Origin: SAR202 cluster bacterium
GTDB lineage: Bacteria; Chloroflexota; Dehalococcoidia; Lucifugimonadales; UBA826
DNA length: 64,000 nucleotides
Assembly (NCBI GenBank): GCA_009392815.1
Contig: VFFS01000045.1
Coordinates: 1-64,000, forward strand
Direction: 5' to 3'
Numbering within the stretch: position 1 is the stretch's first letter; the number at the start of each line of letters is the position of its first letter. Below are positions 1 to 64,000 of this stretch, piece after piece. The notes under the pieces are model-generated. The model was not told the DNA's origin, made no database searches, and saw only the letters and a program-made list of their open reading frames with translations. The position numbers and the translations under genes are program-made.

Positions 1-1
1 A

Positions 2-136
2 TTAGTCGAATACTTCCTTCACCACCAACAAAGTGAAGAATGCATTCCCAGTAACTTGAAATGCATAGTTGAAATGCTAGAAGTAACATCAAAATTCGCA
101 TATACAGAGGGCTATTTTGCAAGAAAAGAGGATTAA
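2..136 (+). CDS. C-terminal fragment of a protein entering from outside the window (possibly Gfo/Idh/MocA-type oxidoreductase)
   Basis: Open frame from base 2 to TAA at 134-136: LVEYFLHHQQSEECIPSNLKCIVEMLEVTSKFAYTEGYFARKED; pattern resembles the C-terminal helix of Gfo/Idh oxidoreductases. Confidence 0.35.
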   Translation, partial: LVEYFLHHQQSEECIPSNLKCIVEMLEVTSKFAYTEGYFARKED

Positions 137-258
137 CCGCTGTTTCCCGATTTCTCCCCTTCACAAAAAACATAGCGAACTTATGCCTTAAAACTAATTG
201 AAGCGAATGAGGCCGCCTGTTTGAATTTGGTGATAAGAGTAACCACTATGAAAATAGT

Positions 259-918
259 TTGGCAAAGGACTCAGGCAAAATGATCACAGAAGAGCGAAGA
301 ACAATCCTAGATAAAGAATCTATCTCAGACTACATCTCCACTTGCCAGTCGACTATTTGGCCTTCGATTAGAGCATCTGGTGGAAGCGTGCTATGCATGC
401 TAAATGGCATGATAGGGAGCCCGGCCTCACATATGCTTCAAATGACCAGTTATGAAAACACCGAGTCCTGGCAGACTGGCCAAGGTGCCTGGACAACTGA
501 CAGAGAAAACCTAGTGAAAGAGGAAACCGTACGCATATTGCGACCTGTATCTTCCAGGCCAAAGAAAACGCTCCCTCCTGAAGACAGAAGACCCGTTTAT
601 GGATATAGAAGATTCTTCATTTCACCGACTGATCTTTCAGAATTTGTTACCTGCTCGGAGGAAGGAATATGGCCCAGGATAGAAAGTATGGGAGCTTGTA
701 TACTTGGATTGTGGACGACTGCATCCTCAAGTTCTCCTCTGGAGGTAGTACTCCTAACGGGCTACGACAGCCCGACGCATTGGGACGAAACCAGATTCTA
801 CAATGCCAAGGAAAAAGTTGCGGATACACTCTGGGACAGAGAAGATGAGTTGAGAAAACGCAGAGTCGACATTACTCAAAACACGTGGGTCGAGTTAATG
901 AGATCTATCGATTTTTAA
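259..918 (+). CDS. NIPSNAP-like / dimeric alpha-beta barrel hypothetical protein
   Basis: 219-aa ORF with two similar halves (IWPSIRASGGSVLCML... / IWPRIESMGACILGLW...); start may be ATG at 280. Confidence 0.55.
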   Translation: MAKDSGKMITEERRTILDKESISDYISTCQSTIWPSIRASGGSVLCMLNGMIGSPASHMLQMTSYENTESWQTGQGAWTTDRENLVKEETVRILRPVSSRPKKTLPPEDRRPVYGYRRFFISPTDLSEFVTCSEEGIWPRIESMGACILGLWTTASSSSPLEVVLLTGYDSPTHWDETRFYNAKEKVADTLWDREDELRKRRVDITQNTWVELMRSIDF

Positions 919-969
919 GCAATATGGTTAATATGAAACATCATTTAACCAAAAGGGAGAACGTCAATC

Positions 970-1254
970 ATGATAGGGGTACTCACACATCACTGGGCCA
1001 AAAAAGGATCATTTGATCAAGCTAGGATCCTACTAGATGGCAACGGTACGGCCCAGAGTAAGGCTCCAGGTTTTGTCAGCAGGACTACATTGCTATCTCG
1101 TGAAGACACGCAGCAAATCAGCTCAATAGTGATATGGGAAAGTGACGCAATTTATGACACATGGAAAGTGAGTCCTGAAAGAACCAAAGCGATGAATGGG
1201 GCAGAAGAATTGTGGGAAAAACCACCTTTATCAGAAAGATTTGACCTCCCGTAA
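970..1254 (+). CDS. small dimeric alpha-beta barrel (ABM-like) hypothetical protein
   Basis: 94-aa ORF preceded by AAAGGGAG; size and pattern typical of ABM-like proteins. Confidence 0.5.
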   Translation: MIGVLTHHWAKKGSFDQARILLDGNGTAQSKAPGFVSRTTLLSREDTQQISSIVIWESDAIYDTWKVSPERTKAMNGAEELWEKPPLSERFDLP

Positions 1255-1287
1255 TTAAGTGACTCCCAAATAATCACGTTCTAGAAC

Positions 1288-2538
1288 TTAGTCATTAACC
1301 GCAGCAAACACCACGCAGGCATTTTGTCCACCAAACCCAAAATTATTGGAGAGGGCAAATTTCACATCGACTCTTCTTGCTTGATTCGGTACAAAATCTA
1401 GGTCGCATGCCTCATCCTGATTTGTAAGATTGATTGTAGGATGAATTGTTCCAGTTTCTATCGTCTTCACCACAGCTACTGCCTCTATAGCTCCCGCCCC
1501 TCCAAGTGCATGACCTGTCATTGATTTTGTAGAACTTATCGGAACCGTATAAGCGGCTTCTCCAAATGCTTTCTTAATAGCCTTCGTCTCTGACGCATCA
1601 TTAAGTGGTGTTGATGTCCCATGTGCATTTATATAGTCGACATCCTCCGGAGTAATACCGGCATCATGCAATGCGAATCTAATAGCCCTTGCTGCGCCTT
1701 CTCCATTTTCGTCAGGCTGAACAGCATGGAAAGCGTCTGAAGATACTCCGTATCCTAAAATCTCTGCTATTACATTTGCTCCCCTGTTGACCGCATGTTC
1801 CATACTCTCCAAAACCAGTACTCCTGCTCCTTCAGCAGGCACGAAACCATCACGGTCAGCATCAAATGGTCTACTGGCTTGGGAAGGATCTCCCTTAAAA
1901 CGACTAAGTGCCCTGATAACGTGAAACCCTCCGAGGCCCAAACGACTTATACCTGCTTCACACCCACCCCCCAAAACAACATCAGCAGCTCCTCTCCTGA
2001 TTACCTCAGCAGCCTCTCCTATTGCCTGATTTCCTGCAGCACACGCGGTAATGACAGTATTTGTATACCCTTGGAGCCCAAATATCCTACTTATTTGTGC
2101 AGCAGCCATATTAGGGAGGATCATGGGAACAAAAAATGGACTCATACGCATTCCTCCTTTATCAAACAGAGTTGCAGCATTTTCCTCTGTAGTGGGAAAT
2201 CCTCCATTCCCGTTTCCCATAACAACACCCAAACGTTCCCCGTTTTCCTCCGATAGATTCAATCCAGAATTTTCTATAGCCGTGGCAGCAGCAGCCACTG
2301 CCATTTGGGAAAATCTGGCCATCCTCCTGGTTTCTTTTGCATTGGCAAACTGAGAAGCATCAAAATCCTGGACTTCTCCGGCTATGTCATTGGGAAATTC
2401 GCTCGCATCACACAAAGTAATTTTACCGATACCTGAAACACCTGAAACAAGATTCTCCCAATACTCTTCCACTGTCTTACCTGTGGGAGCCATCACTCCC
2501 ATACCAGTCACAACCACCCTTTTTATCTCATCAGACAT
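1288..2538 (-). CDS. fabF: beta-ketoacyl-ACP synthase II
   Basis: TACAAGNQA active-site Cys, INAHGTSTPLND, KSMTGHALGGAGAIEA, NNFGFGGQNA motifs. Confidence 0.97.
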   Translation of the reverse strand: MSDEIKRVVVTGMGVMAPTGKTVEEYWENLVSGVSGIGKITLCDASEFPNDIAGEVQDFDASQFANAKETRRMARFSQMAVAAAATAIENSGLNLSEENGERLGVVMGNGNGGFPTTEENAATLFDKGGMRMSPFFVPMILPNMAAAQISRIFGLQGYTNTVITACAAGNQAIGEAAEVIRRGAADVVLGGGCEAGISRLGLGGFHVIRALSRFKGDPSQASRPFDADRDGFVPAEGAGVLVLESMEHAVNRGANVIAEILGYGVSSDAFHAVQPDENGEGAARAIRFALHDAGITPEDVDYINAHGTSTPLNDASETKAIKKAFGEAAYTVPISSTKSMTGHALGGAGAIEAVAVVKTIETGTIHPTINLTNQDEACDLDFVPNQARRVDVKFALSNNFGFGGQNACVVFAAVND

Positions 2539-2583
2539 CCGATATACCTCGTTTCTTCTCTATTGAAATCTTTGTACTTTGAT

Positions 2584-4002
2584 TTATATCCCAGCGGGAA
2601 TGTTGGAATAAATCTCAGGATCTATATTTTGTTTCCACTCAATAACCTCTGCTGCCACAGAAATCGAACCGGTACCCAACACTAAATCATTAGCTCCAGC
2701 TATCGAAAGAGCTAATTCAACTCCGTCCCCCACACTTTCCATTTCACCGTTAGGTTTAACAAGACTCATCCCTAATTTTTGTGCCTGGTCTCGGATGAGT
2801 CCAGAAGGGGACGACCTAGGATGCCTTGACCTAACAGGCACTGTTAAAGATGCCAAAGACTCAAACTGTTGCAGTACCCCCACCGAATCATGTCCTGATA
2901 ACACTCCAAATATGAGTATAACTCTATCTATTTTGAGTATGTCACGCCTTCTCATATCATTAATCGCCTGAACAACAGATGACGCCGAATGGGTATTATG
3001 TGCCCCATCAACCATGAGAATAGGACCGTTATCCTGTAAAACCTCTAGGCGGGCAGGCCAATGTACTGACTCAAGCCCGCTCTTAATATTGGAAGATGAA
3101 ATCTCAAATCCAAGATCATTTAGGGTTTCTGATACAGCAATAGCCGTAGCAGCATTCTCTGCCTGGTGGGGACCCATCAGCGGAAGTCTAAATGAATATT
3201 CATCAATATCTCCCGTAATCACAATGTTCTGGGTCTTAATATCGTTAGGCTCTGCGATTACTTCGTAGGCAGATTTAACATCTAATACACTAGAGGATTT
3301 TTCCTTTGCTACTTCACTTATAACGGGATAGACTTCCTCACCGTAAGGTTGAGGCGCAACAATCACAGGAATATCTCGCTTTATTATCCCTGATTTCTCT
3401 CCCGCAATAAGTTCAACAGTGTCTCCAAGTATCTTCGTGTGATCCAAACTAATTGAGGTGATAACGGAAATCAAGGGACACAATATGTTGGTTGCATCCA
3501 ATCTTCCTCCAAGTCCGGTTTCTATCACTTGCATGTCAGCCTGTTTGACTGCGTAGTAGTGGAAAGCAGCTGTCACCATAAACTCAAACCATGTGACTCC
3601 TCCATATTTCCCCTCAGTCGAAGTTTGTTCTATAAATGGCCACAGGTCGGACACAAGCGTTATGAAGTCATTTTTAGGAATTGGATTCATACGAAACCTT
3701 ATACGTTCCGTCAGAGAGTGAAGGTGAGGGGATGTAGCAAGACCAACATTTTTTCCGGAGGCATCAATAATCGACGCTACCATTGCACATGTACTGCCTT
3801 TACCTTTAGTGCCGGCTACATGAACTGAAGGAACCGCATTCTGTGGATCACCCAATAGCTGAGCGAGAAAAATCATGCGCTCCAGATGGAAATCAGAGTG
3901 CTTAGGACTATGTGTATTTCTTTCAAAGTCTGCGAGACTCAAGCAAAGATCAACAGCCTCAGAATATGATAAGGAATTAGGAGTTGAAAAATTTTGGCCC
4001 AT
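2584..4002 (-). CDS. folC: folylpolyglutamate synthase / dihydrofolate synthase
   Basis: HVAGTKGKGST, ETGLGGRLDATN, VDGAHN motifs. Confidence 0.95.
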   Translation of the reverse strand: MGQNFSTPNSLSYSEAVDLCLSLADFERNTHSPKHSDFHLERMIFLAQLLGDPQNAVPSVHVAGTKGKGSTCAMVASIIDASGKNVGLATSPHLHSLTERIRFRMNPIPKNDFITLVSDLWPFIEQTSTEGKYGGVTWFEFMVTAAFHYYAVKQADMQVIETGLGGRLDATNILCPLISVITSISLDHTKILGDTVELIAGEKSGIIKRDIPVIVAPQPYGEEVYPVISEVAKEKSSSVLDVKSAYEVIAEPNDIKTQNIVITGDIDEYSFRLPLMGPHQAENAATAIAVSETLNDLGFEISSSNIKSGLESVHWPARLEVLQDNGPILMVDGAHNTHSASSVVQAINDMRRRDILKIDRVILIFGVLSGHDSVGVLQQFESLASLTVPVRSRHPRSSPSGLIRDQAQKLGMSLVKPNGEMESVGDGVELALSIAGANDLVLGTGSISVAAEVIEWKQNIDPEIYSNIPAGI

Positions 4003-4113
4003 TTAAGTCTGCGTTGCTTATTTAGATTCACACCTACAATTTAGAAACTCTCGTCAATACGATCGACCTAAACCACAAAATCTTACTAGGAGCGTCGATT
4101 AATTTTAACCCAA

Positions 4114-6087
4114 CTAGCTCGATGCCATGATACGCTGTGTTTCAGAGAGATTGATTACACCATTCCCATTCCCATTCCCATTCCCATTCTGATTGTCCCC
4201 TGGCAACAGACCGTTAATTCTACCTATAAGAGAAGCAATTTTGTCGACAGTGTCTTCGCTAATATCGTATTTGACTTTGTCAAAATTTTCGAGAAGATAT
4301 GCTGCAGGCCTATACCTATCAAAACTCCCTCCCGCTATCCCGGCGGAACTAAAATGTGACTTGATTCTCTCAACGATTCTTGGATTACTTTCTGAAATTG
4401 CTTTCATAGTAAGAGGCTCTTCGAGTTCCGAAGAATATGCGAGATTGACTAGCTTCAAATAAAAATTTGGCTCAAATAGGTCCTCAATATCAGCGTCACG
4501 TACTCTTGTAACCTCTACCCATTTAACCGCATTTTCGTCAGTGGTGTCATTAGATCTATTAATACGCTCCACCCTCTGCTTGTTGGTGGGGGTAATGTCC
4601 ATCATGACAGCAACGCTTACATAGTTCTCACCTAATAAGGAAACAAATGTAGGCAAATTCTCAGCACTTCCCACGGGCACAACGACCCATCGTGGGTCAA
4701 TACGACCTGCACCATTAGAAGCAGAAAGGTCACCTAAAGTTTGCAAGTAAATAAGATCCGATGCTGAATTAACCATCAAACAATGGGGAGCTAAAAACAA
4801 TGTCTGAGCCATCTGCCATCCAAGAGCCATCTGAAGAGGGAAAACTGTCTCATGATCATTTTCTACCGCGTCGTGACTCACAACCGTTCCGACTCCATCC
4901 ATGTCTTGAACAGTTCTCACTCTATTCAATTTTTCCAGATCTACCATGAAGGGTGAATGCGTGGTGTATATCACTTGGCATTGTGGGGCGAGTCTCTCGT
5001 CCATAAAGCGCAAGAAATCTTTTTGAGCCATTGCGTGGAGAGCGGTTCCAGGCTCGTCCAACAAAATAACTAGATCACTGGTTTCTGTTTCCTCTAAGTG
5101 TGAAAAATAGGACAAAAACGAGAAGAACCAGACAAATCCTTTTGACCTCTCATCAAAAGATACAGTCACCCTATGTCGAGCATTCTCAATACGAACATGA
5201 AGAATTTTTCCTTCATTCATAGGTGCTGGATCCCGCGGATCAGCTTGGGATAGATCAAACTCCACTTTCAATTGACGATTCTGACGCCAGTACTCAAAAA
5301 TTTCATCGGTGATGGTTATAGAAGCTGATTCCAATTCAACTTTTACGTCCTCATATCCAAGGTCTTCCTCTAATTCCTCTAGACTGACGCCCGAAAGTGT
5401 CAAAAGAGACATAAATGTGCGGTCCGCGTCATCAAAAGGACCACCTTCCGCCGTCCTTTTCTTCAGATCAGAAATAGATATCTTGCCACGCATCGTACTG
5501 TAGTTATCAAAATATACGAATTTTGGGAGCCATTTTTCCAAGAAATCATCGGCGATTTTTTTCGCCACCGGGGAAATTGTCCCAGATTCTGTCTTATCTG
5601 CTATCCCACCAGGTATTGAGACTGGGGTTGGAGAAAAAGAAGGGGTAAAAGAATTCTCAATTGCTGGTGCCGATTCTGATATATTTACTTCCCATATACG
5701 TTCATTCTTATAATTCTTTCCCACTATCACCTTGTTGGAAGCCAAAACTCCTTCACCGAAATTGGCTTCTATTTCAGAGACCTCTTCCTTCGATAATTCA
5801 AATTCTGCCTTTGCAACAGTACATGGATTTTGTTCATGAATTTTCTTATATTTTATATAGCCCTTCCTAGGGAAATCTCGGATTTTAAATTGGTCATCTT
5901 CGCCAGAAATGGAGTTTATCTTTCTTATGGCCTCTAAAAATGCCGTTTTACCTGACTCATTCTTTCCAACGAGAGCAGTTACATCTTCTAAGGTTACCCA
6001 GGAAGAGTCATCAATACTTCTGTAATTTATCACTCTGGCCCGCGTGATTCTCATTAGGTCCTCCATATGCAAAATGCTTATCACCAA
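4114..6087 (-). CDS. OLD-like AAA ATPase (AAA_15/AAA_21 type) with C-terminal Toprim-like region
   Basis: Walker A LVGKNESGKTAF, ABC-like LVILLDEPGTALH, YTTHSPF; C-terminal region with degenerate Toprim motifs; starts may be a later in-frame ATG. Confidence 0.85.
   Translation of the reverse strand: MVISILHMEDLMRITRARVINYRSIDDSSWVTLEDVTALVGKNESGKTAFLEAIRKINSISGEDDQFKIRDFPRKGYIKYKKIHEQNPCTVAKAEFELSKEEVSEIEANFGEGVLASNKVIVGKNYKNERIWEVNISESAPAIENSFTPSFSPTPVSIPGGIADKTESGTISPVAKKIADDFLEKWLPKFVYFDNYSTMRGKISISDLKKRTAEGGPFDDADRTFMSLLTLSGVSLEELEEDLGYEDVKVELESASITITDEIFEYWRQNRQLKVEFDLSQADPRDPAPMNEGKILHVRIENARHRVTVSFDERSKGFVWFFSFLSYFSHLEETETSDLVILLDEPGTALHAMAQKDFLRFMDERLAPQCQVIYTTHSPFMVDLEKLNRVRTVQDMDGVGTVVSHDAVENDHETVFPLQMALGWQMAQTLFLAPHCLMVNSASDLIYLQTLGDLSASNGAGRIDPRWVVVPVGSAENLPTFVSLLGENYVSVAVMMDITPTNKQRVERINRSNDTTDENAVKWVEVTRVRDADIEDLFEPNFYLKLVNLAYSSELEEPLTMKAISESNPRIVERIKSHFSSAGIAGGSFDRYRPAAYLLENFDKVKYDISEDTVDKIASLIGRINGLLPGDNQNGNGNGNGNGVINLSETQRIMASS
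4161..4190. repeat. hexanucleotide tandem repeat (CATTCC)n, about 5 units
   Basis: cattcccattcccattcccattcccattct; encodes NGNGNGNGNG near the C-terminus of the ATPase. Confidence 0.9.
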
Positions 6088-6322
6088 GCGTGATAAGAAA
6101 ACACAAAATGCGATTGGTTATGCTGAAACCCACCTGAGACTGCCCATTCAGACGCTTATGGGTAACATGACGATCCAAACCGCTCCATCAAGCAAACCAA
6201 ACCATCAGCATGGGTGCAAGCGATTTCTAGTGCCAAGTTTGGCCAATCGGGGAGGATATCTCAGTAGATTAAATGCTTGAAAAACCCGAATTTTTCCCAA
6301 GGAAAGCCATCAATTCATCAAC

Positions 6323-7177
6323 CTATACAAGACTATATCCGCTGCCCGGACGATCAGAATCGACTCCTGTCCCTCGAGGTTTATCCAGTAAACCAAATTC
6401 AGAGAGAATTTGCTGACTATACGTAACTCTTCCAGTGACCTTGTCAATCGGTTCAGTCGCTAATACCAGTGCAGCTTTCGCCATTAGCTCAGGATGCTCT
6501 CCGCGAGGATCATCCATACCAGTTACCAAATTATGAAAAACGGTCCCCGGAGTAGGCACCACCTGAGAAGGTGAAACACAATTAACAACAACTCCTTCAG
6601 AATAAACTTCCTGTGCTAGTCCCTGGGTGAAACGCTCCAAAGCCGCCTTTTCAGCTCCGTAACAAGTACCACCAGAATTTGATGGCGCATCCGGATAAGG
6701 TCCTCTCCCTGGTCCTATCGCTGCACCTGATGAAATGTTTACAATATTTCCAGATTTATTCTTCAGCATGTCAATAAGAGCAAGCTGGCTAAGAATAAAG
6801 GGAGCATGGAAATTAACTTCCCAAGAACGTTTCCAACGTCTTATGACATAGTCCTTTATGGGAACGAAATAAGTAAGTGCGGCATTATTAACCAGGATGT
6901 CGACATCACCGTAAATCTCATGAGTCTCATCGAAAAGTCTCACACAATCTTCTTCCAAAGATATATTTACTGTCGAAGCAGTTGCCTCCCCTCCATTCTC
7001 TCTAATGTCAGATACGGTTTTTTCTAAAGAGCCTTCAAGAGGATGCTCACCTTCTCTCAGAGTTCGAGCAGCGCAAATTACATTTCCACCTTCGGCCGCA
7101 AACAACCGGGCAATCTCTGCCCCTATTCCTCTGCTCGCCCCAGTAACAACAACATTCTTTCCATCTATCTTACCCAT
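6323..7177 (-). CDS. short-chain dehydrogenase/reductase (SDR)
   Basis: VTGASRGIGAEIARLFA, NNAA, YxxxK (CYGAEKAAL). Confidence 0.92.
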   Translation of the reverse strand: MGKIDGKNVVVTGASRGIGAEIARLFAAEGGNVICAARTLREGEHPLEGSLEKTVSDIRENGGEATASTVNISLEEDCVRLFDETHEIYGDVDILVNNAALTYFVPIKDYVIRRWKRSWEVNFHAPFILSQLALIDMLKNKSGNIVNISSGAAIGPGRGPYPDAPSNSGGTCYGAEKAALERFTQGLAQEVYSEGVVVNCVSPSQVVPTPGTVFHNLVTGMDDPRGEHPELMAKAALVLATEPIDKVTGRVTYSQQILSEFGLLDKPRGTGVDSDRPGSGYSLV

Positions 7178-7387
7178 TATTTAATTTGCTCCTACTTTTT
7201 TACACCAATTTTAATTATCAAAATAGACCTTAACAAATAATCCCAAGGTCACTATATGGTAAAAAGGATATTGACCCTCTAAACAGTGCCTATTTATAAT
7301 CGACATACACTGCTTTAATACTCTGAAAGTTGTTGTCGAGAGTCCCTGACTACTCAGCAGCTGGTACTCACAGATTGGGTAAACGAT

Positions 7388-8815
7388 ATGACTATACAAC
7401 CAGTAATTCTCGCCGGGGGATCCGGCACGAGACTTTGGCCGCTGTCCAAGGAAAGTTACTCAAAACCATTTCTGGCAATCGATGGCGGAAGATCTCTAAT
7501 TCAAGAGACTTCAAACAGGCTAAAAGGGATTACTGAACAGTCATCAATTGTAGTTTGTGCCGAAACAAACAGATTTCTGGTTAAAGATCAACTGGAAGAA
7601 ATTGATCAGTCACCCGACTGGATAATACTGGAGCCCATAGGTAAAAATACCGCCCCAGCACTGACAATAGCCGCAATCCAAGCAGTTAGAGAGAATGATC
7701 GATCAATACTACTTTCATTACATTCGGACCACATTATTCAAGATGTGGACTCCTTTCAAAAATCTCTCAAAACCGCTGTGCCGGCTGCAGAATCAGGGGG
7801 AATAGTCACATTTGGAATCATTCCTTCCACTCCAAGTTCTGGATTCGGATATTTGCGTAAAGGTGAAATTAAAAATGGGTTGGGAGAACTTTTAGACTTC
7901 ATAGAAAAACCTGACGAGAAAACAGCCTTGGAATTCCTGGATTCTGGGCAATATCTTTGGAACAGCGGTATATTCATGTTGAAGGCATCCATCTGGATAG
8001 AGCAAGTCCGAAAACACGCACCTGAAATTTATGAAGTATGCAAGTCAGCGATGGATTCGAGTACAAAAGACGGTTTGTTCTTAAGACCGGAGTCCGAGAT
8101 CTTCAAGACTTGTCCCAGTGACGCAATAGACTATGCGGTCATGGAAAAGGTTGTTGGAAACCCTGAAGGGCCACTATGCTGGGTATCAGAAATAGATGCT
8201 GGATGGTCAGATCTAGGTTCTTGGCATTCTTTTTGGAAAAATGGAATTCCTGACGACCAGGGCAACGTGACTACTGGAGAAGTATTCTTAAAATCAGTAA
8301 CTGATTCACTCATCTTATCTACTCACAGAACTCTTGGTGTTTTGGGATTGGATCAAGCTATCGTGGTAGAAACTGCAGATTCAATATTGGTAACCACTAT
8401 GGAACATGAGCAACTAGTAAAAGATCTAGTGGAAGATATAAATTCCGATCGTAATTCTAATACCAACTACCATGTCAAGATCCACCGACCTTGGGGTACA
8501 TATGAAATTTTAGATAAAGGCCCAGGATTTCAAGTGAAACGGCTAACTGTTAAGGCTGGAGAGTCACTTTCTTTACAAGTACACCAGCATAGGGCGGAAC
8601 ATTGGATTGTGGTAAAAGGGACAGCCTCTGTGACAAAAGGAGAAATCACATTAACACTAGAGGAAAATGAGTCGACTTTCATATCTCAAGGAGAAAAACA
8701 TAGGCTCGAAAATACAACCAAGTCCGATTTGGAAATTATTGAGGTGCAGTCAGGAACATATTTTGGAGAAGACGATATAGTTAGAATTGAAGACAAATAC
8801 AATCGGGCACATTAG
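7388..8815 (+). CDS. manC: mannose-1-phosphate guanylyltransferase / mannose-6-phosphate isomerase
   Basis: VILAGGSGTRLWPLSKESYSKPF; FIEKPDEKTA; C-terminal cupin HRPWGTYE...VHQHRAEHW. Confidence 0.93.
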   Translation: MTIQPVILAGGSGTRLWPLSKESYSKPFLAIDGGRSLIQETSNRLKGITEQSSIVVCAETNRFLVKDQLEEIDQSPDWIILEPIGKNTAPALTIAAIQAVRENDRSILLSLHSDHIIQDVDSFQKSLKTAVPAAESGGIVTFGIIPSTPSSGFGYLRKGEIKNGLGELLDFIEKPDEKTALEFLDSGQYLWNSGIFMLKASIWIEQVRKHAPEIYEVCKSAMDSSTKDGLFLRPESEIFKTCPSDAIDYAVMEKVVGNPEGPLCWVSEIDAGWSDLGSWHSFWKNGIPDDQGNVTTGEVFLKSVTDSLILSTHRTLGVLGLDQAIVVETADSILVTTMEHEQLVKDLVEDINSDRNSNTNYHVKIHRPWGTYEILDKGPGFQVKRLTVKAGESLSLQVHQHRAEHWIVVKGTASVTKGEITLTLEENESTFISQGEKHRLENTTKSDLEIIEVQSGTYFGEDDIVRIEDKYNRAH

Positions 8816-8889
8816 CAAATGTAAGGATCATAGAAATTGATACTTTTACTACAGCTGAAATTCCACAGTTACCAGGAAGTGAGTTACAG

Positions 8890-9057
8890 ATGCGTGAATT
8901 GCCCCTAGTTTTCCCTTTAGCACTAATTGCCATTGTCGTCACGCTGGCATTCTATAGCGTGTATGCAGTCGCTGACACGGCAGAAAAGTACAGGACAGAA
9001 GAGCGAAACCTAGAGTGGCATCAAGATACTGCGTTGTTAATTTGCCCGTTTCATTAG
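8890..9057 (+). CDS. short single-TM membrane protein (55 aa)
   Basis: MRELPLVFPLALIAIVVTLAFYSVYAVADTAEKYRTEERNLEWHQDTALLICPFH; N-terminal TM helix; below the length cutoff of the ORF track. Confidence 0.35.
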   Translation: MRELPLVFPLALIAIVVTLAFYSVYAVADTAEKYRTEERNLEWHQDTALLICPFH

Positions 9058-9085
9058 AGATAAATATTAGGAGCAGATATAAAAA

Positions 9086-9835
9086 ATGGACAGCCTCAAG
9101 GGACAAGTAGCGATAGTAACAGGTTCAGCAACAGGAATCGGGTACGGCATAGCAAAAAGACTTTCAGAGGAAGGCGCCAATATTGTGATGGTAGATTTTG
9201 ACCCTGAGATGGCCGAGCAGTCTGGCAGTGAGATGGCGGCGAGAGGAACAGAAGTAGAAATATCTATAGGTGATGTATCGGAACCCCAAACAGCACAAGA
9301 TGCTGTCAGAAAGGCTATAGATAAATGGGGGAAAATTGACATTTTGGTAAATAACGCAGGAATAGGTGGGATTAACGGCAACATATGGGAGTTGGACGTA
9401 GAAGAGCTAGACAGGGTCTATAGAACGAATTTCAGAGGAGTATTCTCTTTTTGTCATGAAGTCATTCCCCATATGATCGAAAGAGATTATGGTCGAGTGG
9501 TTAACATTGCTTCAATTGCAGGAAAAGAAGGAAATCCACGAATGGTCCCTTACTCCGCTACTAAAGCTGCTGTCATTGGCCTTACCAAATCTGTAGGAAA
9601 AGAGCTAGCCGGAACCGGAGTGTTAGTAAATTGTGTCACTCCTGCGGTGGTTCAAACCAGAATTTTAGACGAATTCACGCCTGAGCAAGTTCAATATATG
9701 GTTGACAGGATACCTGTAGGAAGAACCGGAGAAATAAGTGAAATAGCGGCTCTGGTAGCCTGGTTATCATCCTCAGAATGTTCATTCAGTACCGGTGCGG
9801 TATTTGACATCAGTGGTGGGAGAGCAACCTACTGA
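9086..9835 (+). CDS. SDR family oxidoreductase (3-oxoacyl-ACP reductase-like)
   Basis: VTGSATGIGYGIAKRL, NNAGIGG, YSATKAA. Confidence 0.93.
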   Translation: MDSLKGQVAIVTGSATGIGYGIAKRLSEEGANIVMVDFDPEMAEQSGSEMAARGTEVEISIGDVSEPQTAQDAVRKAIDKWGKIDILVNNAGIGGINGNIWELDVEELDRVYRTNFRGVFSFCHEVIPHMIERDYGRVVNIASIAGKEGNPRMVPYSATKAAVIGLTKSVGKELAGTGVLVNCVTPAVVQTRILDEFTPEQVQYMVDRIPVGRTGEISEIAALVAWLSSSECSFSTGAVFDISGGRATY

Positions 9836-9868
9836 TGCTGATTATTACGATTTGACGAGGGTAAAAAT

Positions 9869-10759
9869 ATGACTGACAGATCATTTCGAGGACTTTTCCC
9901 GATTCTAGCTATGCCATTTGAAGAAAATGGTAATGTCGACGAGGAAGATCTCCGCAATGAAGTAGAGTTTTGTATATCGACCGGAGCCGACGGGTTAGGG
10001 CTAGCGATGGCGAGCGAAATGCCAAAACTGTCAGAATGCGAGAGAAGCTTGGCCGCAAAAACCGTAGTGAGTCAAGCAGATGGTCGAGCAAAGGTAGTCA
10101 TCAACACCAGTGCCTTAAGCACTGAACTAGCAATAAAAATGAGCCAAGATGCTGCAGATATAGGGGCGGATGCGATCATGATAATCCCACCCATAGGGGT
10201 CTCTGAATATGAAATAAGATCCCATTACGAGAGCATATCTAAGTCCGTTGAATTACCAATTTTCATTCAAGATGTCGACGTTGCCCCCGTGGCACCGGCT
10301 TTGGCGGCTCAATTAGCAAAAGACAATGAAAATATATGCTACGCCAAGGTAGAAACACTACCCACCCCTCCAAGAGTTTCTGAAGCTGTAATTAAAGGGG
10401 AGGGAAACTTGATCGTTTTTGGAGGAGCGGGCGGTAGTTTCTTGGTTGAGGAACTACTTAGGGGTGCTGTTGGAACGATGCCTTGGGTATCCATCCCAGA
10501 GGCATATAGAAAAACTTTAGACTTATTTTTTACCGGCCACACCGAAGATGCTAGATCCAACATAAACCAATTTGAACCTATTTTACGAACCCTTGCACAA
10601 CCTCAGGTATGTTTTTCGTTTACCAAAGAAATCCTCAAAATGCGAGGCGTCTTCAAAAATAGCAAGGTGCGTAAACCTTATGATATACCTGATGAGGCGG
10701 CGTTCATCGAACTACATAGAATGGTGGATGAATTGGGTCTAAGCAATCATAAATTCTAA
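9869..10759 (+). CDS. dihydrodipicolinate synthase family (DapA-like) protein
   Basis: TIM-barrel DHDPS pattern: GLFPILAMPF, STGADGLGLAMASE, CYAKVE(T). Confidence 0.85.
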   Translation: MTDRSFRGLFPILAMPFEENGNVDEEDLRNEVEFCISTGADGLGLAMASEMPKLSECERSLAAKTVVSQADGRAKVVINTSALSTELAIKMSQDAADIGADAIMIIPPIGVSEYEIRSHYESISKSVELPIFIQDVDVAPVAPALAAQLAKDNENICYAKVETLPTPPRVSEAVIKGEGNLIVFGGAGGSFLVEELLRGAVGTMPWVSIPEAYRKTLDLFFTGHTEDARSNINQFEPILRTLAQPQVCFSFTKEILKMRGVFKNSKVRKPYDIPDEAAFIELHRMVDELGLSNHKF

Positions 10760-11196
10760 GGTGTCACAGTAGCGATACTATCTCCATTTGAGATAATCCC
10801 ACCCTTCTCGGCAAACGCGAGCATACCTCGCTGTCCATCAAGTTCATCCTTCAATCCGTCTCGCAGTTCATCCATTCGCGAGCAAGGTTCGCAATCTCCG
10901 GTTATTCTGAGTATTACCTCAGACCCTATCGCAACTTTATCCCCATCTTTTAGTGCGCTGAAGTCCAAGCCTTCCACAGTTATATTCTCCCGAACATCTC
11001 CATCTCGCAGATCAAACTTACTGATAGTTTCCCGGTCCATCAAAAGTATCTGACGCTGAGTCCTCCGCCCATCAGCTCTTCTATGTCTATCCCCTTCTAT
11101 GCCCTCACCAGTGATTACTGTTGCATCGTCCACAATCTTCATCGGATCGCGGCTTCCAACACATAGCCTAAGTCCCACAACGGTTGCCTCAGTCAT
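10756..11196 (-). CDS. MOSC domain-containing protein
   Basis: GIEGDRH..., QILLMDRETI, GDVRENITVEGLDFSAL, CEPCSRMDEL. Confidence 0.9.
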   Translation of the reverse strand: MTEATVVGLRLCVGSRDPMKIVDDATVITGEGIEGDRHRRADGRRTQRQILLMDRETISKFDLRDGDVRENITVEGLDFSALKDGDKVAIGSEVILRITGDCEPCSRMDELRDGLKDELDGQRGMLAFAEKGGIISNGDSIATVTP

Positions 11197-11403
11197 AACA
11201 ATATCTGCCTCCTGTTCAAACCAATCAACTAGCTAATCAATTGATATATATCATTTCTCAAATTGATTCTACACTGTTACCTTTTAAAAACTTGTCACGT
11301 AAGCGCGATATAAACTTAGATGAAAATGTATAATCTGCCAACTTGGTATGTTCTTAAGTAATGAAATACATTTGACAATTAAATGATCCGAAGGGAGATC
11401 AAA

Positions 11404-12357
11404 ATGGCTAATCAAACAAAATCTGGTGGTGGTAACTTCGTATATGAGTTCGTTGAAAACTGGGAAAAAATACCTGAAGGGCTTTCTTGGCGTGAAACAG
11501 CAGGAGTTGCGACGGACTCTAATGACAACGTTTATGTTTTCAATCGAGGAGACCATCCAATGATGGTGTTCGACAGCGATGGTAATTTTCTTAAGTCATG
11601 GGGAGAGGGAATTTTTTCTCGCGCTCATGGAGTTAGCGTAGGTCCGGACGACACCTTATATTGCACTGATGACGGAGACCATACTGTCCGGCAGTGTACG
11701 CTGGATGGAAAAGTCCTCATGACCATAGGTGACGCAGGCAACCCTGCCGTTCCATTCAGCGGTAGCCCTTTTAACAGATGTACACATACAGCAACGGATC
11801 CAGACAACGGAGATATATTTGTAACAGACGGTTATGGGAACGGCCGAATTCACAAATACTCTCCTGATGGTAAGTTGATTACTTCCTGGGGTGGGCCAGG
11901 AGTCGGAGAAGGGGAATTCAACATAGTTCACAATATAGCCACAGACAAAAACGGATATCTTTACGTTTGTGACAGAGAAAATCACCGAGTTCAGGTATTT
12001 GACAAACATGGAAATTTTGAGGCTGTATGGGCAAATATTCATCGTCCGTGTGCTATATACATAGATGATGACAGCCAGATGGTATATGTCGCCGAACTGG
12101 GATGGGGAACTCCAATCAGTCAAGCTGTTCCTAATATAGGTCCAAGGGTCAGTGTTCTAGATACCAGCGGAAATGTTGTTGAAAGAATAGGGCATATGGG
12201 CTACGGACTAGGAGTCGGCCAGTTTGTCGCGCCACATGGTTTGTGTCTCGATTCAAATCTGAGTATTTATGTGGCTGAAGTAGCAAGAACGAATATCAGC
12301 CACTATTCCACTCCACCAGAAGTTGTCCGCAGTTTCCAAAAACTAGTAAAAATATAG
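11404..12357 (+). CDS. NHL-repeat beta-propeller protein
   Basis: Repeated GVATDSNDNVYVFNRGDH / NGDIFVTDGYGNGRIHKYSPDG / DRENHRVQVFD units; ATG at 11404 has an RBS (GAAGGGAG). Confidence 0.88.
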   Translation: MANQTKSGGGNFVYEFVENWEKIPEGLSWRETAGVATDSNDNVYVFNRGDHPMMVFDSDGNFLKSWGEGIFSRAHGVSVGPDDTLYCTDDGDHTVRQCTLDGKVLMTIGDAGNPAVPFSGSPFNRCTHTATDPDNGDIFVTDGYGNGRIHKYSPDGKLITSWGGPGVGEGEFNIVHNIATDKNGYLYVCDRENHRVQVFDKHGNFEAVWANIHRPCAIYIDDDSQMVYVAELGWGTPISQAVPNIGPRVSVLDTSGNVVERIGHMGYGLGVGQFVAPHGLCLDSNLSIYVAEVARTNISHYSTPPEVVRSFQKLVKI

Positions 12358-12461
12358 AGGAACTTTGTCAACAATACTGACAGAAAACCCGCCGAATGCT
12401 AACCTAGGGCACGTAGTCAAAAACTGGGCTATTTCGCAGAGACAATATGGGAGGATTGATA

Positions 12462-13454
12462 ATGGCAACATCACATAGTCATTCAGAAACGTCTTTGGTT
12501 GACAGAATGAATGAGGCAGGAAAGAAATTTCTCAATGGTTTGTCTTCCGATCAGAAAGACAAGGCATGCTTTGAATATCTCGATGGCGAAAGAATTTTTT
12601 GGTATTACCCGCCTATGAACAGGCATGGACTCGCACTACGCGACATGGATGGATCACAACGAGAATTGGCCTTTGACTTAATGTCCACGGGCCTGACCGA
12701 AACCTCATATCAACAAGCTCGAAAAATTATTGATTTGGAAACAGTCCTTGGACCGCTAGAAAAGGAACGGGGAGTGATATCTTTTAAGCGAGATCCTGAA
12801 CTTTATTACTTCACGATCTTCGGAGATCCGGGTGGTGACGGACCATGGTCTTGGAGAACAGAAGGGCATCATGTTTCCCTGCATTTTAGCGTCTGGAAAG
12901 ATGAAGTTATATCTATGACTCCATTCTTTTTTGGAGCTAATCCTGCTGAAGTTCCCTCCGGACCGCAGTCTGGACTCAGGATCTTGAGTGATAGAGAAGA
13001 TATAGCATTTGACCTACTAAAAAGCCTAGATAACGGTCAGCAAAAAAGAGCAATCATATATGACGATGCCCCATGGGACATACTGACCTACAATAGTTCA
13101 AAAGTCAGTCTACCAAGAGAAGAAGGATTGCCAATTTCCAAGATGGACGGTACGCAGAAAGGAATTGTGAAAAATTTAATTTCAGAATATATAAACCAGG
13201 TACCTTCAGAGTTGGCAGACAAAAAGATGTCAGAATTGAATCAATATGGCATTGAAAATGTCCATTTTGCCTGGGGTGGGGGGAAATCAGCCGGGGAGGA
13301 ACACTATTACAGGCTTCACGGTGGCAATTTTGTTGTTGAATTCGATAACCGCCAAAATGGTGCAAATCATATCCACTCTGTATGGAGGGACGTGAGCAAT
13401 GATTTCGCTGAAGACATAATGAGAGAACATTTACTCGCCTACCACGTTCTTTAA
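12462..13454 (+). CDS. DUF3500 family protein
   Basis: Rxx-FL..LS..Q...A.FEYLDGERIFWYYPP-MNRHGLALRDM, EGHHVSLHFS, EEHYYRLHGGNFVVEFDNRQNGANHIHSVWRD; ATG at 12462 preceded by GGGAGG. Confidence 0.85.
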   Translation: MATSHSHSETSLVDRMNEAGKKFLNGLSSDQKDKACFEYLDGERIFWYYPPMNRHGLALRDMDGSQRELAFDLMSTGLTETSYQQARKIIDLETVLGPLEKERGVISFKRDPELYYFTIFGDPGGDGPWSWRTEGHHVSLHFSVWKDEVISMTPFFFGANPAEVPSGPQSGLRILSDREDIAFDLLKSLDNGQQKRAIIYDDAPWDILTYNSSKVSLPREEGLPISKMDGTQKGIVKNLISEYINQVPSELADKKMSELNQYGIENVHFAWGGGKSAGEEHYYRLHGGNFVVEFDNRQNGANHIHSVWRDVSNDFAEDIMREHLLAYHVL

Positions 13455-13477
13455 AGAACATCATTAGTTATAGCAAC

Positions 13478-13510
13478 AAAAAGGGCGTCCAGTTGGACGC
13501 CCTTTTTTCT
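13478..13510. terminator. bidirectional rho-independent terminator between convergent genes
   Basis: AAAAAGGGCGTCC-AGTT-GGACGCCCTTTTTT. Confidence 0.92.
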
Positions 13511-13527
13511 TTTGAACCTATCGGCAG

Positions 13528-15426
13528 TTATACTTCCCTAAATTCACCCTCCACTGTATTGTCAGGATCCTGATCAGTCCCTTCAGCTCCTTCAGGACCA
13601 CTCTCTTCAACAGGATCACCTGCATTACTATAGACTTCCTGGCCAACCTTTTGAACGGTTTCTTGAAGTTGTTGCAACGAAGATTCAATTAAGGAAATAT
13701 CTTCCCCTTCAAGCGCAGATTTTACAGACTGTACTGCTGTATCTATCTCTAATCTCAAATCATCAGAAATTTTGTCTTCGTTTTCCTTAACTAATGTCTC
13801 TGCTGCATAAACTGCGCTTTCAGCACCGTTACGTACCTCAACTCCATGACGTTTATTCTCGTCTTCTTCAGCGTGCTGTTCAGCTTCATCAACCATCCTA
13901 TCTATCTCATCTTGAGAAAGACCCGAACTGGCTGTGATAGTGATGCTCTGCTCTTTTCCAGTACCTTTGTCCTGTGCGGATACGTTTAATATGCCGTTCG
14001 CGTCTATATCAAATGTAACTTCCACTTGTGGTACTCCCCTTGCTGCAGGAAGAATACCATCCAAATTAAATCTCCCAATGGTTTTGTTCTCGCCAGCCAT
14101 GGGTCTCTCACCCTGAAGAACATGAACTTCCACAGAAGGTTGATTATCTGACGCAGTTGTAAAAGTTTCACTCTTGGAAGTTGGAATGGTGGTATTACGA
14201 GGAATAAGAGGAGTTGTGACACTACCAAGCGTTTCAATTCCAAGCGTCAACGGAGTCACATCAAGGAGCAATATATCTTGAACATCTCCTTGAAGTACTC
14301 CTGCCTGTATGGCAGCCCCGACCCCCACAACTTCATCTGGATTGACTCCCTGATGGGATTCCTTACCAAAATATTCTTCCACAGCCTGCTGAACTGCTGG
14401 CATTCTTGTCATTCCACCAACCAGAATAATTTCGTCTATATCTCCTTTAGGCACCCCGGCATCTTCAATAGCCTGCTTGCAAGGCTCTATGGAACTCTTT
14501 ATAAGATCTTCAACCAATTGCTCTAGGGTGGAGCGCTGAAGAGTCTCCACCAAATGTTTGGGGCCTGAAGCATCTGCCGTAATAAACGGCAAATTGATTT
14601 CGGTCTGCATTAGGGTGGATAGCTCTATTTTAGCCCTCTCGGCAGACTCCCGCAGCCTCTGAAGCGCCATACGATCAGTCTTTAAATCAATACCCTGGTC
14701 CTGTTTGAATTTTTCGCAAATCCAGTCAATGATTACCTGGTCGAAGTCATCACCACCTAAATGAGTATCACCGTTAGTGGCTTTTACTTCAAAAACACCG
14801 TCTCCCATTTGCAAAACGGTTATGTCAAAAGTTCCTCCGCCCAGGTCAAAAACAGCAATCGTTTGATCCTTATCATTTTCCAATCCATAAGCCAGGGCTG
14901 CAGCTGTGGGTTCATTAATTATCCTCAAAACCTCAAGACCTGCTATCTTCCCTGCGTCACGAGTAGCGTTTCGTTGGCTATCGTTAAAATAGGCTGGGAC
15001 AGTTATTACAGCCTGTGTTATATCCTCTCCCAATTTAGCTTCAGCATCTTGTTTTAATTTCTGCAACACCATCGCAGATATCTCAGGAGGTGCGTAAGTT
15101 TTACCTCCCATTTCAACGTGAGCGTCCCCATTTGAATGAGAGACAACTTTATACGGGACAAGTGACTTATTACGCTCAACCGACTCATCGTCAAATTTCA
15201 TGCCCATAAAGCGCTTTGCAGAAAAGACCGTATTATCCGGATTAGTCACGGCTTGTCTCTTTGCAGTTGTCCCAACGTACCTTTCATCAGACCGAGGATT
15301 TATACCAACGACAGACGGGGTCGTTCGAGTCCCCTCTGCGTTCTCAATAACCCTTGGTTCACCGCCCTCAATAACTGCCATACACGAATTAGTGGTACCT
15401 AAATCAATACCGAGTATCTTCGGCAT
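13528..15426 (-). CDS. dnaK: molecular chaperone DnaK
   Basis: [20 protein letters not shown]..., full-length Hsp70 sequence. Confidence 0.99.
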
Positions 15427-16046
15427 TAGTTTTCCTCCTGTTCATCTACCTGTTTTTCTGAATCTATTTTTTCCTCTTCGATATTCTTTGCTTGCGCTAC
15501 AACGACTCGGGCAGGTCTAAGTATCCTGTCATTGAGCTTGTAACCATCTTGTATAACATTAACTATTGTCCCTTCTTCTTCGCATCGTTCTTCATACATG
15601 ATCGCTTCATGCTGATATGGATCAAACTGTTCTCCTATGGCTATTATTTTTTGAACTCCTTCCATTTCGAGGGAATTTGATAAATTTCTGGCTACAAGGG
15701 AAATACCCTCTATCCAAGTTTCATCAGCATCGTCGGGAAGATTATCAATAGCCCTACTCAAGTCATCAGCAACACCCAAAAATCTACTTAGAATCCCGAA
15801 TTTAACAGTTCGTCGCGATTCCTCCAGTTCCTGGGAAGCACGCTGCCTGTAGTTAACAAGATCAGCCTGAGCCCTCTGAGCTATCGACCTGAATTGTTCC
15901 TTCTCTCTAATGGCTTCCTCAAATGTTTCTTGAGAAAGTAGGCTGTCACTAGAATCACCATTCTCATTAGATTCACAATTCGGATCACCTGCCTGATCTT
16001 CACCGGGCGTCTCATCTATAGAATCCTTATTCATTTCCTCACTCAA
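15426..16046 (-). CDS. grpE: nucleotide exchange factor GrpE
   Basis: [29 protein letters not shown]; directly upstream of dnaK with 1-bp overlap. Confidence 0.96.
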
Positions 16047-16100
16047 TAAAACAACTCCATTAAAATATGTATCAGGTATGCAGCAGACCTAGAAATAGAT

Positions 16101-16562
16101 TCAGGCTGGATTAACCCTCAAAACTGAAAACATCTCGTTAAGGCAATCCTCCAAGTAGGATTTCAGATCACTTTTTTCTGCCTGATTCAACCCAGATTTG
16201 ATCTTCAACATTTGATTAAACATTCCAAGCGCTAGTTCTACCCCAGCGATATTCAATCCAAGATCTCCCACCAGATGCTTTATCAAACGCAGACGGACAA
16301 TGTCTTCTTCTGAATACAGCCTTAGCATTCCAACTGTACGTGAGGGCCTAACAAGCCCGGCACGCTCATACTTCCTTAAAGTCTGTGGATGCATCTCCAA
16401 AAGCCTGGCAGCAACACTTATGACATACAGACCATCCTCTGTAATCCCATGTTGGGAGTTTCTGACTGGCACAGAAGGTATTCCTACCTCTAACCTAATT
16501 AATCTCCTTCTAGGAGGAACCCCTTGTCGGCGTCCAATACGGCTAGAATTTCTATTGACCAT
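16101..16562 (-). CDS. hspR: MerR-family heat-shock regulator HspR
   Basis: YVISVAARLLEMHPQTLRKYERAGLVRPSRTVGMLRLYSEEDIVRLRLIKHL; located with grpE-dnaK. Confidence 0.9.
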   Translation of the reverse strand: MVNRNSSRIGRRQGVPPRRRLIRLEVGIPSVPVRNSQHGITEDGLYVISVAARLLEMHPQTLRKYERAGLVRPSRTVGMLRLYSEEDIVRLRLIKHLVGDLGLNIAGVELALGMFNQMLKIKSGLNQAEKSDLKSYLEDCLNEMFSVLRVNPA

Positions 16563-16777
16563 ATATACTAGTTATCTCAACTTTTGAGTAGAAATCAAAA
16601 ACGACCCATAATAAGAAAGTTGGTTTACCCGTCGAAACGTTACGCTAGTTATTGTTTCAGGAAGCAATGGTAATAGTTGACTCGATCCATGTCAACTTCT
16701 ATAACATTATCCGGTTCCTACACAATGATGAAAATATCTAAACTAGACTTCCCACAAAAAACTTAGGGAGCATTTCA

Positions 16778-17422
16778 CTGAATCCCAAACTAATTATTTT
16801 TGACTGTGACGGTGTTCTTGTTGACAGTGAGCCCATATCCAACAGAGTGCTGGCCGATTTACTGTCCGAAATTGGTATAGCAATGACATACGAAGAATCT
16901 CTAAAACTATTTCTTGGAAAGTCTTGGATAGATTCATTGCTGATCATTAATAAATTGTTAGGAAGGGAGCCCCCACCAGATCTATATGAAATTTATACAG
17001 AAAGGATGTTTCGAGAGTTCGATAATCATTTGCTACCTGTTCCAGGGATCAATCAGGTCCTCCAGTCAATTACTTCGGACTACTGTGTGGCATCAAGCGG
17101 ACCCCACATAAAAATACGGAAAACTCTTGGCGTCACAGGACTTTTACCTTTATTTGAAGGAAAAATATTCAGCTCTACTGACGTGGAAAATGGAAAGCCA
17201 GAACCGGACCTTTTCCTGCACGCTTGCGACGTTATGGGCTACACTCCCAAACAAACTATCGTTATTGAAGATTCTCCCGCTGGTGTACAAGCTGCAATAT
17301 CAGCGGAAATGAAAGTTTTTATGTACAAGCCTTTCCAAGATAAAAAAGACTTGAGTGATAATAGCGAAGTTACAACATTCAATTCCATGAGCTTGCTAAC
17401 GCGAATTATAGACAGGGCATAG
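16778..17422 (+). CDS. HAD-superfamily hydrolase (beta-phosphoglucomutase-like), non-canonical start
   Basis: IIFDCDGVLVDSEP (motif I) lies upstream of the first ATG; GKPEPDLFL, VIEDSPAGVQAA. Frame upstream bounded by TAA at 16739 with no ATG/GTG/TTG. Confidence 0.88.
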   Translation: MNPKLIIFDCDGVLVDSEPISNRVLADLLSEIGIAMTYEESLKLFLGKSWIDSLLIINKLLGREPPPDLYEIYTERMFREFDNHLLPVPGINQVLQSITSDYCVASSGPHIKIRKTLGVTGLLPLFEGKIFSSTDVENGKPEPDLFLHACDVMGYTPKQTIVIEDSPAGVQAAISAEMKVFMYKPFQDKKDLSDNSEVTTFNSMSLLTRIIDRA

Positions 17423-17428
17423 TTACAA

Positions 17429-18253
17429 ATGAACAACGAAGTCATTGAAATAGTTAAAGGATCCTTCGATCTCCGTGTTAATTCAGGCCCTGATACCCAA
17501 GAACGAAGGTTGAATGTTTTGGATACCGCAAGGGCAGCCTATGAAGGTGGTCTCGGGGGATTCGTTCTAAAATCTCCCGACTACCCAACAATGCCTCTTG
17601 CAAGTGTATTGGACCAAATGTACCCAGGCTTACAAGTCCTTGGGTCCATCACGCTGAACAAATCAATTGGGGGAATAAACCCCACCGCAGTACAAGTTTC
17701 AGCAGATCTAGGAGCCAAAATTGTTTGGATGCCTAACTCCAAAACATGTGATCAAAGTGTGAGCGATATTTCAGAGACTGTAGTAAAAATAATGGACTCG
17801 GAAAGTAATATTCTTTCTGAAGTTGTTGACGTACTGGACATAATTGCCGCAGAAGATATGGTTCTTGCTTCCGGACACATATCACATGGTGACACGATTA
17901 AACTTTTTGAAGAGGCCAAAATTAGAGGCGTCAAAAAAATGATAGCTACTCATCCATTTGGGAACTCCACCAACACAGAAATGGAAGAAATTGCGTCTAC
18001 AGGAGCCTATATAGAATTCGCCTTCCTATCATGCATGCCCACAGAGCAAACCATGAGTCCGCGGATCATGTGCGAGCAAATCTTGCAATTGGGGGTAGAA
18101 AAATGCCTAGTTACTACTGACTTTGGCAATTGGACAAACCCGCCGCCTGCTGAAGGAATGAGAATGGCAGTGGCATCATTACTCGATTCCGGAATGTCTG
18201 TAGACGATGTGACTAAACTCGTAAAGCATAATCCACAAAAAATTATCAGCTAG
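17429..18253 (+). CDS. DUF6282-like metal-dependent hydrolase family protein
   Basis: Amidohydrolase-like pattern: GSFDLRVNSGPD, AYEGGLGGFVLKS, LASGHISHGDTIKLFEEA, ATHPFGN. Confidence 0.65.
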   Translation: MNNEVIEIVKGSFDLRVNSGPDTQERRLNVLDTARAAYEGGLGGFVLKSPDYPTMPLASVLDQMYPGLQVLGSITLNKSIGGINPTAVQVSADLGAKIVWMPNSKTCDQSVSDISETVVKIMDSESNILSEVVDVLDIIAAEDMVLASGHISHGDTIKLFEEAKIRGVKKMIATHPFGNSTNTEMEEIASTGAYIEFAFLSCMPTEQTMSPRIMCEQILQLGVEKCLVTTDFGNWTNPPPAEGMRMAVASLLDSGMSVDDVTKLVKHNPQKIIS

Positions 18254-18653
18254 CACTTTTAGCATTGGATCTCAGAACACCAAATGCAAGTGACAACCAA
18301 CCAAGTATGAGGCTAACACCACCTATGGGGGCTAATGCACCTAATATACCGAACTTGGTAATCGATAAAAAATAGAGACTGCCACAAAATATCGCTAACC
18401 CAAATAGCAACAACCAGAGAGATGCAGACAGAAAAAAGTTTAGCGTCATTCGTTCAATAACAACCGCTCCGATGATAAGTCCCAATGAGTGAAGCATGTG
18501 GAATCGTACCGCTGTTGAGTATGTATCGGTATAGTCTCTATCTATTACAGATTCTAGCCAGTGCGATCCTGCGGCACCAAGTACCACTGATATAGCCGCA
18601 GACAGGGCACCCACAATTATCCAATTACGCAATTTGCCATTCATAGAAAACAC
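18246..18653 (-). CDS. DUF423 family membrane protein
   Basis: GALSAAISVVLGAAGSHWLE, FHMLHSLGLI, LFCGSLYFLS-like, APIGGVSLILGWLSLAF. Confidence 0.9.
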   Translation of the reverse strand: MFSMNGKLRNWIIVGALSAAISVVLGAAGSHWLESVIDRDYTDTYSTAVRFHMLHSLGLIIGAVVIERMTLNFFLSASLWLLLFGLAIFCGSLYFLSITKFGILGALAPIGGVSLILGWLSLAFGVLRSNAKSAS

Positions 18654-18771
18654 ATAATAACACCCAGAAATAGGAACCTTTAAATAACTTCTCTACGAAT
18701 AAAAATATGTTAGATTGCTCATCTCGTTATAGAATCGATGAAAATTCGCACCACCCTCCTAGGAGTTATCT

Positions 18772-19752
18772 ATGACAAAAATGCCCGCAGCTATAGCAAC
18801 CGGATTAGGGAAATGGAATTGCGAAGAAATAAATGTACCATCGGTAGAAAGTGGGAAAGTATTAGTCAAAACTAACTTAGCATCGATTTGTGGTAGCGAC
18901 TTACACATCACATATATGGGCTGGAATGTATCGGAGTTTCCTTTGCCTCACGGATACCCAGGACATGAGGGAATAGGGTTGGTCGTGGACGGATCCGATA
19001 CGGGATATCATGCAGGGGAACTAGTACTCACAGTTCCCAATATTTGGCAATCCAAATGTTTCGCGGGATACCAGCTTATAGACCCACAGTTTTTACTCAG
19101 ACTTCCCTCTGGTATACCGGAATCTCATCTTTTAATGGCACAACAGTTGGGTACAGTAGTATTCGGCTGTAGGCGTCTGCCATCACTAGTAGGAAAAACC
19201 GTCGCAGTAATTGGACAAGGATCCGTCGGATTATTCCATGATTTTATGCTTAGAAAAATGGGTGCCCACAAAATCATAGGAATAGAGCCGGTCCCAGAAA
19301 GACTCAATGCAGGAAAAAACTTAGGCATTGACCACGCAATAGATGTTACTGGGGAAAAAGCCACAGAAGCTGTTATGGATCTGACAGATGGTGAAGGAGC
19401 CGATCTTGTTGTTGAAGCAGTCGGCAGTGTTGAAACATTTAATCAGACGCTTCAAATCGTAAAACTATTTGGCCAAGTAGTCGCATTCGGACTACCACCA
19501 TCACCTGAAAAAATACTCTTCGACTGGGACACTTTCTTCAGAAAATGTGTTCGGATGCACACGATATTCAGGGGTCAAGATGAGCCAGGTTTACCTGCCT
19601 TTCATCTTGCTGTTGACTACATTGCGAAAGGCGAAATAGACATGGCACCTTTTGTTACTCACCAGTTTCCAATATGGGATGTACAAGAAGCATTTGATCT
19701 TGCAGACGCTAGAGAAGATGGAGCCTTAAAAGTTTCTCTAACCTTTGACTAA
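18772..19752 (+). CDS. zinc-binding alcohol dehydrogenase (MDR) family protein
   Basis: CGSDLHI, GYPGHEGIG, VIGQGSVGLFHDFMLRKMG. Confidence 0.92.
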   Translation: MTKMPAAIATGLGKWNCEEINVPSVESGKVLVKTNLASICGSDLHITYMGWNVSEFPLPHGYPGHEGIGLVVDGSDTGYHAGELVLTVPNIWQSKCFAGYQLIDPQFLLRLPSGIPESHLLMAQQLGTVVFGCRRLPSLVGKTVAVIGQGSVGLFHDFMLRKMGAHKIIGIEPVPERLNAGKNLGIDHAIDVTGEKATEAVMDLTDGEGADLVVEAVGSVETFNQTLQIVKLFGQVVAFGLPPSPEKILFDWDTFFRKCVRMHTIFRGQDEPGLPAFHLAVDYIAKGEIDMAPFVTHQFPIWDVQEAFDLADAREDGALKVSLTFD

Positions 19753-19762
19753 TAGAAAGATT

Positions 19763-20200
19763 CTACTCTTGGTACCTTGGATGCCACCCTGGCCCTGCCC
19801 AGTTGCTAACAGACCTGGGATTTAGCTTAATCAACACCCGTGGCATATGTTTTGTATCTTCATAATACTGGTGACCTAAATCTGAGCCCATATACCTGTG
19901 AGCCCAGTGCTCCCAATCCCCAGTCCACTCATCATCAATTATCTCGGCATCTGCTTCGATAATAACTCTAGTGTAGGGAGAATCAGGAGTATCTATACAA
20001 GCCGACACCTTATTGTTTGCACGAATATGCGCTACCCATCTAGCTTTTCCTCTTCCCGCTACAAAAAAAGCCCCTTTCTCATAGCTATACCAGAGTGGGT
20101 TGACACATGGATATCCTTCCCCCGTTATGGTCCCAAGCTTCAAAATAAGGGCATCTCTGGATAGAAACTGCTCTAATTCACTCTTATTAAGCCTTGGCAT
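19763..20200 (-). CDS. pyridoxamine 5'-phosphate oxidase family (FMN-binding split barrel) protein
   Basis: LGTITGEGYPCVNPLWYSYEKGAFFVAGRGKARWVAHIRANNKVSACID. Confidence 0.88.
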   Translation of the reverse strand: MPRLNKSELEQFLSRDALILKLGTITGEGYPCVNPLWYSYEKGAFFVAGRGKARWVAHIRANNKVSACIDTPDSPYTRVIIEADAEIIDDEWTGDWEHWAHRYMGSDLGHQYYEDTKHMPRVLIKLNPRSVSNWAGPGWHPRYQE

Positions 20201-20375
20201 AGGAGCCTCCTAAGATAAATAGCCTCTTCGCATGTACGATTTTGTCAGAAATAGGGTATACATTACTAGGGTACAACTCGCTAACTTTGTTTGAACTCCA
20301 CATCCGAAACGTAACGTATAATCCTGTAACTTCAATCAACAAGAAGATTCCATAGAATATTGGGAGGTTCTGGGT

Positions 20376-21725
20376 ATGACAGAAATACATTCCATGACGA
20401 TTGCTCAACTATCCACGCAGCTCCAAGAGAAACGGATTTCTGCTGAAGAACTAACTAGAGCTTTTTTGGATCGATCCAAAATACTGGATGAGAAGCTAAA
20501 TATATGGGTCACACTCGATCCTGAAATCGCCATAGCGCAAGCTAGAAAATGTGACGAACAGATAGCTAAGAAAAAATTCAAGAGTTCTCTTCTTGGAATT
20601 CCAATAGCTGTCAAAGATATCTATTTCACGGAAGACATGAAAACAACATGTTGCTCCCCAATATTTGAAGATTTTTCGTCTGGGTATGATGCTGAACCGG
20701 TAAGACTTTTAAGAGAATCCGGCTCAGTGATTATGGGAAAAACTGTTACCACCCAGTTCGCTTGCGGAGATCCTCCACCTACGAAGAACCCCTGGAATGT
20801 TCAAAGAACCCCCGGAGGGTCCAGCAGCGGTTCGGCAGCAGGTCTAGCAGCAGGTTTATTTCCAGCCTCATTAGGTTCTCAAACAGCGGGTTCTGTACTC
20901 AGACCAGCAGCCTATAACGGGGTTGTTGGTTTCAAACCAACACATGGTTTGGTTAGCCGATATGGGGTCTATCCAGTAGCCTTGTCTCTCGATACCATGG
21001 GCTGGTTTACAAAGAATGTCTCAGATGCCGCAACTCTACTCCAATGCATGGCTGGATATGACGTAAGAGACGAAGGTTCTAAACCATCCGATATTCCTAA
21101 CTACTCCAATGCAGAGTCAGCAAAAACAGCTCCAACAATAGGTTTGGTAGATCAATATTATTTCGAGGACGCGGATCCCGGAACCGTCTCCAAAATTAAT
21201 GAACTTGCCGACAAGCTTTCTAATGCAGGAGCCAAAATCGAGTCGGCGGCTATTGGTATAAATTTCAGAGAGGTATTGGACCAACACAGGATAATTATGA
21301 CGTCAGAAGGGAGCCATACGCATAGTAAAAATTTCCTTCAACGACCTGAAGACTACGCTCCCGAAGTGAAGGCTGTGATAGAAACCGGACTTGCAACTAG
21401 TGCAGCAACCTACCTTGAGGCGCTATCGACTCAACGAAAATTAACTTCCGAAGTACAGAAAACCCTAAACTCATTCGATGTACTTATTGCACCAACCGCT
21501 ATATCTGGTGCTCCTACCCCTGAAACCACCGGGCAACCTGTTTTCCAAGCGCCATGGACAATGGCAGGAGTCCCAGCAATTAACCTTCCATACGCTTTGG
21601 ATTCAGATGGGTTGCCATTAGGGGTCCAAATTATTGGTAGCCACTTTCAAGAATATAGTCTACTTTCGAACGCATCTTGGTTAGAAGAGGTCATTGGATT
21701 CGCAGAGACGCCCAAATTAGCCTAG
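20376..21725 (+). CDS. amidase (amidase signature family)
   Basis: GIPIAVKDIYF, PGGSSSGSAAGLAAGLFPASLGSQTAGSVLRPAAYNGVVGFKPTHG. Confidence 0.96.
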   Translation: MTEIHSMTIAQLSTQLQEKRISAEELTRAFLDRSKILDEKLNIWVTLDPEIAIAQARKCDEQIAKKKFKSSLLGIPIAVKDIYFTEDMKTTCCSPIFEDFSSGYDAEPVRLLRESGSVIMGKTVTTQFACGDPPPTKNPWNVQRTPGGSSSGSAAGLAAGLFPASLGSQTAGSVLRPAAYNGVVGFKPTHGLVSRYGVYPVALSLDTMGWFTKNVSDAATLLQCMAGYDVRDEGSKPSDIPNYSNAESAKTAPTIGLVDQYYFEDADPGTVSKINELADKLSNAGAKIESAAIGINFREVLDQHRIIMTSEGSHTHSKNFLQRPEDYAPEVKAVIETGLATSAATYLEALSTQRKLTSEVQKTLNSFDVLIAPTAISGAPTPETTGQPVFQAPWTMAGVPAINLPYALDSDGLPLGVQIIGSHFQEYSLLSNASWLEEVIGFAETPKLA

Positions 21726-21774
21726 AAACAAACCTTTTTCGTTGAAAGCCTAAACATAAGGAAAAATTAGCATC

Positions 21775-23076
21775 TTGAGAAAATTTGATGCGGCTCTCGT
21801 AATGATCTGCAGTCGCTGGTTTTTTTTCGGATGGTTGATAGTGCTTGTTTCATTCACATCCAGCATGATAAATGCAGGAACAGGAAGTTACGCACTAGGG
21901 TTTTTTATTGTCCCAATGGGAGACGAACTAGGAATTTCTCGCCTCCAATTTTCCTTTATTCCACTTTTCAAGTTACTAACTATCCCAATATTGCCGCTCC
22001 TCGGCGTATTAGTCGACAAGAAAAACGGGGCTAGGATTCTCGTCGCTGTTGGAAGCCTGATTGGTGGGATAGCGTTGGCAGCCACATCCCTCGTAGAAAA
22101 CATATGGCAGTTTTACATAACTTACGGCGTCCTGTACGGATTAGGTACGGCCGCAATGGGGAGCCAACTTGTCGGCCCTTCTCTTATATCAAAATGGTTC
22201 GTTCAAAAACGTGGACGAGCAATGGCAATAGGAACGATGGGTATATCTGCAGGGGGAGTAATAATAGCTCCTATAGCGGGGCTTACTATTTCAGCAATGG
22301 ATTGGAGATCAGGCTGGTTGGCGTTGAGCATAGTCACAATAGTAGCAATAGTGCCCCCAGCAATTCTATTCATACGCCGAGCCCCAGAAGATATTGATTT
22401 ATTACCAGACGGAGGAACATTAGCCACCGAGGAACATCATATCTCCTATGAACCCGAGGTAATATCCTGGACGCTTATTCAATCTCTAAAAAGTAGAACA
22501 TTTTGGATATTTTCACTCATCCAGGCGCTCGGTATATGTGGATTAGTTCCAGTCCTGTTCCATGAAATAGCCTATATTCAAGATAAAGGTTTTCAGACTG
22601 AATATGCCACTATCGTCGCTTGGACTTTGGCTCTATCAGCGTTGATTAGCAAACTCCCATTTGGATTTCTATCTGAAAGAATGGATGTTAGGAAAGTACT
22701 GGCACTCTGCCTGATACCTGCTGGAATATCAACATTCCTTATAATCCCGGCCACATCTCTGTTTACTCTGCTACTTTGGGGAATAATTCACGGATTTTTT
22801 ATGGGAGGTTTTCCGACCATTATGGGGGTTGCTTTGCCCACCTATTTTGGGAGACAACATATGGGAAGTATCAGGGGAGTAATATCACCAATAATTATTG
22901 TTGTCTCCTCATTTAGCCCTCTTCTAGGAGGAATACTATGGAATGATGACTCCAGTTACAAATCAGCATTTGTACTGTTTGGCACGACCTGGATCATAGG
23001 TGGGTTACTTCCACTAGCATTGGGAAAACCTAAACCCCCTGACATCCAGAATTCCGATATTAGGATTGGTTTATAA
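21775..23076 (+). CDS. MFS transporter
   Basis: 12-TM MFS sequence; TTG start. Confidence 0.9.
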   Translation: MRKFDAALVMICSRWFFFGWLIVLVSFTSSMINAGTGSYALGFFIVPMGDELGISRLQFSFIPLFKLLTIPILPLLGVLVDKKNGARILVAVGSLIGGIALAATSLVENIWQFYITYGVLYGLGTAAMGSQLVGPSLISKWFVQKRGRAMAIGTMGISAGGVIIAPIAGLTISAMDWRSGWLALSIVTIVAIVPPAILFIRRAPEDIDLLPDGGTLATEEHHISYEPEVISWTLIQSLKSRTFWIFSLIQALGICGLVPVLFHEIAYIQDKGFQTEYATIVAWTLALSALISKLPFGFLSERMDVRKVLALCLIPAGISTFLIIPATSLFTLLLWGIIHGFFMGGFPTIMGVALPTYFGRQHMGSIRGVISPIIIVVSSFSPLLGGILWNDDSSYKSAFVLFGTTWIIGGLLPLALGKPKPPDIQNSDIRIGL

Positions 23077-23138
23077 ATGTGGTGTTATTAATCATACTGG
23101 TGATAGCATTCTAAGGATAATTCAGGAGGATAATCCCA

Positions 23139-25154
23139 ATGGTTCCACCAGGAGAATTTCTAGGTATAGTTCCGTCTTGGATAGTTGTTTACTTATCCAC
23201 ATTGATTTGCTTTGGCGTGGCAACTGCAATCCTTTACATAAGAATGTTCAAACCTATTCTTTCTGGAAAACCATCAGGAAGACTCGACCAACTTCCCAAG
23301 CGCATCATAGGATCCATTCCTTATATTCTTGGGCAAAAGAAAGTCCTCCAGAGTACGGACGTAGCCCGCGATCGAGCGGGGATCGCACACGCGATTATTT
23401 TCTGGGGATTTTTGTCCTTCTCTCTTAGCTACCTTATTTTCATATATGGTGACTCAATCAATAATCAATTTTCTACTTCCTTGCTAACTGAAACAGGTAT
23501 TAAGATTTTTGGGGCATATCTCGATATTCTTTCTTTATCTCTCTTAGCCGTCATTTTGCTCGCAGTGCTACGAAGATGGGTTTTTACAGCTAACCGATTG
23601 CGATTTGATCTCACTCAAAAAAGTGAGGCCGCGATCATATTGGCACTCATAGCACTGCTCATGATAACAACCATTCTCGCCGAGGCATTTTACGTTGTCG
23701 CAGCAAATACACACTCTCACTCATTCGTTGGCAATATCCTGGGAGACTGGCTGACTAATATCGGGATTACAGATTCTTCAGCCACTTACATCTATGAAAC
23801 CAGTTGGTGGATACACTTGGCCATAATTCTAGGCTTTTCCGTGTACATACCTATTTCTAAACACGTTCATCTTGTCGGAGCACCAATCGCATTTGTCACT
23901 AGACAACTAGAGGCAAAAGGAACTTTAACCACAATCACAGATTTTGAGGAAGCAGAATCGTTCGGCGCCTCTCGTATGAAAGATTTCAACCAGAAGCAGT
24001 TACTTGATGCGTTCGCATGCGCTGTTTGCGGTAGATGTACAGACGTTTGTCCAGCAAACCTGACCGGAAAAATGCTATCACCCATGCACATAGTTCAAGG
24101 TATGAGATACCACATAGCTGATGCAACTTCAGCTGAATCCGAAGCCGAGATACCTAGTGTTATTGGATCTCGAATAGAAAAGGAAGCTGTTTGGGACTGT
24201 CTAACCTGTGGAGCTTGCACCGAAGTATGCCCTGTGGGAAACGAACCTTTTCACCCTCTTATAGACATTCGAAGATACATGGTTATGGAGGAGCCAGACA
24301 TACCAGAAGGGGCCCAAGGTGCATTACTCAATTTAGAACAACGAGGACATCCATGGAGCGGGACTACCTTCACCCGTGAAAGTTGGTATGAAGGCCTGGA
24401 TGTTCAGACATTCAGCGAGAATCCCGAGGCCGAATATTTGCTTTGGGTTGGATGCACAAACGCTCTCGAACAACGCAGCCAGAGCATCCCTCGGGCAATG
24501 GTGGGCATTCTTAATAGGGCCAAAGTAAACTTCGCCATTCTAGGCCCTGAGGAGACATGTACAGGGGACCCCGCCAGAAGAATGGGTAACGAATACCTAT
24601 ACCAAATGCTAGCGATGCAAAATATAGAAACTTTCAATCGCTATGGAATAAAAAAGATTCTTACGAGTTGCCCCCATTGTTTCAATAACATTAAAAATGA
24701 GTACCCTCACCTTGGAGGCAGTTTTGAAGTCCTTCATTACAGCGAACTAATTTCTGACCTAATACAGCAGGAGATCATAAAACCCATCGTCGAAATAGAT
24801 ACTAAATTGGCATACCACGACTCCTGCTACCTCGGGAGACAAAATGGAATTTATGATGCCCCAAGAAATGTAGCGAAATCCATCCCAGGACTTGAATTAA
24901 TTGAGATGGAAAAATGTAGAGGAAACGGATTTTGTTGCGGAGCAGGAGGGGGACATATGTGGTTTGAAGAAGGAGGGTCAGAGCGAGTAAATCACGCTCG
25001 GACGGACCAATTCCTTGAAACCAATGCTGACACTGTCGGTGTATCCTGTCCCTTCTGTATGCAAATGATGGAAGAGGGGGTCGAATCCAAAGGTGTATCA
25101 GACTCGAGGAAGGTAAAAGATCTGGTTGAGTTGCTAGAGGAAAGCCTTGGGTGA
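23139..25154 (+). CDS. membrane-anchored Fe-S oxidoreductase, NarI-like N-terminus + HdrD/GlpC-like C-terminus (ETF:menaquinone oxidoreductase-type)
   Basis: Multi-TM N-terminus; CAVCGRCTDVCPAN, CLTCGACTEVCPVGN (2x 4Fe-4S), two CCG-type domains (CPHCFNN..., HDSCYLGRQNGIYDAPR...GFCCGAGGGHMW). Confidence 0.88.
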   Translation: MVPPGEFLGIVPSWIVVYLSTLICFGVATAILYIRMFKPILSGKPSGRLDQLPKRIIGSIPYILGQKKVLQSTDVARDRAGIAHAIIFWGFLSFSLSYLIFIYGDSINNQFSTSLLTETGIKIFGAYLDILSLSLLAVILLAVLRRWVFTANRLRFDLTQKSEAAIILALIALLMITTILAEAFYVVAANTHSHSFVGNILGDWLTNIGITDSSATYIYETSWWIHLAIILGFSVYIPISKHVHLVGAPIAFVTRQLEAKGTLTTITDFEEAESFGASRMKDFNQKQLLDAFACAVCGRCTDVCPANLTGKMLSPMHIVQGMRYHIADATSAESEAEIPSVIGSRIEKEAVWDCLTCGACTEVCPVGNEPFHPLIDIRRYMVMEEPDIPEGAQGALLNLEQRGHPWSGTTFTRESWYEGLDVQTFSENPEAEYLLWVGCTNALEQRSQSIPRAMVGILNRAKVNFAILGPEETCTGDPARRMGNEYLYQMLAMQNIETFNRYGIKKILTSCPHCFNNIKNEYPHLGGSFEVLHYSELISDLIQQEIIKPIVEIDTKLAYHDSCYLGRQNGIYDAPRNVAKSIPGLELIEMEKCRGNGFCCGAGGGHMWFEEGGSERVNHARTDQFLETNADTVGVSCPFCMQMMEEGVESKGVSDSRKVKDLVELLEESLG

Positions 25155-25198
25155 CTGCAAAACCCGAACATAACAGAGGATGTTTAATTACTCATATC

Positions 25199-25663
25199 TT
25201 ATTCTGATTCCGATAAAGCAACGTACTTTGAAGGGCATTTCACGATAACATTTTGGCTGTCAAATTCTTTCTCTGTGTGATGTACACCCTCAAGTATAAT
25301 TTCAGAATGTTCATTGAAGAATAGATCAGGTAATACACCGTTGTGCTTAGCATCCATAACATATTCCCCATCTGTAAGCGAAAAATGGGCAACAGTCGAG
25401 CCTTCTGATCTATGAAATGAATCTGGAACAAGCTTTCCGCTTACCCGAACTATACGTCCTTCCTGTGTGGATGCCTCACGATTTATTTCTCCCACCGTGT
25501 AGTAATAAACCGTAGCACTTTGAAATGCCATAAAAGCAAAATAAGTAAGCGAACTGATAAGCACTATAGCCGCTATCAGAAACTTACCGCGGTTGGCAGT
25601 CAGGAGACCTTGATTACCTGACGTTGAAGAATCTAGGTTTCCTTCTACGTTTTCCTGATCCAC
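25199..25663 (-). CDS. ccmE: cytochrome c maturation protein CcmE, CxxxY variant
   Basis: Single N-terminal TM, OB-fold GRIVRVSGKLV...; C-terminal VIVKCPSKY in place of the usual HxxxY heme-attachment motif. Confidence 0.88.
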   Translation of the reverse strand: MDQENVEGNLDSSTSGNQGLLTANRGKFLIAAIVLISSLTYFAFMAFQSATVYYYTVGEINREASTQEGRIVRVSGKLVPDSFHRSEGSTVAHFSLTDGEYVMDAKHNGVLPDLFFNEHSEIILEGVHHTEKEFDSQNVIVKCPSKYVALSESE

Positions 25664-25682
25664 CCTAATCTGACTCCTAAAA

Positions 25683-25988
25683 TTATTTTTGTGAATTCAC
25701 AACTATGGATCTTCTCAGTTCTTCTACCTCTCGCTTCATTTCAGATAACCTTTTGGAAAGAAAAAATATATAGGCAAAAAACGCCAGCCAAGTTATAAAA
25801 AAAACGGCGAATAGGAATCTGAGATTATCCTGAGGTCCGTCCGACCCAGGCGAAGATGAAGCAACAGGATCTGCGGCAAATAAGTCCATACCAGTCATGC
25901 CTTTGCAAATGAAAAGGAACGCCACCAATACTAATGGGGCCCCAAAAAACTTGTTAATTCGATACAGAAGCATATTGATAAACCTCAT
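25683..25988 (-). CDS. small membrane protein between ccmC and ccmE (CcmD-like)
   Basis: Position and C-terminal FITWLAFFAYIFFLSKRLSEMKREVEELRR. Confidence 0.6.
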   Translation of the reverse strand: MRFINMLLYRINKFFGAPLVLVAFLFICKGMTGMDLFAADPVASSSPGSDGPQDNLRFLFAVFFITWLAFFAYIFFLSKRLSEMKREVEELRRSIVVNSQK

Positions 25989-26643
25989 CGAGGGTATCCT
26001 CTACCCTCCTAATACGAACTCTCTCACATAATAAATATACGTAAAACAACGTGAAGGCTATAAGGGCAACAACAAATGTCAAAAGCATGTCTGAGTCAAG
26101 ACTCGATTCAGCTAGCGGTCCTATATTCAAATCAGGATGGGCGGTTCTCCACCATATCGATGCCAGATATATCAACGGTGCATCAATCGCACCTAACAGT
26201 GCCACCACCGAGGCATAACGCCTCCCCTGAGAACCACTAGGTGAATAGGCCCTAACCATCAAGTAGCCAACATAAATAAACCACAAAATAAGAGTTGTGG
26301 TGAGTTTAGGGTCCCAAGACCACCAAACACCCCATACAGGCTTAGCCCATATAGCTCCGGTTACCAATATCAACGTTGCGAATATGACACCCAATTCAGC
26401 TGCCGAATATGCCAAAGCGTCCCATTTATCATTTCCCGAAATTAAATGAACAACGCTAGCAACGCCGACAAGTATTATTGACACCATTCCAATCCACGCT
26501 AAAGGAACATGAAAATAAAAAATCCTCTGGGAAACACCAAGGTTCTGTTCTGTAGGCACCCAGATAAATATTAAATAAATTGTGCTGAGCATTAAGATCG
26601 CACTAATAGTGAAAAGTGAAGTTCTAATTAACAGCGAACACAT
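25954..26643 (-). CDS. ccmC: heme exporter protein CcmC
   Basis: IFYFHVPLAWIGM, KPVWGVWWSWDPKLTTTLILWFIYVGYL (WWD/tryptophan-rich motif). Confidence 0.95.
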   Translation of the reverse strand: MCSLLIRTSLFTISAILMLSTIYLIFIWVPTEQNLGVSQRIFYFHVPLAWIGMVSIILVGVASVVHLISGNDKWDALAYSAAELGVIFATLILVTGAIWAKPVWGVWWSWDPKLTTTLILWFIYVGYLMVRAYSPSGSQGRRYASVVALLGAIDAPLIYLASIWWRTAHPDLNIGPLAESSLDSDMLLTFVVALIAFTLFYVYLLCERVRIRRVEDTLDEVYQYASVSN

Positions 26644-26812
26644 CTCCTAAATGCCAAGGTATCGTACAATCAACAACTCTTTAGATTATTCAGGCTAAAA
26701 TGGTACCACCGGAACAGACCTCAGGTCACACCATGGACGAGCAAGCTAACCATGCATGGCTAGGACAAAGCGAAGAGTTATATTCTGTTAAAGAAAATCA
26801 AATGGATTCTAT

Positions 26813-28504
26813 CTAGCTTGTTACTGCTCCAACCGATGCCGAAGACACAAGCTTTGCATACTTGGCTAAGACACCTCTCTCATAATTAGACTTTCTGGGT
26901 TGCCACTTCTGTCTTCTAGACTCAAGTTCCTCATCAGAAATATTCACGTTAAGCTGACGAGAACCTACATCCATTGATATAGTATCGCCCTCTTCTATCA
27001 AACCGATCGGTCCACCGACTGCGGCCTCAGGAGCTACATGCCCTATCATAGGACCACGAGTAGCTCCGGAAAATCTGCCGTCAGTGATAAGAAGCGTTGA
27101 TTCCCCTAACCCTGCCCCCATGATCGCACCTGTAACAGCCAGCATTTCCTGCATCCCAGGGCCGCCTTTTGGACCCTCGTACCGAATTACTAACACATCA
27201 CCATGATCTATTTCACCATTAGTTACTGCCTCAAAAGCAGCACGTTCGCCATCATAAACCTTGGCTGGACCCTCATGCTCATGGTGGTCAGTCCCTGTAA
27301 CCTTCATTACAGCCCCTTCCGGGGCAAGATTACCCTTTAATATCGCTAAGCCACCTGTAGAACTTTTAGCATTGGAAACTGAGTAAATAACCTTTTCGTC
27401 AGGTTTTGTAGTAACCCCTTCTAAGTTCTCACCAATAGTCTTGCCATTTATAGTAACCGCATCACCATGTAAAAGACCTGCATCTAAGAGCTCTTTAAGA
27501 ACGACCTGAACTCCACCCGATCGATCTACATCTGACATCACATACTTACCACCAGGTCTCAAATCAGTTAGATAGGGTGTTTCAAGACTAAGTCTGTCAA
27601 AATCCTCTATGGTCAAATCTACTTCCGCTTCTCTGGCCATGGCCAACAAATGCAACACCGCGTTAGTCGATCCTCCCATTGATAAAACCAAGCGAATAGC
27701 ATTTTCAAACGCGTCTTTGGTCATAATATCCCTAGGCTTTACACCCCGTTCTAGCATCGAATATATGTATTTACCTGCTTCATGGGCAACATCGAGGTTG
27801 CGATTGTCTACCGCAGGAATCGAAGCCGCACCCGGAATAGACATTCCCATAGCCTCTATTGCAGAAGCCATAGTGTTAGCAGTAAACATCCCAGAGCAAG
27901 CCCCTTCTCCAGGACATGCTGCCCTTTCCATATCCATGAGTTCATCAATACTTATTTGACATTTGGCGAAAGCTCCGACAGCTTCATACATGTCCTGTAT
28001 ATTTATATCCTGTCCAGCGTAGGATCCGGGGAGAATTGCACCCCCATAAACAAAAACTGACGGGATATTTAGTCTAGCCATCGACATCATTGCCCCCGGC
28101 ATATTCTTGTCACAAGCAGCCACAACGACCAAGCCGTCCATTCCCTCTGTAAAACAAACCGTTTCAATGGAGTCCGCAATAACCTCCCTGCTAACCAACG
28201 AACCTTTCATCCCCTCAGTCCCCATGGATATGCCGTCACTGATGGTGATAGTACCGAACATGAAAGGGACAGCTTGTGCGTCCCATAATCCTTCCTTAGC
28301 CCTCTCTGCTATCCGAGTCAAGTGCACGTTACATGGAGTAACATCGCTTGCGAGATTCGCAACGGCTACAAATGGTTTCTCCATATCATCATCGCCCAGC
28401 CCCACCGCCCTTAACATAGAGCGTGCCGGAGCACGATCAGGCCCAAGACTCACAATTCCAGATTTATGTTTTAGTAATGAAAGATCTTTTGTCTCAGTGG
28501 ACAT
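26813..28504 (-). CDS. ilvD: dihydroxy-acid dehydratase
   Basis: [57 protein letters not shown]. Confidence 0.98.
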
Positions 28505-28702
28505 ATTTTCTCCCCTTATGAATTTCGTTGACTTGTTGACTTATTGTTTATATCTGTTGTGGGCACATAGCAACTTTGCATATATGAAATGCGAGGGAAT
28601 TATAACTGAGTTGTCGCAAACATTCAGTTAGGACGGAATGTACTAAGCGGGAGAAGCCACAGGTGACGCTCCCAATAATATTAAGGCAGACAGCCCCTTC
28701 TT

Positions 28703-28909
28703 TTAGGAAGAGGGGCCGTGCTTCTCTAGCAGCTCATGAACTCTTGGATCTATTGTGTCAGGGATATCTCTTCCAGAGTCAAAGTATGCAATAGCTAGAT
28801 GAGCATCTCTGTGAAGTTGCTCGCTCTCTTGCATATCTTTGTAGTCACTATTTAATTCCCCAAAAAGGGCGTCTATATGTTCTTTCTTAAAACTAGCGTT
28901 GCTAGACAT
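28703..28909 (-). CDS. short hypothetical protein (68 aa) next to RDH-like gene
   Basis: ORF downstream of and co-oriented with the 28935-30188 gene. Confidence 0.5.
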   Translation of the reverse strand: MSSNASFKKEHIDALFGELNSDYKDMQESEQLHRDAHLAIAYFDSGRDIPDTIDPRVHELLEKHGPSS

Positions 28910-28934
28910 TAAATTGGTTGCCCCCCTGGATAAC

Positions 28935-30188
28935 TTAGAGCCCCGAGTCGTAGCCGGTCTCCTCAGTGATTATGGTTGTGAGTTCGTCAGCAAAGTCTTT
29001 TGCCTCTTCAGATGACGCAGCACCTTTTTCGCTCAACTTCTTCTTGAACTGATCAAACAACCATTCATCCTTCGTCCCATGAGGCATATCGAAAAATTCT
29101 CTGTCAAAGGAGGGTAGCTCACCTGGTCCAAAATAACCTTTGCCTCTAATTTCAAAGCCCTCGAGGTTATCTGTTCCTTTTCCGAGTACATTGCCAGTTT
29201 CAACGAAGTGCTCCATAACAGCAGGAGCTCCATATCTTTGAATCGGGCATGTCAGCATGCATATACCGCAACCTTCATACGTGGCCATAACAGGCCGGCA
29301 TCGGTCATACATAAGCTTGTGCTTCTCAGCTCCTCGCCACCACACTTTGTCCTTTACAAGGGCACGTCCAGGGCATCTATTGACACATACCTGGCATTCC
29401 TCACAAAACTTATGGAACCCGTAATCTATGGGCTTATCATAAGTAACTTCGGCGTCAGTGGTAATTATGAAAATTCTAGACCTAGACCCGAAGTGTGGAG
29501 ATAAAAGCTGGCCATTTGCTCCTAGTTGACCAAGACCAGCCTCTACAAACATTGGAATATACGGAGCGCTGTTATCGTTGGGGCTATGAATCTGTGCCCG
29601 ATAACCTAAGGAACGTATAAAGTCGGCTAACTCTAGGGCGTAACCACCTTCTTCTTCATAAGTTCCAAAATGCGCAAACTCGGCTTCCATACTTGGAATG
29701 GTCTGTGTTTGCCAGTAATCTTGTTCTAGGGCTAAGCAGATCGCGTGCTCATACTTCGCCCACCCCTTTTTACTCTTATATGTGTAGCGGCGGTCGTATT
29801 TCGTAAAACCAACTTCCCCGAAACCTAGATCACGCGCCTTCTCACGAATTTCATCAGTAACGTCTTTGCCTGCTACAACATCTCCTGTCGGCTCCACGCC
29901 ACCGGAGACAAAAGCAGCATCAACCAAAGGTTTATTTACTTTGTCGTGATGCTTTCTGTATTCATACATCTCACCAGTGTAAACAGTCCAAGTCCATTCT
30001 CGATCTGCAGCCTTTTCAATATTCTGCGTCTCCAACGGATAATTCCGACTGTAAAAATCTACATCCTGCTTCCTCTGGGGAATTCCGGGTACCGTGGCCA
30101 GTTCATCGGCCACTTGAATCGTAACGTCGTCATGACCCTTCTTTCTTCCAGGTCTATTAACCACATGGTGAACGCGCTTCAAAGTCAT
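28935..30188 (-). CDS. reductive dehalogenase-like / QueG-like 4Fe-4S protein
   Basis: CEECQVCVNRCPGRAL and CRPVMATYEGCGICMLTCPIQRYG (two 4Fe-4S motifs); preceding ANGQLLSPHFGSRSRIFIITTDAEV; no Tat signal. Confidence 0.82.
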   Translation of the reverse strand: MTLKRVHHVVNRPGRKKGHDDVTIQVADELATVPGIPQRKQDVDFYSRNYPLETQNIEKAADREWTWTVYTGEMYEYRKHHDKVNKPLVDAAFVSGGVEPTGDVVAGKDVTDEIREKARDLGFGEVGFTKYDRRYTYKSKKGWAKYEHAICLALEQDYWQTQTIPSMEAEFAHFGTYEEEGGYALELADFIRSLGYRAQIHSPNDNSAPYIPMFVEAGLGQLGANGQLLSPHFGSRSRIFIITTDAEVTYDKPIDYGFHKFCEECQVCVNRCPGRALVKDKVWWRGAEKHKLMYDRCRPVMATYEGCGICMLTCPIQRYGAPAVMEHFVETGNVLGKGTDNLEGFEIRGKGYFGPGELPSFDREFFDMPHGTKDEWLFDQFKKKLSEKGAASSEEAKDFADELTTIITEETGYDSGL

Positions 30189-30580
30189 CTAAGTCCCTCC
30201 CAGATTCATATAAACATATCGCGTCAGTAGATAATGACTATATTTCACTGGTAGTCTAGGCACATCCCGACCGTAAGTCAATAAGCGTCACTACGGCCTG
30301 GTTATTCTATCTCTCTCAATAATCAAACAAGGCCACGGGGTCTGACTCCTAGCACACTATTGGTCTGAAATCACGAAACCGCATTTTTGCATGCACATAA
30401 ATACAAATCCCCTAGCCCTCCTTTGAAAATTTATGATACCTACTTGACCCATCGAAACCAGTCATAATGTCAGTTGAACCAGGGTATGCACTGAAATTAA
30501 TTAGACGGTTGATAACCAAAAACAGATTCCGAAATAAAGCATCCTGTTTGAAGTTGAAGGCGGAAAATTTTGCAGAACCC

Positions 30581-31312
30581 TTACCTGATGGGTCTTTTAG
30601 CTGGCATGCCTGCTCGTCGAGGGTACCGATCAGGCGTATTACTATCCTTAAGGACTACAACTAATCGTCCATCCAATTTGGCTATTCGAGTCGAACAATC
30701 CACCACCTCGATAACCCGTCCTCCCAACACAGAGATGGAATTCATAGCACTATTCAACTCTGCATTCACTGTTCTGCCTTTCATCGCAACCATCACTCCC
30801 CCCATGTTGCAAAAAGGGAGACAGTATTCGGCAAGAACATTAAGCTTTGATACAGCTCTAGAAACGACAATATCATAGGACTCCCTGTAGCCTTGTTTGT
30901 GTCCCTGTATCTCTGCTCTCTCTGACACTATCTCGAGACCAGACAAGTCTAGTTTTTTGCAAACTTCTTGCAAAAAGTGGCATTTTTTTGAAGACGACTC
31001 AAGCAAAGTTACATGCAATTTCGGGAAGAGTAATTTCAATATCATCCCTGGTAAACCAGCTCCCGTTCCCACATCTATTAACCTCGTATGCCCACTGTCA
31101 CAATGACTCGATAAAGAATCAATCATAACCAGGGAAGCAGAATCAAGATAATGCCTATATACCGCGTCATTCCAGTCAGTTACAGATGTCAGATTAGTAT
31201 GCCCATTCCACTCAATAAGGATTTCATGATAACTTTTTATCAAATCCACAAGTTCATTTCTGGGATCTATTCCAAATTCACGCAGTCCTTGTTCAAAAAT
31301 GTCGGAATTCAA
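30581..31312 (-). CDS. rsmG: 16S rRNA (guanine-N7) methyltransferase RsmG
   Basis: LIDVGTGAGLPGMILKLLFPKLHVTLLESSSKKCHFL, SRAVSKLNVLAEYCLP. Confidence 0.95.
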   Translation of the reverse strand: MNSDIFEQGLREFGIDPRNELVDLIKSYHEILIEWNGHTNLTSVTDWNDAVYRHYLDSASLVMIDSLSSHCDSGHTRLIDVGTGAGLPGMILKLLFPKLHVTLLESSSKKCHFLQEVCKKLDLSGLEIVSERAEIQGHKQGYRESYDIVVSRAVSKLNVLAEYCLPFCNMGGVMVAMKGRTVNAELNSAMNSISVLGGRVIEVVDCSTRIAKLDGRLVVVLKDSNTPDRYPRRAGMPAKRPIR

Positions 31313-31642
31313 TGTTCACCAACTCACACTTTTTTTAAATCAGTATAGTTGAGAATAGATCATAAAATTCTCCTAAAACAAACTGTTATTTTGGAGAAAA
31401 TCAAAATCTGGATGCTAGGGATAAGTTAGTAACAACCCTGTTTAACAAATGATCTAGGGCATAAGAAGATACTGAAATAAAATCTCTCCTAATCAAGCAG
31501 TTTGTATCCTCTCTGTTATTGAGAAATTTATGACTGGCAACTGCTATTCCGCATACTTCGTTTGTGTTAACGTAGTACGTGCGCGTACGTGAGGGGATTA
31601 ATTACCAGTAAACCCACTGGGCAAGGAGGCAATGTTTAGGCC

Positions 31643-32776
31643 ATGTTCAGTACAAAATTATTAGCAATTTTGGCCATCCTTGTCGTTGCGATGTTGTCGC
31701 CAGCCTTGGTTACCCAGGCTGCAGAACCACCATCGGTGGGAACAGCATCCATTGAAGACGACAAAGCAACCGGTGATTCTGTTGTAATAGCCTTGTCTGG
31801 GATAAATCCTGGCACATATACCGCGTCATTGGTTTCAGCCAACGACGTGAATTCGCTGTCAGTTGGAAGTGCCGATGTAATACTCCCCGTTATCCAAGGA
31901 GTAATTCAGTCTACCGGGACACTCGACATAACGTTCGATAGTGATTCAGAAGGCTACGACGGTTCAGACCTACTAGCCTCCTTCAGCAGGATAACTATAT
32001 CTGGGTCCGATGGCTTGATAGCCTACAGTGACTCGCTTCCTAACGCTGCTACCGTAGAAATCAATGCTTCGATCTCAAGTGCCCTGGCGCTGAATAACGA
32101 ACTAGATGCAGCTATTTCTGCTGCTGAGGAAGCCCATGCGGCCTCCGATAAGGCCACAATAGACGAAAAAATAGCCCTAGCGTTTGTAAACATATCTGGT
32201 ATTAATGGATTTGCAGATGCCGCAGATGCTAACGCCAAGGCCGCGGTCGCTGCTGCTCCTGACGAAACAGGAATTGGAGCCTCCGCTGCCAACATCAGCG
32301 AGATGGTAGCTAACGTGAAAGCGTGGGCTAACAGTGCTAGCACAACAGCCACAAACGACGTACTTACGAATTCATCGGTAGCTGTTCAAAAAATATTTAT
32401 CGACTCACTCCTTAACCAACTGAATGCAGCAAGAAACGGTTTCGATGCGGACAATAGTGGAGGGGTTGCAGATACTGTCACAGATGCCTCCGATCCTGAT
32501 GAACCTGTGATTATCTCTACCGGTGCAGGAGAAGGTGGCGGGGCCCAGGTATATGATGCTGCTCGAGATATGGCCAATTTCTCTATCACAGCTAGTCCCT
32601 TACCTGCTGCAGAAGTAGTTAAACCAGCAGTAGCTGACTCCACCCATATACTTGATTTGGGTCTCCCAAGTGTGGGTGAGAGCATTCTGGCATCCTTCAT
32701 GCAAATATCGATGCTGGTAGGATTATCTTTGGTAGCAATAGGTGGTGTGCTGTATGCGAAAGGCAGGCGACAATAG
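31643..32776 (+). CDS. predicted secreted/cell-surface protein with C-terminal TM anchor
   Basis: Signal peptide MFSTKLLAILAILVVAMLSPALVTQAAEP; Ala/Ser/Asp-rich body; C-terminal LPSVGES...MLVGLSLVAIGGVLYAKGRRQ. Confidence 0.8.
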   Translation: MFSTKLLAILAILVVAMLSPALVTQAAEPPSVGTASIEDDKATGDSVVIALSGINPGTYTASLVSANDVNSLSVGSADVILPVIQGVIQSTGTLDITFDSDSEGYDGSDLLASFSRITISGSDGLIAYSDSLPNAATVEINASISSALALNNELDAAISAAEEAHAASDKATIDEKIALAFVNISGINGFADAADANAKAAVAAAPDETGIGASAANISEMVANVKAWANSASTTATNDVLTNSSVAVQKIFIDSLLNQLNAARNGFDADNSGGVADTVTDASDPDEPVIISTGAGEGGGAQVYDAARDMANFSITASPLPAAEVVKPAVADSTHILDLGLPSVGESILASFMQISMLVGLSLVAIGGVLYAKGRRQ

Positions 32777-32806
32777 ATTAATCCCAGCAAGCGAGATAAT
32801 ACTGGC

Positions 32807-32851
32807 CCAAATAAAAGAGCCCTGCTTTGCCAGCAGGGCTCTTTTATTTGG
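32807..32851. terminator. strong palindromic terminator, 20-bp perfect arms, 5-nt loop
   Basis: CCAAATAAAAGAGCCCTGCT-TTGCC-AGCAGGGCTCTTTTATTTGG. Confidence 0.93.
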
Positions 32852-32886
32852 TGAAACAGAAAAACAAATTTAACAGGCCACTCCAC

Positions 32887-33606
32887 ATGATAAATTTGCG
32901 CCATATATTAATGACTTTACTTATAGCAACCTTAACGCTAGCTCTCTCGACCTCATGTTCCAACGATAAAAAAAACTTATTAGTAACTTCGCCCACACTA
33001 CCCACTAATCCCATAGAAGTCCTATCAAGTTCTAAGAAAGCTATGTCATCCATCAAAAGTTATCAATTTTACCTGTCTCATCGAATGGCGGATGGATCAA
33101 AAATAGACCAGTCGTTAACTCTAGTTGATGCTACAGGTTCAGTAAGCAGAGACAGCGGAATATATCTTGAAAGCCAGCTTCTATTTGGAAATATCCCCGT
33201 CTCAGCTGGCATAGTCAAAACGGAGGATACGACCTATCTAAGAGATCCACTGACACAGAAATGGCAAATGATAAAGGAAAATACCAATCCATTCGATTTC
33301 TTGGACCCTGACACAATGATTGCATCTATTATTGACGACGTTTATGAGCCTCATGTACTTTCATCAAAAGGCAAATATATAAAAATATCAGGAAAGATAT
33401 CTCCATCGTCATTCGACTATATTTTTCAGGACACAATAAGTGAAGATGTTAATTTAACCATTTGGATCGACGATCAATCCTCCGTTATTGCCAGGGCTGA
33501 AATAGCAGGAAAAATTAGCGAAAGTGACCCAAACGAAATAATTAGAGTTTTAGAAATATCTAGAATCGATGAGGTTATGGATATAGCAACTCCAGACATC
33601 AGATAA
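32887..33606 (+). CDS. LppX/LprAFG-family (LprG-like) lipoprotein
   Basis: Signal peptide with lipobox-like LALSTSC; body SSKKAMSSIKSYQFYLSHRM... typical of LppX_LprAFG. ORF-track start 32827 lies inside the terminator; ATG 32887 preferred. Confidence 0.78.
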   Translation: MINLRHILMTLLIATLTLALSTSCSNDKKNLLVTSPTLPTNPIEVLSSSKKAMSSIKSYQFYLSHRMADGSKIDQSLTLVDATGSVSRDSGIYLESQLLFGNIPVSAGIVKTEDTTYLRDPLTQKWQMIKENTNPFDFLDPDTMIASIIDDVYEPHVLSSKGKYIKISGKISPSSFDYIFQDTISEDVNLTIWIDDQSSVIARAEIAGKISESDPNEIIRVLEISRIDEVMDIATPDIR

Positions 33607-33609
33607 TCA

Positions 33610-35157
33610 TTGAAAACATCCCTCAATAAAAGACGCCAGCACTTGGCAATGTTAGCAATAATAGCGGGTGTCTTTTTCGCTGCAGATGACCAAACTGTAG
33701 TCGTCACAATTATCCCCAGTATGATGACAGACCTTAACGTGGGAGTTACAGAGCTAAATAAAGTCTCTTGGACGATTACTGGATACTTACTTGGATACGT
33801 TGCTGTTATGCCAGTCATGGGGAGATTATCAGACATATTCGGCAGACGAAATATATATGTCATAGGGATGGTAATTTTCATGCTCGGATCGATTGGAACT
33901 GCAATGACAGGATCAATGTACTGGCTCATAGACTCTGAGACACTGAGGAATTCGAATTTCGGTAATTCTTTGGGCTTGATTGTTAGAACGACATCGACAA
34001 TAGAATGGATTGTAGTAACCAGAATAATTCAATCCATAGGTGCGGGAGCTTTGGTCCCCGTTTCAATAGCGATGGTTGCCGACATATATCCAATTGGGAA
34101 AAGGGCCATGGCTTTCGGACTCATAGGGGCTGCCGCTGAAATGGGAGCAGTAATAGGGCCAGTCTGGGGAGGCCTGCTGACAAAGTTGTTGGACTGGCAG
34201 TGGGTATTTTGGTTAAATATTCCCATTGCTATTGTGGTTTTGTCCGGAATTTATCTGTCGTTCCCTAATACAAAAAAAAATAAAGGAAAGGTAGATTACA
34301 TTGGTGCCGCAATGATAGCGGGAGCCCTTTGCCTGATAACTCTCGGATTCTCTTATCTAGGCCAATCAAACACTCAGGTATATTTTTATCTTACGCTGGG
34401 GGTACTTTGCCTAATAGGATACCCATTCCTAGCAGCGCGAATTTCAAATCCTATTATCCCACTAGCTCTCTTCAGGAACCTGGAGTTCGTTGCCTCCAAT
34501 ATTGTTAACATACTTTACGGGGCAGCTTTGATGATTGCATTGGTAACGATTCCGCTAATGGCGAATACCATTTTAATGAAATCTCCAATGGAAGGTGCCT
34601 TAATTCTTTCGCGGCTGACAATTGCCATACCGATTGGAGCAATTATTGGGGGCGTTTTAACGAAAAAACTCGACCGAAGAATCCCATCAATAACTGCTTT
34701 AGTCATGTGTGGAATGGCTCTTCTACTAATGAAATACTGGGATCAAAATATCGAAGATCCGCTTATGAGCTTACATCTGATAATCGCTGGCCTCGGATTT
34801 GGTTTAATAATCGCTCCCGTTACAGTGACAGCTGTAAACTCGGGACGAGAAACTATGAAAGGCGCTGCAGCCGGGGTGATAACCACCTCTAGGTTTATTG
34901 GAATGACTTTAGGGGTATCCGCTATAGCCGCATGGGGTTCAGGCCAATTCCAAGATTTACTTATTGGGGTAGAGGTTCCTTTACAAAGTGTTGGGGAAAC
35001 TGCCACACAGATGTCTACACGTTTGGACCAATTTCAGACCACATTAACAGGAATCGGAGTCTCAATATTCAGCGATTTTTACCAAGTCGCCGGCATTATA
35101 TGCATATTGGCGATCTTCCCATGCATATTTATGAAAAAAGAATCATCTAGTTACTAA
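33610..35157 (+). CDS. DHA2-type MFS transporter (P55/EmrB-like)
   Basis: GYLLGYVAVMPVMGRLSDIFGRRN, RIIQSIGAGALVPVSIAMVADIYP; about 14 TM; TTG start 4 bp after the lipoprotein stop. Confidence 0.9.
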   Translation: MKTSLNKRRQHLAMLAIIAGVFFAADDQTVVVTIIPSMMTDLNVGVTELNKVSWTITGYLLGYVAVMPVMGRLSDIFGRRNIYVIGMVIFMLGSIGTAMTGSMYWLIDSETLRNSNFGNSLGLIVRTTSTIEWIVVTRIIQSIGAGALVPVSIAMVADIYPIGKRAMAFGLIGAAAEMGAVIGPVWGGLLTKLLDWQWVFWLNIPIAIVVLSGIYLSFPNTKKNKGKVDYIGAAMIAGALCLITLGFSYLGQSNTQVYFYLTLGVLCLIGYPFLAARISNPIIPLALFRNLEFVASNIVNILYGAALMIALVTIPLMANTILMKSPMEGALILSRLTIAIPIGAIIGGVLTKKLDRRIPSITALVMCGMALLLMKYWDQNIEDPLMSLHLIIAGLGFGLIIAPVTVTAVNSGRETMKGAAAGVITTSRFIGMTLGVSAIAAWGSGQFQDLLIGVEVPLQSVGETATQMSTRLDQFQTTLTGIGVSIFSDFYQVAGIICILAIFPCIFMKKESSSY

Positions 35158-35944
35158 ATCTTCCCCCATCAACATTAATCGCCTGTCCAGTAATGTTAGA
35201 GGACAAATCTGAGACAAGAAAAGCGCAGAGATTTCCAATGTCCTCGGGCGTTTGCTCTCTCTTCAAAGGAATAGTCTCCTGAACAACCCTTTCAAAGAAT
35301 TCCCTACCACTTTCATCATTCGATGAAATACGGGAGCTGTGCGTTCTCCTTCTTGCAATAGCCTCCCACATTGGTGTCCATAGCAACCCCGGACAAATAG
35401 CGTTTACATTTATTCCGAATTCTGCCAACTCCAAAGCGCTAGACTGAGTCAAACTAATAACCGCGGCCTTAGTGGTACTGTAATGTGGCAAATCTGGGCT
35501 TCCACGCCTACCTGCTATTGAAGCAATATTAACGACCTTCCCATACTTCATTTCTTTCATATGGGGAGAGACTGCCTGTGTAACTCGAGCTACACCTCGA
35601 ACATTTACTGAATGTACTTGATCCCAATCATCATCATTAGGTATCTCCCTATCCCACCACTCTGATGCCCCTATAATCCCTGCATTATTAACTAGGATGT
35701 CTACCTTTCCAAAAGTTTCTAAGGCAAGTGAAACCATTTCTTCTACGTCACTTAGATTGGTTACATCCGCCTTGCACGGTACATGGGTGCCTTTTAAAGA
35801 ATCAGAGATATCTTTTACACCTTGAAAATTTCTGTCGGCAATTAGTGTAGAAGCGCCGGCCGATGAAAGCACCTTCACAATTCCCATCCCTATTCCACTA
35901 GCCCCCCCAGTAACAATCACGGATTTTCCCTCAAGTCCTATCAT
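35147..35944 (-). CDS. SDR family oxidoreductase
   Basis: VTGGASGIGMGIVKVL, NNAGIIG, HYSTTKAAV, GQAINVDGG. Confidence 0.94.
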   Translation of the reverse strand: MIGLEGKSVIVTGGASGIGMGIVKVLSSAGASTLIADRNFQGVKDISDSLKGTHVPCKADVTNLSDVEEMVSLALETFGKVDILVNNAGIIGASEWWDREIPNDDDWDQVHSVNVRGVARVTQAVSPHMKEMKYGKVVNIASIAGRRGSPDLPHYSTTKAAVISLTQSSALELAEFGINVNAICPGLLWTPMWEAIARRRTHSSRISSNDESGREFFERVVQETIPLKREQTPEDIGNLCAFLVSDLSSNITGQAINVDGGRFSN

Positions 35945-36030
35945 TAGTACACTCCCATACTGCCATTGATTTGGAAACTATAGGCAGTCTGTTTAGAGGA
36001 GAGTCAAATAAACTCACACAGACCACCCAA

Positions 36031-36384
36031 TTAATTCAAAAGCTCTGCCAAGGCCTTTTTATCCGTTCCAACGAAAAGCTTACCTTTTCCAGAAATCAAT
36101 GGGCGTCGAATTAGCCTGGGTTCTTGGAGCATCAGTCCGACCAGATCCCCTTGGTTCAAGTTATCTCGATCAAGTTGGAGTTTCCTGAATGACGGGCTCC
36201 TAAATGAGAAGAAATCCTCCGGATTTCTAGATCCTATAATTCCAATCAACTCATCCTCGGAGAAAGGATCTTTAAAAAAGTCTCTCTCCAAAAGTTTGTA
36301 ACCAGCCTGTGAGAGCTCCGCACCCACTTTCTTGCATGTGCTTCAACGACCCCAGGTATAAAAAGTAATTGTATCGATTTCCAT
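36031..36384 (-). CDS. candidate selenocysteine-containing ArsC/Spx-family protein (in-frame UGA at codon 14; U-S-T-C motif)
   Basis: Minus-strand read from ATG 36384: MEIDTITFYTWGR-(TGA)-STCKKVGAELSQAGYKLLERDFFKDPFSEDELIGIIG...PRLIRRPLISGKGKLFVGTDKKALAELLN. ATG overlaps hom stop (TGATG). ORF track shows only the part after GTG 36327. Confidence 0.8.
36309..36327 (-). promoter_or_regulatory. putative bacterial SECIS-like hairpin
   Basis: RNA GUGGGUGC-GGA-GCUCUCAC: 5 bp (one G.U), U.U mismatch, 2 bp, GGA loop; loop begins 23 nt after the UGA (36343-36345). Confidence 0.5.
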
Positions 36385-37676
36385 CACTCCGCAACTCTAA
36401 TCATATTTCCAATGCCCGCTACAACACCCAAGTCCATTATGTCTTTAACAGCAATCTGAACTGATCTTTCCGTGGCCCTATGGGTCATTATAACCAGTTC
36501 AGCAGTCCCATGTTTCGGATCGAAACCTTTCTGTATAAAAGAAGAAATACTTATATTATTTTCTGCCAGTGCCGACCCGATTTGTGCTAAAACGCCAGGT
36601 TCATCCTTAGCTTCTAATCTCAAATAATACTTGGTCTGGAGATCAGAAATAGATTGCACCTTTATTGTCTCGGATAGCCTGACAGGATCCAGAAATGCAG
36701 CGTTGCCAGCAATATTCCGACCTATATTTATGATATCAGCCACGATAGCACTGGAAGTAGGCATTGACCCTGCACCTGGACCATGAAAAAGCACCCGCCC
36801 AGTGAGATCTGTCTCAATTTCTATAGCGTTGAGAACTCCATCAACTTTAGCAAGCATCTGATCCTTTTCTACCAGAGCCGGATGAACTCTAGCTTGGACT
36901 TCACCATTCGTCCTTGAGGATACAGCCAACAATTTAATCGTATACCCAAGTTCATCAGCATACTGAAAATCCTTGGCACTGAGGCCAGTTATCCCCTCAC
37001 AAAAAACATCATCATCTTTTACTTGTGCACGAAATCCAAGTGTAGACAAGATGGCAAGCTTATACGCAGCGTCTATTCCTTCAACATCATTAGTAGGATC
37101 AGGTTCTGCATAACCAAGTTCTTGGGCTTCTTTCAACACCGTCTCATAATCTATGTTTTCCGTGGACATCCTGGTTAGCATGTAATTCGTGGTTCCGTTG
37201 ATTATCGCCTTTATGCCATTAACTTCGTTGGCAACAAGGTCCCGCATCAGCGGCGATACAACAGGAGTACCCCCTGCCACACTTGCTTCAAATAGTACTC
37301 GCACGTCTCTTTCCCTAGCAATATCAAATATTTCAGGCCCGTGCTTTGCCATGACTTCTTTGTTAGCCGTAACAACATGTTTACCTGCTTTCAACGCAGC
37401 CAATATGAACTCAAGAGCCGGATGTTCTCCACCCATAACTTCCACGACAATATCAACATCATCTCTTTCAATTATTTCATCAAAGTTATCTGTGAACAGG
37501 CTAGGAGAAACATCAAATGAACGTGATTTAGACTTGTCTCTTACCAAGATTAACTTAAGATCAACATTCGCCCCAATCTGATTCGTGAGCGAATCCGATT
37601 TTTGGAAAAGAGCTTCAGCAACGCCAGAACCAACTACTCCCATTCCCAACATTGCTACACCTACAGACTTATTCAC
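36384..37676 (-). CDS. hom: homoserine dehydrogenase with C-terminal ACT domain
   Basis: AMLGMGVVGSGVAEAL, GGTPVV, NGTTNYMLTRM, EAQELGYAEPDPTNDVEGIDAAYKLAILS. Confidence 0.97.
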   Translation of the reverse strand: MNKSVGVAMLGMGVVGSGVAEALFQKSDSLTNQIGANVDLKLILVRDKSKSRSFDVSPSLFTDNFDEIIERDDVDIVVEVMGGEHPALEFILAALKAGKHVVTANKEVMAKHGPEIFDIARERDVRVLFEASVAGGTPVVSPLMRDLVANEVNGIKAIINGTTNYMLTRMSTENIDYETVLKEAQELGYAEPDPTNDVEGIDAAYKLAILSTLGFRAQVKDDDVFCEGITGLSAKDFQYADELGYTIKLLAVSSRTNGEVQARVHPALVEKDQMLAKVDGVLNAIEIETDLTGRVLFHGPGAGSMPTSSAIVADIINIGRNIAGNAAFLDPVRLSETIKVQSISDLQTKYYLRLEAKDEPGVLAQIGSALAENNISISSFIQKGFDPKHGTAELVIMTHRATERSVQIAVKDIMDLGVVAGIGNMIRVAE

Positions 37677-37684
37677 GACGTATC

Positions 37685-38830
37685 TTAAGGTCCACCAAGA
37701 ATTTGTTGGAAGGGATCTGGTGTAGGTTCGGGAATATCAATACTTATCTTCATTTGCTCAAATATCCAGTTATATATGTCCGAGTTGAATACTGCATATA
37801 CCTCATGGGACTTCCGTTGTTGATTAACCCATTCCACAAGCGCTTTATTTTTGAGTTCGTCCCTGACACTTGGAGATAATTCCTTTCCTTTCTGTTTATC
37901 ACTGATCATGAAGAAGTAGAGCTGGTTCTTGTTATCCACATTAGGAATTGGGTCCGTTATTTGGCCAGGTTCTAAGTCAAAGAACGCATATTCATAATCA
38001 GGAATAACACCTTTCGCTACCCAACCTATCTCACCTCCCCGGCGAATAGTTTCAGGAATATCCTCAGAAAACTCCCTAACTATCTCAAAGAATGCAGCTT
38101 GGTAGGTAGCTGGATTATTAGCTCCTCTTATTGCATCTTCGAATTTGATATTCATGATATCGATTTCACCCCTTGAGGACATCACAAGGCGGAATAAGTA
38201 AACTTGTTCAGCAACAAACGGAACTGAGTCTCCCACATATGTACGAACTTTCTCACGGAGCATGCTCTTCCTTACCAGCTCCCTATGAGTGGGTTCATCA
38301 ATCTGAACCATGTTCAAATAAGAGGAATACCTTTCTTTCGTTTCCCGAGTTATCTGCTCGTCACTCTTGCCAAGGGATTCCTGTTCGCTGGGTCTCATCA
38401 TGGCATCTACCCGAGTATCTATTTCACTATCGGAAACAGTCACTCCAAGTGATGGAGCGCTCTGCTTAATAATCTCATTCTCCACGACAGTTTGAAGAGA
38501 TTCAAAAATATTTGTGCTTGCATCAATCGATTCGCCAGCAAACTCCGCACTTCTTTGCTTTATCCTAACCAATTCCACCAAGTCACCGCGGGTGTATTTC
38601 ACATCATTAACACTAACAACGAGTTCCCTTGGAGGCAAAACAAAAGCGACGACATATCCAATAGCGAATACGGCCAATATTAGAAAAATTGCAGCCCCAA
38701 CGGCTCCTATCGCCAATCTTTGCCTTCTTCGAAGACGAGGTTGCCTCATAGCCTGATGGCGCCTATCCAGACGGTGGGTCCCGGATTGGACACGTTCAGA
38801 AACTCTTCTTGTAGGATTAGAATCCGCCAA
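37685..38830 (-). CDS. membrane-anchored PpiC/SurA-like peptidyl-prolyl isomerase
   Basis: N-terminal TM; SurA_N-like helices; parvulin-like FSEDIPETIRRGGEIGWVAKGVIPDYEYAFFDLEPGQITDPIPN. Confidence 0.82.
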   Translation of the reverse strand: MADSNPTRRVSERVQSGTHRLDRRHQAMRQPRLRRRQRLAIGAVGAAIFLILAVFAIGYVVAFVLPPRELVVSVNDVKYTRGDLVELVRIKQRSAEFAGESIDASTNIFESLQTVVENEIIKQSAPSLGVTVSDSEIDTRVDAMMRPSEQESLGKSDEQITRETKERYSSYLNMVQIDEPTHRELVRKSMLREKVRTYVGDSVPFVAEQVYLFRLVMSSRGEIDIMNIKFEDAIRGANNPATYQAAFFEIVREFSEDIPETIRRGGEIGWVAKGVIPDYEYAFFDLEPGQITDPIPNVDNKNQLYFFMISDKQKGKELSPSVRDELKNKALVEWVNQQRKSHEVYAVFNSDIYNWIFEQMKISIDIPEPTPDPFQQILGGP

Positions 38831-38937
38831 TAAACTAACCGTGAAACCTAAATTTAGTTAAATATCTACCTCTGAAATTAGGGTTATTTCAAACAGATAA
38901 GTCGAGATTTTCAAACCGATCTGTCTGTATACATAAT

Positions 38938-39246
38938 CTAATTACGAGGCCTAAAGTTGATAGCAAAAGACCCTCTATGCGAAGAGGTGAATGGCAGAAG
39001 TGCAAGCTGCCGTGCTTTTTTGACAGCTCTCGCAAGAGCTCGTTGGTGCCTAGAGCAAACCCCTGTTTTTCTTCTCGCTTCAATCATAAATCGATCTGAA
39101 AGGAATCGCTTCAACCTATCTGTGTCTTTATAATTAATATCCTCAATTTTATCCACACAAAACTGGCACACTTTTCGTCTCGAAAAAAACTTCGGACGTG
39201 GCCTTCTTTGCTGAGGTCTTGACGGCTGAGTCGTATCTGTAGTCAT
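38938..39246 (-). CDS. rpsR: 30S ribosomal protein S18
   Basis: CQFCVDKIEDINYKDTDRLKRFLSD...KTGVCSRHQRALARAVKKARQLALLPFTSSH. Confidence 0.96.
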   Translation of the reverse strand: MTTDTTQPSRPQQRRPRPKFFSRRKVCQFCVDKIEDINYKDTDRLKRFLSDRFMIEARRKTGVCSRHQRALARAVKKARQLALLPFTSSHRGSFAINFRPRN

Positions 39247-39380
39247 TATTCCCCCAAGGGTGAGATCAATAAATTGTTTTATTTGGGTATATCGATTTGA
39301 TTTGTAAGATGTCTAGTATAATAGATGCTAGGTAAGCACGCCTTAATTATTCACTCTATGACACGTAGAATCTTCCGGTT

Positions 39381-39830
39381 CTACCAAGGCAAATCATCAA
39401 ATTCTTCTCCATCCTGATCTGAGACTTGCGAACTTTGACCAGACTCCCGCCTTTGAGCGTTAGCAGGATATGTGTCACTCGGATTACTGACAGAAGAAGA
39501 GTTTCTACTATCCAGAAACCTCACTTCAGTCGCTCGAATATCTAAAGATGCACGTGGCTGCCCATCATTGGCAAGATAAGCATCACTAGTTAATGTGCCT
39601 TCAACATATACCTTGCTTCCTCGCTGGAGATATTGATTACACGTCTCTCCTAATCTATTCCAAGCGTTTACACGAAACCATTCTGTCTCCTCTCTTGTTT
39701 CTCCATCAGCGGTCCTATAACGCCTGTTGGTTGCAACACTAAACGAGGTGACAGCATTACCATTTGGGGTATATCTCATTTCAGGATCAGAGCCCAGATT
39801 TCCAATTACAAGAATTTTATTCATTGTCAT
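39381..39830 (-). CDS. ssb: single-stranded DNA-binding protein
   Basis: NKILVIGNLGSDPEMRYTPNGNAVTSFSVATNR; acidic tail ending DDLPW. Confidence 0.97.
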   Translation of the reverse strand: MTMNKILVIGNLGSDPEMRYTPNGNAVTSFSVATNRRYRTADGETREETEWFRVNAWNRLGETCNQYLQRGSKVYVEGTLTSDAYLANDGQPRASLDIRATEVRFLDSRNSSSVSNPSDTYPANAQRRESGQSSQVSDQDGEEFDDLPW

Positions 39831-39863
39831 AGCTATTTATCCTCAATAGCAAAACAATTGCTA

Positions 39864-40187
39864 TTAGATCCTGGCAACCATATGAACTAAAACTTCTTCA
39901 TTTGCCTGTAAGCTTCTCTCAAGTTCGACCACAGAAGAAGCATCTAGTGTCAAAAGTGCTCTTACGTAATTACCTTCCTGAAAATTCTTAATTGGGAAAG
40001 AAAGACGCCTTATACCCCAAGTTTCACTTTCAGTAACCTCACCACCCTGATCTGAAATAAAACCGCTAATATTTTCTACGATGGTCTCAGCTTCTGCCTC
40101 GTTGACAACAGGGGTCAAGGCCACAACTAACTCATAATTTCTTTTACGCTCTGCCAAGAAGAAAAGCTCCTTACGCCGACTTTTCAT
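39864..40187 (-). CDS. rpsF: 30S ribosomal protein S6
   Basis: RNYELVVALTPVV...WGIRRLSFPIKNFQEGNYV; rpsF-ssb-rpsR order. Confidence 0.95.
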   Translation of the reverse strand: MKSRRKELFFLAERKRNYELVVALTPVVNEAEAETIVENISGFISDQGGEVTESETWGIRRLSFPIKNFQEGNYVRALLTLDASSVVELERSLQANEEVLVHMVARI

Positions 40188-40205
40188 GTTTTTTTACCAC
40201 ACTTG

Positions 40206-40235
40206 AGTATAGCACGCGACCCCTCTGGCGACCAA
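40206..40235 (-). promoter_or_regulatory. putative sigma70-type promoter for rpsF-ssb-rpsR
   Basis: Minus strand TTGGTC-N18-TATACT upstream of rpsF. Confidence 0.4.
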
Positions 40236-40382
40236 CGAGCACAATTAAGGCTTAGATATTATGTCCAGTAATATCGTCCAATCTAACCAGCCGCTTGACA
40301 CAGATTTATTCACAGCTAAGAATTATCCCACTCATCGTCTCGAAGTAAATTTAATATTATTCCTCAGTAAAGTAGGAGCGAA

Positions 40383-42068
40383 ATGTCCAAAGTAACCGGA
40401 AGCTACTTAATTTCAAAGTCCTTAAAAATGGAGGGTGTCGAAAATATTTTCACCCTTGCAGGAGATCACGTCCTCCCTGCACTTGATGTCATGGCTGATG
40501 AAGGATTTCACATTTATGACACAAGGCATGAGCAGGCAGCTGTTCATATGGCTGACGCCTGGGGTCGACTAACTGGTAAAATTGGCGTTGCCGTATATAC
40601 CACCCCAGGCTTTGCCAATGCGATTCCTGGGCTGGCAAATGCATTTCACTCCGAAAGCCCTCTTTTATCAATCAGCGGGTGTGCAGAACTTGAAGAGCTG
40701 GGCCGAGGGGCAATGCAAGAAATAGACCAAGTTGGCATGGCTGCACCGACTACAAAATATAGCCGAATGGTTACAGATCCCAAAAGAATCCCAGACTTCA
40801 TCGCAGAAGCCATTCGTATTGCATTCGACGGACGGAGAGGACCAGTTCATTTAACTATTCCTGTCGATGTTCAAGAAATGGAAGTGGATGAAGACGATGT
40901 GACGTTCTACAGACCATCGGAATACAGACCAAACCAATCTTCCAAAGCATCCAATTCACAAATTGAAAAAGCCATTGATCTCATGAAGCAGGCCAAAAAG
41001 CCTCTTATTATTTTGGGAAGTGCAGGTTCATACTCAGGGTCTGGTACTGAGCTGGAACGTCTTTTAGAAACTACTAAATTTCCATTGATGACTGAAGGTG
41101 ATGCTAGAGGTTTGGTAGCGGACACACACCCGTATAGTAGGGGTTTCTTCGATAGTGCCCTCAACAAGGCCGCAAGAAGAATAAGAGAAACAGACCTGTT
41201 GATATTGATGGGAAGAAAGCAGGACTTGATCGTAGGTTACGCAATGGCACCGGTGGTGCCTAAGGAAGCAAAAATAATTCAGATAGACCCCGATGGATCA
41301 GTAATTGGGAGAAACAGGGGCGTTGATGTGGGAATAGTTGGTGACATTTCTGAAATATCGAAGCAACTGGCAGATGAGGCATCCAAGCACAAATGGCCGG
41401 AATTAGATTGGCTGGATGTACTCAAAAATGATCAAGAGAGCCAGGCCCAAGATTTGAAAGAGATAGCACTGGAGGAATCTCCAATGCACGCTGCCTTCGT
41501 ACATGAGAGTGTTGCTAAACAACTCAAGGATGACGACATATTGGTTTTTGACGGAGGTGACTTCTGCCATTTTGGAAGAGCCTACTATCAATCAAATGTC
41601 AAAAATTCATGGTGGTATTTGCCGACTCTCGGTATGCTTGGACAAGCTCTTCCAACAGCTATGGCGGCGAAGATTGCCTATCCTGATAGAAGAGTTATTA
41701 TGTTTACTGGTGATGGAGCATTCGGCTTTAACGGCCTTGAATATGACACTGCCGTTCGTCACCATATACCCATTGTAGGAATTATGGGCAACGACTCCGC
41801 GTGGGGAATCGACCGCCAAATACAACTGGGAGTCTTTGGAAAAACAGTAGCAACTGACTTACTACCGTCCAGATACGATCAAGTTGTGAAAGCTTTAGGA
41901 GGGCATGGAGAGTTGGTTGAACATCCAGCGGAACTTCCGGATGCCTTGGAGCGAGCTTTCAAACTAGACCGACCAGCCCTTCTCAACGTAAGGATTAGGA
42001 ACGAAATCAGCCCACGGGCTGAGGCAGCCGTAAGCCGTTGGAAAAGCCATACTCCAGAACCAATGTAA
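40383..42068 (+). CDS. thiamine pyrophosphate-dependent enzyme (acetolactate synthase-like)
   Basis: GVENIFTLAGDHVLPALDV, DTRHEQAAVHMADAWGRLTGK, GDGAFGFNGLEYDTAVRHHIPI. Confidence 0.93.
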   Translation: MSKVTGSYLISKSLKMEGVENIFTLAGDHVLPALDVMADEGFHIYDTRHEQAAVHMADAWGRLTGKIGVAVYTTPGFANAIPGLANAFHSESPLLSISGCAELEELGRGAMQEIDQVGMAAPTTKYSRMVTDPKRIPDFIAEAIRIAFDGRRGPVHLTIPVDVQEMEVDEDDVTFYRPSEYRPNQSSKASNSQIEKAIDLMKQAKKPLIILGSAGSYSGSGTELERLLETTKFPLMTEGDARGLVADTHPYSRGFFDSALNKAARRIRETDLLILMGRKQDLIVGYAMAPVVPKEAKIIQIDPDGSVIGRNRGVDVGIVGDISEISKQLADEASKHKWPELDWLDVLKNDQESQAQDLKEIALEESPMHAAFVHESVAKQLKDDDILVFDGGDFCHFGRAYYQSNVKNSWWYLPTLGMLGQALPTAMAAKIAYPDRRVIMFTGDGAFGFNGLEYDTAVRHHIPIVGIMGNDSAWGIDRQIQLGVFGKTVATDLLPSRYDQVVKALGGHGELVEHPAELPDALERAFKLDRPALLNVRIRNEISPRAEAAVSRWKSHTPEPM

Positions 42069-42167
42069 CATAGTTGCTGTAGTGACTGATCAAGACAATA
42101 AAACTAGCATGTCTGCATAGAAAATCGGCGGTCTTATGATGTTAAACTGTCGCTAAAAAACACAGAC

Positions 42168-42980
42168 TTGGAGACTCATATGGCATTCAAAGAAAAACCG
42201 AGCGTGTATCTTGTGACCCGACCGTCTGTGGACTGGGAAAGGGTCGCAGATTTTTTTCAAGATGAAAACGTACCACCTATACCAGACACCATAAGAGCCG
42301 GAGACGACGAGTCCGCTGCCGTAGTGGAGATATCTGCTCGAATGTGCTACATGAGTTATGGTCGGGGACGTAGAGACATAACGGACTTCATCAATAATCT
42401 CCTGAGCTCCAAGGATGGGAGCGTCTTTGAGCACGTTAACTACGGTTTTGTTGTAACAGGCATATCCAGAAGCTTGACCCATGAGCTAGTTCGACATCGT
42501 GCAGGATTTGCTTATAGTCAAAGATCCCAAAGATACGTAGATGAGACAGAAGGTACATTTGTGGTTCCACCAGCTTTGCTGAAAAGTAGAGAAGGAGCTG
42601 AAATAGCCCGAGAGATTTTGGACGATGCCCTGGAAAGTGCTTCTGATAGTTATAGAAAACTAGTAGAGTCACTTGAAAATGCCCTTCCTCGGGACCTTTT
42701 TGAACTCAACACTGACCGTAGAAAGGCAATTCGACAAGCAGCTCGTTCAGTACTGCCAAATGCAACAGAAACAAAAATATTTGTTACTGCCAACGTCAGG
42801 GCACTGCGTCATTTTTTTGAGATGAGAGGGGCAGTGTATGCCGACTGGGAAATTAGATATCTTGCCATCGAAATGCTAAAAATCATGCGAGAAGAGGCTC
42901 CCCTTCTTTTTGGTGACTTTACGATTACAGACCTTCCGGACGGCACTCAAATAGCAGAGCCACAGTATTCAAAGGTTTAG
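42168..42980 (+). CDS. thyX: FAD-dependent thymidylate synthase
   Basis: HVNYGFVVTGISRSLTHELVRHRAGFAYSQRSQRYVDE; NVRALRHFFEMRGA. Confidence 0.93.
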   Translation: METHMAFKEKPSVYLVTRPSVDWERVADFFQDENVPPIPDTIRAGDDESAAVVEISARMCYMSYGRGRRDITDFINNLLSSKDGSVFEHVNYGFVVTGISRSLTHELVRHRAGFAYSQRSQRYVDETEGTFVVPPALLKSREGAEIAREILDDALESASDSYRKLVESLENALPRDLFELNTDRRKAIRQAARSVLPNATETKIFVTANVRALRHFFEMRGAVYADWEIRYLAIEMLKIMREEAPLLFGDFTITDLPDGTQIAEPQYSKV

Positions 42981-43100
42981 ATGAGTGACCTAGTCAAGAT
43001 TATTTAAAAATAACCCCCTTGGCTGATTGATGCATAAATTTTCATTTCGGTAATAAATGTGCCTATCGTAGAAAAATATTAGTAATAGGAGAAGTCCCTA

Positions 43101-43880
43101 ATGAAGTGGGTAAGATATCAATCGGACGGAAAAACCTTTTACGGGATTCTTGAAGGTGAGGTAGTAAAAGAGGTGTACGGATCCCCATTGGACTCCTATA
43201 CAGAGTCTGGGACCACTCATAATTACGCGTCAATTGAATTATTACCCCCAGTTATACCTCCCACATTCTACGCCGCAGGTATTAATTATGAAAAACATGT
43301 CAGGGAAGCTGCTGTCCTGTTAGGTACGGAGCCTAATATTCCTGAAAAAGCAGATATCGGATACAGAGCAGCAAACGCATTAATAGCCCATCAACAGCCC
43401 ATCGTGATCCCGAAAGACGCCACTGAGAAAGTTCAATATGAAGCGGAATTGGTAGTGGTTATAGGAAAGGAGACAAGAAATATTAGTGAATCAAAAGCCC
43501 TAGAATGTGTGCTCGGTTACACAATTGGGAACGATGTAAGCGAACGAACTTGGCAGGCTTCAGACAGAACAATGTGGCGTGCGAAAAACAGCGATACATT
43601 CAAACCAATGGGACCATGGATCGAAACAGACGCTAACCTCGAGGATATGGTCACCACTGTCAGACTAAACAACCGAGAAGTAATTAAATTCCATACGAAC
43701 GACATGATTTTTGGCGTTCAAAAATATATCTCTGAAATAACTAAATACATAACCCTTTATCCAGGAGATGTTGTATGGATGGGAACGGATGGGTCATCTG
43801 AAAACATGAAGGACGGCGACATATGTGAGATTGAGATCAGTGGAGTGGGTACGCTTAGAAATCCAATAATTTCTGAATAA
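43101..43880 (+). CDS. fumarylacetoacetate hydrolase (FAH) family protein
   Basis: AAGINYEKHV, EAELVVVIGKE, GYTIGNDVSERTWQ, GPWIETD, GDVVWMGTDG. Confidence 0.94.
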   Translation: MKWVRYQSDGKTFYGILEGEVVKEVYGSPLDSYTESGTTHNYASIELLPPVIPPTFYAAGINYEKHVREAAVLLGTEPNIPEKADIGYRAANALIAHQQPIVIPKDATEKVQYEAELVVVIGKETRNISESKALECVLGYTIGNDVSERTWQASDRTMWRAKNSDTFKPMGPWIETDANLEDMVTTVRLNNREVIKFHTNDMIFGVQKYISEITKYITLYPGDVVWMGTDGSSENMKDGDICEIEISGVGTLRNPIISE

Positions 43881-43912
43881 CTTTTTTCTTAGTAACATCA
43901 GTGGAGTTGAAT

Positions 43913-44869
43913 ATGTCCAAAATAGAGTCTGTCCTTGGACCAATAGACACATCAGAGTTGGGATTCACTTTGTCACATGAACATGTAGTAGTCAGTTCGG
44001 CTGGTATACCTCAAATATACCCTGAATTCATTCGGCGAGATGAGTCTATACAAGAGGGTATCAGGGCCTTAACAGATGCTAAAAGTGAAGGACTTGATTC
44101 AATCATAGATGTATCGACACTGGATTTAGGAAGAGATATCAAATTAATTGAACAAGTTTCTCGCGAGTCTGGAGTAAATATAATTTGTGCTACTGGAACG
44201 TGGAGGGATATACCACGAGCGTTTTGGAACGCAACTTCTGACAGTGTCGCCGCTCTATACCAACGAGAAATTCTGGAGGGCATAGAAGGTACGGGAATAA
44301 AGGCTGGCATAATCAAAGTTGCTAATGATGTTGGGGGAGTGACACGGGAAGGTGAAGTTATCCTAAGAGCTGCGGCAAGAGCCCAAAAGTCAACTAACGT
44401 GCCCATTTCAACACACACATGGGCACCAGACAGAGTGGGGGAACAGCAGGTTCGGATATTTGAGGACGAAGGAACCGATCTCAATCGTGTCTATATTGGC
44501 CATAGCAATGATACAACCGACATTTTTTACTTGGAATCTCTACTTGATAAAGGCGTTTGGATAGGGTTAGACAGATATCCAGGGGGAAGATCTTCTGGTA
44601 CGCCAGACTGGGAAGTACGCACTGAAACCGCGATGAAACTTATATCTGACGGGTACGGTAAACGTATTATGCTAGGACATGACTGGTCTGTAACACTAAG
44701 TATCGACTCAAAAGAGGGTCAAGTTAGCAGAAAACAATCGAACCCAGACGGATATTTGTTCATTACGAGAAAAGTCCTCCCTCGTCTGAAAAAACTAGGG
44801 GCCTCACAGGAACAGATAGACGATATCATGATCAATAATCCAAGAAGATTTTTTGAAGGGCAAAAATAA
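43913..44869 (+). CDS. phosphotriesterase-family metal-dependent hydrolase
   Basis: GFTLSHEHVVVSSAG, ISTHTWAP, IGHSNDT, MLGHDWSV, NNPRRFF; ATG at 43913. Confidence 0.93.
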   Translation: MSKIESVLGPIDTSELGFTLSHEHVVVSSAGIPQIYPEFIRRDESIQEGIRALTDAKSEGLDSIIDVSTLDLGRDIKLIEQVSRESGVNIICATGTWRDIPRAFWNATSDSVAALYQREILEGIEGTGIKAGIIKVANDVGGVTREGEVILRAAARAQKSTNVPISTHTWAPDRVGEQQVRIFEDEGTDLNRVYIGHSNDTTDIFYLESLLDKGVWIGLDRYPGGRSSGTPDWEVRTETAMKLISDGYGKRIMLGHDWSVTLSIDSKEGQVSRKQSNPDGYLFITRKVLPRLKKLGASQEQIDDIMINNPRRFFEGQK

Positions 44870-44879
44870 AGAAAGGTAA

Positions 44880-45064
44880 TTAAATCGGGGCCCCGGGAAA
44901 CCCGGGACCCCTGTATGTGGAGGCGTTCCAAGGAACACCTACCTGGTCCGCCTCCTACTACTACTATCCAATGTTACCTACCTCCTTTTTAGAGACCCTC
45001 TGTTAGCTTTCTGCCTCCCTAGGGACTTTTAAGACCCCTTCACTGTCTCCTAGCTCATATTATA
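44880..45064. other. structured intergenic region, possible non-coding RNA (orientation uncertain, minus strand favoured)
   Basis: GGGGcCCCGGG-AAA-CCCGGGaCCCC (44887-44911), GGAGGCG...CGCCTCC (44919-44955), repeated TCCAA..ACCTACCT units; TATAAT on minus strand at 45064-45059. Confidence 0.3.
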
Positions 45065-45151
45065 ACCATGATTCAATTGAAGACAGGTAGTAAGATTGAG
45101 CCACTGAAAATCTTGTTTGTGCGACTCTTATCAAGTTACGAGGACAATCCA

Positions 45152-45538
45152 ATGTTGGAAAAATTATCTGGAATAATTGTATGGACCGACAATCTAAAAG
45201 ATTTAAGGAAATTTTATGAACAAGTTCTTGGCTTAACTCCTCATTCAGTGAGAGAGGACTTTATCGCATATAAGTGGAACACGGGGAAAACAGAGATACG
45301 ATTCAACATTGGTGTTCATTCAAAAGTGAAAGGTGGTTCAAAAGATCCATTTCGAACAATGATAAATTTTGATGTGTCAGACATTAACGAGGTAAGTTCC
45401 AAACTGAAACATAACGGGACTAAATTCATACGGGAACCTGAATTAGAGCATTGGGGTGGGATAGTAGCAACGTTTGAGGACCCAGACGGGAACATTATCC
45501 AAATGCTGCAGCAACCTTCAAGTCGCAATGAGCTCTAG
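45152..45538 (+). CDS. VOC (glyoxalase/bleomycin-resistance) family protein
   Basis: GIIVWTDNLKDLRKFYEQVLGLTPH...WGGIVATFEDPDGNIIQMLQ. Confidence 0.88.
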   Translation: MLEKLSGIIVWTDNLKDLRKFYEQVLGLTPHSVREDFIAYKWNTGKTEIRFNIGVHSKVKGGSKDPFRTMINFDVSDINEVSSKLKHNGTKFIREPELEHWGGIVATFEDPDGNIIQMLQQPSSRNEL

Positions 45539-45912
45539 CTGTCTTCATCTTCAAACCCACGTTTCCTCAAATTAATTGCCTCTTTCAAATAAACATTATT
45601 GATTTCTTTGGAGGTTTTATCTGAGTTAACGTGAACCATAACCCGTATACATCTTTCTTGAGCATCCGCAATAAACATTTCGTGTGAGCACATCAGAGCA
45701 ACATCAACCCATCCAATCTTTCTTGCAGCAACCGCTGGAAATTGGGCATTCAAATCCTTGGTCGTAGTAAAAAAAGCACTTATCACATCATCCAGCTCAA
45801 AATCATTTTCTTCCACCAATGATTCCAACATTTCGCGAGTAGCGTCCACTATTGCATCTTTCGTATTCTCATCTGCAGTGGTAGCTCCTCTTATAGCCCT
45901 TACTTTACTCAT
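45535..45912 (-). CDS. aroH: chorismate mutase, AroH type
   Basis: VRAIRGATTADENTKDAI, SAFFTTTKDLNAQFPAVAAR, MVHVNSDK. Confidence 0.95.
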   Translation of the reverse strand: MSKVRAIRGATTADENTKDAIVDATREMLESLVEENDFELDDVISAFFTTTKDLNAQFPAVAARKIGWVDVALMCSHEMFIADAQERCIRVMVHVNSDKTSKEINNVYLKEAINLRKRGFEDEDS

Positions 45913-45961
45913 ATTATGGTTCTCCTAAAAACGTGTAGCACATAATAAAACAAAATTATGT

Positions 45962-46765
45962 TTACCCTGTAAGCCCTTTGACAAATTGAGAGGCAGTATC
46001 TACCTCTCTGCCCAAATCTGATTTAGCTACAGCATCCAAGAATGCACTGCCTACAACTGCTCCACTCGCAAATTGTCCAATCCTCTCCACATCTGAATGT
46101 GTAGACACACCAAAACCAACGAGAACCGGAAGGTCAGTAAAAGCTCTAATACGTTGCACCAGTTCCTCTACGCCAGTGGATAATCGATTCCTGGCTCCAG
46201 TAACTCCAGTAAGACTTACGCAGTAAATGAACCCTCCAGCGTTTTTACATGCAGACTCAATTCTTTCATCCGTACTCGTAGGAGCCAAAAGCGGGATCAT
46301 ATGTATACCTTGATCCCGGGATTTTTCCGACAATATCCCTGATTCCTCTGCCGGAAGGTCCGGCACAATAAGGCCGTCTACCCCAGCAGACTTAATATCT
46401 ATGAGTAATTTATCAAATCCATATCTGTGAAACGGATTGAAGTATCCCATAAAAATCAATGGAGAATCATTATTGTCGACACGTATTCCTTTAACCGAAT
46501 CAATAGCAGTAGTGATAGTAACTCCATTCTCCAATGCCTTGAAACTAGTGTCCTGAATAGTTGGTCCATCAGCCAACGGGTCACTGAAGGGAATTCCCAA
46601 CTCAAGCATATCTGCACCTGAAGCAAGAATTTTAGTCGCAATTGGAACTGTAAGTTCTACAGTGGGATATCCCACTGTCAGATATGGAACCAGCGCTGGC
46701 CTATTTTCCGCACCAACCCTTTCAAGACAATAATCAATTCTATTTTTCAAAACATTCATATTCAA
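45962..46765 (-). CDS. trpA: tryptophan synthase alpha subunit
   Basis: LVPYLTVGYP, LELGIPFSDPLADGPTIQ, GVDGLIVPDLPAEES, VLVGFGVSTHSDV. Confidence 0.97.
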   Translation of the reverse strand: MNMNVLKNRIDYCLERVGAENRPALVPYLTVGYPTVELTVPIATKILASGADMLELGIPFSDPLADGPTIQDTSFKALENGVTITTAIDSVKGIRVDNNDSPLIFMGYFNPFHRYGFDKLLIDIKSAGVDGLIVPDLPAEESGILSEKSRDQGIHMIPLLAPTSTDERIESACKNAGGFIYCVSLTGVTGARNRLSTGVEELVQRIRAFTDLPVLVGFGVSTHSDVERIGQFASGAVVGSAFLDAVAKSDLGREVDTASQFVKGLTG

Positions 46766-46842
46766 ATCTCTACAAAAAACATATATCTCAAAATGTCACA
46801 AAGTTAGATCACGAGTAACTACCAAACGATATTCTCGTTAAT

Positions 46843-47550
46843 TCATGCTGATGCCGCAACCATTACCACCAATAAATTCATACACCCATGTGTAAGTATC
46901 GGAGGGTAAATCGAGCGAGATCTAATATAAAGGATAGAAATCACAGCTGAGCAGGTAAAAACTGGAATTAAAAGACCGAGATGCCCATGAAGAACAGCAA
47001 ATACGAGAGAAGTCAAAACTACGGAAGAAAATACGCTCCACTTAGTTATAAGCAATCTCAAAAGAAATCCTCTAAAAAATATTTCCTCAACTACTGGAAC
47101 GAAAAGACAAATCGCAAATAAGTTTGCTAGTATGAACCACCCGGATCCAAGAATATTCTTAGGTATCTCAGGGGTATAAAAAAAAGTTAACTCTAAACGT
47201 GTGACAATCACCATATATAGCACTACAAAAAGAATATTGGCTGGTACACACAGCACAGCGAGAAAGTATGACCTCCAAGATTTGGGTGGCTGTAATCTCA
47301 AATCTTTATAACTAAACACACGGCCACGAGAACACACTATTAATACAAAAATCAACAATAATATTTGAGGAAGAGCCAGAATCCACGGAGAAAAATAAGA
47401 CTGACTATTAGCCGACAGGAACGTAGTTATAACAATTCTAGTAGTTAATATAGACCCATAGCAGAGAATAATCACAAGTAATGATGTAACCAATACTTGA
47501 GTGTCCGATTCTAACCGATGACACAAATATCTATTCCACAATGTAAGCAT
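46843..47550 (-). CDS. CPBP-family intramembrane metalloprotease
   Basis: VVEEIFFRGFLLRLL, SLVFAVLHGHLG; multi-TM. Confidence 0.9.
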   Translation of the reverse strand: MLTLWNRYLCHRLESDTQVLVTSLLVIILCYGSILTTRIVITTFLSANSQSYFSPWILALPQILLLIFVLIVCSRGRVFSYKDLRLQPPKSWRSYFLAVLCVPANILFVVLYMVIVTRLELTFFYTPEIPKNILGSGWFILANLFAICLFVPVVEEIFFRGFLLRLLITKWSVFSSVVLTSLVFAVLHGHLGLLIPVFTCSAVISILYIRSRSIYPPILTHGCMNLLVVMVAASA

Positions 47551-47561
47551 CGAAACAGTAG

Positions 47562-48203
47562 TTAGCTATTCAACCACTCAACATCTCCATAAAGGTCTGC
47601 TGGATGCTGTTTAGAAGCGTAAACCTGGTAATGTTCAATAGAGTCAGACAGTTTTCCGTCAGAACCGTGTCCTGGATAGAAATCAATCTCTTTGGGCAAA
47701 CTTAAAAGACGCGACTCAATACTAGTGACTAGCTCTTCTAGCGCCTCTGGGGAGCGACTTTTACCCGGTCCTCCAGGAAACAATGTATCACCTGAAAATA
47801 GATGGTTGCCTACCCTCAGGCAAGTGGATCCATCCGTATGACCTGGGGTAAATATAGGGGTCACTGCCATATCCCCAAAATTCACATCTTTCCCATCCTC
47901 TAACAAGAAACCTGGCTGAACTGGCAAAGCATGCGCATCTGGACCACCTATACCTACAGGAACGTCAAAAGCTCCCGTGACTTGATCAAATCCCAGCAAA
48001 TGATCCATATGGTTATGGGTTATTAATATGGCCGTAACATTCGTAGTAGAGGCTATTGCTATCAGTTCTTCAGGATCCGCAGGGGTATCAATAATAATGC
48101 TTTCCTTAGTCCTATTACAGACAGTTAAGTATGCGTTATTATCATAAGGACCGCATGTAATTTTATAAATTTGCAGATTGCCGTCTGTCACGTGAGGGGT
48201 CAT
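47562..48203 (-). CDS. MBL-fold (glyoxalase II-like) hydrolase
   Basis: THNHMDHLLG, TPGHTDGSTCL, FSGDTLFPGGPG, FYPGHG. Confidence 0.94.
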   Translation of the reverse strand: MTPHVTDGNLQIYKITCGPYDNNAYLTVCNRTKESIIIDTPADPEELIAIASTTNVTAILITHNHMDHLLGFDQVTGAFDVPVGIGGPDAHALPVQPGFLLEDGKDVNFGDMAVTPIFTPGHTDGSTCLRVGNHLFSGDTLFPGGPGKSRSPEALEELVTSIESRLLSLPKEIDFYPGHGSDGKLSDSIEHYQVYASKQHPADLYGDVEWLNS

Positions 48204-48393
48204 CGTCAGCTCCTCAAAATTAGGTTATTTCATAGTCAATACATTGTAACAATACAAGTTAGTGCAGGATTATATCAGTGCCCGAAATGAATCCACCATT
48301 ATGTAAACTGAATCATCCTGGGGAAAGTAATCAGGATCAAATAATTAAGTCTAGATTGAACTATCACTAGTAAACGCATATGTCGAGGAAAAT

Positions 48394-48669
48394 ATGGAAG
48401 TTAACGGACTCATGATAAAAGGCAGCGATGGTAGTAAGCGCATACACTTAAAATGTGAACATCAAAATGGTGTTTTATACGTCGTACCTGCTGAGGCTAG
48501 TTGGGTATGCAATGAGGACTTATTACACGCCCACTCTATCGCGGGATTTTTCGATGACATAGTTGATCTCGATGACAAAAACATTCAACAGATAATGCAA
48601 AAATGGGGAATTTATTACCGAGCAGTCAAAACCGAGAATTCCGAGCAAAAAGAACTAGGAGACTCCTAG
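48394..48669 (+). CDS. hypothetical protein (91 aa)
   Basis: ATG with upstream GAGGA; convergent with the following TPR gene. Confidence 0.5.
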   Translation: MEVNGLMIKGSDGSKRIHLKCEHQNGVLYVVPAEASWVCNEDLLHAHSIAGFFDDIVDLDDKNIQQIMQKWGIYYRAVKTENSEQKELGDS

Positions 48670-49694
48670 TAATCTTCATCAATTATGGGTGATTCATTGG
48701 AAATCAATCTCGGTATCACCGGCGTGAACGTCTCTTCATCTCCTGATTCAGTATCATCACTGGACCAATCTTTAAGATTCGCCAATTTGTCTCCATCATT
48801 TATGAGATACCCAATGGAACCGTTTGGAATTGTTGGCAATCCTTCAGCTTTCCCTATAAAAGATGCTGTTTGCGACTGAGATGGATCTCTATACACTTCC
48901 CTGATAATGACAGAAATACTGCTATCACTGGCGCTGGTGATACTAGCTTCATATTTATTTCCACCTTCCATGAGTCTCCTCAACCTAGCACCAATTTTTG
49001 CTTCAACAGCGCCGATCACCTCTCCAGCCTCGGTTCTCACTCTCATTCCTTTCCCGTTGATAAATAATTCAACCAAATGGCCTGAAACAAGTGTGGAAAA
49101 ATCCAAATCCCGTGGAACATTCACAAGTTTGGTAACGCCTGTCTTTCCTGTCTCTTCAATAAAATTTATTGCTTGAGACTGTGACTTCACAGATTTTGCA
49201 TTACTCGAACGACTAAGTTTTTCAAGTCTCTCAATATTCTTATTGGCTATTGGACTCTTAGGGGATATTACTAATGCACAGCGAAACGCGTCAGATGCCT
49301 TCCTATTTTTACCTAATTCCAAAAAAGCTTTTCCAAGCCGGTTATATGCTTCTAAATCCCAAGGAAAGTCTTCAATAATCATTTCGTTCATGTCTGCGGC
49401 TTCTTTCCAAGAAAAATTTACCGCATGCTGGACAGCTTTTTTTGTACGGTCTTCTTTAACCTTTTGTAGTCCATTAGAAGCCTGAAGATGCTCCGTAGCT
49501 TCGTCCTCTCTTGAGAGATTCAGCAAAGCTCTTGCTCTATTTATATGAGCGGAATCGTCACCTGGTAATTGCTCAACAATTCCATAGTAAGCTAGCTCTG
49601 CCTCCTCCCAGAGTCCATGCTGGGCGAGCTTCTGCGCTTCTATAGACTGCTCTTTTCTAAAGATCAAAATCTCTTTTAATTGATTGGCTTTCAC
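48666..49694 (-). CDS. tetratricopeptide-repeat protein
   Basis: AQHGLWEEAELAYYGIVEQLPGDDSAHINRARALLNL and AYNRLGKAFLELGKNRKASDAFRCALVISPKS TPR units. Confidence 0.8.
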   Translation of the reverse strand: MKANQLKEILIFRKEQSIEAQKLAQHGLWEEAELAYYGIVEQLPGDDSAHINRARALLNLSREDEATEHLQASNGLQKVKEDRTKKAVQHAVNFSWKEAADMNEMIIEDFPWDLEAYNRLGKAFLELGKNRKASDAFRCALVISPKSPIANKNIERLEKLSRSSNAKSVKSQSQAINFIEETGKTGVTKLVNVPRDLDFSTLVSGHLVELFINGKGMRVRTEAGEVIGAVEAKIGARLRRLMEGGNKYEASITSASDSSISVIIREVYRDPSQSQTASFIGKAEGLPTIPNGSIGYLINDGDKLANLKDWSSDDTESGDEETFTPVIPRLISNESPIIDEDY

Positions 49695-49792
49695 GTTTTT
49701 TCCCCGTTAATCCTAGTTTGAAACAACTAAGGTGACGGAATTCTAATCAGCGTCATTTAAAGAGTTCAATACATTTCAGGCATACTATCGGG

Positions 49793-50521
49793 TCATTTTT
49801 GAAAACCAGAACTTCCGAATATTCTAAGAAGTATCATCCGAAACATAGCTTCAACAACGATCCCCATCGACATTTTTGATTGGCCAATCAACCTATCATC
49901 AAAAATTATCGGCATTTCGTGCACAGACTGTTTAAGTCTTTGACAATGAAATGCAACCTCCGCTTGAAACCCGAATCCTTTGCACCGAATATTTTCCCAA
50001 GGAATAACGTTCAATGAGGAAATCCTGAATGCTTTGAACCCCGAAGTAGCGTCGTTTACATTTATCCCAGCCACTAATTTGATACCAAAATTCCCAACAC
50101 CACTAAGAATGCTGCGGCTTCTACTCCATCCTTGATCAGTTACTCCTCCATCGACGTATCTAGACCCCACTACTACATCATATTTTTTCAGCAGCTCCAA
50201 CATTTCGGGAATATATTCAGGCCTATGGGACAGATCTGCATCCATCTGTATCACAAAATTACAATCCGTACTTAATGCAAATCCAAAACCCTCTTTGTAA
50301 GCGGTACCTAAGCCTTCTTTAGATGACCTAGATATCACCTTTATCTCATTCTCATACTCAAGGGATAATGACCTTGCCAATTCTCCAGTTCCGTCAGGGG
50401 ACGAATCATCAACAATAATTAACCTCAAACCATCAATGTTCAAATCAAATATACGGACGACTAAACTCGCCAGATTATCTGCTTCGTTATAGGTGGGAAT
50501 AACAACGCAAACGGAGGACAA
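49793..50521 (-). CDS. GT2 glycosyltransferase, polyprenol-phosphate mannosyltransferase (DPM1)-like
   Basis: VVIPTYNEADNL, IIVDDSSPDGTGELA, QMDADLSHRPEYIPEML, DATSGFKAFR. Confidence 0.92.
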   Translation of the reverse strand: MSSVCVVIPTYNEADNLASLVVRIFDLNIDGLRLIIVDDSSPDGTGELARSLSLEYENEIKVISRSSKEGLGTAYKEGFGFALSTDCNFVIQMDADLSHRPEYIPEMLELLKKYDVVVGSRYVDGGVTDQGWSRSRSILSGVGNFGIKLVAGINVNDATSGFKAFRISSLNVIPWENIRCKGFGFQAEVAFHCQRLKQSVHEMPIIFDDRLIGQSKMSMGIVVEAMFRMILLRIFGSSGFQK

Positions 50522-50547
50522 TTTTGAAATACCGTCAAAAAGTTTTC

Positions 50548-51297
50548 TTATTTATATCTGCCAAATAGATAGCGAAGCCTGACTAAGAGAGTATCACGAA
50601 CCATTTCAAAAGATGCTCTATGGACTTGCACCTTACTTTTCTCAACACTTATCCAGGATACCGGCATTTCCAAAATATTCATATTTTTTCTTACTGCCAG
50701 AAATAGAATTTCAACATCAAAGCCCCATCCCATAATTTTTTGATTTTGAAATAAATCTCGAGCCACTGACCCTGTAAAACATTTGTATCCGCATTGTGTG
50801 TCTTCTACCCCTGGAACTGCTATAACTCGTACAAACCAGTTAAAGAGACGACCTGTAAAATAGCGAAGTCGAGTCTCATGGAGACGCTCAGCGCCTTCAA
50901 CCTGTCTAGACCCAATTACAATGTCGTAATTTCCCTGTTCAATAGCTCCAACGAATTTACCTATCTGTTCCGCTGATACGGCAAGGTCGGCATCACACAT
51001 CAATCGGTAACTGCCTTTCGCAGACAACATACCTATCTTTATAGCAGAACCTTTTCCTTGGTGGCCTACTGAAATAACACTACAAGACTCACCCTCGACA
51101 ATATTCTCTTTTACCCAGTTTGAAACTATGTAAGGGGTTCTATCCAGGCTTCCATCATCAACGATGACAATCTCCCAACTATAAGCCTGAAGCCGCAAGT
51201 ATGAAACAACAGATTCCAAAGTCGGCAAAATCCTGCCAGCTTCATTGAAAGTGGGGATAACAACCGATAAAAAACATTTGTGGAAAGTGTTAATCAT
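50548..51297 (-). CDS. GT2 glycosyltransferase, dolichyl-phosphate glucosyltransferase (ALG5)-like
   Basis: VVIPTFNEAGRI, IVDDGSLDRTP, MCDADLAVSAEQI, DTQCGYKCF. Confidence 0.9.
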   Translation of the reverse strand: MINTFHKCFLSVVIPTFNEAGRILPTLESVVSYLRLQAYSWEIVIVDDGSLDRTPYIVSNWVKENIVEGESCSVISVGHQGKGSAIKIGMLSAKGSYRLMCDADLAVSAEQIGKFVGAIEQGNYDIVIGSRQVEGAERLHETRLRYFTGRLFNWFVRVIAVPGVEDTQCGYKCFTGSVARDLFQNQKIMGWGFDVEILFLAVRKNMNILEMPVSWISVEKSKVQVHRASFEMVRDTLLVRLRYLFGRYK

Positions 51298-51341
51298 TTT
51301 GAGAAATTCAAATCATTAAAGCAACAGCGAGTGAAACAAAC

Positions 51342-52574
51342 TTATTTCGTCTTATCTAGTTCAAATGCCTCATGTAATGCTTTCGCAGCATCGGCCGTAG
51401 CTTCCTCCTTCACTAGACAAGTAATCCGAATCTCTGAAGTAGTTATCATTTCAATATTAATATCGCTTTCAGAGAGAGATGAAAACATTTTTGCCGCATA
51501 TCCTGGAGAATCTTGCATTCCAGTTCCTACTATGCTTACTTTGGCCAACCCAGTTGAGTGTCCTACATCTTTTATTCCCAGATCTTTGGAAACCGCACGT
51601 ACCACATCCATAGCCGAAATTAGATCAGCTGATTTGACGGTAAAGGTTAAATCGGTAGTACCCGAAACGCTGGCATTTTGCACAATTACGTCAACACTTA
51701 TATCCGCGTCCGCAAGTGGTTTGAACAAGGAAGCAGCCACCCCCGGCCTGTCAATAACAGAATAAACAGTAATTTTTGTAACCTCTTTTTCTGTAGCTAT
51801 ACCTCTTACCCGATTACGTATTTCACCAACTTCAATATTCATATCTGCTCCCGCATGGATAAGTGTACCTGGAAGATCTTCAAAACTAGAAGCCACTAAA
51901 ATTGGCACGTTATAAACCATTCCCAATTCAATAGACCTAGGATTCATTTTAGCCCCGTAACTCGCCAACTCTAGCATCTCTTCAAACCCAATCTCATCTA
52001 GTTTCTGAGCTTTGGGTACCATTCTAGGATCCGCAGTATATATGCCATCAACATCTGTATATATCTCACACCGGTCAGCTTTGAGAGCCGCGGCCAATGC
52101 CACTGCTGTAAGATCGGAAGCACCTCGCCCTAAAGTGGTGATGTCACTCTCTTCCGTGACTCCCTGAAACCCAGCTACGATTACGATATTATCTTTCCCC
52201 AGTTCATGCCTGATCCTTTCGGGAGACAATCTCGATATTTTCGCCTTGCCATAACTAGAGTCAGTCCGTATCCCTGCCTGAGCTCCACTTAGGCTGATAG
52301 CTTTCTTTCCAATCGACCTCAAAGCCATGGCAACCAGTGCACAAGACTGCAATTCTCCCGTTGCTAAAAGAACGTCAAGTTCTCTAGGGTCCGGACGATC
52401 CGATACTTCTGATGCAATTTCAAGGAGATCGTCAGTTAGATTGCCCATTGCAGATACAGTTGCTACTACACTGTCGGATCTGTCGTGAGCAGATGCAACA
52501 CGCTTTGCGACATTTTTGATTAGATCTGGGTTCGCAAGGGAGGATCCGCCATACTTTTGTACTACCAGAGACAA
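51342..52574 (-). CDS. lysC: aspartate kinase
   Basis: VVQKYGGSSLANPDLI, TLGRGASDLTAVALAAAL, tandem ACT domains. Confidence 0.97.
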   Translation of the reverse strand: MSLVVQKYGGSSLANPDLIKNVAKRVASAHDRSDSVVATVSAMGNLTDDLLEIASEVSDRPDPRELDVLLATGELQSCALVAMALRSIGKKAISLSGAQAGIRTDSSYGKAKISRLSPERIRHELGKDNIVIVAGFQGVTEESDITTLGRGASDLTAVALAAALKADRCEIYTDVDGIYTADPRMVPKAQKLDEIGFEEMLELASYGAKMNPRSIELGMVYNVPILVASSFEDLPGTLIHAGADMNIEVGEIRNRVRGIATEKEVTKITVYSVIDRPGVAASLFKPLADADISVDVIVQNASVSGTTDLTFTVKSADLISAMDVVRAVSKDLGIKDVGHSTGLAKVSIVGTGMQDSPGYAAKMFSSLSESDINIEMITTSEIRITCLVKEEATADAAKALHEAFELDKTK

Positions 52575-52638
52575 TGTGAATTACTCCCGAATATTCCCTT
52601 ACGTAAATCTAGCCACATATTCCGTAATCTTTGTATCC

Positions 52639-53568
52639 TTACCTAACTACATGAGTTCCTATGGTAGTGGGACGTGTAATAACTATCTCACCATCCAACC
52701 CAGATTTCATTCCAGCATCAGCCATTTCATAGCCAATCGTATATTCCCGATTTAAACAAAATGCCAGCACGGAAGAACCTGATCCTGAGAGAAAAGCCCC
52801 AAGAGCGCCGCTATTCATAGCGGCTCTAATTATATTTTTTAAAGGGAAAAATATTCCTTGCCTTTCAGGTTGGTGCAACATATCTTGTGTCGCATAACGA
52901 AGATTATCTAGCTCTCCAGTAACCATGGATTGAACCATCAACGCCACTCTCCCAATGTTGTACACAGCATCGGTTCTAGACACTAAGGGCTTCAAGAGAT
53001 TCCTTGCTTCTTCAGTAGGCATAGGAACGTTTGGGACATATAGAACTGCTGAAAGTTTTTCTGGAATGGGAACTGAGGCAGTGATAACTTCCGATTCCTC
53101 GTATATTCCTATCTGCATTCCTCCTAGGAGTGCAGGAGCCACGTTATCTGGATGACCTTCCATTTTTGCCGCTATTTGAACAAGTTCATTGATGTTGAGA
53201 GGAGATCCTGCATATTCGTTAGCAGCAAATAAACCTGATGCCAGAGAGGCTGAACTACTTCCCATGCCCCTCGATAACTCTATCTGATTATCACATTCAA
53301 GTAATACGTTTGGAACAACGTCACCTATTTCTTCAAAAAGTCGTGAAAAACTCTGGAAAACCAGGTTATCTTTCCCCGACGACAAGCTCTCCTCACCCTT
53401 GCCTCGAACAAGAACACTATTACCCAATTTATTTTCTTCATGGACCGTAACAGAATTCCAGACGTCAAGAGCTATCCCCAAGGAGTCAAACCCAGGGCCC
53501 ATATTTGCCGATGTTGCAGGCGATCTCACAGTAATTTCTTGAGGTGACATGACTATGAAAGTATACAT
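52639..53568 (-). CDS. thrB: homoserine kinase
   Basis: SPATSANMGPGFDSLGIAL, ELSRGMGSSSASLASGL, FLSGSGSSVLAF (GHMP kinase). Confidence 0.95.
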   Translation of the reverse strand: MYTFIVMSPQEITVRSPATSANMGPGFDSLGIALDVWNSVTVHEENKLGNSVLVRGKGEESLSSGKDNLVFQSFSRLFEEIGDVVPNVLLECDNQIELSRGMGSSSASLASGLFAANEYAGSPLNINELVQIAAKMEGHPDNVAPALLGGMQIGIYEESEVITASVPIPEKLSAVLYVPNVPMPTEEARNLLKPLVSRTDAVYNIGRVALMVQSMVTGELDNLRYATQDMLHQPERQGIFFPLKNIIRAAMNSGALGAFLSGSGSSVLAFCLNREYTIGYEMADAGMKSGLDGEIVITRPTTIGTHVVR

Positions 53569-53691
53569 CGATGATAAACATGGAAATGTTCCATATTCGA
53601 CTTATTTCGTTTAGTCGCACCTGCTACTATTCTTTTGAAATGGAGTATTTGTCCAAATAAAGTTTATTAATACCTATAAATTGAAATTGGC

Positions 53692-56157
53692 TTGTCACCT
53701 GTGACTAATAGAACAAAATCCGAATATCAATACGAATATTTAAAAGAACGGAGTCTAGAACTCCTAGATTTCACGACGATTAAAGCAAATATTTCCGACA
53801 GAGCAACTTTTTACGCGTCGAAATATAAGGCAAGCTCGATGCGACCAGCTTACGAAGAACACGTAGTTGAAGCTTTGATCGAAGAAACATCGGAAGGTAG
53901 ATTCATTCTTAATAATGTTTCAAATTTTGGGCTCGGAAATTTAGGAGACATTTCAGACCATGTTAAGAGGGCCAGTCTGGGTGGTATTTTAACTGGCCAA
54001 GAGCTTATCGAAATTGCCTCAACCATAGATACTTTTACTTACTTAAGATCAAGTTTGTTGGAATATGCAGAAGAGACTGTTCTATTGGCATCAAGAGCCA
54101 AACTTATGTCCGATTTGTCATATCTCAGCCACTCAATTACAACCACAGTAAACCCAAACGGCCTAGTAAAAGATACCGCAAGCCCTTCACTTGGAATCCT
54201 TAGAAGACAGGTAAGGGATTCATATACCCGGGTTACAACGGCCTTACAACACATCATTAGTGAAAGCGAAATGGAAGGCTCCATTCAAGACGACGTAATA
54301 TCGGTAAGAGGAGATCGACTAGTTATTCAAGTTAAATCCAACATGAGAAATAAAATTCCTGGTGTGGTTCACGACGCTTCAAATACGGGAATGACGTTAT
54401 TTGTCGAACCATTTTCTACTGTGAACCTATGTAATTCGTGGCGAGAACTGACATTGGAAGAAGATAGAGAGGTTGCCCGTATACTCCGCGATTTATCAGC
54501 GCAGGTAGGATCTCTCTCAATCGAAATTTCAGAAACTACAGCTGCTGTTTCAGAAATAGACTTTATCTTGGCAAGAGCCCGATACAGCAATTCCATAGGA
54601 GCACCAGACCCTCTACACCACTCCGGAAGTGCAGAGATAGATCATGTAGATGAAAAGCCCTTATTACGATCAGAACCTAGCCTAATAAAACTTAACAACG
54701 CGAAGCATCCTCTGATTGGTGAGGATATGGTCCCACTCAATCTTGAAATTGGCCCTAGCTGGCATGTGTTGGTTATCACGGGGCCGAATACAGGCGGCAA
54801 GACGGTAGCATTAAAGACTGTTGGCCTTCTTTCCGCAATGCAACAATGCGGAATTCACATACCAGCAGATTTTGCTAGCTCCTTGCCAATTTTCGATGCT
54901 ATATTCGCAGACATAGGCGACCAGCAAAGCATCGAGACCTCGGTTTCAACATTTAGTTCCCACATCAGGTCACTAAGTGAAATGTTAACCCACTCTACTC
55001 AACGCTCTCTTGTCTTACTTGATGAGATTGGAGCAAGTACAGATCCCGACGAAGGCGCAGCAATAGCAGCCGCTGTCATAGAACACCTTGGTGAAAATAA
55101 AATATTCACTATTGCCACTACACACCACCGGTCTGTTGCAGCGACAGCAGAATCCAGTCCCTTTATGAGCAACGCCAGTTTTCATCTAGATCCCGATGAT
55201 CTTAAACCCACATACAAAATATCAGTCGGTATACCAGGGCGAAGCTACGCAATGGCTGTTGCATCAAGATTAGGACTTCCTGGAAATATTTTAGAGAATG
55301 CTGAGAAAAACTTGTCCCCTGAACATCGCCAGATAGGAAAATGGTTATCGGATATTAGTCGCGAACGAGAGCAAGTGTCTAAACTTCTAGATGAGACAAA
55401 TAAAAGCCTTAATGAGACCAGATCCCTGAGGGAAAAACTAGAACAGGAACTACACTACCTCATCGATAAACGAGACACGATCATAGAATCTGTTAGGACT
55501 AAAGCAGAATCGAGGTTTTCTGCAATTCAAAATTTATTGTCTCGAGCGGAATCAGCTCTTTCATGGGCGAGACACAGTGATAAATCATCTTCAGAATCGT
55601 TAGACAGCGAAATAGATTTAATACAAAGTGAATTGGGCAAAATAAATATCCCCGAAGCCAGTCCAGAAAAAGGTGATATTGACCTTGTAAACTTAGGAGA
55701 TTCTGTTCATGTTTCAGGGCTTTCACTCAGAGGAACACTTATAAGATTAGATTCTGAAAACAACAGTGCTGAAATATTGGTCGGAAATATGCGGCTAAAT
55801 GTTGAAGCAAACAAACTTTTGAAGACATCGATCACAGCAGAAACAGATACAGATTCTATAAACTCAGTTTTAGATTCAAAATTAAATCGTCCCCCCACCC
55901 ATTCCATCGATCCAATTGAAGATGTTCTAGACATTAGAGGAGTTCGATCTAATCCTTCATTAGACATGTTAGAAACTTTTTTAGATTCCTCAGTGAGGGA
56001 TGGATTGAGCAAAGTAACGGTAATTCATGGTAAAGGGACCGGAGCCTTAAGAAATATCATAAGAGAAAGGCTTATGAACCATCCACTCGTCAATAGCTTT
56101 GGTTCGGAAAAAGATTCTCTAGGCGGCGACGGTGCAACCTACGTCATTCTGAATTGA
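53692..56157 (+). CDS. mutS2: MutS2-family protein with C-terminal Smr domain
   Basis: ITGPNTGGKTVALKTVGLL, LLDEIGASTDPDEGAA, DIRGVRSNPSLDMLETFLD...VIHGKGTGALR; TTG start. Confidence 0.95.
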   Translation: MSPVTNRTKSEYQYEYLKERSLELLDFTTIKANISDRATFYASKYKASSMRPAYEEHVVEALIEETSEGRFILNNVSNFGLGNLGDISDHVKRASLGGILTGQELIEIASTIDTFTYLRSSLLEYAEETVLLASRAKLMSDLSYLSHSITTTVNPNGLVKDTASPSLGILRRQVRDSYTRVTTALQHIISESEMEGSIQDDVISVRGDRLVIQVKSNMRNKIPGVVHDASNTGMTLFVEPFSTVNLCNSWRELTLEEDREVARILRDLSAQVGSLSIEISETTAAVSEIDFILARARYSNSIGAPDPLHHSGSAEIDHVDEKPLLRSEPSLIKLNNAKHPLIGEDMVPLNLEIGPSWHVLVITGPNTGGKTVALKTVGLLSAMQQCGIHIPADFASSLPIFDAIFADIGDQQSIETSVSTFSSHIRSLSEMLTHSTQRSLVLLDEIGASTDPDEGAAIAAAVIEHLGENKIFTIATTHHRSVAATAESSPFMSNASFHLDPDDLKPTYKISVGIPGRSYAMAVASRLGLPGNILENAEKNLSPEHRQIGKWLSDISREREQVSKLLDETNKSLNETRSLREKLEQELHYLIDKRDTIIESVRTKAESRFSAIQNLLSRAESALSWARHSDKSSSESLDSEIDLIQSELGKINIPEASPEKGDIDLVNLGDSVHVSGLSLRGTLIRLDSENNSAEILVGNMRLNVEANKLLKTSITAETDTDSINSVLDSKLNRPPTHSIDPIEDVLDIRGVRSNPSLDMLETFLDSSVRDGLSKVTVIHGKGTGALRNIIRERLMNHPLVNSFGSEKDSLGGDGATYVILN

Positions 56158-58978
56158 TATCATTTTCAGACTCTTTGGTTACCAGCATCAGCAAGCTAGG
56201 CAGAACGATCAAAGATGCCAAAAGTGCAAGGACTATCATCACCGCAGTCAGTTGCCCATAGGACGCAAACATGGGCATAGGTGCAAAACCCATAATCGTA
56301 AAGCCCACCACGCTGGATGCGGCCGAAGCTACCAACGCAACTCCCGTCCCCCTTGCAGCTCTTCCAAGAGACTGAACACGGGACGCATTTCGTCCCAATT
56401 CTTCTCTAAATCGTTCCGTCATATGTATGGAATAGTCTATGCCTACTCCTATAGAAATCGCTCCGATCATTGCAGTTACAAAATTTAGAGCAAATCCCGC
56501 TATTGACATGATCCCGTAGAGCCAAGCAACCACCAAGCCTATAGGAACTACGGTCACAACTGCATATCTTAATGACCTCATAGTGACTAGAAGTAAAATA
56601 GTTGCAGCCGCTATAGCCACCGGAAGAGAAGTGTACAAAGTACGGGTCGAGGCTGATAATTGTTCCTCTCTTGTGAAGGGAGATCCTGTCAATCCTGCGC
56701 GATCTATAGATGGGTGAGATTCCAGCTCTAACAAAAGTGGTTTTAGCTTATTAGCTGTTTTTGAAACAATGGATTGATCTCTCGTACCAGGAATCATAAA
56801 TGACACTGTTGTCAGATCTTCGTTGTCTTTAGTAGGATCCATCAATTGAGCCAAATAGATTGCTCCTCTTACTTGGTCCGCTCGAAGAACAAGTACACCA
56901 TTCTCACCAATGACTCCTTCCTGCAGAGAATATCCAAATGCTGCCTCCATCTGAGTCCTGGTATCAGGAATACCATTAAGATCAACATCCGTAATACTCA
57001 CACCCGTAGCAGACTCAATAGAGTCTCTAGCAGCGAGATTATTCACAATAAACCTAGATGTATTGAGAACATCCAAACCAATTATCACTTCTCCACTCGC
57101 AGTCTCCGCCACTTCATCGACCATTCTGAGTGCATCAACAAATTCAGATATCGCAAAGACGGCGGCAGGGTCCATTAAATCCCCACGAACGTACACAACA
57201 CCAGGCTCTCCCCCAGTCTCACCAAGGTGTTCGTCTATCTTATCTAGCCCAATAACAAATTCGGAGTTGGAATCAAAAAAATCCTTCACATCAAAGGTAG
57301 GTTCTAGTCTGATTGCAAAAACACCTGCCAAAATAGTTAATCCAGCTGCAGACAATAGAACGACAAAAACATGAGATCCTGCCAGAGTCACAACCTTTTC
57401 GACCAGGCGCATAACGAAAGAATGCTCAGTATTTTCAAAAACATGGTCATCTGGAGTTGAGTCAGGTAATTCCTCATTCCCATTACCAAACCTGATGAGA
57501 CAAAAAGCAGGAATAACAAGAAAAAAACATGCCGCTATTCCCAACATCAATACTCCGTAGGTTTTGTCTACAGCTAGCATGACTATTACTGTGCCGCCTG
57601 ATGCTACAGCCACAGAAATAGAACCTACAACCCTAAGAAATATGGATTTCCCACCACTGTATGACTTCCTAGATTTATATATCAGTTCGTCAACTTTCAT
57701 AGTTGTAACTGGGGCAACAATACCTAGAATAATGAAAGAGGAAAAAACTGCTATTGCGGCGGCACTTCCAAAATGTATTACCGCCTCGATACTGGAAGTT
57801 AGATTGGATAGAAAAGCTATACTGTCGCTTGCCATTGCGAGCAGTAACGCTCCCAAAACCCCCGCTAGTCCGACTTTTAAGGCCCGTCTGGGCGAATAAC
57901 CACTGTCAGTCTCCTCGCGATATCTACGAACGGCGTGAACTACGAAGTCAACACCGAGAGAAATCATGCCGACAGGAACCACCAAATCTATTACCAGACC
58001 GGTCTTTAGACCGACAATAGCTGATATCCCCTTCAGCCATACCATTAGTAGACCTAATCCTATCCCAGTAATAGCGGTAGCCCAATACGACCTTAAGCTC
58101 ATCCCAACAACTAGGACAGCCCCTATAATCGTAAATGTAATAAAAAGTCCTGCTGTCTGACCTTCTTCAGCAGACTCAAGATTGGGATCAATGGCAACTC
58201 CCCACATCTCATAGGTTTCGGAATCGCCTTTCATCACTGAAGCAATTTTGCGATTTAGATGCTCTTTATTAATCACATCTGGGCCGCCACCTAATCCAAT
58301 TTCCAGTCCTCCTCCACCGAGCTTTTCATTATCCGCCATGAGGTTAAAAATAGTAGCAGGAGATGACCACCATTCCACATCAACACCATCAACTTTCCTA
58401 TCCTCGAAAGTGGCTTTTGTTGATAACATATCGATAAATGAGCGAGTGTCGGGGTTAGCTACTATTCTTGAAACTGCCAACTTAATATCGTGATCAGTCG
58501 AATCATCTAGGCTAATTCCATCCATAGACAAAGAAGCTTCGATAGGCTCTAGGATGGACCGTATTCCTGTAATGTCCAAGCCATAGTCATTATCAAAATA
58601 TGTGAATAAATACTGCTGATTAGTTAATGTCCCAGATGCGAGTTCTCCTCTCTTGTCAAGATCAATAACTCGATCTCGGTTTCTGGCAAACTCTCTCAAT
58701 ACATCAGCGGTAATTACATCGCCATTTTTAGACTCCAGGACGTATGTAGCGAAATGAAGAGGAGTTGGAAATTTATGATCTATATCCGCCTGCATGTCAT
58801 ACACTTCCCCTGGAGGATTAGGGGAAGCTTGCTGGGTGGGGGCCATACGTATCATCGGATATAACAGTAGAAAAGTAATCACTACAACCGCCGCGATAGC
58901 TGCAACCGGATGGTCTGCAACAGAGGAAACAAATCTATTTTTCCAATCGTGATAATTCATGAGTTTGAGAATCCCCAT
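56144..58978 (-). CDS. MMPL/RND-superfamily transporter
   Basis: Two MMPL/SSD repeats with large extracytoplasmic loops; SLGVDFVVHAVRRYREE and SIGVGIDYSIHMTERFREE. Confidence 0.93.
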   Translation of the reverse strand: MGILKLMNYHDWKNRFVSSVADHPVAAIAAVVVITFLLLYPMIRMAPTQQASPNPPGEVYDMQADIDHKFPTPLHFATYVLESKNGDVITADVLREFARNRDRVIDLDKRGELASGTLTNQQYLFTYFDNDYGLDITGIRSILEPIEASLSMDGISLDDSTDHDIKLAVSRIVANPDTRSFIDMLSTKATFEDRKVDGVDVEWWSSPATIFNLMADNEKLGGGGLEIGLGGGPDVINKEHLNRKIASVMKGDSETYEMWGVAIDPNLESAEEGQTAGLFITFTIIGAVLVVGMSLRSYWATAITGIGLGLLMVWLKGISAIVGLKTGLVIDLVVPVGMISLGVDFVVHAVRRYREETDSGYSPRRALKVGLAGVLGALLLAMASDSIAFLSNLTSSIEAVIHFGSAAAIAVFSSFIILGIVAPVTTMKVDELIYKSRKSYSGGKSIFLRVVGSISVAVASGGTVIVMLAVDKTYGVLMLGIAACFFLVIPAFCLIRFGNGNEELPDSTPDDHVFENTEHSFVMRLVEKVVTLAGSHVFVVLLSAAGLTILAGVFAIRLEPTFDVKDFFDSNSEFVIGLDKIDEHLGETGGEPGVVYVRGDLMDPAAVFAISEFVDALRMVDEVAETASGEVIIGLDVLNTSRFIVNNLAARDSIESATGVSITDVDLNGIPDTRTQMEAAFGYSLQEGVIGENGVLVLRADQVRGAIYLAQLMDPTKDNEDLTTVSFMIPGTRDQSIVSKTANKLKPLLLELESHPSIDRAGLTGSPFTREEQLSASTRTLYTSLPVAIAAATILLLVTMRSLRYAVVTVVPIGLVVAWLYGIMSIAGFALNFVTAMIGAISIGVGIDYSIHMTERFREELGRNASRVQSLGRAARGTGVALVASAASSVVGFTIMGFAPMPMFASYGQLTAVMIVLALLASLIVLPSLLMLVTKESENDINSE

Positions 58979-59078
58979 GTGAATCGTTGTTGAAGTATTA
59001 TTGAAATAATAAAAATTATCCTATAGTAGACATATTCCAGTAAACGCTAATTACATTCCTAATGAGGAGTTACAGATT

Positions 59079-60011
59079 TTGCGACTCATATTCATGGGAA
59101 CCCCGAACTATGCTATACCTGTCCTAGATAAACTGGTTAGGAGTGGCCATGATATAGCTGCTGTTTATACTCAACCCGACAGACCAGCGGGTAGGGGAAG
59201 AATACTCACCCCCACACCTATCAAAAGTCACGCAACGGACCTTGGCCTTGAAACGGTGGAAGCCCGGGATTTTTCTGACAATAGTTCTTCACTTGCTTAC
59301 ATGCTTTCTTTCGGTGCAGATGCTGCCGTAGTGGCTGCATACGGAATTATGCTTCCGGGTTTTGTGATTAATGAATTTCCACTGGGCATGATTAACTTAC
59401 ATCCCTCACTGTTACCAAAACTCAGGGGCGCGTCTCCTGTAGCAACTGCAATTCTTCAAGGTTACACAGAAACGGGTGTAACGATCATGAAAATAGATGA
59501 AGGTATGGATACTGGACCTATCTTAAAACAAAAATCCGTGAGGATTGGAGCAAACGAGAAATGTGATGACCTTACAGAAAGATTATTCATCCTAGGTTCA
59601 AATTTATTAGTTGACACTCTGGGCGAAATACAGACAAAGAAAGAAAAAATCTTACCCCAAGATCCCTCAAAGGCGACCGTTACAAAAAGACTTAAGAGAG
59701 AAGATGGTGAAATTGACTGGACCCAGTCCTCTGAGCAGATCTCCAGGGCAATAAGAGCCTTCCATCCATGGCCAGGTACTTTTACCAAGTTCGGCGGGAA
59801 ACGCCTCAAAATTCTTGAGGCTGGGATCAATGATAAAGGTCCAGGGAATTTAGACTCTGGAGAGGTTCATTGCAAAGACAATGTCAAAGTTGGAACCGGA
59901 AGCGGATCAATTTCTTTACTCTCAATTCAATTGGAAGGGAAAACCCCTACAAATGCTTCAGACTTTGCCTCACATACCCCAGATTTTGACGGGGCAATCT
60001 TAGGAACCTAA
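59079..60011 (+). CDS. fmt: methionyl-tRNA formyltransferase
   Basis: LIFMGTPNYAIPVLDKL, YTQPDRPAGRG, NLHPSLLPKLRGASPVATAIL; TTG start. Confidence 0.96.
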   Translation: MRLIFMGTPNYAIPVLDKLVRSGHDIAAVYTQPDRPAGRGRILTPTPIKSHATDLGLETVEARDFSDNSSSLAYMLSFGADAAVVAAYGIMLPGFVINEFPLGMINLHPSLLPKLRGASPVATAILQGYTETGVTIMKIDEGMDTGPILKQKSVRIGANEKCDDLTERLFILGSNLLVDTLGEIQTKKEKILPQDPSKATVTKRLKREDGEIDWTQSSEQISRAIRAFHPWPGTFTKFGGKRLKILEAGINDKGPGNLDSGEVHCKDNVKVGTGSGSISLLSIQLEGKTPTNASDFASHTPDFDGAILGT

Positions 60012-60016
60012 CCAAA

Positions 60017-63000
60017 TTATTTTTCTCCCAACCTGAGTAACCTATTTAGAGATATTTTCCTAGCAACGAGAACAGAAATAACTGTGACCATTGCGAAAAC
60101 AACGCCCATAGAAAGATACGTACTAAGTAGACCGCTCCAATTTACCTGCATTATCAACGGAGGCAACACACTTATTCCTATGTCATCACTGCCCATAAAT
60201 GGAATCAGCACTGTACCTAATCTTTCTCCCATAAGAGTTCCAATAATCATTCCTAATACGACAACTGATAGGTGCTCCACCCACATAAGTGACATCAACT
60301 GGTTTTTAGATAATCCAATAGTCCTAAGTAAAGCAAATTGTGCTTCTCTCTCTCGAAAAGAAAAATAGGAATGTGAAACAAAGCCAATAGCACTGAGAAT
60401 GAGTATTGAACCAAAGGCGATTAGTAGAAGAGACCTCCAACCGGCCCTTACCAGCGGATCTATTGTGATGAGTGAAAGTGCCTCCTGTTTGTCTAGAATA
60501 TTCCCATATGAAAAAGGGCCATCTTCCTTAAGAGACCCCATTAATTTAATCCTCTCTGACTTTTCAATGGAATCATCGGTGGAAATCCATATTTCGTTGG
60601 GTGTTATTCCACCTCGCAAGATCCCTCGATTAGTAGTTGTCAGAACAGGTTCAAGTCCGGTTATTAAAAAACTTTCCTCTTTCGTATTCAGAGTTGGAAA
60701 ATATTCAAATTTGTCTATTAATATAATTTTTGTATGGTGACCCCCAACAGAAACAGTGAGCACATCATCTATAGAATGTCCTGAATTAGATAAAAATGAC
60801 TGTGAAGCAAGCGCGGGAATTGGGGCAAGTTGTAAGCCCGGGTATATGCCACGAGCTACCATAGGATTTCCCGTACCCCATGCAAACAACAAAGAACCAT
60901 CAGATTTAGCTCCCTGTTGAGATAACACAATTTGATCCATCTCAGCTTCAGGCACATTTTTTAATATATGCCACCCATTTATGTCGGAAAAAGACTCAAG
61001 ATTATCAACATTTCCCCAACCTGTTCTGGCCTTTATACTGTCTATGAGAATTGACCCGGAAGTAAGCGTTCCAGTAGGGTTGGTTTCGAGAACACTCAGT
61101 GACACTAGTGTTAGAGGAGCAGCCGGGGATAGCCTTCTCCATGGCCTACGGTTTTGAAATATTTCCACCTCTTTAAGGCTCCAGCTGGCAGAATCTAACA
61201 TCCCAAGCTCATAACTGAAATAGCGTCCGTTTGCATCCCGTAGTCGGGCAGCTAGAGCCACGCTAGGTCGAGATCTGTCAGGCTTCACAAGAACTCCCAA
61301 TGTACGAGCATCATCAGGAAGTTGTATACCCTGTGGTCGATCCATCTGTTCCAACTGGGAAAGCAACTCTTGAAGACTGACATCGGAATAATCGTCGCGA
61401 TATAAAGCAACTTCCCCAAATGTCGCTGGATCAACACCTAGGACCGTAACAGATTCCCCCAAGAATTTATTTGTTACGTCTAGTCCAGAATATCGAAACA
61501 CAGGACTTACAGTGTCAATATGTTTGTAGTTTTCATACGCCTCGGTCATAGATCGACTTCTTCCAACCGAGTTAAATCGAACTGAGGTAATCCTAATGTC
61601 CGAACCAACGGCATAAAGCTCACGATCCTGAAAACTCCTGTCCAAAGTACCCCCAAAACTGGCTGCAAATATACCCAGACCTGTCATTAGTATGATTAGA
61701 AGTATCAGGCGCGAGTAACTTGATGGATTACGGGACATCTGCCAAATCGCGAGAATTAGTCCCACTGGCATTCTTGAAGAAAATAATCTGCCAACCATGT
61801 TTAAAACTACTGGAAACAACCGCAAAAGGACCATTGCCAGCGCTAACAGTATTAATGCAGGAAGAACAAGCATAACCTGATTGAAAGCAACGTCTCCCAA
61901 AGCACTCTTTACAGCCAAGGATCCTTGTTCCATTAGCTGCCTGAATAACAAAATACCTAGAAATAGAAGTCCTACATCAATGTAATATTTTTGGAAAACA
62001 GATTGCTGTGTGTTCCTAATTAATGCCGATCTTTGGGCAGCTACATTAACCTTAGAAGCGTGTACAGCTGGGATGATCAATACTGCGAAACTCAGAATGC
62101 CCGCAATCGCACTCATTCCGTAGGCGAAGGCCGTGACTCTCACAGGCAGAAGTCCACCTCCGCTAAGATCGGAAAAAGAAGGCGTATATCCAAGGAGACC
62201 TATCGCTCCTGCAGCTATCAAAGGTCCAAATATTAACGCTACGAGGGATATAGTCCCACCTTCCAGCACAAACACAGCCAATATTTGAAAGGAAGTAGCA
62301 CCCCTGCTACGTAGCTGCGATATTTCAAATTTCCTCTGATCGACTACAAGAGTCGAAATTGAGAAAACATAGTAAAGAACTATCACGGTTATCATGATCA
62401 GTACTACAAACATTTGCAGCTTAGATAGCAAAATCCGACTGTCATACTGCTCCAGCGATGAATCTAACTCTGTGATCAAGGAGAAGTTGTTCAATTCAGC
62501 ACTGAGAGCCTGTCTCGTCAACAGGATTTCATTTTTCGCTGTAGACGCGTTAGAAGCCGTCAGACTATTGAGGTCTACATCCAACAACCATCCATACGTA
62601 GTCCCCATATCTTTTAGCAGTGGGCCCAAAATTTTCATATATGCGTCTTGGGACATATAAAGAGGAAGAGTCTCGAAACCTTCTCCTGAAACCGTTCCTC
62701 GCTTATATGAAGACATAAATATCCCATCAACAAGACGCCAATAACTATCGTCTTCGTCCGCCTTATCAAAAGTAGAAACTATTTTTACGCGAACAAAAGG
62801 GACCTCATCTGTCCAATAAGGTACGAGGGATACAATCGAACCCACTGTAAGCCCATTTTTTTTTGCTGCTTCTGTAGAAGTGGTTGCCTCTAGAAGAACA
62901 ACTCCGTCCCGATCCGTAGCATATACAGGGTTAGGTAACTCCATTCCATCTCTGATAGTTATCCTCTGAGACAAATCAGGTATGTATGCAACAAAGGCCC

Positions 63001-63391
63001 GCCGAGTATCACGACCAGCCCCCTCCTCATATCCCGAATTTGTCAGGAAAAATGTAGAAGACCGACCCGCGGATGTAAGCCCATTTAAGTAGGGTGAAAG
63101 CTTATTTTGAACTACATCTTCCACCTTCTCAATGACTCTATGGTATTCCTCCGTATTGGTAGGACCTCTCTCGGTTTGAACTAATATATTTGCATCATGT
63201 TCTCCGAGTTTATCCAGAGCACTCTTCAACGCAATTTCTCTAAGTGAGTCGAAAAATATAACAGTGCTCGACATTACAACCGAAGCAAGTAAAACACCGA
63301 GAACAACGGATGACAGCAGTTTCCAACTTGCGAGGCTCCGCCGAAAAACCATTATTGATGTGGTCACAAATCGACCGATCACATTTTTCAT
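60017..63391 (-). CDS. large FtsX/MacB-like ABC transporter permease
   Basis: 1124 aa, two FtsX-like domains (FEISQLRSRGATSFQILAVFVLEG; FREREAQFALLRTIGLSKNQLMSLMWVEH) plus large extracytoplasmic regions. Confidence 0.88.
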   Translation of the reverse strand: MKNVIGRFVTTSIMVFRRSLASWKLLSSVVLGVLLASVVMSSTVIFFDSLREIALKSALDKLGEHDANILVQTERGPTNTEEYHRVIEKVEDVVQNKLSPYLNGLTSAGRSSTFFLTNSGYEEGAGRDTRRAFVAYIPDLSQRITIRDGMELPNPVYATDRDGVVLLEATTSTEAAKKNGLTVGSIVSLVPYWTDEVPFVRVKIVSTFDKADEDDSYWRLVDGIFMSSYKRGTVSGEGFETLPLYMSQDAYMKILGPLLKDMGTTYGWLLDVDLNSLTASNASTAKNEILLTRQALSAELNNFSLITELDSSLEQYDSRILLSKLQMFVVLIMITVIVLYYVFSISTLVVDQRKFEISQLRSRGATSFQILAVFVLEGGTISLVALIFGPLIAAGAIGLLGYTPSFSDLSGGGLLPVRVTAFAYGMSAIAGILSFAVLIIPAVHASKVNVAAQRSALIRNTQQSVFQKYYIDVGLLFLGILLFRQLMEQGSLAVKSALGDVAFNQVMLVLPALILLALAMVLLRLFPVVLNMVGRLFSSRMPVGLILAIWQMSRNPSSYSRLILLIILMTGLGIFAASFGGTLDRSFQDRELYAVGSDIRITSVRFNSVGRSRSMTEAYENYKHIDTVSPVFRYSGLDVTNKFLGESVTVLGVDPATFGEVALYRDDYSDVSLQELLSQLEQMDRPQGIQLPDDARTLGVLVKPDRSRPSVALAARLRDANGRYFSYELGMLDSASWSLKEVEIFQNRRPWRRLSPAAPLTLVSLSVLETNPTGTLTSGSILIDSIKARTGWGNVDNLESFSDINGWHILKNVPEAEMDQIVLSQQGAKSDGSLLFAWGTGNPMVARGIYPGLQLAPIPALASQSFLSNSGHSIDDVLTVSVGGHHTKIILIDKFEYFPTLNTKEESFLITGLEPVLTTTNRGILRGGITPNEIWISTDDSIEKSERIKLMGSLKEDGPFSYGNILDKQEALSLITIDPLVRAGWRSLLLIAFGSILILSAIGFVSHSYFSFREREAQFALLRTIGLSKNQLMSLMWVEHLSVVVLGMIIGTLMGERLGTVLIPFMGSDDIGISVLPPLIMQVNWSGLLSTYLSMGVVFAMVTVISVLVARKISLNRLLRLGEK

Positions 63392-63398
63392 GTGTCAA

Positions 63399-64000
63399 TC
63401 ATTCCGAATCTCTCGCCAATGCACCTAAATGTATAGTCGAAAGGTAACTAGATAGCCATGCAATACAAACCGAAAAAACAACTCCAAATGCCATAAAAGC
63501 TACTCCCAATAGCCACCAATCTGTTACAAAAACGGCCGGGGGTAACATCTGCCTACCTTCTTCTGACACAACGACAAACTGAATGATGAATCTAGTCATT
63601 TGAAAACCTGTCCATGACCCAAGACCAAGTCCCATTATGAATATCGCGAAATTTTCCAAGCTCAATACACTAAGCACTTGAATTCGGGACAAGCCTAGAA
63701 ACCTGATCAATCCCATTTCAAAATGAGCACGTCGAGAAAGAAATATTACATAAACGAAATAGCCCATGGAGGTCATAAACACCGCCGTAAATGTGGCTAC
63801 TAATGTCATAGCCTTCCAACCTGCGGTCACTAAAGGATTTATTTGAGACTGATCAAACATGGAAGTTGATTCCATTAATTCTCGCCCAAATCCTGTCATC
63901 CTATCGATTTCATCAATTGTGTCTGTTCGAGTGCCTCTATCATCATTAAAAATATCGGAGGTTCGCTCATATGACGAGTCTAGATTCAAAAATATTTCAT
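63399..64000 (-). CDS. FtsX-like permease, truncated by window edge
   Basis: RRAHFEMGLIRFLGLSRIQVLSVLSLENFAIFIMGLGLGSWTGFQ; frame remains open past the TTG at 63989 to the end of the window. Confidence 0.8.
   Translation of the reverse strand, partial: EIFLNLDSSYERTSDIFNDDRGTRTDTIDEIDRMTGFGRELMESTSMFDQSQINPLVTAGWKAMTLVATFTAVFMTSMGYFVYVIFLSRRAHFEMGLIRFLGLSRIQVLSVLSLENFAIFIMGLGLGSWTGFQMTRFIIQFVVVSEEGRQMLPPAVFVTDWWLLGVAFMAFGVVFSVCIAWLSSYLSTIHLGALARDSE

Follow-up and report, generated by a model that had tools for sequence, protein, structure and literature searches.

Evidence for a selenocysteine-containing protein of the ArsC/Spx fold in SAR202 bacteria and their relatives

Introduction

When a small frame resembling ArsC and Spx proteins is interrupted by a UGA at the position of a redox-active cysteine, is the gene broken, is it wrongly delimited, or is the UGA read as selenocysteine (Sec)? 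The question is raised by a locus on the minus strand of a 64,000-nucleotide stretch (the window) of contig VFFS01000045.1 from a SAR202 cluster bacterium (assembly GCA_009392815.1), for which ordinary annotation would give a 98-residue fragment without the active site. Here, we propose with high confidence that this is a genuine selenoprotein gene, its UGA being read as Sec and its product most likely being a small thiol-selenol oxidoreductase of the ArsC/Spx fold.

Results

Read on the minus strand from position 36384, the DNA runs ATG GAA ATC GAT ACA ATT ACT TTT TAT ACC TGG GGT CGT TGA AGC ACA TGC AAG AAA, and the read-through product begins MEIDTITFYTWGR-U-STCKK. The frame opens with the ATG at 36384, holds a single in-frame TGA (36345-36343) and closes with a stop at 36033-36031 (Table 1). 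The initial annotation had described this frame with its UGA, adding that the ORF track gives only a fragment from GTG 36327; direct translation reproduced sequence and coordinates exactly, and the mechanical ORF list does hold only a 98-aa piece for this gene. The stop codon of the homoserine dehydrogenase-like gene overlaps the selenoprotein start codon (TGATG), which suggests translational coupling of the two genes. Among UxxC/CxxU read-through frames of at least 80 codons lying outside longer ORFs, this one is the sole case in the 64-kb window. Because it is alone in this respect, its Pfam ArsC match crosses the UGA and the UGA is kept in 17 of 17 family copies (both described below), the UGA-containing frame is more than a product of chance.

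Table 1. Features of the selenoprotein locus (positions in the window)
Feature	Positions	Strand	Evidence
ArsC/Spx-like selenoprotein gene (proposed), 117 residues, Sec14, motif U-S-T-C	36031..36384	-	Read-through translation; Pfam ArsC 5.3e-15; AlphaFold pLDDT 90.9; top PDB matches Spx
In-frame UGA as predicted Sec codon, at first Cys of Spx CxxC / catalytic Cys of ArsC	36343..36345	-	Conserved in 17/17 family copies and 88/109 wider homologues
Predicted bacterial SECIS hairpin GUGGGUGC-GGA-GCUCUCAC, apical GGA loop at 36317-36319	36309..36327	-	Compensatory changes over 88 homologues; energy against synonymous shuffles
GTG listed as start by ORF finder, coinciding with 5' foot of SECIS stem	36325..36327	-	ORF list and hairpin coordinates
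Homoserine dehydrogenase-like gene (by reading), adjoining the selenoprotein gene upstream	36384..37676	-	ORF list; same C-terminal sequence upstream in most SAR202-family loci examined

The read-through product matches Pfam ArsC (PF03960) over residues 9-113, across the UGA, with 55.9 bits (curated cut-off of this superfamily, 24 bits). Its top NCBIfam model is Spx/MgsR (TIGR01617) at 60.9 bits, under the cut-off of 75.05, which some of its relatives exceed; it also falls below the cut-offs of the Spx model NF002459 (55.3 bits against 123) and of the glutaredoxin-dependent arsenate reductase model TIGR00014 (29.9 bits against 106.05). In a phmmer search of the PDB the top chains were Spx proteins (6e-14), with the UGA residue aligned to the first Cys of the Spx CxxC. 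The AlphaFold model was made from an alignment of 13 relatives, and Foldseek placed Spx and ArsC structures at the top of its matches, with a TM of about 0.8. On this model we are confident in predicting a thioredoxin fold of the ArsC/Spx type. Positions that never vary in the alignment of family copies include W11, U/C14, C17, K19, R34, D35, E45, S63, P64, E88, P89, R90, R94 and P95.

Given these neighbours, might the protein be Sec-decoded and yet be a redox-sensing regulator that binds RNA polymerase, as Spx does, and not a reductase? Its nearest relatives in both sequence and structure are Spx proteins, and in Spx the corresponding CxxC is the sensor of oxidation. With the Spx/MgsR group (TIGR01617, NF002459) it shares the fold, the position of the CxxC and an RRP motif, but it has Sec for the first Cys, is shorter and falls below both curated cut-offs. 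The Spx loop with R47 and G52, residues known to contact the alpha subunit of RNA polymerase, is two residues shorter in the selenoprotein and not conserved, as seen in the PDB alignment and also against a B. subtilis Spx row. Because this loop is not kept, we consider a regulator of this kind unlikely; the bolder proposal, that a selenocysteine-based redox switch controls transcription in Spx fashion and forms a selenoprotein regulator widespread in Chloroflexota, is more doubtful still. An oxidoreductase is the reading that we prefer.

The conservation of the UGA bears on whether the gene is intact. Genomes of the same family carry the gene in 15 of 16 cases (17 copies in total, the relatives being 41-78% identical to the query), and each copy is interrupted just once in frame, by a TGA that never changes position. 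A sample of 399 genomes from the phylum gave 49 with a match and 50 match rows, of which 43 have exactly one TGA and 7 have no stop (some being partial), with TAA or TAG in 0 of 50. Matches in the scan of species genomes came from SAR202 and other Dehalococcoidia, Smithella and other Syntrophaceae, other deltaproteobacteria, and archaea of the Nitrosopumilus group. Among 109 distinct wider homologues the codon is TGA in 88, from Chloroflexota and Thermodesulfobacteriota, and TGT or TGC in 21, of which 18 are archaeal and 3 come from Chloroflexota. Since only Sec forms went into the search profile, 88/109 is to be read as an upper estimate of the Sec share. Genomes assembled independently of one another share the UGA, which excludes a sequencing error at 36343-36345.

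On the tree of homologues, the Sec/Cys label requires four changes. The Chloroflexota Cys forms (L127, L140 and L104; TGC/TGT) are placed among Sec forms, two of them on long branches, as would be expected of separate Sec-to-Cys replacements. A Cys relative of the same protein (CITC) is widespread in Nitrosopumilus-type archaea (L105-L122). Two genomes have two selenoprotein gene copies each: those of G005 (L025, L037) are almost the same, perhaps through contamination or assembly, and those of G002 (L031, L038) differ.

In the homologue alignment a stem of 8 bp with a loop of 3 nt stands 15 nt after the UGA, as in GUGAGAGC-GUG-GCUCUCAC (L081), GCGAAAGC-GGC-GCUUUCGC (L144) and GCGAGGGA-GUU-UCUCUCGC (L059). 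Standard pairs fill 0.89 of the cells over 88 sequences. Random reassignment of partners lowers this share to 0.75 (sd 0.009), and shifts of the 3' side by as many as six positions leave no more than 0.62. Most stem pairs swap between GC, AT and CG with the place of the hairpin fixed: CG (53 sequences) alternates with TA (18) at pair 2, GC (53) with AT (14) at pair 3, and GC (38) with AT (38) at pair 5. The loop starts with G in nearly all 88. Sec genes show 7.1 pairs and a mean energy of -9.5 kcal/mol, against 4.5 pairs and -4.5 kcal/mol in synonymous shuffles, and the hairpin is thus not explained by protein coding. From the Cys homologues it is absent (2.3 pairs against 2.2 in shuffles).

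The window's own hairpin is somewhat weakened: a U-U mismatch leaves 7 of its 8 positions paired, and one of these pairs is G-U. Its energy is -7.5 kcal/mol against a mean of -3.6 in synonymous shuffles, 5 of 100 of which are as low. Plain RNA folding of the 55 nt that follow this UGA gives nothing remarkable (z +1.27), but that measure is misleading because a SECIS is short; positional covariation is the right test. Pairing in the fixed register was not seen in a few distant members (L132, L135, L147, L149, L150 and L152); for L132 and L135, visual inspection allows a stem in a shifted register. As is characteristic of bacterial selenoprotein genes, the hairpin lies just downstream of the UGA and has a G in its apical loop. 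Because its changes are compensatory, because it is stronger than synonymous recoding gives and because Cys homologues lack it, we identify the hairpin at 36327-36309, on comparative grounds, as the SECIS, an element that the initial annotation had not described.

A nonsense mutation or sequencing error in a decaying or mis-assembled Cys-type ArsC/Spx gene would also leave one stop codon early in the frame, and would sit well with the failure to find selA in the assembly (see below). Such a gene, however, does not account for a UGA in all 17 family copies and in more than 80 distinct sequences overall, never replaced by UAA or UAG, nor for a frame that is otherwise open and conserved, nor for a covarying hairpin downstream. 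We judge this reading very improbable; the initial annotation had likewise held decay to be unlikely, and the open, conserved remainder of the frame and the identical UGA in every family copy bear it out.

Does the genome have the means to insert Sec? The assembly, of SAR202-type Chloroflexota, comprises 1.78 Mb in 90 contigs and is 87.9% complete. The search for sel genes that the initial annotation had proposed succeeded for selB (331 bits across the full model), tRNA-Sec (anticodon TCA, 65.9 bits) and selD (381.9 bits); selA was found neither in this incomplete assembly nor in one congeneric genome (55% complete). The selD gene (L006, contig C58, match 1501-2418) contains an in-frame UGA, read SCAGUASK, and the selenophosphate synthetase (SelD) of this genome is likewise a selenoprotein. 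Two weak selA matches (29.7 and 27.5 bits) were set aside as most likely PLP-enzyme paralogues.

Outside the genus, selA is present in 14 of 14 family genomes (400-452 bits). In two relatives it lies between a MoxR-like ATPase and a rarA-like ATPase, with a coaE-like gene beside the MoxR-like ATPase in one of the two (names by reading). Orthologues of the MoxR-like ATPase and rarA are absent from the own and congeneric assemblies, where only weak paralogues occur. Since the genes that flank selA in relatives are missing too, selA probably falls in an assembly gap, which is the simplest account; its loss in the genus is a less simple one. Both G000 and G004, of the window's genus, are without selA and its flanking genes and both keep the UGA-containing gene; the missing segment is common to the two, though both assemblies are simply incomplete.

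Since the frame is conserved beyond the UGA, some residue must be inserted there, and in principle codon reassignment or suppression could make it one other than Sec, such as Trp or Cys. We give this very little credence: the UGA occupies the place of a redox Cys and is linked to a SECIS hairpin, selB, tRNA-Sec and SelD are all present in the genome, and the window holds no second unmasked UxxC/CxxU read-through frame. Least probable of all, and not likely to be the true start, is GTG 36327, listed by ORF finders. A 98-residue protein begun there would be missing strand 1 and the two redox residues, although every relative conserves the protein sequence encoded upstream of it (W11, C/U14, C17 and K19 invariant), and the GTG is itself the foot of the SECIS stem.

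Discussion

Reading of the UGA as Sec is strongly supported by the sequence comparisons. The initial annotation had proposed this reading, at the Cys position of a 117-residue ArsC/Spx-like protein, and each part of the proposal has stood: the alignment shows Cys or Sec at that position in homologues, the Pfam match, the Spx chains of the PDB and the predicted fold agree on the identity of the product, and the conserved UGA, the Cys of other homologues, the covarying SECIS and the presence of selB, selD and tRNA-Sec all argue for Sec. Counting against it are the missing selA, the somewhat weakened hairpin of the window and a plain 55-nt fold that is not unusual.

What, then, might the protein do? 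SelB and tRNA-Sec would recode the UGA at 36345-36343 as Sec, directed by the hairpin at 36327-36309. As regards activity and substrate, we infer that Sec14, at the start of helix 1, would most likely attack an oxidised or disulfide-like substrate; Cys17 would act as the resolving residue, releasing the intermediate through a Sec14-Cys17 bond, and a thioredoxin-type reductant would then reduce that bond. Arsenate as the substrate is not supported by the model searches, because the TIGR00014 equivalog cut-off is failed.

The Global Ocean Sampling (GOS) survey of 2008 reported two related selenoproteins, "arsenate reductase 1" (pfam03960; UxxS; 77 sequences) and "arsenate reductase 2" (cd03032; UxxC; 42 sequences in 21 samples) (PMC2398784), and the initial annotation was thus correct in recalling ArsC-like selenoproteins from marine metagenomes. 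A review of 2026 lists the UxxC kind under NF041106, citing the GOS survey (PMC13188914). Compared by description only, "arsenate reductase 2" resembles the window protein in its ArsC/Spx-type domain, its UxxC and its occurrence in marine microbes; the survey text gives no host or sequence (PMC2398784). The window protein has the same UxxC, and its closest PDB chains are Spx. With "arsenate reductase 1" and TIGR00014-type selenoproteins it shares the ArsC superfamily and Sec in the redox motif, but has UxxC where they have UxxS, and its TIGR00014 score is 29.9 against 106 bits. With NF041106 (ArsC_rel_Se_1, ArsC family (seleno)protein) it has the superfamily and the UxxC motif in common (PMC13188914), but its score of 19.3 bits lies below the cut-off of 85, which none of 11 tested relatives reaches (best, 55.5 bits).

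Given the known Sec-containing ArsC relatives and these NF041106 scores, the window protein is therefore a new member of a known selenoprotein kind, and its subfamily probably lies outside the curated models. The novelty is modest: the branch, which is broad and for the most part lacks annotation, is under every curated NCBI cut-off, including that of the selenoprotein model NF041106, though some relatives pass TIGR01617. Our literature search found no report of selenoproteins in SAR202 or of a Sec-containing Spx.

The annotation error that removes the active site here probably affects the branch across SAR202, other Dehalococcoidia, further classes of Chloroflexota and syntrophic Thermodesulfobacteriota. 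Homologues found in SAR202, other Chloroflexota and Thermodesulfobacteriota commonly have Sec and not Cys (again as an upper estimate). The 88 UGA sequences and their covarying SECIS suffice for a curated selenoprotein model, and place selenium use in open-ocean SAR202 bacteria.

As to gene neighbourhood, the homoserine dehydrogenase-like gene is retained in most SAR202-family loci examined and not generally elsewhere, and conserved operon partners were rejected as a clue to function on that account. In L053 and L088, a gene resembling mutL comes after the selenoprotein gene. Elsewhere in the window, a 417-aa ORF (28935-30188) has two iron-sulfur-type cysteine clusters (CEECQVCVNRCP, CEGCGICMLTCP) and appears reductive-dehalogenase-like by eye.
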